Part shown: positions 1 to 59,825 of the stretch, in pieces
Layout: every line of letters begins with the position of its first letter
Numbering within the stretch: the stretch's first letter is position 1
From: Atopobacter phocae ATCC BAA-285
GTDB taxonomy: Bacteria; Bacillota; Bacilli; Lactobacillales; Aerococcaceae
Assembly (NCBI RefSeq): GCF_000526675.1
Contig: NZ_JAGN01000004.1
Location: forward strand, 1 to 59,825
Reading direction: 5' to 3'
Length of the DNA: 59,825 nucleotides
The notes under the pieces: generated by a model
Told to the model about the DNA's origin: nothing
Databases searched by the model: none
What the model saw: the letters and a program-made list of their open reading frames with translations, nothing else
Translations under genes and position numbers: made by a program

Positions 1-117
1 CGCCACTCAGTCCATTCGGTGAGTGCAAGCACTCGGTGAATGAAACTGCGTTCGACTTGCATGTATTAGGCACGCCGCCAGCGTTCGTCCTGAGCCAGGA
101 TCAAACTCTCATGAAAG
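1..117 (-). rRNA. 16S ribosomal RNA, 5' end only (runs off the left edge)
   Basis: The reverse strand reads the universal 16S 5' segment (AGAGTTTGATCCTGGCTCAG, then GACGAACGCTGGCGGCG), followed by the variable V1 hairpin with the GAGTGCTTGCACTC stem that is common in Enterococcus-like rRNAs. Transcription is leftward, so only about the first 115 nt of the gene are present. The mature 5' end is placed a few bases upstream of AGAGTTTG by analogy. An rrn promoter lies about 175 bp upstream. Confidence 0.97.
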
Positions 118-290
118 AATTTAATTGCTCATTTGTTTGCCAAAACTGGCGTTGTTATCACTTGTCCGTGATTTTGAATTGTTGTTTTAATTTGCTCCGT
201 CAGAAACAAATTAACCCTACACATTTGGTTCGTCTTTATTGTTCAATTTTCAAAGGTCACTCGTTAATCGCTTGCCGCGACAACTTCTAT

Positions 291-319
291 ATAATATCAC
301 GAGCGTTTTTAACTGTCAA
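291..319 (-). promoter_or_regulatory. rrn operon promoter
   Basis: On the minus strand there is a perfect -35 TTGACA (314-319), a 17-nt spacer and a -10 TATTAT (291-296), pointing at the 16S gene. The leader between it and the 16S gene contains a CTTTGAAAA boxA-like antitermination element near 250. The rest of 118-480 is A/T-rich leader and upstream sequence with no gene. Confidence 0.8.
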
Positions 320-480
320 TAACTTTTTTAAATATTTTTTAAAAAGTTAATTAAGATTTATTTAAAAGTTGTTTAAGACTTTTTAACAAAACGTCGTAAT
401 GAAGTACAAGAAACATATTATCATAGGGTGTATGATCGGTCAAGCATTTTTATAAAAAAAATTAATCAATTTTATCTAAT

Positions 481-531
481 AAATTTAGCGAAGCAATAAC
501 TCCGTTTCTGTTTCACTGCTTCGCTAAATTT
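481..531 (-). terminator. terminator of serS
   Basis: A 15-bp perfect inverted repeat (AAATTTAGCGAAGCA / TGCTTCGCTAAATTT) lies just after the serS stop codon, with A/T-rich flanks on both sides. It separates serS from the rrn upstream region. Confidence 0.8.
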
Positions 532-538
532 TTATATT

Positions 539-2110
<1,572 letters not shown>

Positions 2111-2117
2111 GCATTAT

Positions 2118-2145
2118 ATTATACACGGTTCATTCTTAATTGCAA
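2118..2145 (-). promoter_or_regulatory. promoter of the serS T-box transcript
   Basis: On the minus strand TTGCAA (2140-2145), a 16-nt spacer and TATAAT (2118-2123) lie just upstream of the T-box leader. Confidence 0.6.
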
Positions 2146-2187
2146 CCGCATTCGTTACATATCTTCTTATTTTATATCATTCGATAA

Positions 2188-3507
2188 TTATTTAAATTTA
2201 CGCCATAAATCATGGAGATATCTTGCAATAATATTAGCTTCTTTTACTTCTTCAGCAGCCTTTATTTCAACTGTCGTACCACCATTGTCTTCAGATAAAT
2301 AACCTAGTTCATTGTCATACCTTATTTGCGCTTTTCCGATGATTTGGCCTTTTTTAATTGGTGCAACTATTTTATCTTCTTCCATCTCAAGTGTATTTGC
2401 CGGCTTTACTCGTACGTCCATATTTTCTAAATGAGTCATTCCTTTTGGTAAAAGTAATTTAACAGCATCGCCATAAGCGAGTTTAACTTCTGATTGTCGC
2501 CCTTTGACTATTTTAAACGTCTTATTATCTATTAATGCGTCTTTTTTCATCACTCGCATCGGTTCATATGCTTCAAAAATGTAGTCATATAAACGAGCGG
2601 TTTCCGAAAAACGTAAGCCAGATTCTTTCGCGCCAATCACTACACTAATTAAACGTGTATCACCACGTTTCACTGTCCCAATGAATGCTGCTCCAGCCCC
2701 TTCAGTAGTCCCCGTTTTTAATCCATCGACACCTTCATAATAAAATTCGTGTTGAGGTAACATATGATTAAAACTTGTCATAGTCAAAGTAGTAATTGAA
2801 TCTGCTCTAAATTGAACATTATCCAGCGAAGCTAATTCTAAAATTTCTGGGTAATCATCTATAATATGCTTACCTACCAATGCTAAATCTCTTGCACGCA
2901 TTTCATTCTCTGCGTCATCAGGAAGCGACGTCACTTTATATTCACCTAACAATGAATTAGTCAATCCAGATGCATTAAATAGTTGATAGTCCGTAATTCC
3001 CCAATTTTCCAGTAAAGCGCCCATTTTCTTAACAAAATCTGCTTCGGTTCCTGCAAGATATTCAGCTAAAGCCACTGCCGATGAATTAGAAGAATACACC
3101 ATCACTGTTTCCATTAACTGTCGTACAGTGTATGATTCGACTTCACTTAATGGAACATTAGACAAATTATAATTTTGACTTAAACGATGTGCATATGGAC
3201 TAATCGGTACAACATCATCCCATTGAATCGTTCCCTCATGAATCGCATCCAGAACTAAATATGCTGTAATAATTTTCGTCATTGAAGCAATTGGTAGCCG
3301 CTCATCACCATTTTGTGATAACAAAACTTGACCGCTTGTTTCATCTGCTACTAACGCAGCTTTCGCTTTGATAATTGGTGCTACTGTAACTACTTCAGCA
3401 GCCTCTACTTTTTTTGGTTGTTGAGTTTGTTGAAATGCACCTAATAGTATAAAACTTACTAATAAACATCCGATGTAACGAATCCTGTCAAATGAATACT
3501 TATTCAT
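2188..3507 (-). CDS. dacA: D-alanyl-D-alanine carboxypeptidase (PBP5/DacA type)
   Basis: Serine peptidase S11 that trims the terminal D-Ala from peptidoglycan stem pentapeptides outside the membrane. Seen: N-terminal signal sequence (residues 8-25), catalytic SMTK (75-78), SSN (about 139-141) and KTGT (264-267) motifs, then the C-terminal beta domain of PBP5. The last residues (RYLHDLWRKFK) resemble the amphipathic membrane anchor. I start at the ATG at 3507; an in-frame TTG at 3519 abuts the GGGGAGG ribosome site and is an alternative. It is a single gene between the serS leader and the two-component system. Confidence 0.93.
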   Translation of the reverse strand: MNKYSFDRIRYIGCLLVSFILLGAFQQTQQPKKVEAAEVVTVAPIIKAKAALVADETSGQVLLSQNGDERLPIASMTKIITAYLVLDAIHEGTIQWDDVVPISPYAHRLSQNYNLSNVPLSEVESYTVRQLMETVMVYSSNSSAVALAEYLAGTEADFVKKMGALLENWGITDYQLFNASGLTNSLLGEYKVTSLPDDAENEMRARDLALVGKHIIDDYPEILELASLDNVQFRADSITTLTMTSFNHMLPQHEFYYEGVDGLKTGTTEGAGAAFIGTVKRGDTRLISVVIGAKESGLRFSETARLYDYIFEAYEPMRVMKKDALIDNKTFKIVKGRQSEVKLAYGDAVKLLLPKGMTHLENMDVRVKPANTLEMEEDKIVAPIKKGQIIGKAQIRYDNELGYLSEDNGGTTVEIKAAEEVKEANIIARYLHDLWRKFK

Positions 3508-3625
3508 CTTAATGAACAACCTCCCCTTCTATTTACTTGCTTATTATAACGAATTGACCTAACAAGAACAATAAAGAATCCTACTCTTTAACCAATCGTT
3601 TGTAATTAAATTTTCCTATTTATAC

Positions 3626-3659
3626 AAAAAAAGAGAAAAGATAAATCTCTCTTCTCTTT
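3626..3659 (-). terminator. terminator of the two-component operon
   Basis: On the minus strand AAAGAGAA...TTCTCTTT is followed by a T-run, directly after the histidine-kinase stop. Confidence 0.65.
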
Positions 3660-3671
3660 AACAATTAGTTT

Positions 3672-4883
3672 CTATTCTATTTCTAGCTCGCTAGATTCTC
3701 GATTCGATTCATCTATGGGTAAATAAATCGTAAATACAGTTTCTTGTGCCGACGATTCTACGTCAATTCGTCCTCGATGCAGTCGCACAATATTATCTGA
3801 TATCGCTAATCCTAAGCCTGATCCACCCGTTTCAACCGATCTCGAGCCTTCTACACGATAAAATCGTGTGAATAATGAATCTAAATTTTCAATTGGAATG
3901 GCTTCCCCATTATTAGCAATTTGAATCATTAATTCTCCTAGTTCACGATCCACTTCATAATTAATTCGAATATAAGTAGCCCCTTCACCATACTTTAAAG
4001 CATTAGTAATGATATTACTAAATACTCGAACCATTTTGGCTGGATCAATTAGCACCATTAAATCATCAGATTCTACTTTCTCATCTAACCGAATTTCAAC
4101 TTCTTTTCGATTAGCTTCCCATTCAAATTCTGCAGAAATTTGCTCTAAAAATTTCGGGAAATTTAACAGTTGTTTATTCAATTGATTTTGTACACTTCTC
4201 GTCGTTGTATACTCAAACAAATCATCAACTAAATGACGCATTTGCTGGGCTTTCTTAGCCGCCACATTGACATATCTTATTGCTTCTTGTGCATCTTCAT
4301 ATCGGCCATCACGTACCAAATCTAAATAGCCGATTATAGATGTGAGTGGTGTTCGAATATCATGTGATACATTCGTTATAAGCTCATCTTTTGATTGTTC
4401 AATCCGTCGTTCTTCTTCCATCGCTTCTACTGTATTTCGTACAATAGCATTAATAGAATAGACTACTTCACCCAATTCTCCCTTAATTTGAAACGGAATT
4501 TGATAATTATAATGTCCATTAGCAATATAGTGCAACTCTTCTAATATATGGAATAATTGCATTTGTCGAATACGTCGAGCTAAGCGCCAATAAATCACAA
4601 TAATTCCTAAAATAAGACAACTAATATCAAAAGCCATCCGATAAGCCGTCCAATTATGCAAACTAATATCAAATGTATCTAAAAAACCATTTTGTTGAAA
4701 AACTAACTGCAAATATAAACCGAGAAATTGTTGCATAATCAAAGTAATACACAAATAAATCAGATACATTAGTGCAGCTGTAAAAATACCTTCAAAAATT
4801 AATTCACTTTTTTCGCGCTTTGAAAGTTTTAAGCGAACGGATTCATCTCGTTTCAACAAATCACGATTCAATTTAACGTTCAT
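3672..4883 (-). CDS. membrane sensor histidine kinase (CroS/VanS-like)
   Basis: 403-aa sensor kinase with two membrane helices (about 32-58 and 85-100) around a short extracellular loop, a HAMP region (101-155), the H-box NVSHDIRTPLTS with phospho-acceptor H174, an N-box (NALKYG) and the G-box GGSGLGLAIS. It would phosphorylate the response regulator encoded just upstream; the reading frames overlap by 11 nt at the ATG chosen here. A longer form starting at TTG 4916 is possible. The position between serS/dacA and guaB matches that of enterococcal croS, a cell-wall-stress kinase, but orthology is inferred from memory of synteny only. Confidence 0.9.
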   Translation of the reverse strand: MNVKLNRDLLKRDESVRLKLSKREKSELIFEGIFTAALMYLIYLCITLIMQQFLGLYLQLVFQQNGFLDTFDISLHNWTAYRMAFDISCLILGIIVIYWRLARRIRQMQLFHILEELHYIANGHYNYQIPFQIKGELGEVVYSINAIVRNTVEAMEEERRIEQSKDELITNVSHDIRTPLTSIIGYLDLVRDGRYEDAQEAIRYVNVAAKKAQQMRHLVDDLFEYTTTRSVQNQLNKQLLNFPKFLEQISAEFEWEANRKEVEIRLDEKVESDDLMVLIDPAKMVRVFSNIITNALKYGEGATYIRINYEVDRELGELMIQIANNGEAIPIENLDSLFTRFYRVEGSRSVETGGSGLGLAISDNIVRLHRGRIDVESSAQETVFTIYLPIDESNRESSELEIE

Positions 4884-5565
4884 CGATCTTATACCCAACG
4901 CCCCAGACTGTTTCAATTACTTTATTTCCATCAGTAGCTTCAGCAATTTTATCCCGTAAATGACTAACATGTACCATTACTGTCTTAGCAGAAACCACTG
5001 CATCTTGTTGCCAAACAATCTCAAAAATTTCATCTGCGCTAAATACTTGGTTAGGATGACTGGCTAGTAAATATAAAATACCGAATTCTAAAGCAGTTAA
5101 CTGAATTTCTCTTCCTGTTAATGTAGTAACTTCATGTGACGATTTATTAATCATCAATGGTCCAATTTCAATTTGAACCGGTGAGTCATCTTCACGCTTA
5201 ATATGGCTTCTTCTTAAAAGTGATTTAACACGTGCAACTACTTCTAACGGATTAAACGGTTTTGTAACGTAATCATCTGCTCCAGTCGTTAATCCTTGAA
5301 TTTTGTCCATATCAGTTGATTTAGCACTTAACATAATAATTGATAAATCTCGATTAGTTTCACGAACTTCTTGTAATACTTGTATTCCATTTTTCTTTGG
5401 CATCATAATATCTAAAATCATTAACGCAATATCATCATGCTCCGATAATTTAGTTAGTGCTTGTAACCCATTATAGGCTTTCACTATTTCAAATTGCTCA
5501 TTTTTCAAGTAAATCGTTAATAAATCAACAATCTCGCGATCGTCATCTACTATTAATATTTTCAT
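4873..5565 (-). CDS. OmpR-family response regulator (CroR-like)
   Basis: 230-aa receiver plus winged-helix regulator. The receiver has the acidic triad (D7-D9), phospho-acceptor D52 (LDIMMP) and the conserved K102 (TKPF). The C-terminal half is a trans_reg_C DNA-binding domain ending VWGVGYKID. First gene of a two-gene operon with the overlapping kinase gene. The ATG follows AAAGGAGGATAAAGTAA. Targets cannot be read from sequence; a cell-envelope role is suggested by adjacent dacA and by the CroR-like locus. Confidence 0.92.
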   Translation of the reverse strand: MKILIVDDDREIVDLLTIYLKNEQFEIVKAYNGLQALTKLSEHDDIALMILDIMMPKKNGIQVLQEVRETNRDLSIIMLSAKSTDMDKIQGLTTGADDYVTKPFNPLEVVARVKSLLRRSHIKREDDSPVQIEIGPLMINKSSHEVTTLTGREIQLTALEFGILYLLASHPNQVFSADEIFEIVWQQDAVVSAKTVMVHVSHLRDKIAEATDGNKVIETVWGVGYKIDER

Positions 5566-5779
5566 TTACTTTATCCTCCTTTTATTCTTCATCTTTATCG
5601 TATCAAAAAAATAAATTTTTCGCTGTTTCTTCGACTTTTTTTAACTCTTTTTTATTCTTTTGAAAAAGATATTCTCTAATGATTGTTTTTTTTGCTCTTA
5701 AGTGTTAACTTATATAACAATAGTAATTGCCTAATTGATTAATGTTATACTTTTTTCAATTTTAGTGCAAAAATTTTAA

Positions 5780-7276
<1,497 letters not shown>

Positions 7277-7365
7277 TCATAACCAATTAAATCCGATTAT
7301 AAACACCTATATATCAACATTTTTTACTTTTACTAATCAAAACTAATTAATATCGAACAACATTA

Positions 7366-7390
7366 ACGTATTCAAATACGTATTCAAAAT
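7366..7390. repeat. attL candidate
   Basis: 25-bp sequence matching 49684-49708 at 22 positions; the last 12 bp (CGTATTCAAAAT, 7379-7390) are identical and are the probable crossover core. It lies between guaB and the first prophage terminator. The sequence is itself a tandem of two ACGTATTCAAA-like units. Confidence 0.72.
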
Positions 7391-7400
7391 ATGCGCCAGC

Positions 7401-7436
7401 ACAAATAAAAAGAGGCTATCAAATCGATTAGCCTCT
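7401..7436 (-). terminator. terminator at the left prophage edge
   Basis: AGAGGCTA / TAGCCTCT inverted repeat with a TTTTTATTT run on the minus side. It ends leftward moron transcription just before attL. The plus side has only a short T-run but could slow guaB read-through. Confidence 0.6.
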
Positions 7437-7532
7437 TTAATTAATTTATTATACGTCTCTTTTTCAATAAAAACAGGTGAAATGACTAAATGAACATCTC
7501 ACCTCGTCATCAACCCGTTTTGACAAAGAGGC

Positions 7533-8036
7533 TTAAAAAAGGCCTCTCACATAATTAGATGCGATACACCAAATTTCTTTAATAATTTGAATTGTAATTA
7601 ATCGTAAATCTCGTTCTTTTTCCATCTTTATTTCGTGTTTTAATTTTTCCAAATCTTTTCGCAAATAATTTGTTGCATCTTCTGCGTTTAAACGGTTGTT
7701 TAATGTAGTATTCAAATGATCTCTTAGATATTTAATACTGTCATCAATTAAATAATTATATTCCATATATTCTTCTCCTTCTTTGATCGTTTGTATAATT
7801 TCTTCTTTAAATTTCTTTACTTTTTCACTTTCAGTTATTTGCATACCAACAACTTTTAAACTATCTGCAAAGGATATCACATTATTTGACATTCCGGTCG
7901 TCAGTACTGGTGAAAGTGCTTTTGTGCTCTCCTGAGCATGTACTGTACCATTGCCTGCACCTAACAACGCAAACCCTACTGCACACGTCGCTACGCCAAG
8001 CTTTAATTTTTTTACATTATTTTTTGTCATATCCAT
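7533..8036 (-). CDS. small secreted protein of unknown function (prophage moron)
   Basis: 167 aa. The N-terminus is a clear Sec signal peptide (basic MDMTKNNVKKLK, hydrophobic VATCAVGFALLGAG, then an AxA-type site VHA before QES). The mature part of about 130 residues is polar and helical, Lys/Glu-rich and coiled-coil-prone, with a single cysteine near the C-terminus and no family I recognise. GGAGGAACAAAATTC precedes the ATG. It is the last gene before attL, downstream of the lysis genes, the usual place for lysogenic-conversion genes, and is insulated by terminators on both sides. A host-interaction or superinfection role is a guess. Confidence 0.75.
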   Translation of the reverse strand: MDMTKNNVKKLKLGVATCAVGFALLGAGNGTVHAQESTKALSPVLTTGMSNNVISFADSLKVVGMQITESEKVKKFKEEIIQTIKEGEEYMEYNYLIDDSIKYLRDHLNTTLNNRLNAEDATNYLRKDLEKLKHEIKMEKERDLRLITIQIIKEIWCIASNYVRGLF

Positions 8037-8190
8037 GAATTTTGTTCCTCCATTTAATTTTTTTAGTATTTATATTTATTTTTCGTTTACAAATATATCT
8101 TACACTTCTTATTGTGTCAATATTATTTGTATAAAAATATAATGAAAAAAACCATTTAAAACAAATGAAATTTTAATGGAAATAAACACA

Positions 8191-8222
8191 AAAAAATAAG
8201 GCTACCCAAATGGATAGCCTTT
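8191..8222 (-). terminator. terminator of the GNAT gene
   Basis: AAGGCTAtCC / GGgTAGCCTT hairpin with an ATTTTTTT tail on the minus strand, abutting the GNAT stop codon. T-run on the plus side too, so possibly bidirectional. It is close in sequence to the hairpins at 7411-7436 and 9102-9125. Confidence 0.7.
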
Positions 8223-8804
8223 TTAATTTAATCTTTGATAAAGCGTATACAGCTCATTATCATCTAGTTCTGGATACAATTTATGGAAACCTTTGTGTTT
8301 GTAGAATTTATCATACATATTTTTCCTACATTCCAGTATAAGCATTCTACCACCTGTTATTTTTTGCGCCTCTTTCAAACGTGTATAGCACTCATTTAAT
8401 ATTACTTCCCCTGTTATATTTTCCTTTGAATATTGATCAGAACGACCCAATTGACCTATTAGAAAAGCAAAATAACTTTCTTTTTTATCGCGCCCAGGAA
8501 TGTTCCCTAACAACTTTTTCTTTTTGTTCTTACTCATCTCGCTTATATCTATTGATGTCTGACCAATCGTAAAAAAAGCCATTATTTTTATTTCTGCCTT
8601 TTGAACTAATGGTTTTTCTTCTACAATCAAATATGTTTTTCCTAAATTAGTATTATCATATAGTATCGCTTTGTTCACTAAAAAATCTTCCAAATCTAAT
8701 TCTCGCTCGCACTTGAATTCAGAAAAGGAAGATTTTAATTTTTCTTCAACAGTTTCATTTTCGTAACTAAGTAATTCACTCAATGCTAACACAACATATT
8801 CCAT
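8223..8804 (-). CDS. GNAT-family N-acetyltransferase-like protein (possible toxin)
   Basis: 193 aa. The C-terminal half has the look of a GNAT fold: ITGEVILNECYTRLKEAQKITGGRMLILECRKN followed by MYDKFYKHKGFHKL, the usual last strand and helix where the acetyl-CoA-binding fold closes on a YxxxGF motif. The ATG directly follows the stop codon of the 54-aa gene upstream (TAA-ATG), so the two are translationally coupled. A small basic partner followed by a GNAT protein is the layout of GNAT toxin-antitoxin systems of the TacAT type. An ordinary acetyltransferase or an anti-phage cargo gene remains possible. Confidence 0.65.
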   Translation of the reverse strand: MEYVVLALSELLSYENETVEEKLKSSFSEFKCERELDLEDFLVNKAILYDNTNLGKTYLIVEEKPLVQKAEIKIMAFFTIGQTSIDISEMSKNKKKKLLGNIPGRDKKESYFAFLIGQLGRSDQYSKENITGEVILNECYTRLKEAQKITGGRMLILECRKNMYDKFYKHKGFHKLYPELDDNELYTLYQRLN

Positions 8805-8969
8805 TTATTTTACCTTCGCTAGTAATTGTTTTTCAAACTTCTTAACGTGTTCAAATTTGGAATCAAAATCTTCAGAACTTTTACTATTTTTAGTGCGCAT
8901 TACTTTAACAAATCTTTCTTGTTCTTTTTGGCTAAGTTTAAACGATTTTGTAAAGCTTGAAGTTGCCAT
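8805..8969 (-). CDS. small antitoxin-like protein paired with the GNAT gene
   Basis: 54 aa starting MATSSFTKSFKLSQKEQERF. I choose this ATG (8969) because GAAGGAGGG precedes it; a longer frame to 9035 has no ribosome site. The beginning resembles a ribbon (alternating SFTKSFKL) followed by a helix, as in ribbon-helix-helix antitoxins, but the protein is shorter than typical DUF1778 members. Directly coupled to the GNAT gene. If a TA pair, this would be antitoxin and autorepressor (inference). Confidence 0.6.
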   Translation of the reverse strand: MATSSFTKSFKLSQKEQERFVKVMRTKNSKSSEDFDSKFEHVKKFEKQLLAKVK

Positions 8970-9095
8970 TTCAATTCCCTCCTTCATTTTGTTTCTAAAT
9001 GTATCATAGACTATACAAACATTTATTTCAATCATTTCACAATATTTTATCCATACATTTTATACATTTCTTATATTTTATGTAATTTCAGCACA

Positions 9096-9233
9096 AAAAA
9101 TAAGGCCATCCGATTGGATAGCCTTTTTATATTGCCTCTGCGCAAGGACTTTATATCCTGGTCCCCGTAGAGATTGCAGGACTAATCACTTATTAAAAAT
9201 AAGGTTAGACGAGTCCGTCCGGTCATCATTATT
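9096..9233 (-). ncRNA. candidate small RNA in the moron region, about 135 nt
   Basis: Between the antitoxin-like gene and the lysis genes (8970-9301) there is no open frame. The minus strand instead has a strong extended -10 promoter (TGGTATAAT), a body with several visible hairpins (GACGGACUCGUC; CUUAUUUUUAAUAAG; GGACC...GUCC; UUGC...GCAA) and a 10-bp terminator (AAGGCTATCC / GGATGGCCTT, 9102-9125) followed by ATTTTTT. G+C of the body is clearly higher than the flanks. Start and end are inferred from promoter and terminator. Function unknown. Confidence 0.6.
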
Positions 9234-9239
9234 GACTAT

Positions 9240-9248
9240 ATTATACCA
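9240..9248 (-). promoter_or_regulatory. extended -10 promoter of the candidate small RNA
   Basis: TGGTATAAT on the minus strand, a perfect extended -10. The best -35 (TACAAA, 17 nt upstream) is weak, as is usual for extended -10 promoters. Confidence 0.6.
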
Positions 9249-9301
9249 CATTACGCAACATTTTTGTAGAAACTGTTACGTGTTTCTTCTATAATATATC
9301 G

Positions 9302-9547
9302 TCATTTAATCCCAATTGCCTCAATAGCATGCTTCGCCAGTTCATCATACAACGCCTGTTGCTCCTCTAACTCTAACTCCGCACGTTCTAACTGGTGATA
9401 CGCTCCAGTTAGTTTAATTTCTAAATCGTTATTTTTATCAATCAACGCTTGCTGCTTAGCTAGATTAACCAATAGCACAATCATTAAAACTGCACTGATA
9501 AAAGTTAAAACAATGCAGCTCATTTTATAACGTCTTAATTTCTGCAT
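9302..9547 (-). CDS. small membrane protein with coiled-coil tail (lysis cassette)
   Basis: 81 aa: one N-terminal membrane helix (about 9-30, CIVLTFISAVLMIVLLVNLA) and a long charged heptad-like helix (35-70, LEIKLTGAYHQLERAELELEEQQ). It starts 2 bp after the endolysin stop, so is cotranscribed with the lysis genes. The topology resembles spanin-like or antiholin accessory proteins; no family can be assigned. Confidence 0.7.
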   Translation of the reverse strand: MQKLRRYKMSCIVLTFISAVLMIVLLVNLAKQQALIDKNNDLEIKLTGAYHQLERAELELEEQQALYDELAKHAIEAIGIK

Positions 9548-9549
9548 GG

Positions 9550-11019
9550 CTAATCCTCCACTAATTTATAACGTTTGCCGTTGACTGTCACTTCATTGAT
9601 CAGCACATCAACAGTTTGTTCTTTTAATTCTTCTTGTTTTATCTCTTGCTTTTGTTCGATGCGCGGTGGTGTCGACGCTGGCGTAGCTGCATCTTGTGGA
9701 CGTTTAAATCCGTCAACGTCTTGTTCGAGCAACCAGCCAATGTATGTAGCTCCGTCGACTAAAAGATAAGCTTTTTTGCTATAAGATTTGTTAACTGATT
9801 TTGTTTTAACAACTTTAAACGACTTGCCAATAACAATTGGATTGATATTTTCTCCTGTTTCCCATTGTTTTGCCTGTTTGCCAATCTTAACAGTTTGCTC
9901 TGTGCGTTGTACGCCATTAACTAAATCATTTACTTTATTTTGGACAATGTCAGGATTGTAACCAGCTGACTGCAATTTTTGTACACGTTCAGAGCCATTT
10001 CCCCATAAGCCGTTTAAAACTTCTTTAGCGACTTCTTCTACCGACTTATTAGCTTTAGTAGGAGTTCCACCTGCTGCATACTTAGGTCTAGCATAGCCTT
10101 TAATATACGCACTATTCAAAGGATAACTCGACCGTCTTACTTGAGATGGACTGCCTGCATTGCCTTCAATCGTATTCACACGACCGTTAGATACGCTCTC
10201 TACAAATCCAATATGGTCTGCAAATCCACGAGCGCCTTGCCAATCAAATGTGATAATATCGCCTGTTTTTGGTGTGTTTAATCCAATCCATATTCCCATT
10301 TGTTTAAAGATATTAATATGACGCTCTACGCCACACTCACGACCAATTAACTTACTAATGCCTAATTTAATACCAATAAAGCTAACAAAGCAATCACACC
10401 AATCATCGTGATATTTGAGTGCATAATACATTGGCAAAGGCTTCACGCTATTATACGTGTCCACAATTGATTTGTGCGTGCTACTATACATGCCAACGCC
10501 TAAATATGATGCTGCGGTATTAATGACTTGTTGTGCCGTTACTGCCATTTGATTGCCTCCTTTTTTTAAATCTATATCGTACTGTTTTAAGTTGTGCTCG
10601 TTTATCGTTTTGATTATTTTTTCGCTATAAATGGTATCGGTTGCATAAGTACCGGTAAGTGCTTTAGCTTGTTCTTCAGGTGTTTTAGCTTCTAATACGG
10701 TCTTATAATGTACTTTGCTAAATGGTGTATCAAACATTTTTTCGTGGTCAATAACCGATGCCTCCATTGAGTCATAAACTTTAAAACGATCCACAACTTC
10801 ATACAATTCGCCATTACCTTTATCTTCTTTGGTTTTCATTTCTACAACTCTTCCTGTATAACTAGGTAAAGCTTTCATCCCAAAAAAGTTAAAATAAATA
10901 GCGGACAAGGTCGATTGACCCCATCCGCTCTCTAATATCGCTTGTGCGATCGTGACGCTTGGGAAAATATTCCGGGCGTGTTTAACTGCTAGTGGTGCTA
11001 TTTCATCTATAAATGTCAT
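9550..11019 (-). CDS. endolysin: glucosaminidase + CHAP + Cpl-7 domains
   Basis: 489-aa phage lysin. Residues 1-150: Flgj/LytG-type glucosaminidase (AQAILESGWGQS, then the FNFFGMK and YATDTIYSEKI blocks). Residues 158-315: CHAP amidase/endopeptidase with catalytic cysteine in WCDCFVSF (C208/C210) and H269 (DHIGF). Residues 326-367: one Cpl-7 wall-binding repeat (WGNGSERVQKLQSAGYN). The rest is a probable SH3-like or linker tail. No signal peptide, so export depends on the holins next door. An AAGGAGGC site and ATG at 10548 (M158) sit exactly between the first two domains and probably allow a second, shorter product. Confidence 0.93.
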   Translation of the reverse strand: MTFIDEIAPLAVKHARNIFPSVTIAQAILESGWGQSTLSAIYFNFFGMKALPSYTGRVVEMKTKEDKGNGELYEVVDRFKVYDSMEASVIDHEKMFDTPFSKVHYKTVLEAKTPEEQAKALTGTYATDTIYSEKIIKTINEHNLKQYDIDLKKGGNQMAVTAQQVINTAASYLGVGMYSSTHKSIVDTYNSVKPLPMYYALKYHDDWCDCFVSFIGIKLGISKLIGRECGVERHINIFKQMGIWIGLNTPKTGDIITFDWQGARGFADHIGFVESVSNGRVNTIEGNAGSPSQVRRSSYPLNSAYIKGYARPKYAAGGTPTKANKSVEEVAKEVLNGLWGNGSERVQKLQSAGYNPDIVQNKVNDLVNGVQRTEQTVKIGKQAKQWETGENINPIVIGKSFKVVKTKSVNKSYSKKAYLLVDGATYIGWLLEQDVDGFKRPQDAATPASTPPRIEQKQEIKQEELKEQTVDVLINEVTVNGKRYKLVED

Positions 11020-11029
11020 ATGGTTGCTC

Positions 11030-11395
11030 CTATTTAGTCAACTCATCTAATACAACATCATAAGTATCGTTCATTTCTTTGACCGCTGACTCAATCAACG
11101 TTTGCGCATCAGTTTGACTGATTGCAATTCCGCGTTGGTCTAACGCGTGGAAGAACATCTCAATCGCTTTATTTAGTTTTTGTTTGCCGTGTAACGTGTT
11201 ATAAATTTGCTCCGTCGCTTGCACTGTGACCATGGCCAATGTACGTGCTACCTCAATCTCTTTGTTATCCTTGCTTGCACGCAATTCATTACTCTTGTCC
11301 ACGATGTATCGACGCAACCCACTCGCTAAAACACCAATTACAACTACTAATACACTAATTACACCGTTAATTATCGCTTGTTGAATCATTTCCAT
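11030..11395 (-). CDS. phage holin, LLH family
   Basis: 121 aa. One N-terminal membrane helix (about 9-28, GVISVLVVVIGVLASGL), then a basic RRYIVDKSN segment and an amphipathic C-terminal domain, as in LLH-type holins of Gram-positive phages. It lies immediately upstream of the endolysin. Role: timed membrane permeabilisation releasing the lysin. Confidence 0.8.
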   Translation of the reverse strand: MEMIQQAIINGVISVLVVVIGVLASGLRRYIVDKSNELRASKDNKEIEVARTLAMVTVQATEQIYNTLHGKQKLNKAIEMFFHALDQRGIAISQTDAQTLIESAVKEMNDTYDVVLDELTK

Positions 11396-11408
11396 ACTTT
11401 ACGCACTC

Positions 11409-11762
11409 CTAATCTTTATGTTTTTTGAATGGTAATCTTAAACACTCATTATAGATTTGCTCACCTGTACCATTGCCACCTAAGTTTTTGTAACTCTCGA
11501 ATACAGATGTGATTTCGTTTCTTTCTGGTACGGTCATGTACCCTTGGTCTAGTATTCTGTTGCACTCCTTTAACAGATGTACCTTTAATAAGCTTCGTAT
11601 GCCGTTTCTAATCGCTTTTTGCTCTTCTAACTGTTCCAATAACGCCTTTGTGGAACGATTGCCTAACCACTTAAAAAGCCCTGTTATTAAAGCAACTACT
11701 GTACCTATTATCGCTGCACTTAATTGCGCATTAATTTCTACAATATAGTTATGCCACATCAT
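11409..11762 (-). CDS. phage membrane protein, second holin/antiholin candidate
   Basis: 117 aa from the ATG at 11762 (GGGGGA precedes). One N-terminal membrane helix (LSAAIIGTVVALITGLFKWLG), a charged helix (TKALLEQLEEQKAIRNGIRSLL) and a C-terminal segment ending NGTGEQIYNECLRLPFKKHKD, a pattern common in Lactobacillales phage proteins next to LLH holins. The two adjacent one-helix membrane proteins probably form a holin/antiholin set (inference). Confidence 0.72.
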   Translation of the reverse strand: MMWHNYIVEINAQLSAAIIGTVVALITGLFKWLGNRSTKALLEQLEEQKAIRNGIRSLLKVHLLKECNRILDQGYMTVPERNEITSVFESYKNLGGNGTGEQIYNECLRLPFKKHKD

Positions 11763-11775
11763 CAATCCCCCTATC

Positions 11776-11799
11776 AAAAAAGCGCCCATTTTGGACGCT
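11776..11799 (-). terminator. terminator between tail and lysis genes
   Basis: AGCGtCC / GGgCGCT hairpin followed by TTTTTT on the minus strand, between the small tail-end gene and the holin genes. Confidence 0.55.
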
Positions 11800-11805
11800 T
11801 AAAAA

Positions 11806-11940
11806 TTATGCTTCATCAATCATGAACTCTAATCCACTATCGATTAAAATCTCACGTACTGCTTCTTTTAGCTTATTAGGCACTTTACTAAAAGTGATTT
11901 TTTCGAGAATCACACGTTGTGCAAAAAACATCGCCATCAT
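11806..11940 (-). CDS. small CD1375/XkdX-like phage protein
   Basis: 44 aa from the ATG at 11940 behind AAAGGAGGTGACGAC; the longer upstream frame has no support. MMAMFFAQRVILEKITFSKVP...LKEAVREIL matches the shape of the short CD1375-like proteins found between baseplate genes and holins in many Firmicutes phages. Function unknown. Confidence 0.7.
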   Translation of the reverse strand: MMAMFFAQRVILEKITFSKVPNKLKEAVREILIDSGLEFMIDEA

Positions 11941-11986
11941 GTCGTCACCTCCTTTAAATAAAATATAGAAAACTAATTTAAAGCGA

Positions 11987-12418
11987 TTAATCATATAACA
12001 TCATCGCCATTTCTTGAATCAAATCCTCGTGCATCTCATTTTGAGATTCTAAGACTTTAATTTTAGACTCGAGTACGTCTACAAGACTTGCAGATTTATC
12101 TGGTTTAATTTCAACCAATTGATTGATTTTTCCGTCAATTTCAAAATCGCTAATTGGCATTTCAAAAGGTTTCGGAAACCGTTGTGCTTCCGTTGCTTCA
12201 AAACCGATGGGCTTAATCAACGTAATCAACCAATCATCATCCATCCAATCAACTTGTTGGACATACTCGTTAAATTCATATTCTTTTTGTGGATTTAATT
12301 GACTCAAATCAAAAAAGACCGTCTGCTGACCGTCTTGAACTTTCAGTATATTGTTTTGATTGATTTGGTAATCAACCTGTCTGCTATCGTCAACGATTGG
12401 GCTATAAATAAATTGCAC
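11987..12418 (-). CDS. XkdW-like phage protein of unknown function
   Basis: 143 aa. I take the GTG at 12418, which shares its G with the upstream TAG stop (TAGTG) and follows GGGAGGTGGAAATA. Acidic, soluble, with a long C-terminal helix (SLVDVLESKIKVLESQNEMHEDLIQEM). The position between the fibre gene and the holin block fits a small baseplate-associated protein. Confidence 0.65.
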   Translation of the reverse strand: MQFIYSPIVDDSRQVDYQINQNNILKVQDGQQTVFFDLSQLNPQKEYEFNEYVQQVDWMDDDWLITLIKPIGFEATEAQRFPKPFEMPISDFEIDGKINQLVEIKPDKSASLVDVLESKIKVLESQNEMHEDLIQEMAMMLYD

Positions 12419-14217
12419 TATTTCCACCTCCCGATTGCTGTATAGTTATAGGTTTCATTGCTCATATTTCTAACTCCTGCTGTAATAAAATATACATCAA
12501 AATTTTCTCTATTAACGCCACCATGCGCTATCATGGTTGACCCTGAAGCAACAGAAACAGAAACCGCCACATCAGTTGTTTTAAAATTAATTGGATAAAC
12601 AATCCTTTTATAGTTCGTACGATTTAAACCGCCGTGACCTAAACTTGAGGTCATTCCAACTTTTCCTCTACCGTGACAAATAGCTAATCCATTATCAAAA
12701 TAATAATAGTGTCCGTTAGCATTAGAGCCCATTCGAACAATTTTATTTAATTTAGATTCGATTGCTTGCGCTTTATCATTTATATTTGCTGCTGTAGCAA
12801 AATTTTTATTGTCTAAATCTTTTTTTGTAATGTATTTATTTTTATCCTTGTCGTAGATACCATTTCCGAAAATTTGTACGGCATTTGGAATTTCGCCGCG
12901 ACCTAACATCCCAATCGAATCGTCATCTGCTCCAAAAGCCATTACAACACTTGTTGGCGCTAATGTGATTATTCTTTCGCGGTTATAATACGAATCAGAA
13001 ATTGTCAATCGAACGTCGTAGGCAACTGATGTTTCGAATGTGCCACTTAAATAAGGATTGAGATTAAATGTTGACTGCGTTGTCGTGGATTCGTATTTAG
13101 TTATCCAATTGTTTTTTCCTGCTTGACTAGTAGCTACTTTTATACTTAACTTATCTGCGCTTTTTGTTTTAAAAAACTTACCGCCCAAAAATACTCGAGC
13201 AAGAGTTGCATTGGGGTCACCACGAACAACTCTAAACGCAGTAATAGTAGGTGGATCGTACGGTTTGACTGTCACTGTTTTACTTTTACTTGCTTTACGT
13301 CCACGCGAATCAGTGACTTCGACATTTGCTGTCAAACTTCCCGACTGGCTAATTGACGTAAAAACAGGGTTTGTACCACTTTGTACACGTCCATCAAAAC
13401 TTGTTTGAATTGATTGGATTGTACTACCGTGCATCCCTTTTGCTCTGATATTGAATTTAATATCACTTAGTAATTGATAATATCCATCTAAATATCGCCC
13501 ACGAGTTCCCACGTCATTAAAACTGATATCATCAATTGTTGGTGTGATGTATGATGGGAACTTAACAGTCGTGTATTGTGTTTTAGATCCTATTAATCGA
13601 TTACCACTATAAGTATCGACAATGATTGCCATTCCGTTTTGAGTAGCGTTTGGAATCAAATCAATAAATTTTGTAGGCACTTGATAATCATAAGTCGTGC
13701 TATCAATCATGCTTGCAATATTGCCCTCTGTGCCTGCATAGCTATATCTTATCGAATGCTTGAAATCACCTGATTTACGATTGATTTGAATTTTTAAATT
13801 GCTACCTGCGTCTACCGTTTCGGGTAAGTTAAAATCACTACCCCTAAGCAGCGTTGGTAATGACATTGAACCTTTAATGGCCGTTTGTCCCCTGTGCGTC
13901 GTTAAATACACTTCGAACGTAAACGACTTTGTACCGTCGCTATTGTGAGTCACTTCAAACGAACCCGTTTTAAGTGTCTGACTACCATTTCTTGGCACTT
14001 TATACGGAGTAGATGTATTAAAAATAGTTTGACCATTCGCATACATTGAGAATGGTTGAGGCACTTGATTAAATGGATAGCCTCCTCCAACGGACTGCAA
14101 ATAGATCTTGTAGTTAATTCGGGTACGATTGCTTGCAACGTCTTGACTTGCTACGTCTAAATCAATTTTAAATTGCGCATAAAATCCGCCCGGTTGGTTA
14201 CCGATATATGTTGCCAC
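12418..14217 (-). CDS. DUF859-type phage minor structural protein (baseplate/receptor-binding candidate)
   Basis: 599 aa from GTG 14217 (GGAGGT seven bases upstream). The N-terminal part is beta-rich (FYAQFKIDLDVASQDVASNRTRINYKIYL), typical of DUF859 tail proteins of streptococcal and enterococcal phages. An Ig-like middle (VEVTDSRGRKASKSKTVTVKPYDPP) leads to a C-terminal domain after a helical linker (NINDKAQAIESKLNKIV). The C-terminal ~110 residues, Gly- and aromatic-rich, are the likely receptor-contact module. It follows the Tal gene directly. Confidence 0.8.
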   Translation of the reverse strand: MATYIGNQPGGFYAQFKIDLDVASQDVASNRTRINYKIYLQSVGGGYPFNQVPQPFSMYANGQTIFNTSTPYKVPRNGSQTLKTGSFEVTHNSDGTKSFTFEVYLTTHRGQTAIKGSMSLPTLLRGSDFNLPETVDAGSNLKIQINRKSGDFKHSIRYSYAGTEGNIASMIDSTTYDYQVPTKFIDLIPNATQNGMAIIVDTYSGNRLIGSKTQYTTVKFPSYITPTIDDISFNDVGTRGRYLDGYYQLLSDIKFNIRAKGMHGSTIQSIQTSFDGRVQSGTNPVFTSISQSGSLTANVEVTDSRGRKASKSKTVTVKPYDPPTITAFRVVRGDPNATLARVFLGGKFFKTKSADKLSIKVATSQAGKNNWITKYESTTTQSTFNLNPYLSGTFETSVAYDVRLTISDSYYNRERIITLAPTSVVMAFGADDDSIGMLGRGEIPNAVQIFGNGIYDKDKNKYITKKDLDNKNFATAANINDKAQAIESKLNKIVRMGSNANGHYYYFDNGLAICHGRGKVGMTSSLGHGGLNRTNYKRIVYPINFKTTDVAVSVSVASGSTMIAHGGVNRENFDVYFITAGVRNMSNETYNYTAIGRWK

Positions 14218-14229
14218 TAAAAGCACCTC

Positions 14230-16713
14230 CTAAACATTCTTGACGATGTATGTATATCTTTTACCATTGACTGTCTCTTTTTTGAACGAATGATAAGCAA
14301 CATCAAAAACACCCGTCACAGTTGCGTTGGTGATATGCATTTGGTCATTCGTAAACCAAGCAACCGCCTTATCACCAGAGATAATTTCTAGCCGATCGTT
14401 GGCTAATCTTAGCTGCACCGGATCATCAGCTTTGCCAATCAACACACCTTCCTCGCCAAAAAACAGATAGGTTTTAATCGCTTCGAGCGTTAGCTTACCT
14501 TTGCCAACATTTGCTTCTATGATTGCGATTCTATCTCTCAACGCAAGTCCATTGCTATCAACGGCCATTTTTAAAGCGTCCAAATATTCTTGTTGTCGTT
14601 TAACTTCATCTAAATTTTTATTTAATTCGTCTGGTGTTGGTAAACCTTCTAAAATAACTCGTAGACTTTGTTGATCGGCACTTAAACTATTTAATTGATT
14701 GCTTATTTCGTCACGTAGATTATTTACTGCTTGTTCGTCTCCGACATATACCCATTTATAATCACTTGGGTCTGTGCTTGGACTGGATGTGTTGTCACTG
14801 TACATCCCCAAAAAAGTACGATTAGTGTCCGTTAAACTAAAATCAATAATTTTTCCTTGTGTGTCTTTATTTGCGTACGCTTGATGTACATAACTGTTTT
14901 GACCATCTTTACCAGGTAAACCAGGTCGTCCATCTTTTCCGGGTCCACCTGGATCACCTTTAATTTTTGTCCATTTATATAACTTAGGATCCAATGGGGC
15001 TTCTTCCGATTGAGAGGTATATATACCCATGTATTCCTTACCTTCAGGATTAAAGCTAAAATCTATAACATACTCGCCAGCAACAACACTCGCATATGCA
15101 GTATGCAAATGTGTTTTCTTAATGACATCTTGCCACTCTAGTTGTCCTTTATCGTTGTAAGTGTAAATCTTGTTGATTCCATTTTCTTCCCAACGCCATA
15201 CGTCGCTGTACCTTGCACCTTTAGGTTCATCTTCCTGGTTAAAAATTTGGACTGACAAGTCTTTAATAAGATAGTAAGCCATTGCCATTTCTTCGTTGCC
15301 CTTCATTGCGATGCAGCGAAAATCGCTCTCAACTTCAATGTCTTTGTTAGTCAATTTAAGCGTTGCTGATGTTTCTGTTTTGTGCGTTTCGTTCCAAACT
15401 TCGTCGCTTGCTTCGTTTAAATAACTTTCACGCGTCCATTCAAATTTGTCTACTTGATCAGTAACGTCTAAGCCGCCACGTGTAACTGTTGCAGTCAGTG
15501 TCGTTTCAATTTTTCCGTTTTGAAACACGTTACCCCTGCTACTATCGATTGTTAAAACAAAAGGTAGTTGATTAAAGTTAAACGTATACTCTTTAAGCAA
15601 ACCGCTTAAACGACTCAACTCTGCACTGATTCCGCTTGGCAACTCCTCAAAATTACTTAACTCTACCACGTTCTGTGTTTGGTCACTTTGACTTTGTCGT
15701 AGCTCGACTACGCGTGCCTTAATGTACAAACCTTCATCTTTCGTGTAAAACTGGTGGTCGACAATCGTGACAAAGTCACCTAGTTCAACACCGTCGGGAA
15801 AATAGTTAAAATCGACGCTATAAGTCACTTTTGGTGCGTTTCGATTCTTTAACTGCCTTAGTGTTTCGTCAAACAGTGTTTTTTGCGACTTTGCCTCGGA
15901 CTGATAAGTCTTTAAAATATAACCATTCTCCGAACGATCATCATCCGCCCACTGCTCTCCTGCTTGTCTGTCGTATAACACACCATTTTTGGGGTTGACG
16001 TAATACCGTTCGTCATCATACGTATAGCCTTTTAGCGTTAAGTGTTTATCACCTTCCGCTTGCCCTACTCCTTTTAAAGCAGTAGCTAAATCAGTAATAT
16101 CAGCGGTACGCTTTACGCCTTTTAACTCACATCCAACTTCTAAACGTTGTCCAACGTCTTTTCCTCGACGTTTAAAAATATCAACGTATTTATAGATGGC
16201 CTTGTTGCCACTAAATCCATAATCGTAAGCTATCTCTATATCAAAACGTTTAGCAATCTGATCTAATCGCTTAGCTTTCGTGACGGTTTCTGTCCACTCT
16301 AGTGTTTGTTTTAAGCCTCCCGATTGATCTATTCGAATTTGCCAACCAGTATCTTTTCCTAGTGTTTTCTTAATAAAATCAACAACTGATCCGTTTAGTT
16401 TAAATCCATCGATTTCGCTGTTTAGTAATTGACGACTAGCATCTTCTGCAATAACTTCTACGACATCCACATCACTGTCAACGATTGAAATTTCAAATTT
16501 CTTATATCGTCCATTTTCCATTAAGTACAACAAACGATTACCCTCTTTGACGTGAACACTATCTGGATGGCTTTTATCGAATGTCACCGTTAATACACTG
16601 ACACCCGTATCAACTTTTGTCGTGACTAAGTCATTGTAAAAATGTAGTCCGTCTGGCAAATCATAGTTAGCAACTGCTAATGTATTCTCTTGTCGATCTA
16701 ATATGTAAATCAT
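14230..16713 (-). CDS. tail-associated protein (Tal, prophage endopeptidase-tail family) with collagen-like segment
   Basis: 827 aa. The N-terminal ~370 residues are the gp27-like hub domain of siphophage Tal proteins (MIYILDRQENTLAVANYDL ... YFPDGVELGDFVTIVD). Around 584-605 there are seven Gly-X-Y triplets (GDPGGPGKDGRPGLPGKDG), flanked by two copies of an ~55-residue unit of the form HxAYA...DFSxxx...GxY...DPxxYxW. A long coiled coil (LRDEISNQLNSLSADQQSLRVIL) follows. It forms the tail tip below Dit. I see no separate catalytic lysin domain. Confidence 0.85.
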   Translation of the reverse strand: MIYILDRQENTLAVANYDLPDGLHFYNDLVTTKVDTGVSVLTVTFDKSHPDSVHVKEGNRLLYLMENGRYKKFEISIVDSDVDVVEVIAEDASRQLLNSEIDGFKLNGSVVDFIKKTLGKDTGWQIRIDQSGGLKQTLEWTETVTKAKRLDQIAKRFDIEIAYDYGFSGNKAIYKYVDIFKRRGKDVGQRLEVGCELKGVKRTADITDLATALKGVGQAEGDKHLTLKGYTYDDERYYVNPKNGVLYDRQAGEQWADDDRSENGYILKTYQSEAKSQKTLFDETLRQLKNRNAPKVTYSVDFNYFPDGVELGDFVTIVDHQFYTKDEGLYIKARVVELRQSQSDQTQNVVELSNFEELPSGISAELSRLSGLLKEYTFNFNQLPFVLTIDSSRGNVFQNGKIETTLTATVTRGGLDVTDQVDKFEWTRESYLNEASDEVWNETHKTETSATLKLTNKDIEVESDFRCIAMKGNEEMAMAYYLIKDLSVQIFNQEDEPKGARYSDVWRWEENGINKIYTYNDKGQLEWQDVIKKTHLHTAYASVVAGEYVIDFSFNPEGKEYMGIYTSQSEEAPLDPKLYKWTKIKGDPGGPGKDGRPGLPGKDGQNSYVHQAYANKDTQGKIIDFSLTDTNRTFLGMYSDNTSSPSTDPSDYKWVYVGDEQAVNNLRDEISNQLNSLSADQQSLRVILEGLPTPDELNKNLDEVKRQQEYLDALKMAVDSNGLALRDRIAIIEANVGKGKLTLEAIKTYLFFGEEGVLIGKADDPVQLRLANDRLEIISGDKAVAWFTNDQMHITNATVTGVFDVAYHSFKKETVNGKRYTYIVKNV

Positions 16714-18104
16714 AAAAACACCTCACGATAAGTCACTTTTACATCCGGTTTTGTCGCAAAATCTGAAACAGACACAAACCATTCGGCTTCACCTGGTTCA
16801 ACATACAGCCCTTTACTCCCGGGCTTGATTGCTCCTAGCATAGGCAAACCGTTTCTTTTAGCCGTTCCGTCGCGCATATCAATTTGGATTACATCTCCAG
16901 TTGACATCGTGTTATCAAAGTTGTAATGCACATCTTCATAACTACTTATTCTCACGTCGTAAAAATGGTTAATTGTAAACGCTGGGTGTTTGTCAAATTT
17001 TCTTGAAAATACAATTACGCCATCAATCAATGTGTCAACGTGTTCTCGAGGCACATGACGGCTGACCGTGTACGTTTTATTATTCACTCGATTTTTAAAT
17101 TTAAAGGTGTATGTTTCGCCCACTTTTTCAATGCCAAGCGTTCCATAAAAATCGACGAAGTAACTTGTTGTGCTTCCAGTAACCGTTTCATGCTTACCAT
17201 TTATCCCAAAAGTTGGGGTCGTGTAAACGCCATTTCCTGTTTTATTAATTGCAATATAAGCAATCACTTTCCCTTTTGACATCAAACCAAAAAAGATGCC
17301 ACCTTGTTGATTCGGATTGTCCACTTTTACGATCAAATCAGCTTCTGCTCGATAATTTGTGTTCGTCATTTTGAAGTTTCGCATTAAACTTGGTCCAGCA
17401 TGTTTGCCTGTGGTATCGCCATAATTCGCACCAAATCCAACACGTGGTTTTCTTGTTTTAAAAAACTTGCCCGAAAAATAATAACTTGGATTAATTAATG
17501 ACGGATTGCCTGTCGTCCACAGTGAAGCATCTTCTAAATTGTCATGAAACGCTTGAATGAATTCTTGTTTTGTTTCTTCGTCAACTTCTGATGGGTCGCC
17601 TAATTGATAAGTACCGTGGGGGCTAGTTAAAGCAAATAGCCCGTTGTCGCTCTTCATCGTTGTTTCGATAATAGGATAATAACGGTATGTCCCATCATTT
17701 TTTAGTTTGATTAAATCGGCGGCAGGAAATTCTTGCGTTTTCTCTTTTATGCCATAAGCTACACGCTTTCCATTATGAGTTTTAACGCGTTCAAAATTCA
17801 TCTGAACATGTACAACTGATTGTCTTTCTTCATCTCTTGCATAGCTAAGATGTTCAGTATTCAACCGAACCGGCCAGTATCTATCCGGATAAATAGAAAT
17901 GTACAAGTGGTGAATTTCTTGCCGGTTGAGTTCGTGAACTAAAATATCTCGTTCCTTTGCATAATCGTTTGTATGCATAATGAATCGAAACACCCAATCA
18001 TCTGTATCAGAATCAAGAAGAAGCCCCCAATCAGGAGCTTCAACCAACCCCATATTTCGTGTTAATTCATATTCATTTAATTTAATAATTACATCTGACA
18101 TCAT
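16710..18104 (-). CDS. distal tail protein (Dit-like)
   Basis: 464 aa, overlapping tape-measure and Tal genes by 4 bp each. The N-terminus (IKLNEYELTRNMGLVEAPDWGLLLDS...) and the ILVHELNRQEIHHLYISIYPDRYW region match the belt domain of phage tail-component proteins. A large insertion in the middle (SYYFSGKFF...FGTYGTLGIEKVGETYTF region) looks like a beta-sandwich carbohydrate-binding module, making this an evolved Dit. It forms the hexameric hub at the tail end. Confidence 0.82.
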   Translation of the reverse strand: MMSDVIIKLNEYELTRNMGLVEAPDWGLLLDSDTDDWVFRFIMHTNDYAKERDILVHELNRQEIHHLYISIYPDRYWPVRLNTEHLSYARDEERQSVVHVQMNFERVKTHNGKRVAYGIKEKTQEFPAADLIKLKNDGTYRYYPIIETTMKSDNGLFALTSPHGTYQLGDPSEVDEETKQEFIQAFHDNLEDASLWTTGNPSLINPSYYFSGKFFKTRKPRVGFGANYGDTTGKHAGPSLMRNFKMTNTNYRAEADLIVKVDNPNQQGGIFFGLMSKGKVIAYIAINKTGNGVYTTPTFGINGKHETVTGSTTSYFVDFYGTLGIEKVGETYTFKFKNRVNNKTYTVSRHVPREHVDTLIDGVIVFSRKFDKHPAFTINHFYDVRISSYEDVHYNFDNTMSTGDVIQIDMRDGTAKRNGLPMLGAIKPGSKGLYVEPGEAEWFVSVSDFATKPDVKVTYREVFL

Positions 18105-21100
18105 CCAAATTCACCTACTTCTCTGTGTTTTAATCGGTTTGTTCGTTGCCTGTTCCGTTCAAGCACCCTGCCAACTTGATAAGAGTCCAACTTAATTTCA
18201 GTGTCTGCTAGTTGCTGTCCGAACTTTTGCATGATACGAACTAATTCATCTAGTCTCTTTTCAATGTGTGTTGTATCGGTAGATTGAATAAACGTGTCGT
18301 TATTACGTGTTTCAGAAAGGCTTGCTAGTTGTCTTACCTTTTTAGCGTTCTGTGGGATACCGATTCCGTCAGCGTAATGTGGGAATAATTTTCTTGTTTC
18401 ATAAGCTTTCAAGACTTTTGACCCTCTCGGTAAGTCGGGTAAGAACACATCGCGTCCTTCGGGGATAAATGGTGTTCCACCCTTTGGTATAACTAATTCT
18501 CTATATACAGGCCCTTTTTGGTCGTTAACAATTGCATGACCACCAGGGTGATAATTAGTACCTCTCGCGTTTTTTCTTCCTGTTACTTTTTCATATACAA
18601 CTCTTAGTGTTTTTGTAATTACATTACTGATATCACTGAACGCCCCTACAGCAGCTCTTGCATCATTCGCAGGTCCAGAAGCGTTATCATTCGCTTTCAA
18701 TTTTTTAGTAGCCGGATTGTTATTGTTAAAGCGATCTAACGCTGATACACCTGTACCCGATGCACTTACTACACTTTGTGGGTTACCTTGTAAGAATTTA
18801 GTTGCTGGATTATTTGATGCGTAACTGTTTAATGCGTTCTGCCCTGATTGAGAAGCGCTCGTAACATTCGAAGCGTCTCCGGTTAACTTCTTCACTTGTG
18901 GTTGCAGCGCATCATATTGCTGAACGGTTAGTGTGCCGTCTGCTACTTTCGCTTTCAAATCCTCGTTATTCGCAAGCATTTGTTTCACATCGTTTGGCAA
19001 GTTCATCCAGGTAGTGTACGTGTCGGTTGATTCTAGAACCTTCTCAAGCAGCCCTGGATTATCAACTATTAACTGTTTGGTTTGTTCAGGTAAACCGTTC
19101 CAACGCTCTAACATTTCAGAAGAGCTTTGAATCTTTTGAATTGTACCTGAATTATCAGCTTTCAACTCTTTCACTTCGGGTTGGAGTTCGTCCCAAAGGC
19201 CTAACTCAAAAATCGCCCCCGCCAATTCTTCTTTTGTGTTAGATTGTACAATCGCTTGTTTCTCTTCGATGGATAATTCGTTCCATTTACCTGTTTCAGA
19301 TAAGGCCTTGTACATGTTCACACTGAATTTGTCATGTAAGATGGCTTCTTTATCTTCCCAAGCCATGCCGTCCCAGTAGTCGTTAGCAATAGCAGCTTCA
19401 CCTATTACACGTCTAGCATTTGAATCTAGATCTGCATTATGAACGAGCAGTTTCATCTCGTTCCATTTAGTAACATCCTTTGTTGCATCAATCACCGCTT
19501 CGCGCATATTCGTTTTAACTTCCCCTGTTTTCTCGTCAAGGACAATACTGTTCCACGCTTCTGCGGCTTTTCGTCCGGATTTACCTGCCATGTCGGCTAC
19601 ACCGTCAATATCTTTAACAAGTGACAATGCATTATCTAAAAGTTTTTTGTTGCTTGCTAATTGTAATCGGCGCATTTCTTCTGTGCCGTCTAGCACTTTA
19701 CCGTTTAGCAAGTTGAACTTTTTAGCTAACTCTGGATATTTATCAACAATTGCTTTAATTTGAGAATCTAGACCATCTACCATCGCTTTTTTCGATGTGT
19801 CAAAATCTTTAATAATTTGGTCTATCATTTCTTTTGATAAGCCGTTATCTTTTAATTCTTTGCGCATCGATTCTCTTGTTTTAGTCCATTCTGTTAACAT
19901 GGATTCTCTTTGTTTGCCTAGCGATTTCACCCACTCTGTGGCCTGTTCTTTCGAGGCGTTTCTCACGTCACCGGTCATTGCAGTTAATATCCGCTTACGT
20001 TCTTTTTGACTAACACTTAGTGTATTGACATATTCTTCCGCAGAAGATTTATATAGGTTATTAATACGGCCAAGCTCTTCCTGTGTTACTTGTCGGTCAT
20101 TAGCCATTGCGTTTTTTCGAATTTCACTAATCTTTTGGGTATTCTCTTTAATAACGTTTAAAGACTGTTCGAGTTGAGATTTCTGTTTTTCAATGCTCCG
20201 TTTAGTCGATTCGTTAACAAAATCAGGTAGATTATCCAAGGCTTTTTGCATACCTTTGATGCGTTTTGTTATGTTATCTTCAATGGAGTTACCAACTTGT
20301 ACAAAGCTGTCGGCCATTGCACCTGTATCAGTTTTTACACCTTGTGACATGGCAGAAATAGCGCCTTGACCTTGCAACGTTGTATCTTGTATTTTAGTCA
20401 GTACTTTGTCGGTTTCTTCTCCAACGTCTGTTCCCCAACGCTTCACACGTTGAGACGATTCATACAACTGTTCACCAAACATTTTCCAACCTAAATAGAT
20501 TGCTCCGCCAACACCGATTGCTGCGGCGATTGGCAATAACACACCACTTAATCCACCTAATGCAGTTGTCATTGCTCCAATGCCTCCTGCGCCAGATGCT
20601 GCGCCTGCTGCGCTCCCGAGCTGAACTGCTCCAGCGGCACTTTGTCCAAGTGCACCAGCTAATTGTTGAGCGGGTACCACGCCACCTATTAAAGATTTAG
20701 CCATGGCATCCATCGCTCGTTTTTTAGCAAATTGTGCTGTTAATTCAGCAAACCCTTTTCCTAATGTTCCGATACCGCTTGTTAGTTTTCCTGTTACATT
20801 TAGCACAGGACCAACTGCAACACCAAAAGCGATCATTTTCATAATCATTCGTTGTGTCTTAGGGTCAGCTTCACTGAATTTACGTGCTAAGTCGCCTAGG
20901 TTTTTTATTAAAGGTTTTGCACTATTTAGTCCTTCCCTTAGCGCATCAACAAAAGGTCCGCCCAATTCAATTGCTGCATCAACTGCTTCATTTTTTAGCA
21001 TTTTGAGTTTAGCTTCTGTCGTTTCATAACGTTTGCTAGCTTCTTCTGTTAAGGCAGTATTTTCTTCCCAGGCTTTGTTACCCGTTCGCACTGCATCACT

Positions 21101-22399
21101 AAATACACCTGATGCGTTTGCTGCGCGTAGTAAGCTATCGCGCAACCGTACTTCGGTAATACCCATATCATCTAACACTTTAATTGCTGATGTTCCACGT
21201 TCCTCTGCATGGGCTAAACCTTCAACAAAAGAAAGTAAGGCTTCTGTTGGGTTAGATTTGAACATTTCTGAGAATTTTTGTGAAGTCATTCCAGCGACTC
21301 GTGCAAAATTATTTAAAGATTTACCGCCTTTTTCGGTCGCTAATTGCATTTGAACCATCACTTTTGAAAATGCAGATCCGCCAGCTTGAGCCTCTATTCC
21401 AACACTTGAGAGTGCTGTAGCTAATCCTAAAATTTCACCGTTCGTCATACCGATTTGATTACCTGCCCCGGCTAATCTAAGTGCCATATCAGAAATTTCA
21501 CTTTCTGTTGTTGCGAAGTTGTTTCCTAAAGCAACAATAGTAGAGCCTAATCGGTCAAAATCGTTCTGTGACATTTGAGTAATGTTAGCGAACCGTGCTA
21601 AAGTGGTTGCTGCTTGTTCAGCGCTCATGTTCGTTGATTCGCCTAAATCAATCATTGTTTTAGTGAATTTCACAACGTTTTGCGATTGGATTCCCAGTTG
21701 CCCTGCCGCTTCTGCAACGGATGCAATCTCTTGATGACTAGGAGGTAATTCTTTAGCTAAATTGCGCAATCCTTGTTCTAAATCACGGTATGAATAAATC
21801 ACACGTCCATTAGCATCTACTACTTCATCGTTGGTTTTCTTTACGCCAGCAAAGGCTGATTCCCACTTAATCGCTGCAGTCGTAGCAGCAGTAACTGCTC
21901 CAGTTAGCGGAACAGTTAGTCCTCTTGTTAAAGAACTACCTACACTGCTCATTTTATCGCCCACGCTGATTAGTTTTTCGCTGCTTTTATAAAGCTTTCC
22001 GGTCCAACCTTCTGTTTTTACTTGTAATTCTGCCATCGCTCCAGCAGTATCTATCAGTTGTTTCTTATAGGCAGCGAGTTTTGCTTGCGCGTCCATTAAT
22101 TCTGCAGCAATTCTTTTTGATGAGTCGGTTAGTTTGCCATCAACAAGTGAGCCCTCATAAGCTTCATTCAAAGCGCGCACTTGTTCTTCTTGCGCTTTAA
22201 TCATGCTTGATAAACCTTTAGAACGTGCTGTTAATTGACCCATTCGGTCGCCTGCTAATTGTGCGGCTCTTGCATTGGCTTGCATTTCTTTTGATAAGTA
22301 ACGAATTCTTTTTCTCGAATTGTCAACACCTTTACCAAAATCCGCATCATCTAAATTTAAACGGATCATCATATTACCCAATGGTGTTCCTGTGCTCAT
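18101..22399 (-). CDS. tail tape measure protein
   Basis: 1432 aa, the longest gene of the prophage, sets tail length. Residues 100-500 carry the PhageMin_Tail/TP901 core (ASVAEAAGQLGIQSQNVVKFTKTMIDLGESTNMSAEQAATTLARF). Hydrophobic segments lie near 600-660 (ALGGLSGVLLPIAAAIGVGGAIYLGW). Residues about 1010-1240 hold diverged ~30-residue repeats built on W-x-x-L-x-x-x-x-K/Q-x-L-x-x-(D/N)N. The ATG follows AAAGGAGG and overlaps the stop of the frameshifted gpGT frame (TAATG). By the usual ~0.15 nm per residue the tail would be about 0.2 micrometre. Confidence 0.95.
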   Translation of the reverse strand: MSTGTPLGNMMIRLNLDDADFGKGVDNSRKRIRYLSKEMQANARAAQLAGDRMGQLTARSKGLSSMIKAQEEQVRALNEAYEGSLVDGKLTDSSKRIAAELMDAQAKLAAYKKQLIDTAGAMAELQVKTEGWTGKLYKSSEKLISVGDKMSSVGSSLTRGLTVPLTGAVTAATTAAIKWESAFAGVKKTNDEVVDANGRVIYSYRDLEQGLRNLAKELPPSHQEIASVAEAAGQLGIQSQNVVKFTKTMIDLGESTNMSAEQAATTLARFANITQMSQNDFDRLGSTIVALGNNFATTESEISDMALRLAGAGNQIGMTNGEILGLATALSSVGIEAQAGGSAFSKVMVQMQLATEKGGKSLNNFARVAGMTSQKFSEMFKSNPTEALLSFVEGLAHAEERGTSAIKVLDDMGITEVRLRDSLLRAANASGVFSDAVRTGNKAWEENTALTEEASKRYETTEAKLKMLKNEAVDAAIELGGPFVDALREGLNSAKPLIKNLGDLARKFSEADPKTQRMIMKMIAFGVAVGPVLNVTGKLTSGIGTLGKGFAELTAQFAKKRAMDAMAKSLIGGVVPAQQLAGALGQSAAGAVQLGSAAGAASGAGGIGAMTTALGGLSGVLLPIAAAIGVGGAIYLGWKMFGEQLYESSQRVKRWGTDVGEETDKVLTKIQDTTLQGQGAISAMSQGVKTDTGAMADSFVQVGNSIEDNITKRIKGMQKALDNLPDFVNESTKRSIEKQKSQLEQSLNVIKENTQKISEIRKNAMANDRQVTQEELGRINNLYKSSAEEYVNTLSVSQKERKRILTAMTGDVRNASKEQATEWVKSLGKQRESMLTEWTKTRESMRKELKDNGLSKEMIDQIIKDFDTSKKAMVDGLDSQIKAIVDKYPELAKKFNLLNGKVLDGTEEMRRLQLASNKKLLDNALSLVKDIDGVADMAGKSGRKAAEAWNSIVLDEKTGEVKTNMREAVIDATKDVTKWNEMKLLVHNADLDSNARRVIGEAAIANDYWDGMAWEDKEAILHDKFSVNMYKALSETGKWNELSIEEKQAIVQSNTKEELAGAIFELGLWDELQPEVKELKADNSGTIQKIQSSSEMLERWNGLPEQTKQLIVDNPGLLEKVLESTDTYTTWMNLPNDVKQMLANNEDLKAKVADGTLTVQQYDALQPQVKKLTGDASNVTSASQSGQNALNSYASNNPATKFLQGNPQSVVSASGTGVSALDRFNNNNPATKKLKANDNASGPANDARAAVGAFSDISNVITKTLRVVYEKVTGRKNARGTNYHPGGHAIVNDQKGPVYRELVIPKGGTPFIPEGRDVFLPDLPRGSKVLKAYETRKLFPHYADGIGIPQNAKKVRQLASLSETRNNDTFIQSTDTTHIEKRLDELVRIMQKFGQQLADTEIKLDSYQVGRVLERNRQRTNRLKHREVGEFG

Positions 22400-22632
22400 T
22401 AAAGTCCTCCTTTCCTCAATTGATTCACTAGATTAGATAGTGGTTGAATCGCTTTCTTTTTTCTTTTCCCCGTTGTTTTAGCAAGCAAGATATCATCCAC
22501 ATCTAAACAGTCAGTTTGCATTAAATCTCTAATTGTTGTTCCTGGAACAGACTGAATTACTTCTCGGATGAACTGGAGTTGATAGTCATAATATTTTGAC
22601 CAGCTAACAGTTCCTCCGTCATTACTTTTTTT
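22399..22632 (-). CDS. gpT-like extension of the tail assembly chaperone (reached by -1 frameshift)
   Basis: The gap between gpG and tape measure is open in the -1 frame from inside gpG to a TAA overlapping the tape-measure ATG. The shift site is A AAA AAA G at 22626-22632 (frame-0 codons AAA AAA GTA), a classic slippery heptamer. After slippage the frame reads SNDGGTVSWSKYYDYQ..., then ...VIQSVPGTTIRDLMQ... and ends with a basic QLRKGGL. About 77 residues are added to gpG. This is the conserved gpG/gpGT arrangement of long-tailed phages; gpGT coats the tape measure during assembly. Confidence 0.8.
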   Translation of the reverse strand, partial: KKSNDGGTVSWSKYYDYQLQFIREVIQSVPGTTIRDLMQTDCLDVDDILLAKTTGKRKKKAIQPLSNLVNQLRKGGL

Positions 22633-22946
22633 AGTTGTTCATCATCTTCTTTATTAAAACCAAGTACCCGATAACGGATGATTTCATATATCACGTCACG
22701 GTCTAACGCTTCTAATCCGTTGTTAATCGCTTCAGGGGTTACTTCTTCGTTCTCAAATAATCCTGCAACAAATTCAATTTGTAAACGTGCATATTCTTCT
22801 TCCGGCACATTTTCTTTGTATTTCTTCTCCAACTCTTTTTCTAAACGGATGTACTCTTGGCGTTTCCCAAAAGGAACAAAGTCTTGCGTAAAAGTTTTAA
22901 ATTTATTATTAGGTTGTCTTAATTCTAATTTAAATGTGCGTTCCAT
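22557..22946 (-). CDS. tail assembly chaperone (gpG-like)
   Basis: 129 aa from ATG 22946 (AAGGGAGTGAATCA precedes); the upstream in-frame extension lacks a ribosome site. Acidic helical protein beginning MERTFKLELRQPNNKFKTFTQDFVPF, typical of tail chaperones of Firmicutes siphophages. It contains the AAAAAAA slippery site near its 3' end, giving the longer gpGT form. Confidence 0.85.
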   Translation of the reverse strand: MERTFKLELRQPNNKFKTFTQDFVPFGKRQEYIRLEKELEKKYKENVPEEEYARLQIEFVAGLFENEEVTPEAINNGLEALDRDVIYEIIRYRVLGFNKEDDEQLKKVMTEELLAGQNIMTINSSSSEK

Positions 22947-22968
22947 TGATTCACTCCCTTTTCTTTTC

Positions 22969-22996
22969 AAAAAAAGAGCTAGCAATTAAGCTAGCC
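22969..22996 (-). terminator. attenuating terminator after the major tail protein gene
   Basis: GCTAGC / GCTAGC stem (22978-22995) plus a TCTTTTTTTG tail on the minus strand, between the major tail protein and gpG genes. It would make tail-tube protein messages more abundant than chaperone messages. Confidence 0.7.
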
Positions 22997-23003
22997 CTGT
23001 TTA

Positions 23004-23600
23004 TTATTCTGCTAATGAAGATGCTGCTGAACCAAACAACTCTTTTTCAAGTGCTGTAAACGATTCGCTAGAATCTGCGATACCTACTGTTACTGATTTA
23101 GTTGTTCCTTCTACTTTCTTAGAAATAGGTGTTAAGACATACTCACCCGGCTCGGGCGTAAAATCTTCATCAGTTAAAGTTTCTGCTGAAAAACCATCAC
23201 GTGACCATACGCCTGCATACAATCCAAAGCCTACTTTATTTCCGTGTAGGTCTTCACTTTCAACTAACACAGCGTAATAAGGAGGTTCTGTATCTTCACC
23301 AATATAATGTACGCCATTTGAACCTACTACGTGTCCTAACATCTCGTGTTCAATTTTTGATGGAACATCTAACAGGCCAAAGTTTGCTGCGATATTGCCG
23401 TGCCCTTTTCGTGATACGTAGTAGGCAATGTTTGATCCATAGATTTTGACAGGTTCGCGTGTCAATCCCGTTAAATCAAAAGAGGCTGTCGCCCCTTCTT
23501 TTTGTTTCCCTTCAATTGTCGTCACCGTTGCTTCTGATGCCGGTTGTAACTTATCATCTAATTTTAAAATTTTAATACGACTAAATCCGTATGTTTGCAT
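23004..23600 (-). CDS. major tail protein
   Basis: 198 aa, beginning MQTYGFSRIKILKLD behind AAAAGGAGATGAAAGA. Beta-rich with the TLTDEDFTPEPGEYVLTPISKK and GHVVGSNGVHYIGEDTEPPYYAVLVESEDLHG segments seen in phi13/TP901-type major tail proteins. Forms the tail tube. Followed by a terminator hairpin. Confidence 0.88.
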   Translation of the reverse strand: MQTYGFSRIKILKLDDKLQPASEATVTTIEGKQKEGATASFDLTGLTREPVKIYGSNIAYYVSRKGHGNIAANFGLLDVPSKIEHEMLGHVVGSNGVHYIGEDTEPPYYAVLVESEDLHGNKVGFGLYAGVWSRDGFSAETLTDEDFTPEPGEYVLTPISKKVEGTTKSVTVGIADSSESFTALEKELFGSAASSLAE

Positions 23601-23615
23601 TCTTTCATCTCCTTT

Positions 23616-24008
23616 TTAATAGTTGTTATCATAAAGTTTTGTTGTGGTTCGATAACGTCTAGCATCGACATATCTTTTTGTGCCCGAAAAATATTCATCT
23701 AAACCACCTGGCATTTGAAAAAAACGTAAGTTTCTCATCACTTGTTTAGCTGCCAATTGAATTTCCTTCACTTGTTGTCTTTTTGGGGCTTCCACGTTAA
23801 TTTGATAGGTTAAACGTTGGGATAGTTCTTTGTCACTCCCGTAAGTGACACCTACAGGAACTCCTAAAGGTTCAATGATTATAAATGGCTTACTTGTATC
23901 CATTGTTTCAGGCGCTTCATAAAATTTAATGCGATTTTTTGTTACGAGGCTTTTAATCGTTTCATGTTTGATAAGTTCGTTATAAATAGTCATCATCATA
24001 TCAGTCAT
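23616..24008 (-). CDS. tail terminator / tail completion protein (DUF3168/DUF806-like)
   Basis: 130 aa. N-terminal helix MTIYNELIKHETIKSLV, then KPFIIIEPLGVP and a TYQINVEAPKRQQVKEIQLAAKQVMRNL block, the pattern of small proteins that cap the tail tube. Overlaps the upstream gene by 4 bp and sits just before the major tail protein. Confidence 0.8.
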   Translation of the reverse strand: MTDMMMTIYNELIKHETIKSLVTKNRIKFYEAPETMDTSKPFIIIEPLGVPVGVTYGSDKELSQRLTYQINVEAPKRQQVKEIQLAAKQVMRNLRFFQMPGGLDEYFSGTKRYVDARRYRTTTKLYDNNY

Positions 24009-24412
24009 TCAACCAACTCCTTTAGCCCCTCATGCATTTCTTTAATGGCGGTACTTTTTGATTCATCCGCTGCACGTTGAACAGCCCCCATACCTCTCGG
24101 GTTTTGCCGTTTGCCAAACCGGGTATAACCAAATTCGTTTAAATGAACTAATCGCCAACGACTTTTACTACCTTCCCAACCGACATCAATTCGTTTGATA
24201 CCTTTTTTTGCACCTCTGACATTTGAACGGACCACCTCATCATAAGTTGCTCCTGTGTCTTGATAATAAGCCACGTGCTTTCTAGTGAGCTCTACCATTT
24301 TATCTCCTGTATCTCTTAGGGCTTTATTCTCAATACGTGATACTCGGTTTTTACCTAACTTCTTTTCGAGATTAGCTAGTACCTCGTCTACGCCTGTAAC
24401 TTCAACTTTCAA
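24005..24412 (-). CDS. HK97 gp10-like head-tail joining / tail component
   Basis: 135 aa, with the family layout: GVDEVLANLEKKLG at the start, ALRDTGDKMVELTRKH helix, then HLNEFGYTRFGKRQNPRGMGAVQRA (H-x-x-E-F-G motif) near the C-terminus. Overlaps both neighbours by 4 bp. Connects head connector and tail completion proteins. Confidence 0.84.
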   Translation of the reverse strand: MKVEVTGVDEVLANLEKKLGKNRVSRIENKALRDTGDKMVELTRKHVAYYQDTGATYDEVVRSNVRGAKKGIKRIDVGWEGSKSRWRLVHLNEFGYTRFGKRQNPRGMGAVQRAADESKSTAIKEMHEGLKELVE

Positions 24413-24780
24413 GACATCGCCCCCAATACAATTTTTATGAATTTGTTATCTTCAAAATCGGGCGATACATCAAGTACTTCCCACACCTTGTCTTTTCCGT
24501 AACGGTAATCATCAACAATGACCTTATGCTTATTGTTTGGGATAAAATCAGTGTGAGGGTCTCTTATTTTAATCGTTAAACCCTCTTTTGTACCTTTAGC
24601 ATTGATAATATTCATGTCTTTTGTACTGGGGCTATAAGCTAAAGCTAAGGCCTTAAAAACAAGGCGTTGTTTTTCTTCGTCAGGGTCTGGACCTTCACTA
24701 GGTTGATAGACATAAAAACTGACAGGAATTCTTAAATCGCCACGATTTATTGAAGGTTTTTTGTACTTTCTTCTATTCAT
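24409..24780 (-). CDS. head-tail adaptor / head closure protein
   Basis: 123 aa from ATG 24780 (AGGTGA upstream inside the preceding gene; GTG 24789 is an alternative). Beta-rich SPP1 gp16-like shape: GDLRIPVSFYVYQP, then DFIPNNKHKVIVDDYRYGKDKVWEVLDVSPDFEDNKFIKIVLG. Plugs the connector after DNA packaging. Confidence 0.8.
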   Translation of the reverse strand: MNRRKYKKPSINRGDLRIPVSFYVYQPSEGPDPDEEKQRLVFKALALAYSPSTKDMNIINAKGTKEGLTIKIRDPHTDFIPNNKHKVIVDDYRYGKDKVWEVLDVSPDFEDNKFIKIVLGAMS

Positions 24781-25072
24781 CACTTTCACCTACCGAGTTC
24801 AGCAAGGATTGAGCTAAAATTTCCGCTTGAAAGTTTTCTTCAAAAAATTCCAAGTCCTCGTTATAGTCATAGCGCACTCGGTTATAAACCAATTCAAGAT
24901 ACACCGGATCGTTTGGTGGATCCGGCGAATGAATTAATTGTTGGATGCGGAGGAATGAACCTTTTAACATCCGCATTAAATCATCATCATCTGACGTGTT
25001 GAATATACGCAGGTATAATTTAATCGGCTCAAGATGTTCTTCCGCTAATTGTTCTGCTTCTTTTAAGTCCAT
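24773..25072 (-). CDS. head-tail connector protein (gp6/gp15-like)
   Basis: 99 aa all-helical protein (EAEQLAEEHLEPIKLYLRIF...LKGSFLRIQQLIHSPDPPNDPVYLELVYNRVRYDYNEDLEFFEENF), the classic DNA-packaging/adaptor shape found two genes after the capsid gene. Forms the ring below the portal. Confidence 0.84.
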   Translation of the reverse strand: MDLKEAEQLAEEHLEPIKLYLRIFNTSDDDDLMRMLKGSFLRIQQLIHSPDPPNDPVYLELVYNRVRYDYNEDLEFFEENFQAEILAQSLLNSVGESDE

Positions 25073-25085
25073 GCCACCACCTCCT

Positions 25086-25289
25086 TTATTTCACCAACTC
25101 AAGCAATTCTGATTTCTTGGCTGAACTGCTATATGAGATGGAATGTTCATCTAAGTACGATTTGATTTGACTAACCGTCCACGTGCTGTCGGGTGTTCCA
25201 CTAGCTTTTAAGGCTGTTCGCTCTAGTTCCGCCTCATCTAAGTGAGGCGATGTTATTCCCCCGATTGACCGTCGATTTTCAAAGTCCAA
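25086..25289 (-). CDS. small HeH/LEM-domain phage protein
   Basis: Up to 67 aa. The C-terminal ~36 residues (WTVSQIKSYLDEHSISYSSSAKKSELLELVK) are a HeH/LEM or Rho-N-type helix-extended loop-helix nucleic-acid-binding motif, often present after HK97-type capsid genes. The start is uncertain: TTG 25289 has no ribosome site, while GGGGGA followed by ATAACATC inside the frame suggests a later, unusual start. Overlaps the capsid stop. Confidence 0.65.
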   Translation of the reverse strand: MDFENRRSIGGITSPHLDEAELERTALKASGTPDSTWTVSQIKSYLDEHSISYSSSAKKSELLELVK

Positions 25290-26386
25290 ACCGCTGCTGC
25301 TTTGTCGTCTTTCGCTTTACCGTATCCAAATGATTTTGCGATATATAATGTTAAATCTTCAAGCGCTAGTGTTTCAGCATAGGTTTGAATATCAACTCCA
25401 CCGGCTACACGTGCATCGTAACGGCCTTTAACAAATGAGATAACTTTACCCGCTGGAACAGCCAACGATTCGATAATGCTTAAGTTGTAAGGTAATGCTG
25501 TTATATACAATCCGTTAGCGTTTAAATGTGTGTATTGAGTACGAACGTCCCAAGCATCTGTTGGGTTAACAAGCAATGCAACTTTGCCTGCTACGTTTAA
25601 AGGTTTTCCATTTTCTTTAATCGAGTGGTGTTTATAAATTGCAGTGATTTCTTTTACTGTTGTTTTTGGATCAGCAAATGTTAATGTGCCTGTTGGTTCT
25701 TTTTCAGGATAAACACCACCTGAAATGGACACGTCTTGTTGTACTTGTCGGTTTAATCCAACCGGTTTGTCATTTCCGTCACCTGTTACAAAAGCTAATT
25801 CTAGTGCAGTTGCAAAAGCTTCCGTGATTTGTGTCATAACAAAACGTTTAATCCATGCTGGACCGTATTTTTCTGTATCTTTAGGAACCACAACAAAAGC
25901 TGTTAATTTGCTAGAAATTGTTTCTTCTTCGCTGAATGATGCCTCTAGTTGGCCTTTAATTTCACCAAAGATTTTACCCCAAACAGCTACGCCGCTTGTT
26001 TCTGAACGGATAAATTTAACACGTAAGCCGTTATTTTTAAGCCCAATTTCACTTAAAATAGGGTGTGCTGTCACCATATCTTCGAAGATTTCATCTACTG
26101 TTGTTTGTGGTAATAACTTAGGTTCTTTTAAGCTGTCTTTGTTAATTTCATTAAAAAATTTCACTTCTTCATTTGTAATTTGACGGTCTACACGTGAAGC
26201 AGCTGCAAATGAATCTAGGTCTTGTTTAAAATCTTGTTCCATTCCTGTTCGTAAAGCTTCCATCATTTCAGCGAAAGCTTGTTCTTTTTCTTCGTTAGTT
26301 GCTTCTTGGTTTTGCCCTAATGCAAAAAATGCTTCACGTTTCTCGTTATATACGTCTACATAGTTTTTATTTAATTTCATTACCAT
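25253..26386 (-). CDS. major capsid protein (HK97 fold)
   Basis: 377 aa. The N-terminal ~90 residues are a charged helical delta/scaffold domain (VYNEKREAFFALGQNQEATNEEKEQAF...), and the core begins near EEVKFFNEINKD; family signatures include IFEDMVTAHPILSEIGLKN and VALLVNPTDAWDVRTQY. The prohead protease gene directly upstream would remove the delta domain. AAGGAGGACAAATAG precedes the ATG. No separate scaffold gene is present, consistent with HK97-type assembly. Confidence 0.94.
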   Translation of the reverse strand: MVMKLNKNYVDVYNEKREAFFALGQNQEATNEEKEQAFAEMMEALRTGMEQDFKQDLDSFAAASRVDRQITNEEVKFFNEINKDSLKEPKLLPQTTVDEIFEDMVTAHPILSEIGLKNNGLRVKFIRSETSGVAVWGKIFGEIKGQLEASFSEEETISSKLTAFVVVPKDTEKYGPAWIKRFVMTQITEAFATALELAFVTGDGNDKPVGLNRQVQQDVSISGGVYPEKEPTGTLTFADPKTTVKEITAIYKHHSIKENGKPLNVAGKVALLVNPTDAWDVRTQYTHLNANGLYITALPYNLSIIESLAVPAGKVISFVKGRYDARVAGGVDIQTYAETLALEDLTLYIAKSFGYGKAKDDKAAAVWTLKIDGQSGE

Positions 26387-26404
26387 CTATTTGTCCTCCT
26401 TGTA

Positions 26405-27064
26405 TTAAAAAAAGAGCTGATCGATAAACGATTGCTCTTGTTCTTCCGTTTTATTTTCTTGTTTGTTTTGTTTTAGCTGTCTGAGTTTGTTCATTGTTTC
26501 TTGGCTTAAAATTGGTGTACCTACACTTGCTAAGAGTGATATGTTTGCGTCGTTAGTAAATAGCACCTCATCCGCAAATCCTAATTCAACGGCTTGCTTC
26601 GCTGTAATCCACGTCTCCTCATCCATCCACTGAATAATCTCTTCGTGAGTTCGTCCAGTTTTTAACTGATAGGCGTTTGCTAAGGCATGATTAGCTTGTT
26701 TAAGCACCTGTGACGTATGATCCATTTCGTTATGGTCACCTGTCGCTTGTGTCCAAACATTGTGAATCATCAATTGTCCTGCTGGGCTCATTCTTACCGT
26801 GTCACCTGCCATGGCGATGACACTTGCTGCGCTACCAGCGGTTACAACATCAATCGTTACATTTCCTTCGTAAGCTTTTAAAGCCGTGTAGATTTCCACT
26901 CCAGCGTTCACTAGTCCGCCATATGAGTTAACTGTAATCTTGATATCGTCTCCGTCTAGTTCGTTGATGATATCTTTTGGTGCTGTGTGCTCAATTTCGA
27001 AATAGTCATAAACATCTTTGCTGTTGTTGTCAATGATTGTTCCTTTAATTGCTAGTTCCTTCAT
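26405..27064 (-). CDS. prohead protease, ClpP-like (S14)
   Basis: 219 aa from ATG 27064 (overlaps the portal gene). ClpP fold with catalytic S78 in AGSAAS and H101 in MIHNVW, plus ITVNSYGGLVNAGVEIYTALK. It would cleave the capsid delta domain during head maturation. The C-terminal QLKQNKQENKTEEQEQ tail is polar and may act as a scaffold-like tether. Confidence 0.92.
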   Translation of the reverse strand: MKELAIKGTIIDNNSKDVYDYFEIEHTAPKDIINELDGDDIKITVNSYGGLVNAGVEIYTALKAYEGNVTIDVVTAGSAASVIAMAGDTVRMSPAGQLMIHNVWTQATGDHNEMDHTSQVLKQANHALANAYQLKTGRTHEEIIQWMDEETWITAKQAVELGFADEVLFTNDANISLLASVGTPILSQETMNKLRQLKQNKQENKTEEQEQSFIDQLFF

Positions 27065-28229
27065 CGTTTGCTTCCTCACCACCTTTCAGTGTGTCATAGT
27101 TTTTGGTCAAGTAGTATCTGTTCATTGCTGGATCGTCAACCGCTTCAAATTCAAACAACGCACGCGTTTCATTTGGTGTTAATGTACCGCTTGAAATAAT
27201 CTTGTCAATTTGAGTTGCTAATTTCAGTGGGTCACGTGGCAGCACGTTTTGAACTGTTAATGTTTTTCCTTTGTCATAATCGTTTTTATGAATGAAAGCT
27301 TTCGTTAATTCATCGGTCATTTTTTTAGTTAACGGTTTAATACACAATTCGCGATATGCATCTAAGTTATATTGCAAGTCTGCCATCTCGCCTTTAATTA
27401 AAGCGGGTGGCACTCCGATTGCTCTTGCAACATCACTCATTAGCGACACTTTCAAGCTGTCCAACTCGTCTAGCGACTGATTGGTTACTCCAGTTTTATT
27501 GGTAAACTCGTTGTACTCAAATCCGTTTAACTCTGGAACAACAGCAACGGAGCTTGTCCTAAACGACTTATATATTTTATTGATATAATCTTGAAGTTTT
27601 TCATTGATTGTTTTTCCGTTTTTGTCTTTTTCTCCACTTACGGTTCCTGTGTGATTCACTTTCACCGTTCCACGAATTTGGTTATTTCGCATGGAGACTT
27701 CTACTATGCGTCCAAACAATTCTGCATAATCATCAAACAGCCCTTTAGTGAATCGTTCCAAACTGTCGTTGTTATACCGTAGATAAATGACTTCTTTCAT
27801 CTGAAACCGGCGATTAAATGTATAATCTTTAACCGTTACTTTTTCAAATGTATCTTCGTAAAGCGCCCACTCGGTTCGGACAAAATCATCTGCAATCAAC
27901 AGCTGGTTATCCTGTGATAGCACCACAAGAACTTCGTTATCGTCGAGCAGTTTATAAAAGAATGCCTGCCAAAAATCTCCTGCTGACATATCCTTATTTG
28001 GTCTGACGTTAAGAATGTAATCCCAATTTTTATCAATTTTCCCGGTTTCATCGCGTATCTTAACCTGCATGGTTGACATCGTCCGACTGACAAAATCAAT
28101 CACTGTATTTAATGCCATCACTTTTAAATAGATACGTTCTGATGTGCTGGTCATTAGTTCCCAATCCAACATTTCTCGAAGTGCTCGGTTTCGATTAAAC
28201 ACTTCGCCTAAACTTTCCATTAAACTCAA
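27045..28229 (-). CDS. portal protein
   Basis: 394 aa, HK97-type portal. Start TTG 28229 is seven bases after GGGGGG; ATG 28220 is less well placed. Characteristic blocks: YLKVMALNTVIDFVSRTM, WDYILNVRPNKDMSAGDFW and MSDVARAIGVPPALIKGEMADLQYN. The dodecameric ring is the DNA entry vertex, docking TerL during packaging and the connectors afterwards. Confidence 0.92.
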   Translation of the reverse strand: MSLMESLGEVFNRNRALREMLDWELMTSTSERIYLKVMALNTVIDFVSRTMSTMQVKIRDETGKIDKNWDYILNVRPNKDMSAGDFWQAFFYKLLDDNEVLVVLSQDNQLLIADDFVRTEWALYEDTFEKVTVKDYTFNRRFQMKEVIYLRYNNDSLERFTKGLFDDYAELFGRIVEVSMRNNQIRGTVKVNHTGTVSGEKDKNGKTINEKLQDYINKIYKSFRTSSVAVVPELNGFEYNEFTNKTGVTNQSLDELDSLKVSLMSDVARAIGVPPALIKGEMADLQYNLDAYRELCIKPLTKKMTDELTKAFIHKNDYDKGKTLTVQNVLPRDPLKLATQIDKIISSGTLTPNETRALFEFEAVDDPAMNRYYLTKNYDTLKGGEEANDEGTSN

Positions 28230-28245
28230 TAATCATCCCCCCTTT

Positions 28246-29970
28246 CTAAAAGTCGATGCTTGCTAATAAATCCAAACCTTCGTTAATGTCCACTTGATCG
28301 TTTAATTCTTCTGCTCGATACAAAGCATGTAAGAAAGCATGGAATCCATCTGTTTTCCGTTTAACGATTTCTTTTTTCAAGAATTTTTTTCCGTCATTTG
28401 TTTCTTGCACATAAACATTATTGACGTACCAGCGCATCACCGGATTGTCACCAAAAATAAAGCGCCTATTTGCAAAACCGTCCTCGATTCTTGGCGCAAG
28501 TAATGGATGGATGCTAGTCGGTCGTCTGATTGCTTCCGCCTCAAACCCCTCTTTCTCTAATAGCGGTCTAAGTAAATCTAATTTAAAGTTATCCGCTACA
28601 ATTTTATTCACTCCGTACCGTTCTCGCATTTCAATAAACCAATTGACGACGTGACGTGGGTCAAGTGAAGGTTCGTCAACCACTGTTAACAACCCTTGTT
28701 TTTCCCACTCTTTTATTGGAGCTTTCTTGTCACCACCAAGTGCATTAGCTGAATTAGAATAGCCATAATGCACGTCTGCAAACTGTTTGATTACAAAGGA
28801 GTGATTAATAAATCCATATTCTTCGCCTTTTTTAAACAACAGTCCGCAAGCTGTAAAATCTCGTGTTGAGCCAAAGTCTAGTCCACCAATTGGTGTTAGT
28901 CCGGTTAAGTCAAACATTGGACGATTCGTTGCCTTGATTTCTTCCACACTTGCTACCGCATGTGCACCGTCACCTTCTAAGAAATTCATACGCTTAGTTA
29001 CAAATTCAGGTCGTCCGGACGGTTCGTCATTCAAATCTTGGTATTCGTCCACCATCGTATCGAGTAGACGTTCTGCACGCTCTCCGAGCGGTTTTTGTAA
29101 TGAGGGGTTCGCCTTTTCCCAATTGTCGGGTTCGTCCATTTCTTTTATATCGTCAATCTCACAAATGAAAGGGAACAGACCGTTAAAAGGCACGTCACCG
29201 TTTAATATCCGTTCAGAACGTCCGTACATCATGTCAAAATAGCCTTCTCGTATAAATCCTTTTGTTCCAATAAAGAACTGTCTTGGATGAGGTTTTTTAC
29301 CTAAACCACCAGTAAATACCTTAACCAATTTTGAATCCTCATATTCGTGAAACTCGTCAAAGATTAAACAACCTTCACGACCACCGTCCTTTGTTCGTGC
29401 GTTTGACGTGTGGTATAAAATCTTCGATTGAGTTTCTCTGCTAATAATCCGGCTTTTATACGGTTCAAACTCTCCTAGCGGTTCATCTTCAAATGTCGTG
29501 TCTCTTGTTCGAATCGCGCTCAAATTAGGGTCTTGAATGATTTTGTTATAGATTTCTTCAAAACTGACTTTGGCTTGGTGCTCCGAGTTGGCCACGATTG
29601 ATACGTCATATTCAGGTATTCCGTGTAGTGAAGAAGTTAAAAAATGAGAAAGTGTAGATATAAAGCCGTTCTTTCCTGCTCCACGTCCCATAACCAAAAT
29701 AAAAATACGAAATACAGGTGTGTTCTTCTTTTTGCTGTACAAAAAAACGAATGGGGCAATAAACTTCTCCCATTCGTCTAATTCAAAATAATTGTGTTCG
29801 CTGAATTGTATATAGTTATCAATCATCTGATCATTGAAATAATATAAATCATCCCGTGGTAATATATCTCGCTCTAACCACCCGATTAGTTGTTTTCTTT
29901 TATCGTTAAAGACTAACTGATTGTTTTTGAACTTTCGGATATATTCATCCACGTACTTATTACTTAACAC
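28246..29970 (-). CDS. terminase large subunit
   Basis: 574 aa packaging motor. ATPase domain with Walker A-like VMGRGAGKNG (93-102) and Walker B CLIFDEFHEY (about 199-208). C-terminal RNase H-like nuclease begins GGLDFGSTRDFTACGLLF, and IVADNFKLDLLRPLL carries the second acidic site. The start GTG shares its first G with the TerS stop (TAGTG). The HK97/Phage_terminase_1 type fits cos packaging. Confidence 0.94.
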   Translation of the reverse strand: MLSNKYVDEYIRKFKNNQLVFNDKRKQLIGWLERDILPRDDLYYFNDQMIDNYIQFSEHNYFELDEWEKFIAPFVFLYSKKKNTPVFRIFILVMGRGAGKNGFISTLSHFLTSSLHGIPEYDVSIVANSEHQAKVSFEEIYNKIIQDPNLSAIRTRDTTFEDEPLGEFEPYKSRIISRETQSKILYHTSNARTKDGGREGCLIFDEFHEYEDSKLVKVFTGGLGKKPHPRQFFIGTKGFIREGYFDMMYGRSERILNGDVPFNGLFPFICEIDDIKEMDEPDNWEKANPSLQKPLGERAERLLDTMVDEYQDLNDEPSGRPEFVTKRMNFLEGDGAHAVASVEEIKATNRPMFDLTGLTPIGGLDFGSTRDFTACGLLFKKGEEYGFINHSFVIKQFADVHYGYSNSANALGGDKKAPIKEWEKQGLLTVVDEPSLDPRHVVNWFIEMRERYGVNKIVADNFKLDLLRPLLEKEGFEAEAIRRPTSIHPLLAPRIEDGFANRRFIFGDNPVMRWYVNNVYVQETNDGKKFLKKEIVKRKTDGFHAFLHALYRAEELNDQVDINEGLDLLASIDF

Positions 29971-30518
29971 TACCTACCGAGCAACCTTGCTTTAGGTGAT
30001 TTCGTTTCTGATTTATTGGGTGGTAACAAATCGGTCAACTGTTTAATTACCTCTTTATAGGTTCGATCTCGGTTATCATAATTTTCTACAATCGGTCGTT
30101 TTCTATCATAAGGTTCCTGCTTATCACTCTGACGGAACTTTTCATACTCCCCATTTTCTAAAATGTCTTTCCAGTTATCATCTAGTAAGATACGAAGCCT
30201 TGCCGCTTGGACAATAAGCCCCTCTGCAAGCTTTTTATTTTTTTGGGGGATTTCATCGAGCAACTGGCTTAAACGCTCTGTTTCTTCTTCTACACGTTTC
30301 TCTGCTGCATTTATCCGGTCATTTAATAAATCTACCACGGTTAGATTAAGCACCTTAGCAATTCGGTCTAGGGCTTCTAAAGACGGTGATGACACACCGC
30401 GCTCAATGCTTGAAAAATAGCTATAACTCAACTTACTTTTTTTGGCAAATTCTTCTTGCGTTAAACCCATTTTCTTTCTGCTTTGTTTGATTTTGGTACC
30501 CATATGTTCAATGTTCAT
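29970..30518 (-). CDS. terminase small subunit fused to an N-terminal XRE DNA-binding domain
   Basis: 182 aa from ATG 30518 (AGAGGTGATGAC upstream). Residues 1-70 are a complete Cro/CI-type HTH (IKQSRKKMGLTQEEFAKKSKLSYSYFSSIERGVSSPSLEALDRIAKVL). Residues 75-180 form the P27-like small terminase region (LAEGLIVQAARLRILLDDNWKDILENGEYEKF...RTYKEVIKQLTDLLPP). The HTH probably recognises the packaging site just upstream. It could be annotated as a plain XRE regulator, but the C-terminal half and the position before TerL argue for TerS. Confidence 0.83.
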   Translation of the reverse strand: MNIEHMGTKIKQSRKKMGLTQEEFAKKSKLSYSYFSSIERGVSSPSLEALDRIAKVLNLTVVDLLNDRINAAEKRVEEETERLSQLLDEIPQKNKKLAEGLIVQAARLRILLDDNWKDILENGEYEKFRQSDKQEPYDRKRPIVENYDNRDRTYKEVIKQLTDLLPPNKSETKSPKARLLGR

Positions 30519-30534
30519 GTCATCACCTCTTTTC

Positions 30535-30660
30535 TTGTTGTGTATAGACAGGGGGAGGGAGTTAAGAAACACCTACGATTGCGGAATAAACCCCACCCAC
30601 CGGTTCCCAAATTCGTTTTTTCAATGCGATTTTTTCGATGGGGGGTCTAAAATTTTTATC
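30535..30660. other. candidate cos (packaging) region
   Basis: Non-coding gap between the HNH and TerS genes, unusually rich in G and C runs for this genome: GGGGGAGGG (about 30550), AACCCCACCCACCGGTTCCC (30588-30607) and GATGGGGGG (about 30640). HK97-type phages with an HNH gene next to terS have cos here. Exact nick positions cannot be read by eye. Confidence 0.5.
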
Positions 30661-30684
30661 TTGTCTCCTCTATTTCGTCTTGTT

Positions 30685-31044
30685 TTACAAAATATCAAAT
30701 TCATCATTCCAGCGTTGCTCCCTAGCCTTCGTTCGATAGTTGAAACGATTATGTCGCTTGTTGTGGCAGTCACGACACAGCGTGCGCAAGTTGTTAATAT
30801 CTAACGCACATTCAGGATGTGTTTCTAGCTCTTTGATGTGGTCGACTTCTAGTATTATCTTTCGTCCATCTAAGTTGTAGGCTCCTGCTCTGCTTACTCG
30901 CCCTTCTGCTTTACACCACTGACACTCAAAGTTATCCAGCTCGATTCGTTCAGCTCTTAGCTTGCGCCATGTAGGTGAGTTATAAAAGCGAGCCCTTGCC
31001 TTTCTTGTTTCAACATCAATCTTTGTAAGCCTGTTGCAACTCAT
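30685..31044 (-). CDS. HNH endonuclease (packaging-associated)
   Basis: 119 aa. HNH fold with zinc ligands CQWC and CRDCHNKRH and the catalytic DHIKEL (EVDHIKELETHPECALDINNLRTLC). Located immediately upstream of terS, as in HK97-type cos phages where HNH proteins assist terminase cleavage. Its 5' end overlaps the preceding gene. Confidence 0.9.
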   Translation of the reverse strand: MSCNRLTKIDVETRKARARFYNSPTWRKLRAERIELDNFECQWCKAEGRVSRAGAYNLDGRKIILEVDHIKELETHPECALDINNLRTLCRDCHNKRHNRFNYRTKAREQRWNDEFDIL

Positions 31045-31279
31045 AGATGTATTGCTCCGTTAATGCTTGCTGCATTTTAAATAGACCTTCGATTGATAAA
31101 TTTGAAACGTCTAATTTTAAACACTCTTTTAAGAACACCATATTATGTGGTGATTCAAGTGCTCGTTTCATCAAATAAAAATTAATCGCTGCAACTTCTG
31201 CCATGGTTACATCGTGTTTAATTAAATGGTTATATAAATCTTCTGTCAGTTGATCTAGCTCTTCATATCGCTTATTCAC
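31016..31279 (-). CDS. small helical phage protein, unknown
   Basis: 87 aa from GTG 31279 (GCGGTGATAAAA upstream); GTG 31288 would add three residues. All-helical (YEELDQLTEDLYNHLIKHDVTMAEVAAINFYLMKRALE), not recognised. Overlaps the HNH gene by 29 bp, so belongs to the packaging transcript. Confidence 0.65.
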   Translation of the reverse strand: MNKRYEELDQLTEDLYNHLIKHDVTMAEVAAINFYLMKRALESPHNMVFLKECLKLDVSNLSIEGLFKMQQALTEQYIYELQQAYKD

Positions 31280-31309
31280 TTTTATCACCGCTTTCTAAAA
31301 TATAAGTAT

Positions 31310-31342
31310 AAAAATAGCACCTAACCTTATTGGTTAAGTGCT
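31310..31342 (-). terminator. terminator after the small membrane gene
   Basis: AGCACTTAACC / GGTTAGGTGCT (one mismatch) stem and TATTTTTA tail on the minus strand, between the early/middle region and the packaging genes. Confidence 0.65.
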
Positions 31343-31349
31343 TGTGTTA

Positions 31350-31535
31350 TTACTCTGTTTTTTTAGCAAATTTTTTCCTAAGTGCTATTCTTTCTTCTTC
31401 TGTCATTAAATTCTGATGTTTAATTTCGTATTTTTTATTTGAAAACAATTTAATTCCAATGCCGATAGTAAAAGATAGACTAAAAATAGCTAATATTATA
31501 AATACAATTAACAGTCCAATTAATATTTTTTCCAT
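31350..31535 (-). CDS. small single-helix membrane protein
   Basis: 61 aa: membrane helix at about 4-28 (ILIGLLIVFIILAIFSLSFTIGIGI) and a basic cytoplasmic tail (MTEEERIALRKKFAKKTE). AAAGGATAATAACAA precedes the ATG. Terminators on both sides make it a separate unit between early and late genes. Function unknown. Confidence 0.6.
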   Translation of the reverse strand: MEKILIGLLIVFIILAIFSLSFTIGIGIKLFSNKKYEIKHQNLMTEEERIALRKKFAKKTE

Positions 31536-31550
31536 TTGTTATTATCCTTT

Positions 31551-31582
31551 CTAAAACAAAACCACCCCGACGAACGAGGTGG
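31551..31582 (-). terminator. terminator after the late-regulator gene
   Basis: CCACCTCG / CGGGGTGG hairpin with TTTTGTTTT downstream on the minus strand. The remainder of 31583-31690 holds no gene. Confidence 0.6.
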
Positions 31583-31690
31583 AAAATAAAAAAGGGAAAC
31601 CTATGTTAGTTGTCTTAACCCAAACAAACTTAGAGGATGTTTTCTTACTTTCGTTACATCATAACTATATTACACTTTAAATATGTTTTT

Positions 31691-32128
31691 CTATGTCTTT
31701 TCATGTCTTTTCATGTCTTTTTTGTATACGTGTTTAAAATCCTGCATTGCTTTTCCATGTAGCTTCTGAGTATATCTCACATCATGATGAATGATATCTG
31801 CTATTTCTTGCCATGTTTGTCCACTTAAATAACGATAACTTAATATAATTTGAGATAGCTGGTCGTCTACTTGTTTAATCATTTGACTAAGTTCTACTTT
31901 GAAGTCGACTAACTTATCAACTCTTTCTTTAATTGATTCTTCTAACTCAAGTATTTTCAAATACTGATCATCAAATGGTTTAGTATTACTCTTTTGAACT
32001 CTTTCCTCAATGGCTGGACTAACTAAAAAACCTTCTCTTAATGATTGCTGCTCCGCCTTTAAAGATTTTATCTCTTCGTCAATCCATCGTCCACGCTTTA
32101 GAAAGTCATACGCTTCTTGTTTTACCAA
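31691..32128 (-). CDS. ArpU/DUF1492-like late transcription regulator
   Basis: 145 aa, TTG start behind GGAGGTGACTAT. N-terminal helical region, then a sigma-70 region 4-like HTH (QIILSYRYLSGQTWQEIADIIHHDVRYTQKLHGKAMQDF). Proteins of this kind end the early region in Gram-positive phages and activate the late operon, which starts just downstream here. The 3' end contains a short tandem repeat (three copies of ATGTCTTTTC on the + strand, 31692-31722). Confidence 0.82.
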   Translation of the reverse strand: MVKQEAYDFLKRGRWIDEEIKSLKAEQQSLREGFLVSPAIEERVQKSNTKPFDDQYLKILELEESIKERVDKLVDFKVELSQMIKQVDDQLSQIILSYRYLSGQTWQEIADIIHHDVRYTQKLHGKAMQDFKHVYKKDMKRHEKT

Positions 32129-32140
32129 ATAGTCACCTCC

Positions 32141-32404
32141 TTATACAGTAATCTTGTTTGTTTTAACGTGACGGTATCCAATACGACCTGCCATGTTGTG
32201 CTTTATACGCCATTGATTGACTAGACCTTTTGTTTCAGCTTCGTAAATGATTTCGCCGTCGTTATTTATAAACACTGCCACATAGTTTTTAACTAACTTG
32301 TTGCCTTGTCTCTGAGAATTGATGTAATCTTGCTTGTATCCTTGATAAAAAGGCTTAGCTAAGCTTTTTTTAGTAATTGACGTTGCTTTTAGGTGTTGTT
32401 TCAT
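32141..32404 (-). CDS. phage protein of unknown function
   Basis: 87 aa, basic (KQHLKATSITKKSLAKPFYQGYKQDYINSQRQ) with a beta segment NYVAVFINNDGEIIYEAET. ATGA overlap with the preceding gene shows translational coupling. Not recognised. Confidence 0.65.
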   Translation of the reverse strand: MKQHLKATSITKKSLAKPFYQGYKQDYINSQRQGNKLVKNYVAVFINNDGEIIYEAETKGLVNQWRIKHNMAGRIGYRHVKTNKITV

Positions 32405-32619
32405 TTGCCATCACCATCTAAAAGATTAGCAAAGATGCCCTCAAGTACATTCTCATCAGAACACTCTTCTTTTATTTTTTCAACTGCCATGTCAAGTTCT
32501 CCGACGTTTGCTATTATCGGCTCGATTGAAATTAACTTATCATGCTCACCTTTGTCTAAAAATGCGTTAACACTTACTGATTTCGCTTCGTCTGGCACGA
32601 TTGCTAATACTATTTTCAT
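32401..32619 (-). CDS. small phage protein of unknown function
   Basis: 72 aa, acidic, beginning MKIVLAIVPDEAKSVSVNAFL behind GGAGGATAAATAAC. Looks like one alpha/beta domain. Coupled to the next gene by ATGA overlap. No family recognised. Confidence 0.62.
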   Translation of the reverse strand: MKIVLAIVPDEAKSVSVNAFLDKGEHDKLISIEPIIANVGELDMAVEKIKEECSDENVLEGIFANLLDGDGK

Positions 32620-32642
32620 GTTATTTATCCTCCAATAAATTT

Positions 32643-32864
32643 TTATCGCTTATCTTTATAAATATTAGTTACGTAATTAACATTTATTGCTCGTTCTCCT
32701 ACATCTAAATCTTCAACAACCATAAAATTTGTACAATTTAGAGTTGCTAAATTCATTCTTCTAATTACATCGTCCATATCCTCTTTCGTTTCTATATAAT
32801 CTATGTTATTCCATTCATCAAAATAACCAATATTTAAACAAATAACTGTTATTTCATCTTTCAT
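32643..32864 (-). CDS. small phage protein of unknown function
   Basis: 73 aa from ATG 32864, chosen because TTGGAGGTGAAAATA directly precedes it; the 17 upstream in-frame residues are unlikely to be translated. Acidic with VICLNIGYFDEWNNIDYIETKEDMDDVIRRM. Not recognised. Confidence 0.6.
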   Translation of the reverse strand: MKDEITVICLNIGYFDEWNNIDYIETKEDMDDVIRRMNLATLNCTNFMVVEDLDVGERAINVNYVTNIYKDKR

Positions 32865-32917
32865 TATTTTCACCTCCAAAATTTTATTGATTATACTATT
32901 TATTTTATTTATCATAA

Positions 32918-33343
32918 TTACACTTCCAACGCTTTATCTAATTGATCTGGTCTAAACCCATTTATAGCTATCTTTTCTCCATTCCGCTCAATCAACACAA
33001 CTTCTCTGCAAATATAGTCCCACTCTCTATCTTTTATGTCAGTTTCTTCCAAATATTCCTTAGTTGCTTCTTCGTCAATCTCCCAACCCCTTTTTTTAAT
33101 AAGCGTTGTCGTACATTCGCTTATAACTTCATCAAAGTAAGGAGATTCAATATCTATTGTCTTTTCTAGCAAATCATAGCTATTAAATTTATATAAGTAT
33201 GCAAAGTCTGAATCGATATCTATATAATCTTTTGATTCTTGTAACTTTTGCAAAGTGTTATTAAAAACATCTAAAGCCTGTTTGTATTCGCTTGATATAT
33301 ATTGTGTGTGACCTTCGTTATCCGTTGCATAGTACAAAATCAT
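32918..33343 (-). CDS. phage protein with a captured glutaredoxin C-terminus
   Basis: 141 aa. Residues 1-115 (MILYYATDNEGHTQYISSEYKQALDVFNNTLQ...) are an acidic domain I do not recognise. The last ~25 residues (LIERNGEKIAINGFRPDQLD) are nearly identical to the C-terminus of the NrdH-like protein encoded just upstream. At DNA level 32936-32995 repeats 33364-33423 with 2 mismatches in 60. The tail is therefore a recent duplication fused in frame. It lacks the CxxC, so is unlikely to be a redox protein. Confidence 0.7.
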   Translation of the reverse strand: MILYYATDNEGHTQYISSEYKQALDVFNNTLQKLQESKDYIDIDSDFAYLYKFNSYDLLEKTIDIESPYFDEVISECTTTLIKKRGWEIDEEATKEYLEETDIKDREWDYICREVVLIERNGEKIAINGFRPDQLDKALEV

Positions 33344-33345
33344 TA

Positions 33346-33582
33346 TTACCCCTCCAATACCTCATCTAATTCATCTGGTCTAAACCCATTTATAGCTATC
33401 TTTTCTCCGTTCCGCTCAATCAATGTGACTGGCACTGTTTGATAGCCCATATCTTTAACCTCTTGCATGTATAAGCTGTTCGCATTCACATCTTTAACCC
33501 AAAAATTTTTACCTTTTTCGCGCAAATGCTTTTTGACAAACTCGCACTGCATGCAGTTGTCTTTTGTGTAGATTGTTATCAT
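33346..33582 (-). CDS. NrdH-like glutaredoxin
   Basis: 78 aa thioredoxin-fold protein with CMQC redox motif (C9-C12: MITIYTKDNCMQCEFVKKHL), the cis-proline TVPVT and a C-terminal NGFRPDELDEVL. NrdH proteins reduce ribonucleotide reductase; phages carry them to support dNTP supply. No reductase gene is in the prophage, so it would serve a host enzyme (inference). Ribosome site GAGGAGGTCACACA lies in the end of the previous gene. Confidence 0.88.
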   Translation of the reverse strand: MITIYTKDNCMQCEFVKKHLREKGKNFWVKDVNANSLYMQEVKDMGYQTVPVTLIERNGEKIAINGFRPDELDEVLEG

Positions 33583-33731
33583 TGTGTGACCTCCTCTTCT
33601 TCATCAAAATAATCCCAAGCATCATCAATTAATCTAGTTACAGTTTCTTTTATCTTTTTAAACTCTTGTTCTGATTCATTTCCTGTTAACATAAAATACA
33701 AACAATATTTAATCGCTGTTTCTTTATCCAT
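33579..33731 (-). CDS. 50-aa phage protein upstream of the glutaredoxin
   Basis: Short frame MDKETAIKYCLYFMLTGNES...DDAWDYFDEEEEVTQ with GGAGGTTGTAA before its ATG and an ATGA overlap with the NrdH start, so it is likely translated and coupled to it. Acidic helical; unknown. Confidence 0.6.
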   Translation of the reverse strand: MDKETAIKYCLYFMLTGNESEQEFKKIKETVTRLIDDAWDYFDEEEEVTQ

Positions 33732-33786
33732 TTACAACCTCCATTCTCAATTCAGTTATTTCCAAAACGGAAAACGTTGCTCTGTT

Positions 33787-34248
33787 TTATTTGACGTTGC
33801 TTAGTAACTCATCAATGTTGTAAGGTTCGTCATCTTCCCACTTAATGAATTTGAATTTTTCGATTTCGTTAAAATTAACACTTAAATCTCCATCGTTGCT
33901 CCACACCGTGTCAAGTTTTTCAGGCTCCTCTTTATAAGCATACAAATAACCATTTTTATCCCTAGCTATCCAATTACACCCTTCTAATTTTGCAAACTTC
34001 AGATAAATAATTTCATCATCAGTTAATTTAATATCTTTTCGTTGTTCAATTGGCGTTTTAGCGTATTTGACTGCTAAATCAAATAAGCCATCTTCGGCAT
34101 CATAAAACCACACATCCATTTTATATTTACTTTCTTTTGAAGTTTGTAAAATAATCTCACCTTCAAGTGTAACTACATAAGAGTGTTCTGTTTCTCCAAG
34201 ACTATACCCCAACTCTTTCACACGTTTTATAAATTCACTTGTTTTCAT
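33787..34248 (-). CDS. phage protein of unknown function (MKTSE family, long form)
   Basis: 153 aa. The N-terminal ~80 residues (MKTSEFIKRVKELGYSLGETEHSYVV...AVKYAKTPIEQR) parallel the 76-aa protein at 34583-34813, so the two are paralogues. The C-terminal half (YLKFAKLEGCNWIARDKNGYLYAYKEEPEKLDTVW) resembles a segment common in Lactobacillales phage accessory proteins. GGAGGAAGAAT precedes the ATG, overlapping the previous gene. Confidence 0.68.
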   Translation of the reverse strand: MKTSEFIKRVKELGYSLGETEHSYVVTLEGEIILQTSKESKYKMDVWFYDAEDGLFDLAVKYAKTPIEQRKDIKLTDDEIIYLKFAKLEGCNWIARDKNGYLYAYKEEPEKLDTVWSNDGDLSVNFNEIEKFKFIKWEDDEPYNIDELLSNVK

Positions 34249-34579
34249 ATTCTTCCTCCGTTATCGGGTTTGGAATTTCTATAAAAAATTTCATATTCTC
34301 GTTCCATTCTGTGTCCAAAGGACTGCCTACATACATCGGTTCTTGAGCTGCTTTGTTACTATCCCACCAAAGGCAGCAACCATAATCTTCATGCCACGCT
34401 TCGATTGGTCTGAGCGTTAACATATCTTCTAAAGCACCTAATCTATTAGTTGATTTTAAATGTGCAAAAAACACATCATAATCTCGATACATACCAATTA
34501 AATTATCAGTACCATGATCTTTTAACAGATAACCACCTCCCACACTAGGTGTTGTTAAACGTTCTGTTGTGTATTTCAT
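34235..34579 (-). CDS. phage protein of unknown function
   Basis: 114 aa, AAAGGGGTTAGAAC before the ATG. Contains EAWHEDYGCCLWWDSNKAAQEPMYVGSPLDTEW, a tryptophan/cysteine-rich motif seen in other phage accessory proteins. Function not known to me. Confidence 0.65.
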   Translation of the reverse strand: MKYTTERLTTPSVGGGYLLKDHGTDNLIGMYRDYDVFFAHLKSTNRLGALEDMLTLRPIEAWHEDYGCCLWWDSNKAAQEPMYVGSPLDTEWNENMKFFIEIPNPITEEEYENK

Positions 34580-34582
34580 GTT

Positions 34583-34813
34583 CTAACCCCTTTCGTTTAT
34601 AGGTGTTCTCGCATACTCTTTCACCAACTCTGATACTTCTCGAGTAAACTGTATACTTTCAAAGCTTCCCGCCTTTAAATCGATGACTACATTTTTAGGT
34701 ATAACAATAGCAGTTTCCCCTAATGTTTTAGGTTTTATTTCAAATTTCGTATCATATTCAAAGCATTTATACCCTAGTTTTTTTACTCGCTTTTTTAATT
34801 CACTCGTTTTCAT
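34583..34813 (-). CDS. phage protein of unknown function (MKTSE family, short form)
   Basis: 76 aa from ATG 34813 (GGGAGAAAGAAA upstream); the 14 residues before it are unlikely to be coding. MKTSELKKRVKKLGYKCFEYDT...ELVKEYARTPINERG matches the first domain of the protein at 33787-34248, giving two diverged copies in the operon. Confidence 0.65.
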   Translation of the reverse strand: MKTSELKKRVKKLGYKCFEYDTKFEIKPKTLGETAIVIPKNVVIDLKAGSFESIQFTREVSELVKEYARTPINERG

Positions 34814-34867
34814 TTTCTTTCTCCCCATACCATTTCGCAAACTCCGCAGGATCACTGATCAAATCGT

Positions 34868-35296
34868 CTAGAACGGTAAATCATCATCTGATATGTCGAT
34901 ATCGTTACTAGGAAAGCTATTATTTAATTCTTGTTGTTTAAAGCTTGATACTGGATTGTTATTAGACTGATTGTCTTGTCGTGATTCTAAGAAAACTAAT
35001 CGATTGACAAGCACTTCAGTCACATAAACTTTTTGTCCTTGTTGATTTTCATAGTTTCTCGTCTGAATGCTACCCTCAATACCTATCAAAGACCCTTTTT
35101 TAAGATGTTCTGCCATAATTTCAGCCGTCTTTTTCCAAGCTACGCAGTTAATAAAATCAGCTTGTGTATTTCCGTTATCATCTTTGTATGTGCGGTTAAC
35201 TGCTAAGTTAAAGTTAGTGAGCGCAATTCCGCTTTGAGTGTGCTTTAATTCAATATCTCTTGTTAATCGTCCGGTTAAACTTACGTTGTTTATCAT
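34868..35296 (-). CDS. ssb: single-stranded DNA-binding protein
   Basis: 142 aa. OB fold from MINNVSLTGRLTRDIELKHTQSG through VYVTEVLVNRLVFLE, a Gln/Asn-rich linker, and the acidic tip DISDDDLPF that recruits repair partners. GAGGAGAATGGCAA before the ATG, overlapping rusA. Protects ssDNA during phage replication and recombination. Confidence 0.95.
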   Translation of the reverse strand: MINNVSLTGRLTRDIELKHTQSGIALTNFNLAVNRTYKDDNGNTQADFINCVAWKKTAEIMAEHLKKGSLIGIEGSIQTRNYENQQGQKVYVTEVLVNRLVFLESRQDNQSNNNPVSSFKQQELNNSFPSNDIDISDDDLPF

Positions 35297-35727
35297 TTGC
35301 CATTCTCCTCTTTGTGTTTGTATGATTTAATTTTGATATCAATACATCCTTTATCACCGTAATATTTATAAGCCATTAACTTTACGATTTGAGCATCATC
35401 ATGCCAAAAGATACCATTCATTCCATCCAAAACACCTTTGATATAATTATCTAGATCCGGTTTCTTAATCGGCAACAGTTGCTTTAAAAGTGCCTGTGTC
35501 TTTTGTTTAATCGTCATGCTTTTGAGTAATGGCTTGTAAAATGTCAATTCAATTTCTATCGGTCCGTCGATAGCTTCAAGGTTATTGCGTTGTTTTTCTT
35601 TCAGGAAAAACGTTTTAATTTGCCGTTTAAACGCTTTTGATTTAGGTGGGTCATAAGTATGCCCTTGTCGTGTAAAACGCGGTCTCCCTTGAGCTACTGG
35701 CTCAATATCAATAGACAATTCAATCAC
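35293..35727 (-). CDS. rusA: RusA-family Holliday junction resolvase
   Basis: About 144 aa; GTG 35727 overlaps the upstream TGA (GTGA), GTG 35742 is the alternative. Family hallmarks: QGRPRFTRQGHTYDPPKSKAFK at the N-terminus and the acidic catalytic block KKPDLDNYIKGVLDGMNGIFWHDDAQIV. Resolves recombination intermediates before packaging. Confidence 0.92.
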   Translation of the reverse strand: MIELSIDIEPVAQGRPRFTRQGHTYDPPKSKAFKRQIKTFFLKEKQRNNLEAIDGPIEIELTFYKPLLKSMTIKQKTQALLKQLLPIKKPDLDNYIKGVLDGMNGIFWHDDAQIVKLMAYKYYGDKGCIDIKIKSYKHKEENGK

Positions 35728-36002
35728 GACTTCACCACCCACTGATAAGTTTTAAATTCATCATGTGGCATCATGACATCATCAACTGCCACTTCAAAAT
35801 AATCACAAATTGCGTACAACGTCATGAACGAATGACCTTCTAACTTCATCGTCAAGAACTGCTTCATACGTTTTTGAGATGCACCTTCTATTAATCGTCC
35901 TAAATCACTCATACGAACGTTATGCTCTTTCATCAGCCATTTGACATTGAGTAATATATTATTTAAGAATTCTCTTTCAGCTTCATTAGTCATTTCAATC
36001 AT
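35724..36002 (-). CDS. small XRE-like DNA-binding protein
   Basis: 92 aa: NVKWLMKEHNVRMSDLGRLIEGASQKRMKQFLTMKLEGHSFMTLYAICDYFEVAVDDVM has helix-turn-helix spacing of the Cro/CI family. Between the replication initiator and RusA. Possibly a replication-module regulator; a helicase-loader accessory role cannot be excluded. Confidence 0.62.
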   Translation of the reverse strand: MIEMTNEAEREFLNNILLNVKWLMKEHNVRMSDLGRLIEGASQKRMKQFLTMKLEGHSFMTLYAICDYFEVAVDDVMMPHDEFKTYQWVVKS

Positions 36003-36999
36003 TGTTTTTTATTCTCCGTTTCTTTCGAACCACACCGCCAATAAGATTTTCTAATTCTTTTTTTGTCACTGAATTATCTTTTTCTTTGACAGTATCTTGT
36101 TTCTCTTTCTTTGCCCATTCAGGCAATTGTTCTTCGCGTACCGGTTTCTTGTATTGTTTATTTTTAAAAGCTACTTGTTCAGCTTTCACTTGTTCCAATG
36201 TTTTAATGCCACGATCAGTCCAACTTTCCAAAATAGCATGGGCATAGTTAAACCGCTTTTGTCTTTCACGAGCGATCTTCATCGCTTGAATGACCATTTC
36301 AGGTGTAAATCTTGTCAAATGGTCTGTAATTTGCTCGATGATATAAGGGCTTAACACACCAAACTCTTGTTGATAAAAGTCCAATGGATTGACTGCTGCT
36401 TGCGTCTTTTGAGCATCATTTTCGTTCGTGGACTGATTTTGTCCATGCTCAAACAAGCCCTCGCGCGGTATGCTGTTTTCTTTACTTTTCTTTACTTTAC
36501 TTTCCTTTACTTTACTTTGTTCATTACTGTATACATTAACTGGGTTATTGTTAACATTAACTCCGTTGTCGTCAGTTTCTGTTACAATTTTCAAGTTATT
36601 GTATTCGTTTAATTCTTTAAGTAAAATAAATTCTTGATAGACCGTTACTTCTTTTCTTCTTCTGACTGCTTCTAAGAATCGGCTTTGAATACCTGAAGAA
36701 GTTAGAATCCGATGCGCTTTAAACATCTCTTGATCAAATAAATGTACTTGCACTGCTTTCTTTACAATCTCCGATACGCTCGCTTCATTAACCCCAACTG
36801 TGTCAGCAATTAAGAAACAAATATCATCATCCCACCGCATGTAATACCCTTCATCTCTGTAGATATTACCGAGCAGGTCGATTAGTACCGCAATTGAATT
36901 CGCTCCGCATGCACGTAATATTTTTCTGATTTTAATATCCTCTAAAAAGTAACAATCCATTGAATAATAATCTAATCCTTGCTTTAAAGGTCTGGCCAC
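35995..36999 (-). CDS. DnaD-like phage replication initiator
   Basis: 334 aa, GTG start after GGCGGTGAGATA. Residues 1-130 are the Lin1244/DUF4373 winged-helix domain (GLDYYSMDCYFLEDIKIRKIL...), and about 205-290 the DnaD/DnaB_2 domain (PLDFYQQEFGVLSPYIIEQITDHL...YAHAILESWTDRGI). It would open the origin and load the host helicase. The linker is encoded by A-rich direct repeats (see origin feature). Confidence 0.88.
   Translation of the reverse strand: MARPLKQGLDYYSMDCYFLEDIKIRKILRACGANSIAVLIDLLGNIYRDEGYYMRWDDDICFLIADTVGVNEASVSEIVKKAVQVHLFDQEMFKAHRILTSSGIQSRFLEAVRRRKEVTVYQEFILLKELNEYNNLKIVTETDDNGVNVNNNPVNVYSNEQSKVKESKVKKSKENSIPREGLFEHGQNQSTNENDAQKTQAAVNPLDFYQQEFGVLSPYIIEQITDHLTRFTPEMVIQAMKIARERQKRFNYAHAILESWTDRGIKTLEQVKAEQVAFKNKQYKKPVREEQLPEWAKKEKQDTVKEKDNSVTKKELENLIGGVVRKKRRIKNND
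36479..36525. other. candidate phage replication origin (AAAGTAAAG repeats)
   Basis: Inside the initiator gene, the minus strand has overlapping copies of AAAGTAAAG/AAAGGAAAG that encode the Ser-Lys-Val-Lys linker (SKVKESKVKKSKENS). Initiators of this type commonly bind iterons located in their own gene. A/T-rich sequence flanks it on the 36530-36600 side. Confidence 0.4.
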
Positions 37000-37706
37000 T
37001 ATCTCACCGCCTTTACTGGCGCTATATCCACTGGAACGCCGGTTACTGCTTGTATACGTTGTTTGAAATAATTGGCATCACTATTTGCATCACTTAAGTG
37101 AATTAACATAATTTGCTCTAAACGACTTTTGTCTAACCCTTTAAAAAACTCTTCTACATTTTCTAATTCAAAATGACTTTTTAACAATCGACGATAACGA
37201 TTAGGGTCTATTTCCTGATTAATAAATCGCTCGTTTAATCGGTCAAATGAATAGTTGCATTCTACTAAAGCATGGGTAACACCCTTAAATTGATACTTCA
37301 CGTAATAGGTGTCAGTCACAAATAACACTTTCTTATCGCTTGGCGTTTGTATTAAATAACCGACTGGCTCCTTAGCATCATGTTGTACATCAAACGGTAA
37401 AACGAACCATTTTCCTACATGAAAAGGAACTTTACTTTTAACGGTTTGAACTCGATGTTTAGGCAAATCTAACGCTTTTGCCGTTCCTTTGCTGCAATAA
37501 ATATCCATCGCACCTCGTTTAATAAAATCATGTGCGAATTTTCCATGATCTGCATGCTCATGTGTGATTAACAGACCGTCCACTTGCTTATAATCAACGG
37601 TTATCTTCTTAGGTGAAATTCCGGCTTCTAATAACAAGCTATGGCCACCGTCTTTTATTAGGTAGCCATTGCCTGCTGAACTTGAACCAAATACTATCGT
37701 TTCCAT
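36999..37706 (-). CDS. MBL-fold metallohydrolase (possible recombination nuclease)
   Basis: 235 aa metallo-beta-lactamase fold with THEHADHG (metal-binding HxHxDH), a second ligand region FVTDT and HLSDANSD. Similar to YycJ-type single-domain proteins. In phages it often sits with a RecT-like annealing protein, as here, and may provide exonuclease activity (inference). Not a beta-lactamase. Confidence 0.82.
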   Translation of the reverse strand: METIVFGSSSAGNGYLIKDGGHSLLLEAGISPKKITVDYKQVDGLLITHEHADHGKFAHDFIKRGAMDIYCSKGTAKALDLPKHRVQTVKSKVPFHVGKWFVLPFDVQHDAKEPVGYLIQTPSDKKVLFVTDTYYVKYQFKGVTHALVECNYSFDRLNERFINQEIDPNRYRRLLKSHFELENVEEFFKGLDKSRLEQIMLIHLSDANSDANYFKQRIQAVTGVPVDIAPVKAVR

Positions 37707-37708
37707 AA

Positions 37709-38791
37709 TTAGAATTTCGGTGTTTCAATCAATTCGATTTGTTCACCGGTTTCTCCTTTTGAAACAGTTTTTTCTGTTACTTCTACTTCATCTAATTCTT
37801 CAATTTCTGCGTCTATAATTTCACCTGTTTCAGTGTCAATATCAGTCGATGGTAGATCTATCACTTCTTGGTTACTGTAACGTGTCACATCTTTACGCAT
37901 TGACTGAACAGCGTCATCTGTCGCTTCAGTAAACACTCGTTGTAAATAAGCACTTTCAAAGTTCTTTGGATATTTCTTAACAATGTTATTGCGCATTTTC
38001 CGTACAATCATGGCTTCAGAAGATTGTGGCTCTTTCCATGCTGAACTGATATATGGTGTGATGTTATCATCAGCTAATACATCGTCTAAATCTTTTTCGT
38101 TTAATTGATCCAATATTTCTTTTTTCTTTTCATCAATCTTTTTCTTTTGACTATCTGTGGCCTTATAACGACTTTCCGCAATACCAAATGTTTCGTTCAT
38201 CAAATTATTGCGAATGTGAGCCTTTAGGTTGTTAATGACATCTGAACGTTCTGCAATGACGTACTCTGTTTCCCCTGTCGTTTTAGTGATTGGATAAACC
38301 ACACGTACTACTTTTCCTTTTCCGGTTGGATACCATTCAGGCGGTTTAACTTCTAAACCAACATAACTTGGATATTTGAATTCATCGTTTTCTCGTACTT
38401 CCCAAAATTTATGAACAGTATCTACATCTCGACCAAATCGAGCAAGTAATGCATCATTGCCATCACCTTCTACATTGGCTTCAATCATTGACACCCAACC
38501 TTCACCAACTCGTTTGTTTCGTGTGATGTAATAAATTTCTCGTGGTTTAGCCGCTGGATTAAGTTGTAGCGCAGCAGTTGTAATCAATGACTCTGTTAAC
38601 GAGCGCTGATCCACGTCTTTGAATGACTTACCTTTTTCGTCTAATAAATTATTGATGGCCACAACTGCACCCATTACACATTGTTTTTGATATTCCGTCA
38701 TTTGAATTTCATTGGTTTCAAGTACTCCGGTTATCATTGGCATATAGGTATTTGTCACTTTAACTAAAGCTGTTTCGTATGTTTCTGTCAT
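37709..38791 (-). CDS. RecT-like single-strand annealing protein
   Basis: 360 aa. SLITTAALQLNPAAKPREIYYITRNKR...GWVSMIEANVEGDGNDALLARFG has the RecT-family pattern (an L-P-A...E-x-Y...region followed by the G-x-x-x-x-I core), and the C-terminus is very acidic (IDAEIEELDEVEVTEK). GGAGGGACAATAAA before the ATG. It sits between the SbcC-like ATPase and the MBL protein. Exact family assignment needs a profile search. Confidence 0.72.
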   Translation of the reverse strand: MTETYETALVKVTNTYMPMITGVLETNEIQMTEYQKQCVMGAVVAINNLLDEKGKSFKDVDQRSLTESLITTAALQLNPAAKPREIYYITRNKRVGEGWVSMIEANVEGDGNDALLARFGRDVDTVHKFWEVRENDEFKYPSYVGLEVKPPEWYPTGKGKVVRVVYPITKTTGETEYVIAERSDVINNLKAHIRNNLMNETFGIAESRYKATDSQKKKIDEKKKEILDQLNEKDLDDVLADDNITPYISSAWKEPQSSEAMIVRKMRNNIVKKYPKNFESAYLQRVFTEATDDAVQSMRKDVTRYSNQEVIDLPSTDIDTETGEIIDAEIEELDEVEVTEKTVSKGETGEQIELIETPKF

Positions 38792-38792
38792 T

Positions 38793-40805
38793 TTATTGTC
38801 CCTCCACTTTTAATTGGCTATCTTTACTTACGGTTAAGGTAATTAATTGTGTATCAATCGGTATAAATTCGTTCACACTTTCTGCGTTATCAACAAATAT
38901 CGGCACGAATAGTTTGTAATGACGCATAAGCGTATTGATAATATCTAACCCTGCGTTAATGCGCGCTGCATTATTTAATCCTGTGCTATAATTTGCACCT
39001 TTAACAATTGGCTCGCACACTTCTACCAACCCACCATTAATTGCCGTATCAAATAATTTGAATTGAACATAACTAAAATGTTGGTTAATTGTATCGGTTA
39101 GTAAGTTAACTTTTGTTCGGATAAATTCTTCTAATAAGTAATAACGTTGTTCTAATTCACCGTATTGCAGCGACAACTGTTTTTCTTCATCGATTAATTC
39201 ATTCATTCGTTCTTTTTGTTTGTCATACAATACAAATTGATATAACTTATCTTTTATTTGTGATAGTTCAGTGTTTAAATTAACCATTTCTTGTTTTACC
39301 GCTTGTATAGATTCTTCTGTATGATTGGTGGCCAAATCAATTTGCTGATTGATTTGTTTAATCGATGTATGAATTTCAATAGCTTCTTCCGTTACATCAA
39401 ATGGAATGATTGCCTCTTTTTCTTTCGATTGTTTACTTCTCAAATGATTGATTTGGTCTTCCGTTTTTTTCAATAAAGTAGATAAACGATCGATATTATC
39501 ATCTTTTTCAATTACTTCATTACTCTTATTTACGTTAATTTCTTCTAATTCCTTGATTTCTTTTTTTATTTGAATGCCTTGTTTATTAATCGTTGCTAGG
39601 CGTTCGGCTTTCTTTTGATTAAATGTCTCAACTTCTTTTTCATACGCTTGTCTTAGAGTGAATACCTTTTCTTCTGGATAATCTTGACCACACACTGGAC
39701 AAGTTGTTTGATGTTCATCAAACGCTGGTATTTGTTTATCTTTCGTTTTATAAAAATCTTCTAACAACTTTTCTCTTTGTTCATTTAAACTGTTGATTTG
39801 TTTAGCGTTAATCTTTATTTCGCGAATTAATGCTTCGCGATTTATTTTAGAATCTACTAAATCTCTCTTAATCTCATTAAAGTCAGAACTCACTTCATTC
39901 AGTAAGGTATTTAATTGTTCATAACTTTTAGTCGTTTCTTCGCGATATTGTTGTTTCGCTTCAAGATAAGTTAGTTCCAATTGTCTTTTCTCTTGTTTTA
40001 ACTTTTCTTCCTGTGATCCATTTTTTAAATCAGCCACTTCACTTTGTTTATCGTTTAATTGCTGCTCTAACGTTTCTAATTGGTTGTTTAATGCTTTTTT
40101 ATCTAGTTGACTAATATCAGGTAAACTTCTGTCTACTTCATCAATTCTTGCTGGTAACCCTTTAATTTGTTGATTGATTTTCTTCTGACTTTGTTTCGTT
40201 AATTCGATTAAATCATCGGCAGTTCTCTCTTTTAGTAAGTCTGATAGTGGTCTTAATTCATCATTATGATTTAAGATATCTTCATCACTTATTTCTCCTA
40301 CCATGTCAATCAAGGCTTTTCGTCTTTCTTTCCAATTCATCGTTTCAGCAAAGTACGTCACACTGGTTAGCATGCGAAACATTTTTTCATCAATCAACGA
40401 GGAGAGATAAGATTTATAATCACGTTGTGTAACTTCCAATCCGTCAATCGAGTAAGTAGTGGTGTGTCCGTCAAATTCGCTAGTGATTGATCCACGCTTT
40501 TTGGTCCAACGTTCTTTTGTCACACGTTCCAATGTTTTAATCGCTCCGTCAACGTCTAACTCAAGTTCAACACCTGTTTCTAAATGGTGAATTTCGTTAT
40601 TGTCTTTATCCAGCGGTTTCCAATCAAATTGCGTCTTATCGGTGCTGTCTTTACCAAATAAACACCAGATAAACGCATCATACAAACTCGTTTTTCCTGT
40701 TCCGTTATCACCATACACACTCACATCTTGACCGTTTGGAACAAACGTGAATTGCTTTATGCCTTTAAAGTTTCGAATATTCATTTTATTTAATTTGATT
40801 TTCAT
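38793..40805 (-). CDS. SbcC/Rad50-like AAA ATPase
   Basis: 670 aa SMC-like protein: Walker A GDNGTGKTS (32-40), long coiled coils (about 195-360 and 385-560), a zinc hook CPVC (369-372) at the apex, and Walker B VPIFVDNAE near 634. AAGGAGATTATATC precedes the ATG. No SbcD-type nuclease follows; the MBL protein may be the nuclease partner (inference). Role: DNA end processing in phage recombination-dependent replication. Confidence 0.88.
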   Translation of the reverse strand: MKIKLNKMNIRNFKGIKQFTFVPNGQDVSVYGDNGTGKTSLYDAFIWCLFGKDSTDKTQFDWKPLDKDNNEIHHLETGVELELDVDGAIKTLERVTKERWTKKRGSITSEFDGHTTTYSIDGLEVTQRDYKSYLSSLIDEKMFRMLTSVTYFAETMNWKERRKALIDMVGEISDEDILNHNDELRPLSDLLKERTADDLIELTKQSQKKINQQIKGLPARIDEVDRSLPDISQLDKKALNNQLETLEQQLNDKQSEVADLKNGSQEEKLKQEKRQLELTYLEAKQQYREETTKSYEQLNTLLNEVSSDFNEIKRDLVDSKINREALIREIKINAKQINSLNEQREKLLEDFYKTKDKQIPAFDEHQTTCPVCGQDYPEEKVFTLRQAYEKEVETFNQKKAERLATINKQGIQIKKEIKELEEINVNKSNEVIEKDDNIDRLSTLLKKTEDQINHLRSKQSKEKEAIIPFDVTEEAIEIHTSIKQINQQIDLATNHTEESIQAVKQEMVNLNTELSQIKDKLYQFVLYDKQKERMNELIDEEKQLSLQYGELEQRYYLLEEFIRTKVNLLTDTINQHFSYVQFKLFDTAINGGLVEVCEPIVKGANYSTGLNNAARINAGLDIINTLMRHYKLFVPIFVDNAESVNEFIPIDTQLITLTVSKDSQLKVEGQ

Positions 40806-40969
40806 GATATAATCTCCTTAGATATGTTTTGTGTTTTGCCTTTCAGACGGCCATCTGAGAGGCTTTTTTGTTGCTCGTAAGTTTTTAACTCCATTTCTAA
40901 AACGTCTAAATAGTGTCTATCTCCTGTTTCGATGTAATAACGTACTAAATCGTCAATCCGCTGCTTCAT
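40802..40969 (-). CDS. 55-aa phage protein
   Basis: MKQRIDDLVRYYIETGDRHYLDVLEMELKTYEQQKSL..., start ATG 40969 in ATGA overlap with the upstream membrane gene; its end overlaps the ATPase start. Helical and charged; unknown. Confidence 0.62.
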   Translation of the reverse strand: MKQRIDDLVRYYIETGDRHYLDVLEMELKTYEQQKSLSDGRLKGKTQNISKEIIS

Positions 40970-41166
40970 TTTGCTTTCAATCCCAAAGCGAATCCACCGA
41001 CAAATATCATGATTTGCAAAGCAATAAACATTGTGGACATCATCATCCAACTGATTGGATTGTCGAGTGTGTAAAACACTTTAGCCACTTGTCCAGCTAC
41101 AAATAGCAATAGTAATATTTGTAGGGTGATGGACACAAACGGCTTAATATTTAACTTCTTGTACAT
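40966..41166 (-). CDS. small two-helix membrane protein
   Basis: 66 aa from ATG 41166 (AAAAAGGAGAAAAAG upstream). Membrane helices at about 10-31 (ITLQILLLLFVAGQVAKVFY) and 39-61 (WMMMSTMFIALQIMIFVGGFALGL). Coupled to the next gene. Unknown function; superinfection exclusion is one possibility. Confidence 0.62.
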   Translation of the reverse strand: MYKKLNIKPFVSITLQILLLLFVAGQVAKVFYTLDNPISWMMMSTMFIALQIMIFVGGFALGLKAK

Positions 41167-41197
41167 CTTTTTCTCCTTTTTGTGTTGGCGCACATTT

Positions 41198-41518
41198 TTA
41201 TATTTTGTTTCTTTCTAAATACTTTTCTAAATACTCAATAACTTCTTTTCGTTTGTAAAAAATGCTCTGACCTTCCGGATACTGTGGCAATCCCATCAAG
41301 ACTAACTGTCTAATTCTTTGGTCACTCGTTTTAAACTCTTTTTTTACTTGATTTTGAGTCAAAAAAGGATTTTTAAAGTCTTGTAATTGACTCATTAAGT
41401 CTTGCGTTTGTTTAATTAAATGATTGAATGTGTTCTCCTTTAATATGTGATACGTGACGTTATTAGCGTCTTTAATTGTTAAACGCTCTAAATCGTCCAC
41501 GTTGATTGTGAGTTGCAT
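41198..41518 (-). CDS. excisionase/MerR-like HTH protein
   Basis: 106 aa from ATG 41518 (AAAGGA upstream; one base after the XRE stop). N-terminal MQLTINVDDLERL beta segment, central coil, and a C-terminal winged HTH (FLTQNQVKKEFKTSDQRIRQLVLMGLPQYPEGQSIFYKRKEVIEYLEKYL) like phage excisionases and helicase-loader regulators. Could be the excisionase partner of the integrase, although it is 7 kb away. Confidence 0.6.
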   Translation of the reverse strand: MQLTINVDDLERLTIKDANNVTYHILKENTFNHLIKQTQDLMSQLQDFKNPFLTQNQVKKEFKTSDQRIRQLVLMGLPQYPEGQSIFYKRKEVIEYLEKYLERNKI

Positions 41519-41519
41519 G

Positions 41520-41723
41520 TTAATCATCCTTTCCAAATGCGTTTCTTAATTCATTAATATCAATTCCAAGTGCATCAGCTAATTTGAATCCCGTTTCTAA
41601 TGAGGGGTTTTTATTAACTCCTTTTGCGTATTTATAAACATCTTGATTTGCAACGTTTGCTTTTTTAGCTAAAGCGTAAAGAGACATTCCCGACTCATTT
41701 ACTAACCTTTTAAATTTGTTCAT
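41520..41723 (-). CDS. XRE-family repressor (second switch)
   Basis: 67 aa single HTH domain (FKRLVNESGMSLYALAKKANVANQDVYKYAKGVNKNPSLETGFKLADALGI). GGGAGGGTATT before the ATG. It faces the rightward DUF2188 gene across a regulatory region with a palindrome (41735-41752), so it likely autoregulates and controls that promoter. Confidence 0.8.
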   Translation of the reverse strand: MNKFKRLVNESGMSLYALAKKANVANQDVYKYAKGVNKNPSLETGFKLADALGIDINELRNAFGKDD

Positions 41724-41734
41724 AATACCCTCCC

Positions 41735-41752
41735 AACACTATATATGGTGTT
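41735..41752. promoter_or_regulatory. palindromic operator between XRE gene and DUF2188 gene
   Basis: AACAC-8 nt-GTGTT perfect inverted repeat (AACACTATATATGGTGTT) immediately upstream of the XRE gene ribosome site. Probable binding site for that repressor. Confidence 0.5.
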
Positions 41753-41789
41753 AATCATTCTATTTATCAACTATATGATGTATTTAAAC

Positions 41790-41818
41790 TTGAATATTAA
41801 TCTTAATTGAGCTATACT
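41790..41818 (+). promoter_or_regulatory. promoter of the DUF2188 unit
   Basis: TTGAAT (41790-41795), 17-nt spacer, TATACT (41813-41818), pointing right. Confidence 0.6.
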
Positions 41819-41880
41819 TCTAATAGCATATCGACCCATACCAACTGAGCGATGTGACTACAACGAAAGGCGGTGACAGT

Positions 41881-42114
41881 ATGGGTAAAAATCAACACGT
41901 GACACCTCATCCAACGGGTAATTGGCAAGTAATTGGAGCGGGTAATAAAAAACCTACAAAGTTATTTCCTACTCAAAAAGAAGCAGAAGATTTTGCTCGA
42001 GGTATTGCTCGCAATCAAAGGGCAGAGTTAGTAACTCATGGACGTAATGGAAGAATCCGGTCTAAAGATTCTTATGGAAACGATCCTTGCCCTCCAAGAG
42101 ATAAAGAACATTAA
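41881..42114 (+). CDS. DUF2188-domain protein
   Basis: 77 aa from ATG 41881 behind AAAGGCGGTGACAGT. KNQHVTPHPTGNWQVIGAGNKKPTKLFPTQKEAEDFARGIARNQRAELVTHGRNGRI is a full DUF2188 domain, a small basic fold of unknown function. Transcribed against the leftward early operon from its own promoter, so probably expressed in the lysogen (inference). Confidence 0.8.
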   Translation: MGKNQHVTPHPTGNWQVIGAGNKKPTKLFPTQKEAEDFARGIARNQRAELVTHGRNGRIRSKDSYGNDPCPPRDKEH

Positions 42115-42130
42115 ATAAAAAAGAAAGAGG

Positions 42131-42451
42131 TTGATATATATTAATTCTGCAAAATTAATATTCAGTGATAACAGCACACTTGTATTAACTGTTAATAGCA
42201 ATATTTTTGGGTTACGTTTTTTAAAAAACGATGCTGATTACGGTAGCAAAAAAGAAACTTTTAAAATGCAACATATGTTTCCACTTTCTGCTTCTGAATA
42301 TCCGTTGTTAAAGTTAGATATTCATAAAGATGCGGGTATATTACCTTCTATTACTGAATTGCTTGAAAATTACCCATACTTTTATATAGAAGAAGAAAAA
42401 CATGTTGTTTACTCTTCTAAAGCTGTTATTAGAATCGAATTGATTGACTAA
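42131..42451 (+). CDS. phage protein of unknown function, paired with DUF2188
   Basis: Up to 106 aa. TTG 42131 directly abuts AAGAAAGAGG, so the start is uncertain; ATT 42140 would give better spacing. Beta-rich start (INSAKLIFSDNSTLVLTVNSNIFGLRFL). Follows the DUF2188 gene by 16 bp and overlaps the next leftward gene tail-to-tail by 23 bp. Not recognised. Confidence 0.6.
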   Translation: MIYINSAKLIFSDNSTLVLTVNSNIFGLRFLKNDADYGSKKETFKMQHMFPLSASEYPLLKLDIHKDAGILPSITELLENYPYFYIEEEKHVVYSSKAVIRIELID

Positions 42452-42641
42452 CAGATAAATCAACTATTTTGTCGTAAACAGCTGAATCAATCGATTGGCC
42501 GAGTTCTCCGTAAGAGAAAGATAAACGAGAGGACTTGGCTTTTTTTAATGCTTCTTTAAATGTTTGAGATTCATTCAAAAAACCGTCTGTTCTTTGTTCG
42601 ATTAACTTGTCAATTTCTTTCATAAATTCTTGATTTGTCAT
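42429..42641 (-). CDS. small phage protein of unknown function
   Basis: 70 aa: MTNQEFMKEIDKLIEQRTDGFLNESQTFKEALKKAKSSRL, helical, AAGGAGAACTTAAT before the ATG. Early leftward operon. Unknown. Confidence 0.6.
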   Translation of the reverse strand: MTNQEFMKEIDKLIEQRTDGFLNESQTFKEALKKAKSSRLSFSYGELGQSIDSAVYDKIVDLSVSQSIRF

Positions 42642-42642
42642 A

Positions 42643-42756
42643 TTAAGTTCTCCTTATTTTTGGTTTAAATTTCACTTCAATTTTTCGTTTATAACTTTCT
42701 CTTCCTATTATTACGCCAATATACAGTAGGAAGAGATTTTTACTTATATTCTTCAT
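42643..42756 (-). CDS. 37-aa basic peptide in the early operon
   Basis: Too short for routine gene calling: MKNISKNLFLLYIGVIIGRESYKRKIEVKFKP..., with AAAGGAACACTCAC before ATG 42756 and a stop 1 bp before the next ATG. A longer in-frame start at 42789 exists. One hydrophobic stretch then a basic tail; unknown. Confidence 0.45.
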   Translation of the reverse strand: MKNISKNLFLLYIGVIIGRESYKRKIEVKFKPKIRRT

Positions 42757-42832
42757 GTGAGTGTTCCTTTCTGATTTATTCATTGTCATTCACTTTCCTG
42801 TGATATAATCACCTTAAAGGAGGTGAAAATAT

Positions 42833-43141
42833 ATGGAAGTCACTCAAGTTATCTGTATTAATGACGGGTCTGAAATTTTAATTGACGGGTTCGATAAAAT
42901 TTCTTTTTCAAACAATGCCTTTGAAAAACGATTAACAAACAGTGGATACACTTGGCAAAAAACTTACCCGGAAATTTTAAATGAAATGGTTGAAAACAAA
43001 TTCATTATCATCGAACGAAATGATGAAAAAGACGAGTTAACCTACCGTAACCACCCGTTTGTTTACAGAAACGAAATTAATGAACAGAACAAACCCTTGA
43101 TATTAACGACAAACTCAATAACAACTATCATAAATATTTAG
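42833..43141 (+). CDS. phage protein of unknown function with own promoter
   Basis: 102 aa (MEVTQVICINDGSEILIDGFDKISFSN...), AAAGGAGGTGAAAATAT before the ATG. Upstream lies TATAAT in extended form (TGATATAAT, about 42798-42806) and TTCACTTTCCTGTGA, which resembles the repressor operators at 43590-43637. Rightward inside the leftward early operon, overlapping the next gene tail-to-tail by 4 bp. Not recognised; lysogen-expressed or repressor-controlled is my inference. Confidence 0.65.
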   Translation: MEVTQVICINDGSEILIDGFDKISFSNNAFEKRLTNSGYTWQKTYPEILNEMVENKFIIIERNDEKDELTYRNHPFVYRNEINEQNKPLILTTNSITTIINI

Positions 43142-43308
43142 ATTTTATTGTTGGCGTGTTGCTTTTCCGATGCAATATGCCAACTTCTTTCTAAAAATGT
43201 TTTCTCTGCTTCTTTTAAAACTTCAATCACTTCTAAAGCTGATAAATTATGATGAACTAATAAACTAACAATTCCCGATGCGATTTTTAACTTCTGCTTA
43301 GCGTTCAT
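43138..43308 (-). CDS. 56-aa phage protein after cro
   Basis: Short frame MNAKQKLKIASGIVSLLVHHNLSALEVIEVLKEAEKTFLERSWHIASEKQ..., start ATG 43308 with AGGGTGAAGAAA upstream. Helical. This kind of small protein is common right after Cro in Firmicutes phages. Function unknown. Confidence 0.65.
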   Translation of the reverse strand: MNAKQKLKIASGIVSLLVHHNLSALEVIEVLKEAEKTFLERSWHIASEKQHANNKI

Positions 43309-43334
43309 TTTCTTCACCCTCTCACCCTTTCTAA

Positions 43335-43556
43335 TTAAACAATCTCATGTTTTCGTACCGTGAAGTCAGTTGGTAAAAAAATATCATCAACTGATTTCCC
43401 AAAGTGTTCAGCTAACAAAAACATTTCATTTTGCTTGAATTGTGATTTACCCAATTCCTTATTTCTATATCCAGATTCACTAATTTGCAATAAGTTCGCT
43501 AAGTCACCTTGGGTCTCTTTGTTATTTCTTCTTAATTTGATTAGATTCCACTGCAA
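43335..43556 (-). CDS. Cro-like XRE repressor
   Basis: 73 aa, TTG start after GGGGAGGTGATATC. HTH: LIKLRRNNKETQGDLANLLQISESGYRNKELGKSQFKQNEMFLLAEHFGKSVDDIFLP. First gene of the leftward early operon, divergent from the CI-type gene. Would repress lysogeny and tune early transcription. Confidence 0.85.
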   Translation of the reverse strand: MQWNLIKLRRNNKETQGDLANLLQISESGYRNKELGKSQFKQNEMFLLAEHFGKSVDDIFLPTDFTVRKHEIV

Positions 43557-43585
43557 GATATCACCTCCCCTTAAGCTCTATCTAT

Positions 43586-43614
43586 ATATTACACGGTACG
43601 TGAATATATGTCAA
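43586..43614 (-). promoter_or_regulatory. early (cro) promoter with embedded operator O1
   Basis: On the minus strand perfect TTGACA (43609-43614), 17-nt spacer, TAATAT (43586-43591). The inverted repeat TACAC-GGTAC-GTGAA (43590-43604) covers the spacer and -10, so bound repressor would block RNA polymerase. Confidence 0.78.
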
Positions 43615-43622
43615 CATTTAAT

Positions 43623-43673
43623 TTCACTTTTCGTGAATTATTTATTGGAAACAACATTTTTCTATGATATTAT
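43623..43673 (+). promoter_or_regulatory. repressor promoter and operator O2
   Basis: TTCAC-TTTTC-GTGAA (43623-43637) is a perfect 5-bp-arm palindrome with the same half-site as O1. It lies just upstream of TTGGAA (43645-43650), 17-nt spacer and extended -10 TGATATTAT (43665-43673) leading into the CI-type gene. The spacing suits activation or mild autorepression by bound repressor. Confidence 0.72.
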
Positions 43674-43706
43674 ATAAATAGATTAAAACTTGAAAGGGGT
43701 GAGATT

Positions 43707-44375
43707 ATGAAAAATATAGAAAGAGAATTAGCTGTTTATTCGGGTAATATAATTAGAAAATATAGGAAAGAACTCAATATGACTCAACAGGAATTAGGGG
43801 AAAAAGTTGGAGTAAGCAACTCTGCAATAGCAAATTATGAAAAAGGGTTTAGAGCACCATTACAGGATACTCTTTTTAAACTAGCTGATGTTTTTAACGT
43901 CTCAATAAATGAGTTTTTTCCAAACACAGAAAAGAATAACGAATTAGACATAATGTACATATACAACCAACTTGAACAAACACGTCAAGAAACAGTTTAT
44001 AATTTCGCTGAACACCAACTTGAACAGCAACAACTTGAAGAAACTAAAGGAATATACGTTGTTGGGCAAACCGCTGCAGGTATTCCAATCGAGGGAGAAC
44101 AACCGATACCGCTTTTAGGTGCCGTTACAGTCAATTTACTTGTCAATGGCGATAGCATGGAACCAGTTTTCTATGATGGAGATATTGTGGAATACAAACC
44201 GCAACCTACTTTGGAAAATGGAGAAATAGGCGTTTTTGCAGTAAATGGTGGTATTACACTGAAGAAGTTTAGAATTAATGGCGATGTCCGTTTACAATCG
44301 TTAAATAATAAATACGAAGATCTTATTATCAAAGAATCAGACGATTTTAACATTTTAGGGAAAGTGATTTTATAA
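43707..44375 (+). CDS. CI-type repressor, XRE HTH + S24 peptidase
   Basis: 222 aa master lysogeny repressor. HTH at about 16-70 (RKYRKELNMTQQELGEKVGVSNSAIANYEKG). LexA-like C-terminal domain: predicted self-cleavage at A124-G125 (QTAAGIPI), nucleophile S150 (NGDSMEP), lysine K186/K187 (ITLKKF). RecA filaments would trigger cleavage and induction. AAAGGGGTGAGATT before the ATG; operators O1/O2 immediately upstream. Confidence 0.93.
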   Translation: MKNIERELAVYSGNIIRKYRKELNMTQQELGEKVGVSNSAIANYEKGFRAPLQDTLFKLADVFNVSINEFFPNTEKNNELDIMYIYNQLEQTRQETVYNFAEHQLEQQQLEETKGIYVVGQTAAGIPIEGEQPIPLLGAVTVNLLVNGDSMEPVFYDGDIVEYKPQPTLENGEIGVFAVNGGITLKKFRINGDVRLQSLNNKYEDLIIKESDDFNILGKVIL

Positions 44376-44397
44376 TTTGGGATTGGAGATAGTTGAA

Positions 44398-45390
44398 ATG
44401 AACTTTGACTTGAAAGCTTTCATTGAAAATGCAATTAAAATAACACATGATAAATTGAAAAAAGACAATTCTTTAAAGAGTGACTATAAAAATAAACAAA
44501 ATCAAATTGAAGTTAGGCGTACCAGATCAAGAATCGCTTATAATTATATTAAAGTAAATAAATTCAAAAATAATATAACAGTAATTGACTTTGAAACTAC
44601 TGGTTTGAGTCCAATAAATGATGAGATTATTCAAATTGGAGCTATCAAATACCAAGATGGTATCATTGTTGATACTTTCGATAGGCTAGTTAAACCATCT
44701 GGAAATGTTAGCCCTAAAATCGAAAAATTAACTGGAATTACTAATAAAATGTTAGAAAGCGCTCTACCAATTTCAGATCATCTTGAAGATTTATATTCAT
44801 TCATTCAAGGCGAAACATTAGTAGCACACAACGCTGATTTTGACATGAAATTTTTACTTGAAAATTTTGAAAACTATCAAATTAAACATGAAAACTTTGA
44901 AGTTATTGATACCTTAATATTGGCAAGAAAATTAATTCATGATACAAAAAATCATAAGTTAACCACTTTAAAAGAATATTTAAACATAGAAGCTCAATCA
45001 CACAATGCATTAGAAGATTGTAGAGTTACTGGAGATCTATATTATTATCTAAAAAAAATTGAGGATAATAAACCAGGTAATTACGATGGCGAGCATTATA
45101 CACATTATGTAGAAACCATTAAAGAAATGAAAAGAAATAAAGAAAACAAAAACGCTATCGATTTATTATTGAATTTAGTTGATGCTGTAGAAGCTGAATC
45201 TCGTTTTGAACAAACTGGCCCTGCACCATGGTATTATGAACAACTGGCTATTTTGTACAGAAAAGAAAAAGATAAGCGAAGTGAAATTAAAATTTTAGAA
45301 AGATATTTTTCTTTTTGTGAGATATATGGAGGCCCAAACGGAGTAACACACGAAAAATTAATTGAACGATATAGCAAATTAATTGGATAA
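44398..45390 (+). CDS. DEDDh 3'-5' exonuclease with C-terminal helical domain
   Basis: 330 aa; ATG 44398 behind GGAG is preferred to TTG 44377. DnaQ/PolC-type exonuclease: Exo I VIDFETTG (D64, E66), Exo II HNADFD (D147/D149), Exo III HNALEDC (H202, D207). An N-terminal basic extension (1-58) and a C-terminal ~100-residue helical region (MKRNKENKNAIDLLLNLVDAVEAESR) flank the domain. Follows the repressor in the same orientation, so expressed in the lysogen. May be a defence or host-fitness gene. Confidence 0.86.
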   Translation: MNFDLKAFIENAIKITHDKLKKDNSLKSDYKNKQNQIEVRRTRSRIAYNYIKVNKFKNNITVIDFETTGLSPINDEIIQIGAIKYQDGIIVDTFDRLVKPSGNVSPKIEKLTGITNKMLESALPISDHLEDLYSFIQGETLVAHNADFDMKFLLENFENYQIKHENFEVIDTLILARKLIHDTKNHKLTTLKEYLNIEAQSHNALEDCRVTGDLYYYLKKIEDNKPGNYDGEHYTHYVETIKEMKRNKENKNAIDLLLNLVDAVEAESRFEQTGPAPWYYEQLAILYRKEKDKRSEIKILERYFSFCEIYGGPNGVTHEKLIERYSKLIG

Positions 45391-45421
45391 AGTCACACTT
45401 TCTCATCCGCCAAGATAGTTA

Positions 45422-45514
45422 AATGATCACGACGAAAATGGGGAACGGTTATATCCAGATTTTTATGCGGATGAAAAAGACGATTTATATATAATAGGAA
45501 AAGTTATGATTTAA
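45422..45514 (+). pseudogene. remnant of a second repressor gene (S24 C-terminal tail)
   Basis: In one frame this stretch reads ...ENGERLYPDFYADEKDDLYIIGKVMI then TAA. That is the typical end of CI/S24 repressors; compare this phage's own DDFNILGKVIL. It has no start and is preceded by an in-frame TAG. It lies 7 codons after the exonuclease stop and abuts the ribosome site of the HIRAN gene. A scar of module exchange. Confidence 0.72.
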
Positions 45515-45526
45515 GGAGGATAAATA

Positions 45527-46339
45527 ATGGATAACTATGTACACTATAAACCTGATTTTTTTCAGAAGTATTTTTTAGTATACGATGAAGAAACATATCA
45601 GATTGTTTCTAGTCAAAAAGAAGTTGCTAAACAACTACAATCAAAATTAAATAAAAAATTTTTTAAAACAAAATCAGTGAAAGAACAATTAAGTTTGATA
45701 GAAAGAGATTTACTAGCAATGGAAGAATCTCTATCACAGTATGAATCTGATATAAAAAGAAGTGAATACCTTGAACAATTTATTGTTTATAAAAAATCGT
45801 TCTACGTTAAAGGTACAACCTTTAGTGAACACTTTAATGAAGTTGTTAAAAAGATTATTGAAGAGACTAGCTTTAGCGCATTTGAAGGCATGACTAATAA
45901 AGAGATTGAAGAAGACGGTGGGAAAATATATAAACACACTGGATATACAAGAAAATTCCGTTTAGAAAGTGAGCCGGACAACCCACATGATAAAAATGCT
46001 ATCGCAGTTTTTATTGACAATATGCACGTTGGTTACGTTCCGAAAGAGATAGCTAAAGAAATCCAGCATTTACTAAATGAAAGATACGAATTATCAGGAA
46101 TAACTGAACTCGTCGGCGGTCCTTATAAAGAGTATGATTACAGTAAGGACAAAGTTGTTACCACTAAAAATAACTACGGTTTAAAAATGGATATCGCAAT
46201 AAGAGACACTTTTAAAAACGTAGACGGAAAAGAAGAATTATTAAATCTATATAACGAGATTGAAAAAGGTTATAAACAAGGTCATTTTAGTAAAGAATTC
46301 TATGAAAAAATGATGAAACAAAAGAACGAATTAATTTAA
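45527..46339 (+). CDS. HIRAN-domain protein
   Basis: 270 aa, AAGGAGGATAAATA before the ATG. N-terminal ~120 residues are charged, helical and coiled (SVKEQLSLIERDLLAMEESLSQYESD). A HIRAN domain at about 134-195 has ESEPDNPHDKNAIAVFIDNMHVGYVPKEIAKEI with the conserved D-P-x-N-P-x-D-x-N-A and VGYxP motifs. HIRAN domains bind 3' ends of single-stranded DNA in Rad5/HLTF proteins; here it stands alone, next to an exonuclease gene. Lysogeny cluster; function in phage unknown. The 256 bp after it contain no gene. Confidence 0.82.
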   Translation: MDNYVHYKPDFFQKYFLVYDEETYQIVSSQKEVAKQLQSKLNKKFFKTKSVKEQLSLIERDLLAMEESLSQYESDIKRSEYLEQFIVYKKSFYVKGTTFSEHFNEVVKKIIEETSFSAFEGMTNKEIEEDGGKIYKHTGYTRKFRLESEPDNPHDKNAIAVFIDNMHVGYVPKEIAKEIQHLLNERYELSGITELVGGPYKEYDYSKDKVVTTKNNYGLKMDIAIRDTFKNVDGKEELLNLYNEIEKGYKQGHFSKEFYEKMMKQKNELI

Positions 46340-46595
46340 AGGTGTACTGATTGAGACATTCTAATTGAAATAAACTTTTAAATAATAACGAAGCAAACCA
46401 CGTTTTCACTTCACTACAGTCATTTATTTTGAAGTATATGCTGTTTTACTTCAAAAGAAAACCAACTATTGTGAATTTCCCAATAGTTAAAACAAAAACC
46501 CTACTCTCTCAATCGGGGCGTCAATTTTGTTGGTATGTTAATGAATAATTATATGATGAATAAGTAAAAATGTATAAAGCAAAGGAGGAATTATA

Positions 46596-46961
46596 ATGAA
46601 CGAATTATCAAGCAAACTAACTTGGACGTTTTTAGAAGAAATAGAAACACCAAAAATCATTAAGGATTTATTATTAGAAGATGAACTTGTTGTTTCATCA
46701 TACAAAACTTTACGCGATACGGCATCGTTTACCAATAAAAGAATTATCGTAATAGATTCTCAAGGTATAACTGGAAAGAAAAAAGAAATATACAGTCTTC
46801 CATACCAATCAGTAAACATGTGGTCAACTGAAAATGCTGGAACCTTAGATCTTAATTCTGAAGTTGAACTTTGGACAAGAGCTGGGAACATAAAAATAAA
46901 GCTTGGTAGACAAGTTGATGTGAGACAATTTGAAGGTATTTTAGCTAGAGCTTGTTTATAA
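46596..46961 (+). CDS. PH-domain (bPH_1) protein
   Basis: 121 aa, AAAGGAGGAATTATA before ATG, promoter-like TTGGTA-16-TATGAT upstream. LLLEDELVVSSYKTLRDTASFTNKRIIVIDSQGITGKKKEIYSLPYQSVNMWSTENAG is a bacterial PH domain (PF08000 type). Such proteins are frequent in prophage lysogeny modules; role unknown. Likely cotranscribed with the RexA-like gene 39 bp downstream. Confidence 0.85.
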   Translation: MNELSSKLTWTFLEEIETPKIIKDLLLEDELVVSSYKTLRDTASFTNKRIIVIDSQGITGKKKEIYSLPYQSVNMWSTENAGTLDLNSEVELWTRAGNIKIKLGRQVDVRQFEGILARACL

Positions 46962-47000
46962 TTAGAACGAAATTTGATAATTTGATAAGGAGGTGTTTAG

Positions 47001-47834
47001 GTGAGAAGAACATTACTCTATTACGATTTAATTTTAAAAGAGTCAAATCAAATGAAGCTATTTGGTGAGGGAAAAAATTTAACAAATTCAGTGAAAAGAT
47101 TTATAAACGATGAAATAGCAATGAAATCAGAGCGTCGATATGTTGATAAATCAACAATGTCTATTTTTGAAATTTTAAACATCAGTGAAAATCATATTTT
47201 TGTTAGTTACGGTCGTCTAGAAAGACCAGGTGATACTGCATTCACTAGGTCAAGAAACTCTAAAGACTTTGACGTAGGGATTTCATCAGATTGGGTTGAA
47301 AGGTACACATATTTTTATCTCGATATCGAGAATAATCGCATGACCGTATTAAATAATTCGAATGTAACAGGGTTTGCAAGAAATTGCGCTACATTCCTAA
47401 ATGCTCATTTTCGTCTGAGTTCTGCGTACGATGATGTACAAGTTGTAATTCATTTGGATGAAAAGATTGAAGAAAAAATAAACAAAAATCAGAGTATTAC
47501 AAAAATAAAAGTCACATATTCTTCAGATAAGTTATATACTAATAGATTTTTAAGCAGAAAAAAACTAGAACACATAAGGCAAGATGATTTAAGAAGCGCT
47601 ACCGTTGAGCTTAAATTCAAGCCTAATGCTCCAGTTAATTATAAAGATATTGTATTTAATGAAAATAATACAATAGAAGACTATGAGAGCTTATCGATTT
47701 CGACTGAAGAAGAAACTTATAACATTATCGAAAAAAGCATAGCTAAAAAAATAGATATAACACTTTCTTCAGATGATATTAGAAACGCTAACATTATAGA
47801 AGACACATTAAAAAAACACTTGCAAGACTATTAA
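47001..47834 (+). CDS. RexA-like protein (abortive-infection candidate)
   Basis: 277 aa, GTG start behind AAGGAGGTG. Size equals lambda RexA (279 aa). From memory of the lambda sequence, short blocks can be aligned: TGFAR (123-127) with IGFAR, and KDIVFN (215-220) followed by an acidic stretch with KDIIFN of RexA. It faces a 149-aa four-helix membrane protein with RexB-like features. In lambda RexA senses an incoming phage DNA-protein complex and opens the RexB channel. Homology here is an inference from size, context and short motifs; otherwise the protein is unrecognised. Confidence 0.6.
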   Translation: MRRTLLYYDLILKESNQMKLFGEGKNLTNSVKRFINDEIAMKSERRYVDKSTMSIFEILNISENHIFVSYGRLERPGDTAFTRSRNSKDFDVGISSDWVERYTYFYLDIENNRMTVLNNSNVTGFARNCATFLNAHFRLSSAYDDVQVVIHLDEKIEEKINKNQSITKIKVTYSSDKLYTNRFLSRKKLEHIRQDDLRSATVELKFKPNAPVNYKDIVFNENNTIEDYESLSISTEEETYNIIEKSIAKKIDITLSSDDIRNANIIEDTLKKHLQDY

Positions 47835-47838
47835 CTTT

Positions 47839-48288
47839 TTATTCGCCAGGATCTGACATAACAAACAAAGTAACATTATAAAAATAATAAATCAGAATAA
47901 ATGTTTCTGTGATTGCAATTAGTAGTAAATACAGTCGTTGAATGGAATCCAGATTTGTAATAGATAAAACAATTAATAATAACGAACTCAATATTCCTAT
48001 TACTAAAGTTCTGGAAATTATTTTATCATAGCCATAATGTTTCATTAGCTTTCGCGATTGATTGTCAGGTAATGTAACATACAGTCCTAAAATAGTAAAT
48101 AATGTTCCAAACAAAATTGACGATATTTCAAGAGTATGCTTATCAACTAATTCCAAATTAAATAGATTTATTTCTAATAATTTAGTTGCCGTAAAATAAA
48201 GAGAGATAACAATGGTGGGCAAAATTAAATAGATATACAAATTAAAGTGTTCATATATTTCTTCTCTTAAAGCACTAAAAGAATCCAT
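47839..48288 (-). CDS. RexB-like four-helix membrane protein
   Basis: 149 aa (lambda RexB is 144). Helices at about 17-37, 54-73, 90-111 and 118-143. The loop between TM2 and TM3 is basic with RKLMKHYGY (79-87), which lines up with RRLAKIREYGY in lambda RexB as I recall it; TM4 ends FYNVT where RexB has LYNLT. GGGAGGGATAATCA before ATG. Convergent with the RexA-like gene (4-bp gap), not in one operon as in lambda. A structured RNA with terminator lies just upstream on the same strand. Confidence 0.6.
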   Translation of the reverse strand: MDSFSALREEIYEHFNLYIYLILPTIVISLYFTATKLLEINLFNLELVDKHTLEISSILFGTLFTILGLYVTLPDNQSRKLMKHYGYDKIISRTLVIGILSSLLLIVLSITNLDSIQRLYLLLIAITETFILIYYFYNVTLFVMSDPGE

Positions 48289-48319
48289 TGATTATCCCTC
48301 CCTATATAGTAATATTTAA

Positions 48320-48418
48320 ATCGTTAAAAAAGATAACCCCAGGCACATAGGAATGCTCAGCACAAATGTACCTACCCCATTATGGGACCCAGCGTTCATC
48401 CTTCACAAGTTATCTTTA
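48320..48418 (-). ncRNA. structured RNA upstream of the RexB-like gene, about 98 nt
   Basis: On the minus strand TATAAT (48424-48429) is followed by a segment closed by a perfect 9-bp stem AAAGATAAC (48409-48417) / GTTATCTTT (48329-48337) running into TTTAA, so the closing stem doubles as terminator. Inside are CCCAUAAUGGG and GGUACAU...AUGUGCC hairpins. G+C is high for the locus. It is either an independent small RNA or an attenuating leader of the gene starting at 48288. A Lactobacillales motif reported near phage integrases (Lacto-int) exists; I cannot tell if this is it. Confidence 0.65.
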
Positions 48419-48465
48419 TATACATTATACACTTTTTATATGATCTTTTACTAGTTAAATATTCT

Positions 48466-48498
48466 AAAAAACAAAAAACCCCACTCTGTCGAGTGGGG
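48466..48498 (-). terminator. strong leftward terminator upstream of the integrase
   Basis: CCCCACTC / GAGTGGGG perfect 8-bp stem, UGUC/GACA loop, then GTTTTTTGTTTTTT on the minus strand. It would stop antisense transcription coming from the integrase side before it enters the rexB-like unit. Confidence 0.75.
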
Positions 48499-48542
48499 AA
48501 ACCCTCTTTTGTGTTGGCGCACGTAGAGAGGAAAGATTAAAA

Positions 48543-49682
48543 ATGATAAAACAATATGAATTAAAAAACGGCGAAAAACGTTATTTATTCCAAACCTATT
48601 TAGGTGTTGACCCACAAACTGGGAAACAACGTCGCACGACTCGTCGTGGATTTAAAACAGAACGTGAAGCCAAATTAGCCGAAGCACGTCTCCTCCACGA
48701 AATTGAAACACAAGGGTTTGACAACAAACCCAAGCAAGTGAAATTTGAGGTGGTGCTTGGAAAATGGTTTGAGTTGCATAAAAAGAAACTTAAACCCAGT
48801 TCTATTATAAATTACGAGAGAGATTCTAACAATCATGTCTTACTTTATTTTAAGGGTAAATACGTTGACAAAATAACAGTGGATGATTGTCAAAAGTTTG
48901 TTGTGAATATGTATGATAAAATGACGAACGGTTATAGGCCGGTTGGGATTGCCTCAAAAGTAATGGACCACGCAATCAGACTTGGATATATAAAATCAAA
49001 TCCTTTTAAATTAGCTGTTAGACCACCAAAATTAAAAACGGACTATACTGTGCCTTTTATGGACAGAAAAGAATTTAATAAATTTATTTACGATTTACAC
49101 AAATCATCACTTAGTACTCAAAACAAAATAATGATACATTTAATTGCGTTTACAGGCATGCGAAAAAACGAAGCGGCAGCATTAATGTGGAAAGATGTTG
49201 ATTTAAATAACAATTTAATCAAAATAGAAAGAAATGTTGCTAAAGATAGAGTTGGATATTATATTTCCGAACCTAAAACTAAAGCTGGAATTCGAACGAT
49301 TGCTATCGATAAAGAAACAATAGATTTGTTAAAGAAATGGAAAATAAAACAAATGGAGATACTTTTTAGTCGCGGACAAAAACACAAAGGACAAGAACAG
49401 CTGTTGTTTGCTAACAGAAATAACTCGTTTGTTTGCAGAAGGATTGTTAATGATTTGTTAGATCGAATGACGAACGAAATGAACATAAAAAGGATAACGC
49501 CCCATTCGCTCAGGCATACACACGCCTCTCTTTTGCTAGAAGCAGGTGCATCTATCAAAGAAGTGCAAGACAGACTAGGTCACAAGGATATCAAAACAAC
49601 AATGGATACATATGCTCACGTAACAACGGACGGAAAAGAAAAAACAGTTAATCAATTTATTGCGTTTGTATCAAATGGTTAA
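48543..49682 (+). CDS. int: tyrosine-recombinase phage integrase
   Basis: 379 aa. N-terminal arm-binding domain (1-60, YLFQTYLGVDPQTGKQRRTTRRGFKT), SAM-like core-binding domain (70-160) and catalytic domain with R207 (TGMRKNE), K247 region, H321-x-x-R324 (HSLRH), H347 (LGHKD) and nucleophile Y357 (DTYAHV). GAGAGGAAAGATTAAAA before the ATG. The stop lies 1 bp before attR, so attP was adjacent to int. Catalyses integration and, with an excisionase, excision. Confidence 0.96.
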   Translation: MIKQYELKNGEKRYLFQTYLGVDPQTGKQRRTTRRGFKTEREAKLAEARLLHEIETQGFDNKPKQVKFEVVLGKWFELHKKKLKPSSIINYERDSNNHVLLYFKGKYVDKITVDDCQKFVVNMYDKMTNGYRPVGIASKVMDHAIRLGYIKSNPFKLAVRPPKLKTDYTVPFMDRKEFNKFIYDLHKSSLSTQNKIMIHLIAFTGMRKNEAAALMWKDVDLNNNLIKIERNVAKDRVGYYISEPKTKAGIRTIAIDKETIDLLKKWKIKQMEILFSRGQKHKGQEQLLFANRNNSFVCRRIVNDLLDRMTNEMNIKRITPHSLRHTHASLLLEAGASIKEVQDRLGHKDIKTTMDTYAHVTTDGKEKTVNQFIAFVSNG

Positions 49683-49683
49683 G

Positions 49684-49708
49684 ACGTATTCATTTGCGTA
49701 TTCAAAAT
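49684..49708. repeat. attR candidate
   Basis: 25-bp repeat of attL, 12-bp identical core CGTATTCAAAAT at 49697-49708. Begins 1 bp after the integrase stop. Confidence 0.72.
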
Positions 49709-49800
49709 GTTTCTTTTATCGAAAAAACGTTTATTTTTATTGGTTTTAAAGGGTTACCAAAAATACACTACCCAACTTATTCAATTGGCTAATTCAAAAC

Positions 49801-49837
49801 AAAAAAATGGATGGGCAAACGCTCCATCCATTTTTTG
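49801..49837. terminator. bidirectional terminator beside attR
   Basis: AAAAAATGGATGG / CCATCCATTTTTT, long perfect stem with A/T-runs both sides. It ends the DUF2207 gene leftward and, before the prophage arrived, would have ended guaB rightward. Confidence 0.82.
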
Positions 49838-49848
49838 TTTCTATTTAA

Positions 49849-51762
49849 TTAGAAGGCTCCGCCTCCACCGCCGCCTCCACCGCCAAAACTAGTTCCGCCA
49901 CCAAATCCACCACCACTACCGGAGAAGTTAGTCGCATTTTTATTTGTTTGAACGGTTTGAGATGTTGTAACTGCTTGTCCAACACTTTGATTAATCATCT
50001 GATGTAATAAATAATGTTGCATCATTGAATGACCATAATATTGCGATACATTTCCTGTTGCCAAAACATTCGGTGGAAAATAAGTAGTCATTTCTTTAAT
50101 AACAGTATCTGCTTCATTGAATAATACACCAAATACTAAATAGTGTTCCCACATAATAATCGATTGTGTCCGGGCGCGCTCCAAATGCGCGATATCATGG
50201 AGCATTTGTTTAAATGCATCCCATTCTTTGCGTGCTCGTGCGCCTTTATCTGTATATGAAATAGGGTATTTACTAGCAATGTACAAACTATAAAAACCAA
50301 GACCAGTAGATATTGTCCCTATTAAAGGCACCATGAACCTTAACCAAGAGAGAGTCATCGGAACATCACTAGTAAATAGACTGAATATTATAATACCCAA
50401 ACCTATTTGTATTTGTAATATACCTAATGCAAATAAGCCTGCACGTTTCTTTTTCTCTCCATAATCAAGACGATGCGCTTCTTTTTTCAAATAGCCTTCA
50501 TATTTTTTTAAAGATGATAGGAATTGAGAACTATTCTTTTTAGCATAATGATCTAATTCTTTTTTCTTTAGTTGATTATTTTGTCCAATTTTTTCAAACA
50601 TCCAGTTCAAAAAATATTGTTCTGAATACGATAGTTGATCTGAATCTACAGAAGGCACTCGATAAAAAGTTATTTGCGGCATTGCTCGATGCTTAATAAC
50701 ACTTTTTTTAGATTCTATCACTTCGATTGTTACATGTTTCCGTCGAATCAAATCTAACATCGTTGCCGAGACAACTTGACTGGATACATCTTCCAAATAT
50801 ACTGCTTGATTGACAATAGCAGGCGCCAATTGGTTAGGTAGCTCATAAAGATGATTCGGTACATGACCACCATGTTCCATCATCCTTTGATATTTCATAT
50901 GAGATTTTATACTAATAATCCCGGTGCCAATTACACTGATTATTCCAGTACCTAAAGCCACCCATCGCATTATATTTGTTATTTTTTCAGTTTGTTTCAA
51001 ATCATCTTCTCTTTTTTGTGCTAATGCTCGTTCCTGCCTTAAAATATCGTCCAACTTCTTCTCTTTTACTTGATTAATATTATTTGGTACCAATGCGGTT
51101 GGAAAAATAACATGAGCTTCCATAAACGTTTGTTCAGGGTTAACATCAATCCCCAGTGTCACCACCTTCCGATTCTCCTCAATTTGAATCCAACCAGCAT
51201 AATCCCCATGTGCCCAAGCCTTTAATTGATCATCACTTACAGGTTCTGGAAGATGAATATGTACGCGCACATTATTTAATGGATGATCCCATTGTTCACC
51301 AATTACTCGATAATTAAGCTCAGCTATATCTAAATAGCTTGTTATCAAATGGGGTACTCGATACTGAATTTGTAATGTTTTACGATCCTGTTCTCCAGGT
51401 GAAAATATTTTAAATGCAATCAATCCATTAGAAGTTTTTTTCATTTGATAAGTTCCATCCACTTCAGATGTATCTTGTTTCATTATCTGCATGTCGCCTG
51501 ATTCATTTTCGACACGTATATCAAATGTCCGAGGGGCTTCAAAAACTCCAGTTGAATCGTATTGATATAATAATCCTTGATATTCATCATCAAAGTCATA
51601 CTGATACCGTTCAGTTACTTGTGCAGATCCATCCCGCTCAATATGATAGTCAATATCCACCTGATTAATCTCGTAATCAACAGCTTCAATAGCTATTGGA
51701 TGGTGGATGACACTCAAAAAAAATATTACACTCAAAAAAAGTATCCATCTTATCTTTTTCAT
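49849..51762 (-). CDS. DUF2207 membrane protein
   Basis: 637 aa from ATG 51762 (GAGGAAATTATT). Signal peptide (MKKIRWILFLSVIFFLSVI), a ~230-residue extracellular DUF2207 domain (VDYEINQVDIDYHIERDGSAQVTERYQYDFDDEYQGL), a membrane helix (about 265-285), a cytoplasmic region, two more helices near 440-500, and a glycine-rich end (SGSGGGFGGGTSFGGGG). A conserved Firmicutes family of unknown function. It is the first host gene right of the prophage. Confidence 0.9.
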   Translation of the reverse strand: MKKIRWILFLSVIFFLSVIHHPIAIEAVDYEINQVDIDYHIERDGSAQVTERYQYDFDDEYQGLLYQYDSTGVFEAPRTFDIRVENESGDMQIMKQDTSEVDGTYQMKKTSNGLIAFKIFSPGEQDRKTLQIQYRVPHLITSYLDIAELNYRVIGEQWDHPLNNVRVHIHLPEPVSDDQLKAWAHGDYAGWIQIEENRKVVTLGIDVNPEQTFMEAHVIFPTALVPNNINQVKEKKLDDILRQERALAQKREDDLKQTEKITNIMRWVALGTGIISVIGTGIISIKSHMKYQRMMEHGGHVPNHLYELPNQLAPAIVNQAVYLEDVSSQVVSATMLDLIRRKHVTIEVIESKKSVIKHRAMPQITFYRVPSVDSDQLSYSEQYFLNWMFEKIGQNNQLKKKELDHYAKKNSSQFLSSLKKYEGYLKKEAHRLDYGEKKKRAGLFALGILQIQIGLGIIIFSLFTSDVPMTLSWLRFMVPLIGTISTGLGFYSLYIASKYPISYTDKGARARKEWDAFKQMLHDIAHLERARTQSIIMWEHYLVFGVLFNEADTVIKEMTTYFPPNVLATGNVSQYYGHSMMQHYLLHQMINQSVGQAVTTSQTVQTNKNATNFSGSGGGFGGGTSFGGGGGGGGGAF

Positions 51763-51859
51763 AATAATTTCCTCACGATCTATTGTATTCGCTTTGGATA
51801 AAAACAATCTTTCAAGATTAAAAGAAGAACGACTATTATAAAACGTCGCTTAGGAATCA

Positions 51860-52612
51860 CTAAAAAGCACCACCAGTAACATTGTAATGACGTTTAAAGA
51901 AATATTTACCAGCTAAACTAGCAGCTGCAATAATGATATACCCAACTGCCGGCAAGGTTGGATTAATAGTAGCTGGTATAGCCGCTTGAAATACCGAAAT
52001 AAAGCTAATCCACAAACCCATCGTAATAAAAGATGCAATAATATATTGCGGAATACCACGTTGTCCTTTAGGCGCATCTAAGTTTGGTGCATATTTTATT
52101 AAAACCATCATCATCAAGCCACCTAAAATATAGTTGATAATTAAACTAAGTAAACCCATTCCTTGAGCTGTTTGTGGATTCATTAATAAAGTGAATCCTG
52201 AAATCATAGCAAACATTCCACCTAACAATAATCCACCATCAATGGCTAGTTGCCAACTTGGTGAGCGTTCTGCTCCATTTGCTACATGTTTTGATTGTTT
52301 GCCATGAACAAGCGTATTAGCGTATTCTCCAGCTGTTCCATATAAGTGCTTCGCTGTAATCCCTTGTTTCTGTGATTCAATCAACTCTGGTAATAAGTGA
52401 TGCAATTCGCTAACAATCCGTGCTTCACTTGCACCATAGTGTCTCAATTGTTTTTCTAGTTGATGAACGTATTGATCATTTTTCTTTGTTAATTGTTTTT
52501 TTAATTCAACATTCGAATGATCCATTGCTTCTAAAGTTCGAATATCATGAGGCGTTTCTTCAGTTTTGGGTGTTGATTCGATTTCTAAAAATGCTTTAAT
52601 TTTATCTAACAT
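51860..52612 (-). CDS. DUF1129 family membrane protein
   Basis: 250 aa. N-terminal ~125 residues soluble and helical (ELKKQLTKKNDQYVHQLEKQLRHYGASEARIVSELHHLLPELIESQKQG), then four or five membrane helices (SWQLAIDGGLLLGGMFAMISG, LLSLIINYILGGLMMMVLI, YIIASFITMGLWISFISVF, LPAVGYIIIAAASLAGKYFF). Conserved beside ychF and parB in lactic acid bacteria; function unknown. Follows ychF in the same direction. Confidence 0.9.
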   Translation of the reverse strand: MLDKIKAFLEIESTPKTEETPHDIRTLEAMDHSNVELKKQLTKKNDQYVHQLEKQLRHYGASEARIVSELHHLLPELIESQKQGITAKHLYGTAGEYANTLVHGKQSKHVANGAERSPSWQLAIDGGLLLGGMFAMISGFTLLMNPQTAQGMGLLSLIINYILGGLMMMVLIKYAPNLDAPKGQRGIPQYIIASFITMGLWISFISVFQAAIPATINPTLPAVGYIIIAAASLAGKYFFKRHYNVTGGAF

Positions 52613-52663
52613 AATCGTCTCCTAATATTTTAAGTAATATGTTTTTCACGATCATTTAAAAGT

Positions 52664-53764
52664 TTATACGTTGAAGCGGAATAACATAACATCGCCATCT
52701 TCTACAACATAATCTTTTCCTTCTAAGCGAACGCGTCCTGCTTCTTTTGCGGCTTGCATTCCACCGTATTCTACTAAGTCATTATAAGACACCGTTTCTG
52801 CTCGAATAAACCCTTTTTCAAAATCACTATGAATAACACCCGCTGCTGCTGGAGCTTTCATTCCTAACTTAAAGGTCCATGCTCGCACTTCTTTTTCACC
52901 TGCAGTGAAATAAGTTGCTAATCCTAATAAACGATAAGCTTTTTGGATTAATACATCTAACCCAGAACGTTCGATACCCATTTCATCTAAGAACATCGCT
53001 TTATCATCTTCATCTAACTCGGCAATCTCTTCTTCAATACGGGCACAAATAACAACTACTTCAGCACCTTCTTTTTCAGCGTATGCTTCAACTACTTGAA
53101 CTAATGGATTGTCACTACCTTTAGATACTTCATCTTCGGAAACATTAGCAATATACAAAATAGGTTTAGCCGTCAATAAAAATAAACTGCGTACAATTTT
53201 TTGTTCTTCTTCTGAAAATTCCATCGAACGAACTGGACGTCCTTCTTCTAACGCTGGCTTTATTTTTTCTAATACTTTAAACTCTTGAACAGCTTCTTTA
53301 TCCTTTGCTTTTGCCATCTTATGTACACGACTATAACGACGTTCAACGGATTCTAAGTCAGCAAAAACAAGCTCCATATTAATTGTTTCAATGTCATCAA
53401 TCGGATCAACTTTTCCACTAACATGTGTAATGTTTTCATCTTCAAAACAACGAACAACATGACAAATCGCATCAACTTCTCGAATGTGACTTAAAAATTT
53501 ATTTCCTAAACCTTCACCTTTTGAAGCACCTTTTACAATTCCTGCAATATCAGTAAATTCAAAAGTAGTTGGTACAGTTTTCTTTGGTTGTACTAATTGT
53601 GTTAAATGATTTAATCGATCATCCGGTACTTCAACAACTCCTACGTTTGGATCAATCGTCGCAAACGGATAATTCGCTGCTTCTACTCCTGCTTTTGTAA
53701 TTGCGTTAAATAAAGTGGATTTCCCAACATTTGGTAGTCCTACGATTCCTGCTGTTAATGCCAT
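52664..53764 (-). CDS. ychF: redox-regulated/ribosome-associated GTPase YchF
   Basis: 366-aa Obg-family P-loop protein: G1 GLPNVGKSTLFN, G2/G3 FTDIAGIVKGASKGEGLG, NVSE in place of the usual NKxD (explaining the ATP preference of the family), coiled-coil helical insert, and C-terminal TGS-like domain ending DYVVEDGDVMLFRFNV. Translation-associated ATPase/GTPase. Second gene after parB/DUF951 in a leftward series. Confidence 0.97.
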   Translation of the reverse strand: MALTAGIVGLPNVGKSTLFNAITKAGVEAANYPFATIDPNVGVVEVPDDRLNHLTQLVQPKKTVPTTFEFTDIAGIVKGASKGEGLGNKFLSHIREVDAICHVVRCFEDENITHVSGKVDPIDDIETINMELVFADLESVERRYSRVHKMAKAKDKEAVQEFKVLEKIKPALEEGRPVRSMEFSEEEQKIVRSLFLLTAKPILYIANVSEDEVSKGSDNPLVQVVEAYAEKEGAEVVVICARIEEEIAELDEDDKAMFLDEMGIERSGLDVLIQKAYRLLGLATYFTAGEKEVRAWTFKLGMKAPAAAGVIHSDFEKGFIRAETVSYNDLVEYGGMQAAKEAGRVRLEGKDYVVEDGDVMLFRFNV

Positions 53765-53803
53765 TTTTTATCCTCTTTCTTCAATTAATATTATTTTTTG
53801 TAT

Positions 53804-54001
53804 TTACGTATTTTGCTTCGTGACACGTTTCAATTTACGATTAAACTCTCGCCGAGGCATCATCACAATTTGACCACAATTTAAACACTTTATCTTAATG
53901 TCCATCCCCATTCGGACAATTTCCCAAGCGTTCGTCTGACAAGCGTGTGGCTTTTTCATTTCTACTTGATCATGTAATTGATATTCTTTTAATTGCATCA
54001 T
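53804..54001 (-). CDS. DUF951 zinc-ribbon-like protein
   Basis: 65 aa from ATG 54001 (GAGGATGAG upstream; overlapping frame starts allow up to 71). VEMKKPHACQTNAWEIVRMGMDIKIKCLNCGQIVMMPRREF has two cysteine sites (HxC, CxxC) of a small treble-clef. Conserved between parB and ychF in Lactobacillales. Confidence 0.9.
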   Translation of the reverse strand: MMQLKEYQLHDQVEMKKPHACQTNAWEIVRMGMDIKIKCLNCGQIVMMPRREFNRKLKRVTKQNT

Positions 54002-54008
54002 CTCATCC

Positions 54009-54986
54009 TCAATCATCAAGTGTAATTTCTAATAATTCTAATATACGAGCTAAATCTCGTTCTGACAAATACTCAATTTGAATTTTCCCAGAATGTTTCG
54101 TTGCTTGTTCCACAATGGATACATTCGTTCCAAATTTATCCATTAACTGCTCTTCGTATGCTGTAATGAATGGTGATTTTTCTTTTTTAGTGCGTTCTTT
54201 TTTTATCGATTCCTCTGGATTGGAAAGTGCTTGTAAATATTGCTCTGTTTGGCGCACATTCCAATGCTCTTTAATGATTAATTCTAACGTATGTAATATT
54301 TGCTCTTCCTCTTTCAAGCCAATCAACGCACGTGCGTGTCCAACTGTGATTATACCTGATTCAAGTGCTTGTTGCGCTTTTAATGGTAATGACAGTAAAC
54401 GGACAAAGTTGGCAATATACGACCGACTTTTTCCAACTTTATTACTAACTTCTTGTTGAGTTAAATGAAGCTCATCCATTAATCGGCGATATGCTTTTGC
54501 TTCTTCGATGGCTGACAAATCTTCTCGTTGTAAATTTTCAACGATGGCAATTTGAATCATTTCCATATCATCATATGCACGAACAATAGCTGGTATCGTT
54601 TCTTTACCAGCTAAACGACTAGCCCGCACACGTCTTTCTCCAGCAATCAAATCATACCCTTTAATTTGGGATTGACGAACAATCACGGGTTGAAAAACGC
54701 CTTGTATTTTAATCGATTCAGATAATTCTTGTAGTGCATCTTCATCGAATGTCATTCGTGGTTGATATGGATTCGCTCGAATTGCTTCAAGTGGTAACTC
54801 CATGACTTGTTCGTGCGTTGAATCCGTCATGGGATTATCAACTGATTGACTATCTGTTCCTTGTGATACTGATTTATTCTGCTTTTTGTCTACACTCTTC
54901 TCTTTTATTGATTCATCTGCATCAAATGAATCATGAAAAAGTGCATCAATACCTCGTCCTAACCCTTTATTCTTTCGATTCTTCAT
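54009..54986 (-). CDS. parB: chromosome-partitioning protein ParB (Spo0J)
   Basis: 325 aa. Basic N-terminal ParA-activating peptide (NRKNKGLGRGIDALF), CTPase ParB domain (PYQPRMTFDEDALQELSESIKIQG, GERRVRASRLAG, ENLQREDLSAIEEA), HTH (LTQQEVSNKVGKSRSYIANFVRLL) and C-terminal dimer domain. Overlaps parA by 20 bp. It binds parS sites; I find no good parS match in this window. Confidence 0.96.
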   Translation of the reverse strand: MKNRKNKGLGRGIDALFHDSFDADESIKEKSVDKKQNKSVSQGTDSQSVDNPMTDSTHEQVMELPLEAIRANPYQPRMTFDEDALQELSESIKIQGVFQPVIVRQSQIKGYDLIAGERRVRASRLAGKETIPAIVRAYDDMEMIQIAIVENLQREDLSAIEEAKAYRRLMDELHLTQQEVSNKVGKSRSYIANFVRLLSLPLKAQQALESGIITVGHARALIGLKEEEQILHTLELIIKEHWNVRQTEQYLQALSNPEESIKKERTKKEKSPFITAYEEQLMDKFGTNVSIVEQATKHSGKIQIEYLSERDLARILELLEITLDD

Positions 54987-55740
54987 GTGCTACCACTTCC
55001 TTTGCTAATGCCAGATAAAGCTGGCCACCTTTCGATTGTAAATCATAATCAATAATTGATAGACCATGGCTTGGTGCTTCAGACAATCGGACATTTCGCG
55101 CAATAATTGTTTTGTATACTTTTTCTTTAAAGAATTTTTCCACTTCATTTCGAACGTCATTACCTAAATTTGTGCGAGAATCGTACATCGTCAATAGCAC
55201 ACCTTCAAGTAATAAATTCGCATTATAATATTTTCGAACCATTTGAATCGTATTAATTAATTGCGATAACCCTTCTAAAGCGAAGTACTCTGCCTGAACT
55301 GGTATTAAAACAGCTTCAGCTGCTGTAAATGCATTAATCGTCAAATGGCCTAAAGATGGTGGGCAATCAATATAGATGTAATCGTAATCTAATTCCGCAC
55401 GTTCCAACGCTTCTAATAAACGTTTCTCTCTTTTGGGCTGATTCGTTAATTCGATTTCTGCTCCGGCTAACTGAATACTTGCAGGAACAATATCCAAACC
55501 TTCCCGACTTGAAGGTACAATAGTCTCTTTTAACGAAACATCATTAATGAGTACATCATATAAATCATATTGGACATCTTCATGATTGACACCAAGACCA
55601 CTTGTTAAATTTCCCTGAGGATCACTATCAATTAATAATACACGTTTTCCCAAATAGGCCAAGCCTGCACTTAAGTTTACAGCAGTTGTTGTTTTCCCAA
55701 CGCCACCTTTTTGGTTCGCTATTGCAATAATTCGTGCCAC
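54967..55740 (-). CDS. parA: chromosome-partitioning ATPase ParA (Soj)
   Basis: 257 aa from GTG 55740, chosen because GGAGGGGCTAAT precedes it and the product then begins at the usual ARIIAIANQKGG. Deviant Walker A KGGVGKTT, Walker B IYIDCPPSLG, and DSDPQGN. Works with ParB in origin segregation. Confidence 0.96.
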   Translation of the reverse strand: MARIIAIANQKGGVGKTTTAVNLSAGLAYLGKRVLLIDSDPQGNLTSGLGVNHEDVQYDLYDVLINDVSLKETIVPSSREGLDIVPASIQLAGAEIELTNQPKREKRLLEALERAELDYDYIYIDCPPSLGHLTINAFTAAEAVLIPVQAEYFALEGLSQLINTIQMVRKYYNANLLLEGVLLTMYDSRTNLGNDVRNEVEKFFKEKVYKTIIARNVRLSEAPSHGLSIIDYDLQSKGGQLYLALAKEVVAHEESKE

Positions 55741-55863
55741 ATTAGCCCCTCCACATACATATTTTCTCCATTTTATCATACCAAAATCTGACCTATCTTT
55801 ATAGCGTTTTTAACCTGATACGTGAAAATCTTACGATATTATCAATTTAATAGCCAAATAATG

Positions 55864-55893
55864 AAAAAAAGACCGGAATCATACCAGCCTTTT
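55864..55893 (-). terminator. terminator of the serine dehydratase operon
   Basis: AAAAGgCtGG / CCgGtCTTTT stem and T-run on the minus strand, just after sdaAA. Confidence 0.7.
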
Positions 55894-55918
55894 CATAGAT
55901 TTTACTTTTAAAATATGT

Positions 55919-56821
55919 TTATTGTTCTTCTAATGAAACATCTTGTCCAAAAATCCGCATTTTTAACGCAACACCTGTTGGCGTCCCTGCAGTACCACCT
56001 AATCCTGTTTCTCGTAATTCACGTGGCATCTGTTTTCCAATTTTTCGCATTGCTTCAATTGTTTCGTCAGCCGGTATAATGTTTTCAATCCCTGCTAATG
56101 CCATATCTGCTGCAATTAACGCATTACCGGCACCAATCGCATTTCTTTTCACACATGGTACTTCTACTAAACCAGCAACTGGATCACAAACTAAACCTAA
56201 CAAATTACCTAATGCGGTTGAAAAAGCATGCGCACTTTGTTCTGGTGTTCCGCCTGCTGCTTCAACTGCCGCTGCTGCTGCCATAGCACTCGCACTTCCC
56301 ACTTCTGCCTGACAACCACCAACTGCCCCTGCAATCATCGCATTATTAGCCACAATCATTCCAAAAAGCGCACTAGTCAATAAAAAACGTATTTTAGCAT
56401 CTTCGTCTAGTTTTAAAGTATCCGCTACTGAAAACAAGACACCTGGAATTGTTCCACTAGCTCCAGCAGTTGGTGTAGCACATATCACACCCATTGCTGC
56501 ATTCACTTCATTGGTGCCTAATGCATTTTGAACAGCTTTTAACATTTTATCGTCTGAGAGTGTGTTACCTTTTTGGCGGTAACGTTGCATTTTTAAAGCA
56601 TCTCCACCTGTTAAGCCAGTGGGCGAATGAACACCATCTCCTGTAATACTACGTGCAACAGCTTTTTCCATCGTTACTAGATTTTGTCGCATCCCCTCAA
56701 GTACTTCTTCTTCTGTTTTTCCGGACACTTCAACTTCTTGTTCTAACATTAATTGTGATAAACTTTTATTCGTTTGTTGACTCGTTTCCACAATTTCTTT
56801 TATCGACATAAACATTCGCAT
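55919..56821 (-). CDS. sdaAA: L-serine dehydratase, alpha subunit
   Basis: 300 aa. Deaminates L-serine to pyruvate and ammonia with a [4Fe-4S] cluster. Cluster cysteines visible in MGVICATPTAGASGT, GGCQAEVGSA and LVCDPVAGLVEVPC. AAGGAG before the ATG. Nine bp after sdaAB stop, so a two-subunit operon. Confidence 0.95.
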   Translation of the reverse strand: MRMFMSIKEIVETSQQTNKSLSQLMLEQEVEVSGKTEEEVLEGMRQNLVTMEKAVARSITGDGVHSPTGLTGGDALKMQRYRQKGNTLSDDKMLKAVQNALGTNEVNAAMGVICATPTAGASGTIPGVLFSVADTLKLDEDAKIRFLLTSALFGMIVANNAMIAGAVGGCQAEVGSASAMAAAAAVEAAGGTPEQSAHAFSTALGNLLGLVCDPVAGLVEVPCVKRNAIGAGNALIAADMALAGIENIIPADETIEAMRKIGKQMPRELRETGLGGTAGTPTGVALKMRIFGQDVSLEEQ

Positions 56822-56830
56822 AATCTCTCC

Positions 56831-57511
56831 TTACTTTAAGATGTATATAGACAAATCATCTGTTTTTAACTCACGTAATCGTTGCTCTTTTTCATTCGTT
56901 AAGAATGCATTTAGTTCAAAGTGCGTTAAAACTTTTTGGTTCTTTTCTTGCACAATTCGGTGAGTAACTGGTAAATCGAGATCTTGTAACAAGTGTTTCA
57001 CTTGTTCAATTTTTTTATTATCTTCTGAAATTGCAATAACAATTGGCAAAGGCCCTGTTGGTTGAATCACGAAATCTTCTACTTCATAATGTCGTACCTC
57101 AATCGTTCCGCCACCAACAGAAGCGCCGATTAAACGTACACGTTCTGCTCCACTAATTAATTCCACATCTGCAGTATTTTCATGATGAATTGGACTCTCT
57201 TCGTTTTTTCGTTCAATAAATTGAATATCAATTCCTTGGTCTTGAGCAATCTCAATTGCATGTGGTACACGCGTATCTTCTGTGCTGAAATTTAATACAC
57301 CACCAACAATGGCATAATCTGTTCCATGACCTTGATGAGTTTCTGCAAATGACTCATAATAGCGACAGATTACTCGCTCTGGTGTACCTTGCAATAAACA
57401 ACGTGCTGCAAGAGCAATTCGTAAAGCACCAGCTGTATGAGAACTTGACGGTCCTACCATAATTGGTCCGATAATGTCGAAACAACTCCGATAGTTTATG
57501 GATTTTGACAT
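56831..57511 (-). CDS. sdaAB: L-serine dehydratase, beta subunit
   Basis: 226 aa. N-terminal serine-binding domain with SCFDIIGPIMVGPSSSHTAGALRIA, then a C-terminal ACT domain (QPTGPLPIVIAISEDNKKIEQVKHLLQDLDL...) for allosteric serine sensing. First gene of the sda operon; AAGGGACGAAT before ATG. Confidence 0.95.
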   Translation of the reverse strand: MSKSINYRSCFDIIGPIMVGPSSSHTAGALRIALAARCLLQGTPERVICRYYESFAETHQGHGTDYAIVGGVLNFSTEDTRVPHAIEIAQDQGIDIQFIERKNEESPIHHENTADVELISGAERVRLIGASVGGGTIEVRHYEVEDFVIQPTGPLPIVIAISEDNKKIEQVKHLLQDLDLPVTHRIVQEKNQKVLTHFELNAFLTNEKEQRLRELKTDDLSIYILK

Positions 57512-57560
57512 ATTCGTCCCTTCTTTCTTTTATAAAAAATGAACGCAATCATTCAATCGC

Positions 57561-57598
57561 ATTATAACAAACTACATGATTAATATGGAATCATGTAG
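57561..57598 (-). promoter_or_regulatory. promoter/operator upstream of sdaAB
   Basis: A perfect 10-bp inverted repeat CTACATGATT / AATCATGTAG (57572-57598) directly precedes an extended -10 TGTTATAAT (57561-57569, minus strand). It covers the -35 position, so it is a good operator, though it could also end the EIIC message as a weak terminator. Confidence 0.5.
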
Positions 57599-57684
57599 CT
57601 TGAAAAATGATGTATCAATTATTATATCATATTATTCAAGTTGTACCGATAAATACTGTTCTTAAGCATGTATTTATCTAGTAT

Positions 57685-58719
57685 TTAAGCAGCTTTTGAC
57701 TCATTAGTTCCACGTAATTCATCTGCTGTTTTTATTGGCATATTTTTAAAGACAATTGATCCTAAGAAACCAGCAGCAACACTAGCAACAATACAAATCG
57801 ATGCAGCAATTAATACTTTACTTGCTGGATTGTAAGCAAACATTACTGCGAAGCCTGCAATAGGAGTTGCTGTTCCGGTTGTTTGATTAACTAATCCCAT
57901 TAAAGAAATAGCTATGCCACACAATGCACCACCGACAAAGTTCGTTATATATACGGGTATTGGATTGGCAGAAATTAAATCAGCTTGAGTCAACGGTTCA
58001 ATTGCTACTGAAATCGTATCTTTATCTGAACCAAATTTCATACGTTTAAATAAGACAAAATTCATGAAACTTGAACCGAATACAGATAGCGCACCAATCG
58101 CCATAGGAACTCCCGTTAATCCCATCATTGCAGTTAAAGCCATGGAAGAAAGAGGCGCAGTTGCTACTACTGTAATTACCCCACCTAATACAATCCCCAT
58201 AACGATTGGGCTTTTATCTGCACTAGTTATTAAAATTTCACCAATACGTAATAAAGTAGCATTCACAACAGGCGTTGATAATTGTGCGATAAAACGAGTA
58301 AGAGGCGCTGCAAAAACAATAATTAAAATAAGATCAAGTCCACCTGGCAATCTTTTCTCCATTTCAAGTAACACAAAAGAAATTAAATAGCCTGCTACAA
58401 AGCCTGGCAATATCCCCATGCCTGCACATGTTAGTCCAACTAAAACGGCATATACTGGGGTCACTCCTAGCGCTAAAGGCACCAAAATAGCTGCAGCTAC
58501 TCCACCTAAAGACCCATTTGAATCGCCCACTTGTTGTAAGAAATCAAAGCCTAGTACACCACCAAAAAATGATGCGTGAAAAGCTTCTACTAAAAAACTA
58601 GCACAGGCGGCATTGGCAAGAGCGCCCATTGCTTTCGTTCCATAAGGTGCTTTGTAATTGAATAAAGTGAAGCAGCTCAATACCACTAGCAAGGCTGCCG
58701 TTCCAGTAATGACTTCCAT
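57685..58719 (-). CDS. PTS EIIC-like transporter (EIIC_2 family), orphan
   Basis: 344 aa, about nine membrane helices (TAALLVVLSCFTLFNY, GGVAAAILVPLALGV, LILIIVFAAPLTRFIAQL, SPIVMGIVLGGVITVVATAPL ...), with GGxxGxxxxP-type loops of the PTS_EIIC_2 family. No EIIA or EIIB is encoded nearby, so sugar phosphorylation is doubtful. It sits upstream of sdaAB/sdaAA and divergent from a YheO-type regulator, so serine or another small substrate is possible (inference). Confidence 0.85.
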   Translation of the reverse strand: MEVITGTAALLVVLSCFTLFNYKAPYGTKAMGALANAACASFLVEAFHASFFGGVLGFDFLQQVGDSNGSLGGVAAAILVPLALGVTPVYAVLVGLTCAGMGILPGFVAGYLISFVLLEMEKRLPGGLDLILIIVFAAPLTRFIAQLSTPVVNATLLRIGEILITSADKSPIVMGIVLGGVITVVATAPLSSMALTAMMGLTGVPMAIGALSVFGSSFMNFVLFKRMKFGSDKDTISVAIEPLTQADLISANPIPVYITNFVGGALCGIAISLMGLVNQTTGTATPIAGFAVMFAYNPASKVLIAASICIVASVAAGFLGSIVFKNMPIKTADELRGTNESKAA

Positions 58720-58754
58720 ATGATTAATCCCCCTAAAGTTTTTTTGATAGCTTC

Positions 58755-58783
58755 ATCATAAATTAAAATGTAAACGTTGTCAA
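58755..58783 (-). promoter_or_regulatory. EIIC promoter overlapped by a CcpA cre site
   Basis: On the minus strand TTGACA (58778-58783), 17-nt spacer, TATGAT (58755-58760). TGTAAACGTTGTCA at 58769-58782 fits the cre consensus TGWAANCGNTNWCA at every position and covers the -35, predicting catabolite repression. Confidence 0.78.
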
Positions 58784-58820
58784 TAACATTTTATTATTAT
58801 GATAATTAATTATTATTATG

Positions 58821-58849
58821 TTGAAAATGATGTTGTAATCGATTACAAT
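58821..58849 (+). promoter_or_regulatory. YheO-type regulator promoter with a CcpA cre site
   Basis: TTGAAA (58821-58826), 17-nt spacer, TACAAT (58844-58849). TGTAATCGATTACA (58834-58847), also a perfect cre match and inside the 16-bp palindrome TTGTAATCGATTACAA, covers the spacer and -10. It could alternatively be the regulator's own operator. Confidence 0.72.
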
Positions 58850-58868
58850 CATATATGAGGTGAAAATA

Positions 58869-59522
58869 ATGAACAAAGACATGCTTGCTCACTATACTCA
58901 AATAGTGAAATATTTTGGACAAATTCTTGGTCCCCATTATGAAATAATTTTACATGTTATGGATCCAGATGGTGGTAGTCATATTGGGGCTATTGCCAAC
59001 GGGGAATTAAGTGAACGTAATATGGATGCTCCTTTAACCGATTTTGCATTACAAATGGTGCGTGAAAAAAAATATTTAACTAGCCCTTTTATTTCAGGTT
59101 ATCGTGGCATTATGCCAAATGGCCGTGAATTTAAATCGAGCACAATGTTCATCACTGACGACGATAATCAACTATTGGGGCTATTGTGCGTAAATTTTGA
59201 TATCAAAGCTTATGAAGGGATTGCGAATCAAATTCTTAGTTTAGCAGGCAGTCCAAATCGGGTAGGTGCAACTAATGAATTAGATCTTGACTATACCGAA
59301 CGTTTTGCACCAAATATTGAACAATTAATTCGTCAAACAGTTCCTGAACATTATTTAGATCCAAATATTCGTCTTTTACCAAAACAACGCCTCGAAATTA
59401 TTAAGGATTTGAATCATCAAAATATTTTTCAAATCAAAGGAGCCGTTACAGAAGTAGCTAATGTTTTAAATATTTCCGAACCAAGCGTCTATCGTTACTT
59501 AAAGCAAGTAAATGGTGAATAA
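58869..59522 (+). CDS. YheO/DauR-type transcription regulator (PAS-like + HTH)
   Basis: 217 aa from ATG 58869 (GAGGTGAAAATA). N-terminal YheO PAS-like sensor (QILGPHYEIILHVMDPDGGSHIGAIANGELSERNMDAPLTDFAL...GLLCVNFDI), C-terminal HTH_22 (IFQIKGAVTEVANVLNISEPSVYRYLKQ). Divergent from the EIIC gene and probably its regulator. DauR in other bacteria controls D-amino-acid catabolism, which fits a serine-related locus. Confidence 0.88.
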   Translation: MNKDMLAHYTQIVKYFGQILGPHYEIILHVMDPDGGSHIGAIANGELSERNMDAPLTDFALQMVREKKYLTSPFISGYRGIMPNGREFKSSTMFITDDDNQLLGLLCVNFDIKAYEGIANQILSLAGSPNRVGATNELDLDYTERFAPNIEQLIRQTVPEHYLDPNIRLLPKQRLEIIKDLNHQNIFQIKGAVTEVANVLNISEPSVYRYLKQVNGE

Positions 59523-59546
59523 GTAAAAAGGCATCAGCGAGTGATT

Positions 59547-59825
59547 TGAACTGCTCCCTGTCAAGTAGACAGGTAAAAAATAAATTTTATGCACCTATGG
59601 TTTTTCATCCATAGGTGTTTTTTATGCTGGAATGGCTAACCCCATCTTTAAGGTGATTCGTTTAGTGTTAAAGAAATGAATATATTGATCAATATCTTTT
59701 GTTAAACTTTCAAATGTATCATATTTATTTAAATAATATAATTCTGATTTGAGCATGCCAAAAAAGTTTTCCATTGGACCATTATCGATACATTTTCCTA
59801 CACGTGACATACTTTGAATGGCTTG
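59547..59825 (-). mobile_element. IS3-family element, right part cut by the window edge
   Basis: TGAACTGCTCCCTGTC at 59547 looks like the terminal inverted repeat of IS3/IS150-group elements. It is followed inward by a hairpin terminator (59591-59618, GCACCTATGG / CCATAGGTGT) and the 3' end of the transposase. The other end lies outside the window. Confidence 0.75.
59622..59825 (-). CDS. IS3-family transposase, C-terminal part
   Basis: At least 67 codons continue to the window edge without a stop (QAIQSMSRVGKCIDNGPMENFFGMLKSELYYL...). DNGPMENFFGMLKSE contains the third catalytic acidic residue of the DDE integrase core, and TKDIDQYIHFFNTKRI the usual C-terminal block. The gene begins outside the window; whether it is intact cannot be judged. 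Confidence 0.88.
   Translation of the reverse strand, partial: QAIQSMSRVGKCIDNGPMENFFGMLKSELYYLNKYDTFESLTKDIDQYIHFFNTKRITLKMGLAIPA

Follow-up and report, generated by a model that had tools for sequence, protein, structure and literature searches.

Genes A and B, which lie tail to tail in a prophage of Atopobacter phocae ATCC BAA-285, are a RexAB-like system and part of a broader family in Bacillota. They probably work as a prophage-encoded anti-phage pair with a lambda-like chain of events, A doing the sensing and B permeabilising the membrane. The stretch analysed (hereafter the window) comprised positions 1-59,825 of contig NZ_JAGN01000004.1, from a genome of 1.67 Mb. Rex exclusion counts among the earliest phage-defence phenomena to have been recognised. 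New here are the Bacillota members, the convergent arrangement and the role proposed for DUF6731. The Bacillota branches and the two gene arrangements offer natural variation with which the A-B contact, the trigger and the part played by stoichiometry could be located, and they suggest candidate functions for unannotated prophage genes and for DUF6731, a Pfam family without assigned function.

The convergent pair and its prophage setting

All features are listed in Table 1. The positions, sizes, facing orientation and 4-bp gap given by a sequence-only reading of this DNA were recovered as claimed, and so was its contrast between a soluble A (no hydrophobic helix) and a four-helix B; the lengths that it quoted for lambda RexA and RexB (279 and 144 aa) agreed with the fetched sequences. 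Ribosome-binding sites were identified by eye: aaggaggtg upstream of A and, on the minus strand, gggaggg upstream of B. Both genes are AT-richer (GC 0.297 for A and 0.262 for B) than the prophage (0.361), so that the cassette looks like acquired cargo. Neither protein gave a match above noise in Pfam, PHROGs, PADLOC or NCBIfam (best E-values: A, 0.011; B, 0.012), and nothing was matched by tblastn of A against INPHARED phages and PLSDB plasmids, or of B against the phages.

Table 1. Features of the A/B locus and its surroundings in the window
Feature	Position	Strand	Basis
Probable Cro-like helix-turn-helix protein, divergent from repressor	43335..43556	-	ORF; assigned by eye from translation
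CI-like repressor (HTH_3 + Peptidase_S24), heads rightward lysogeny module	43707..44375	+	Pfam
DEDDh exonuclease	44377-45390	+	Pfam
HIRAN protein	45527-46339	+	Pfam
Bacterial PH-domain protein	46596-46961	+	Pfam
A: RexA-fold soluble protein (predicted), 277 aa, GTG start	47001..47834	+	ORF, AlphaFold model, Foldseek, VIA
Gap of 4 bp separating the A and B stop codons	47835..47838		
B: four-helix membrane protein, 149 aa, ATG start	47839..48288	-	ORF, hydrophobic helices, positively charged TM2-TM3 loop
Candidate B promoter TTGTGA-18-CATAAT	48379..48408	-	9/12 consensus match; weak, such sites at chance level
Terminator-like hairpin upstream of B	48479..48498	-	Consensus scan; 1 seen against 0.9 expected in shuffles (chance)
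Tyrosine integrase	48543..49682	+	Pfam Phage_integrase 3e-33

The pair is located in the lysogeny module, between the S24 repressor and the integrase. Read rightward, the module consists of the repressor, the DEDDh exonuclease, the HIRAN protein, the PH-domain protein and A, followed by the opposed B and then by the integrase, which probably closes the prophage gene set. The sole candidate for an attachment site, a 12-bp repeat (49697/7379), was unconvincing and was dropped. The exonuclease, HIRAN and PH genes (window 44377-46961) are possible extra cargo or defence genes, and weak PADLOC PDC-M03B matches were recorded for the HIRAN protein (best E 1.4e-7).

The separate promoters for A and B that had been read from the sequence were not substantiated: promoter-like sites were at chance level, numbering 16 against 12.8 (sd 3.7) in shuffles. 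No terminator-like site was detected between A and B in the consensus scan. The hairpin upstream of B would, if functional, shield B from leftward read-through. CI-operator-like repeats near B were discarded, having just one 10-mer in common with the switch region.

The A/B pairing is real and conserved. In 295 genomes of the order, A was found in four and B in five, and all four genomes with A carried B adjacent and convergent; the hypergeometric chance of this overlap is 1.6e-8 (hand arithmetic, with adjacency excluded and genomes taken as independent). The relatives belong to Trichococcus patagoniensis, Aerococcus sp. HMSC062A02 and Facklamia languida (approximately 30% identity), and a search of 76 genomes of the family returned the same four and no additional A. 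A fifth convergent pair was found on a viral contig (L015), at 23% identity to the A and 21% to the B of the window. Co-occurrence in related prophages, which had been set as a check on the original claim, was thus seen together with convergence in all five loci of the clade. The coding ends overlap by 18 bp in Trichococcus, 17 bp in Aerococcus and 39 bp in L015; in the window a gap of 4 bp separates them.

As read from translations, an integrase adjoins the pair in Trichococcus, Aerococcus and Facklamia (as two ORFs in Facklamia) and lies one gene beyond B in L015. A repressor-type HTH gene was likewise read upstream in Trichococcus, Aerococcus and Facklamia, the Facklamia A being the gene directly after the repressor; none was seen in the L015 stretch examined. 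The Facklamia languida A (L023:6001-6813) carries one in-frame stop; its convergent B is intact and the adjoining integrase is in two ORFs. Upstream of the convergent pair of L015, an Abi_2 (HEPN-type) gene is present (L015:4151-5239), possibly as part of a prophage defence cluster.

Tandem relatives and the DUF6731 family

One more credible A was obtained from a phylum sample of 398 genomes (L024, E 2e-6). In L024, A shares its strand with an NA37 gene and with a four-helix B. The coordinates of this same-strand arrangement (L024 / L028:7927-10540, genome G329) cover an NdpA-type nucleoid-associated NA37 protein, the RexA-like protein and the four-helix protein, and NA37 may be a third component of the pair at that locus. 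A similar tandem pair was found in an Acetoanaerobium phage: the A match was weak (tblastn E 0.08), and its B matched the profile of the DUF6731 partners described below at E 7.9e-9. The A profile of the convergent clade matched the two tandem relatives at E 9.3e-9. Three other candidates (L025-L027) were dropped as partial matches (E 0.001-0.007) within ORFs of at least 650 aa.

A weak B match in one genome (G039, E 6.6e-5) led to a same-strand DUF6731 gene (PF20505, E 7.4e-61) accompanied by a four-helix phrog_17119 protein (E 3.8e-11). DUF6731 was detected in 5/198 genomes of the order and 2/299 of the phylum, and in all seven the next gene on the same strand encoded a protein of 3-4 helices; in the background, such a neighbour was present at 2 of 115 large soluble genes. 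The partner reached the phrog_17119 threshold in four of the five genomes of the order, to which that search was restricted. Intact DUF6731 A proteins are approximately 280-340 aa long and the order is tandem, A to B. In a sixth genome of the order (G096), the phrog_17119 gene follows one for a 339-aa protein, which the Pfam DUF6731 model missed, and a phrog_17119 match in G025 was dropped, being inside a 563-aa ORF.

Five phage records also matched, and the same layout was seen in 3/3 phages after exclusion of Listeria phage LM 4-14-1 (H50) and a second AP45 record (H48). The ORFs of G187 and Javan1 look identical, and the DUF6731 counts are therefore not wholly independent. The loci with DUF6731 and its partner are L047, L048, L049, L050, L051, L078, L079, L045 and L046. 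Two of the DUF6731 genes are broken: that of G500 (L078/L080) is split in two ORFs and the first part of that of G152 (L049) is in another frame; the downstream four-helix gene is intact in both. The DUF6731 pairs of Javan1 and AP45 (L044, L045) are beside terminase genes, outside any lysogeny module. A scan of viral contigs with DUF6731 returned no relative, and no PF20505 match was obtained for A at E 10, nor for any protein of the genome from which the window was taken.

Structural and profile evidence for the RexAB relationship

The fold of A was modelled with AlphaFold2 without templates (mean pLDDT 72.4, pTM 0.67, with low-confidence loops). The model suggests that A carries the RexA/RdgC two-domain fold: the best Foldseek match in the PDB was lambda RexA (8twq, E 6.8e-6, prob 1.00), followed by E. 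coli RdgC (E 3.1e-5) and by human inner-kinetochore (CCAN) chains (7pkn_N, 2.9e-3; 7r5s_L, 3.6e-3) and CENP-N (6eqt, 0.025). CENP-L/N are presumably the human counterparts of IML3/CHL4. RdgC and the kinetochore proteins IML3/CHL4 are described as relatives of the RexA fold (PMC11077077). VIA-align also ranked RexA first (Z 8.5, 214 residues aligned; next Z 6.2), a modest value on its own, since by the guidance of the aligner Z scores of 7 to 8 are usual even for models that lack a clear match. Structure comparison of A, proposed earlier as a check, thus placed RexA on top and pointed to no other family. The low TM-scores (0.32) and large rmsd (16.7) between the A model and RexA would fit a different domain arrangement; a domain rotation is proposed for RexA in the account of its crystal structure (PMC11077077).

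When viral proteins were searched by structure, A had A0A8S5S8L2 of phage ctylc9 in second place (E 5.2e-10) and B had A0A8S5S8H0, also of ctylc9, in second place (E 0.057, prob 1.00). The two independent searches thus meet in one genome; the first matches belong to two different phages.

The sequence relationship of A to RexA was carried by DUF6731. No PF15969 match was found for A in the Pfam scan, and direct profile comparisons (hhalign) of A scored at shuffle level against lambda RexA and against the actinophage RexA proteins. Lambda RexA and actinophage RexA, which are reported homologues, were also undetected in the same comparison, so the direct approach was underpowered until DUF6731 was added. 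Against the DUF6731 set (8 sequences), the wider A set (7 sequences) gave E 8.5e-6 (score 46.9, 160 columns; shuffle maximum 17.5, reversed 23.8), and the lambda RexA family (4 sequences) gave E 1e-5 (score 44.8, 181 columns; shuffle maximum 22.8). The 7-sequence set held the two tandem relatives, including the Acetoanaerobium protein with its tblastn E of 0.08, and the comparison was therefore rerun with the convergent clade only (5 sequences): the bridge was weaker but held (E 4.5e-4, score 34.8, 149 columns; shuffle maximum 15.0, reversed 21.3). On the B side, the set of 7 matched the DUF6731 partners at E 4.5e-13 (score 83.9; shuffle maximum 14.3, reversed 36.2) and the convergent clade B at E 7e-11. 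Each bridge score exceeded all 30 column shuffles; the E-values refer to single comparisons.

The merged A+DUF6731 profile scored 27.3 over 191 columns against lambda RexA alone; among 150 of the 178 available soluble decoys, the top score was 18.2. Adding the A set to DUF6731 lowered the RexA-family score (35.3, against 43.0 with DUF6731 alone). Searched against single sequences, the DUF6731 profile found the A of L029 (E 2.4e-5) and missed that of the window, and the A profile placed no RexA or DUF6731 protein above decoys. The actinophage RexA proteins showed no link to DUF6731 in profile comparison, and the four actinophage RexA-like proteins had no Pfam match at E 0.1. At the profile level DUF6731 is a homologue of both A and B and is a candidate RexA-like exclusion protein, and the relationship of A to RexA is supported by the fold together with the DUF6731 bridge.

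B is RexB-like by its topology, its loop charge and its partnership with A. Four hydrophobic helices were counted in the B of the window and in 6/6 other B proteins of the set, tandem relatives included; the AlphaFold model is helical (pLDDT 71.8) and the TM2-TM3 loop is positively charged. No PF15968 match was found in the Pfam scan, and lambda RexB was not named among the best 50 BFVD matches of B. The merged B profile scored 24.2 against lambda RexB, the best of 57 membrane decoys scoring 23.6, a margin too narrow to set lambda RexB apart from the decoys. A non-significant BFVD match at rank 23 (E 3.1) was to a Sbash protein of 165 aa, the size of Sbash gp31; among the 77 of 89 Sbash features listed, no other has this length. 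Weak matches to phrog_17119 were recorded for both the B of the window (E 0.027) and lambda RexB (E 0.034), and are treated as a lead only.

The short motifs on which the RexAB comparison had initially been based are all present in both proteins, but they are unequal as evidence and part of them is coincidental. GFAR is not conserved in the A family and, read by hand through the DUF6731 bridge, falls about 10 residues off the lambda GFAR; this match was rejected as coincidental. KDI(V/I)FN is in the same region as its lambda counterpart, but about four residues off by hand reading, and it too is not conserved in the A family. The RexB-side motifs fared better: within the TM2-TM3 loop, YGY lines up in register with lambda RexB and is partly conserved in the B family (KHYGY, KKYNY, QKYGH, RIYKH, KKSGY), and the Y after TM4 aligns with the Y of lambda RexB and is invariant in 5/5. 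The central claim, a diverged RexAB-like pair, is upheld by the fold of A, the 5/5 pairing and the DUF6731 profile bridge, and phage exclusion itself would follow by analogy.

Proposed action and comparison with known RexAB systems

From the relatives we infer lysogenic expression, DNA binding, an A-to-B signal, a membrane effect and exclusion, in the following chain. A would be made in the lysogen, probably off the transcript of the repressor, and would be expected to dimerise on DNA; B would be made from a separate leftward transcript. When another phage infects, A would sense some structure of phage DNA or phage protein and then act on the positively charged cytoplasmic TM2-TM3 loop of B. 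B would permeabilise the membrane, growth would stop and the infection would abort. The anatomy of the locus, with convergent, nearly touching genes, suggests that the levels of A and B would be set separately, and antisense coupling of the two transcripts is possible in the tail-to-tail layout: the genes overlap or nearly touch and no terminator was found between A and B in the consensus scan, so that either transcript could act as antisense to its partner. Rex action depends on the A:B ratio, which would then be self-balancing. A broader proposal, which we rate as less likely than not, places lambda-type RexAB as a single branch within a large and hitherto unrecognised exclusion family of Bacillota temperate phages that includes DUF6731, with tail-to-tail antisense balancing the A:B ratio in the branch described here.

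Other ways of wiring the same genes were considered. The pair could work as described for gp30/gp31 of phage Butters (PMC12894663), which have the same gene content: A would be a toxic or antiviral effector, tethered at the membrane by B until infection releases it. If A and B do have separate promoters, this would be in keeping with a sequestering partner whose expression is independent. In the accounts given for lambda, CarolAnn, Sbash and P. putida, however, both genes are required, the membrane protein is the effector and A triggers (PMC12894663; PMC6426606, PMC6426596, PMC7542560), and the charged loop of B corresponds to one that Sbash gp31 requires for defence; neither point is decisive, and we regard the Butters type of wiring as unlikely. 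Slightly less likely again is a pair that chiefly tunes its own lysis-lysogeny switch, A being a non-specific DNA binder that biases CI/Cro, with exclusion as a side effect. Lambda RexA is described as biasing the CI-Cro switch without RexB (PMC11077077), and A follows the repressor in the same orientation, with no gene between them in Facklamia; against this, the low-GC cassette resembles acquired cargo and the DUF6731 pairs of Javan1 and AP45 are away from any switch region.

Very improbable is a locus in which an RdgC-like A serves in recombination or DNA binding and an unrelated membrane gene, B, hitch-hikes beside it. RdgC is indeed the second-best structural match, and the fold of A is by itself no proof of a Rex role, but B accompanies A in every clade locus, a membrane gene follows DUF6731 in all seven genomes in which it was detected, the gene orders differ, and B is conserved at the family level.

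The RexAB-like reading, with A sensing and B permeabilising, is compared below with what has been described elsewhere. In Gram-positive papers, the name "RexAB" otherwise designates the AddAB nuclease. No RexAB-like system of Bacillota and no mention of DUF6731 was found in the titles and abstract openings of the open-licence papers searched. Only five RexAB-like systems are counted in PMC12894663, in lambda, in Gordonia and Mycobacterium phages and in P. putida, none of these five being in Bacillota; PMC11077077 extends the list by more homologues from actinophages and by RexA homologues of Shewanella and Salinisphaera that are orphans. Stoichiometry is described as important for lambda and as probably important for P. 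putida (PMC12894663).

Lambda RexA and RexB (PF15969/PF15968; PDB 8TWQ) are close in size to A and B, and the two systems share the predicted RexA fold of A, a four-helix partner, a positive TM2-TM3 loop, a nearby CI repressor and the DUF6731 profile link. Unlike the cI-rexA-rexB operon of lambda, the pair of the window is convergent, three genes separate A from the repressor and the host belongs to Bacillota; the convergent layout also departs from the other published RexAB arrangements consulted. The systems of the actinophages CarolAnn (gp44/gp43), Sbash (gp30/gp31), Toast (gp42/gp41) and Butters (gp30/gp31) also consist of a soluble A and a small multi-helix B, but their A proteins are longer (337-403 aa) and have no sequence link to the A of the window, and A and B are in tandem; between the actinophage and window-side B proteins a weak signal was recorded (score 16.5; shuffle maximum 13.7). 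Sbash 30/31 are described as having their own promoter and as not being expressed with the repressor, and a substitution in the TM2-TM3 loop of gp31 is reported to disable defence; the equivalent loop in the B of the window is the positively charged one.

The P. putida system RexABpp (PP_5643-5644) is described as a prophage pair placed after a CI-like repressor with intervening genes, and its RexA was recognised by fold and remote homology and its RexB by topology only, as here (PMC12894663). It differs from the pair of the window in being an operon of a proteobacterium with experimentally shown defence, and the likeness is one of description. Within Bacillota, DUF6731 (PF20505) and its phrog_17119-type protein are profile homologues of A and B but are arranged in tandem. 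The same-strand order typical of RexAB is absent from the convergent loci of the clade (5/5) and present in the related pair of L024.
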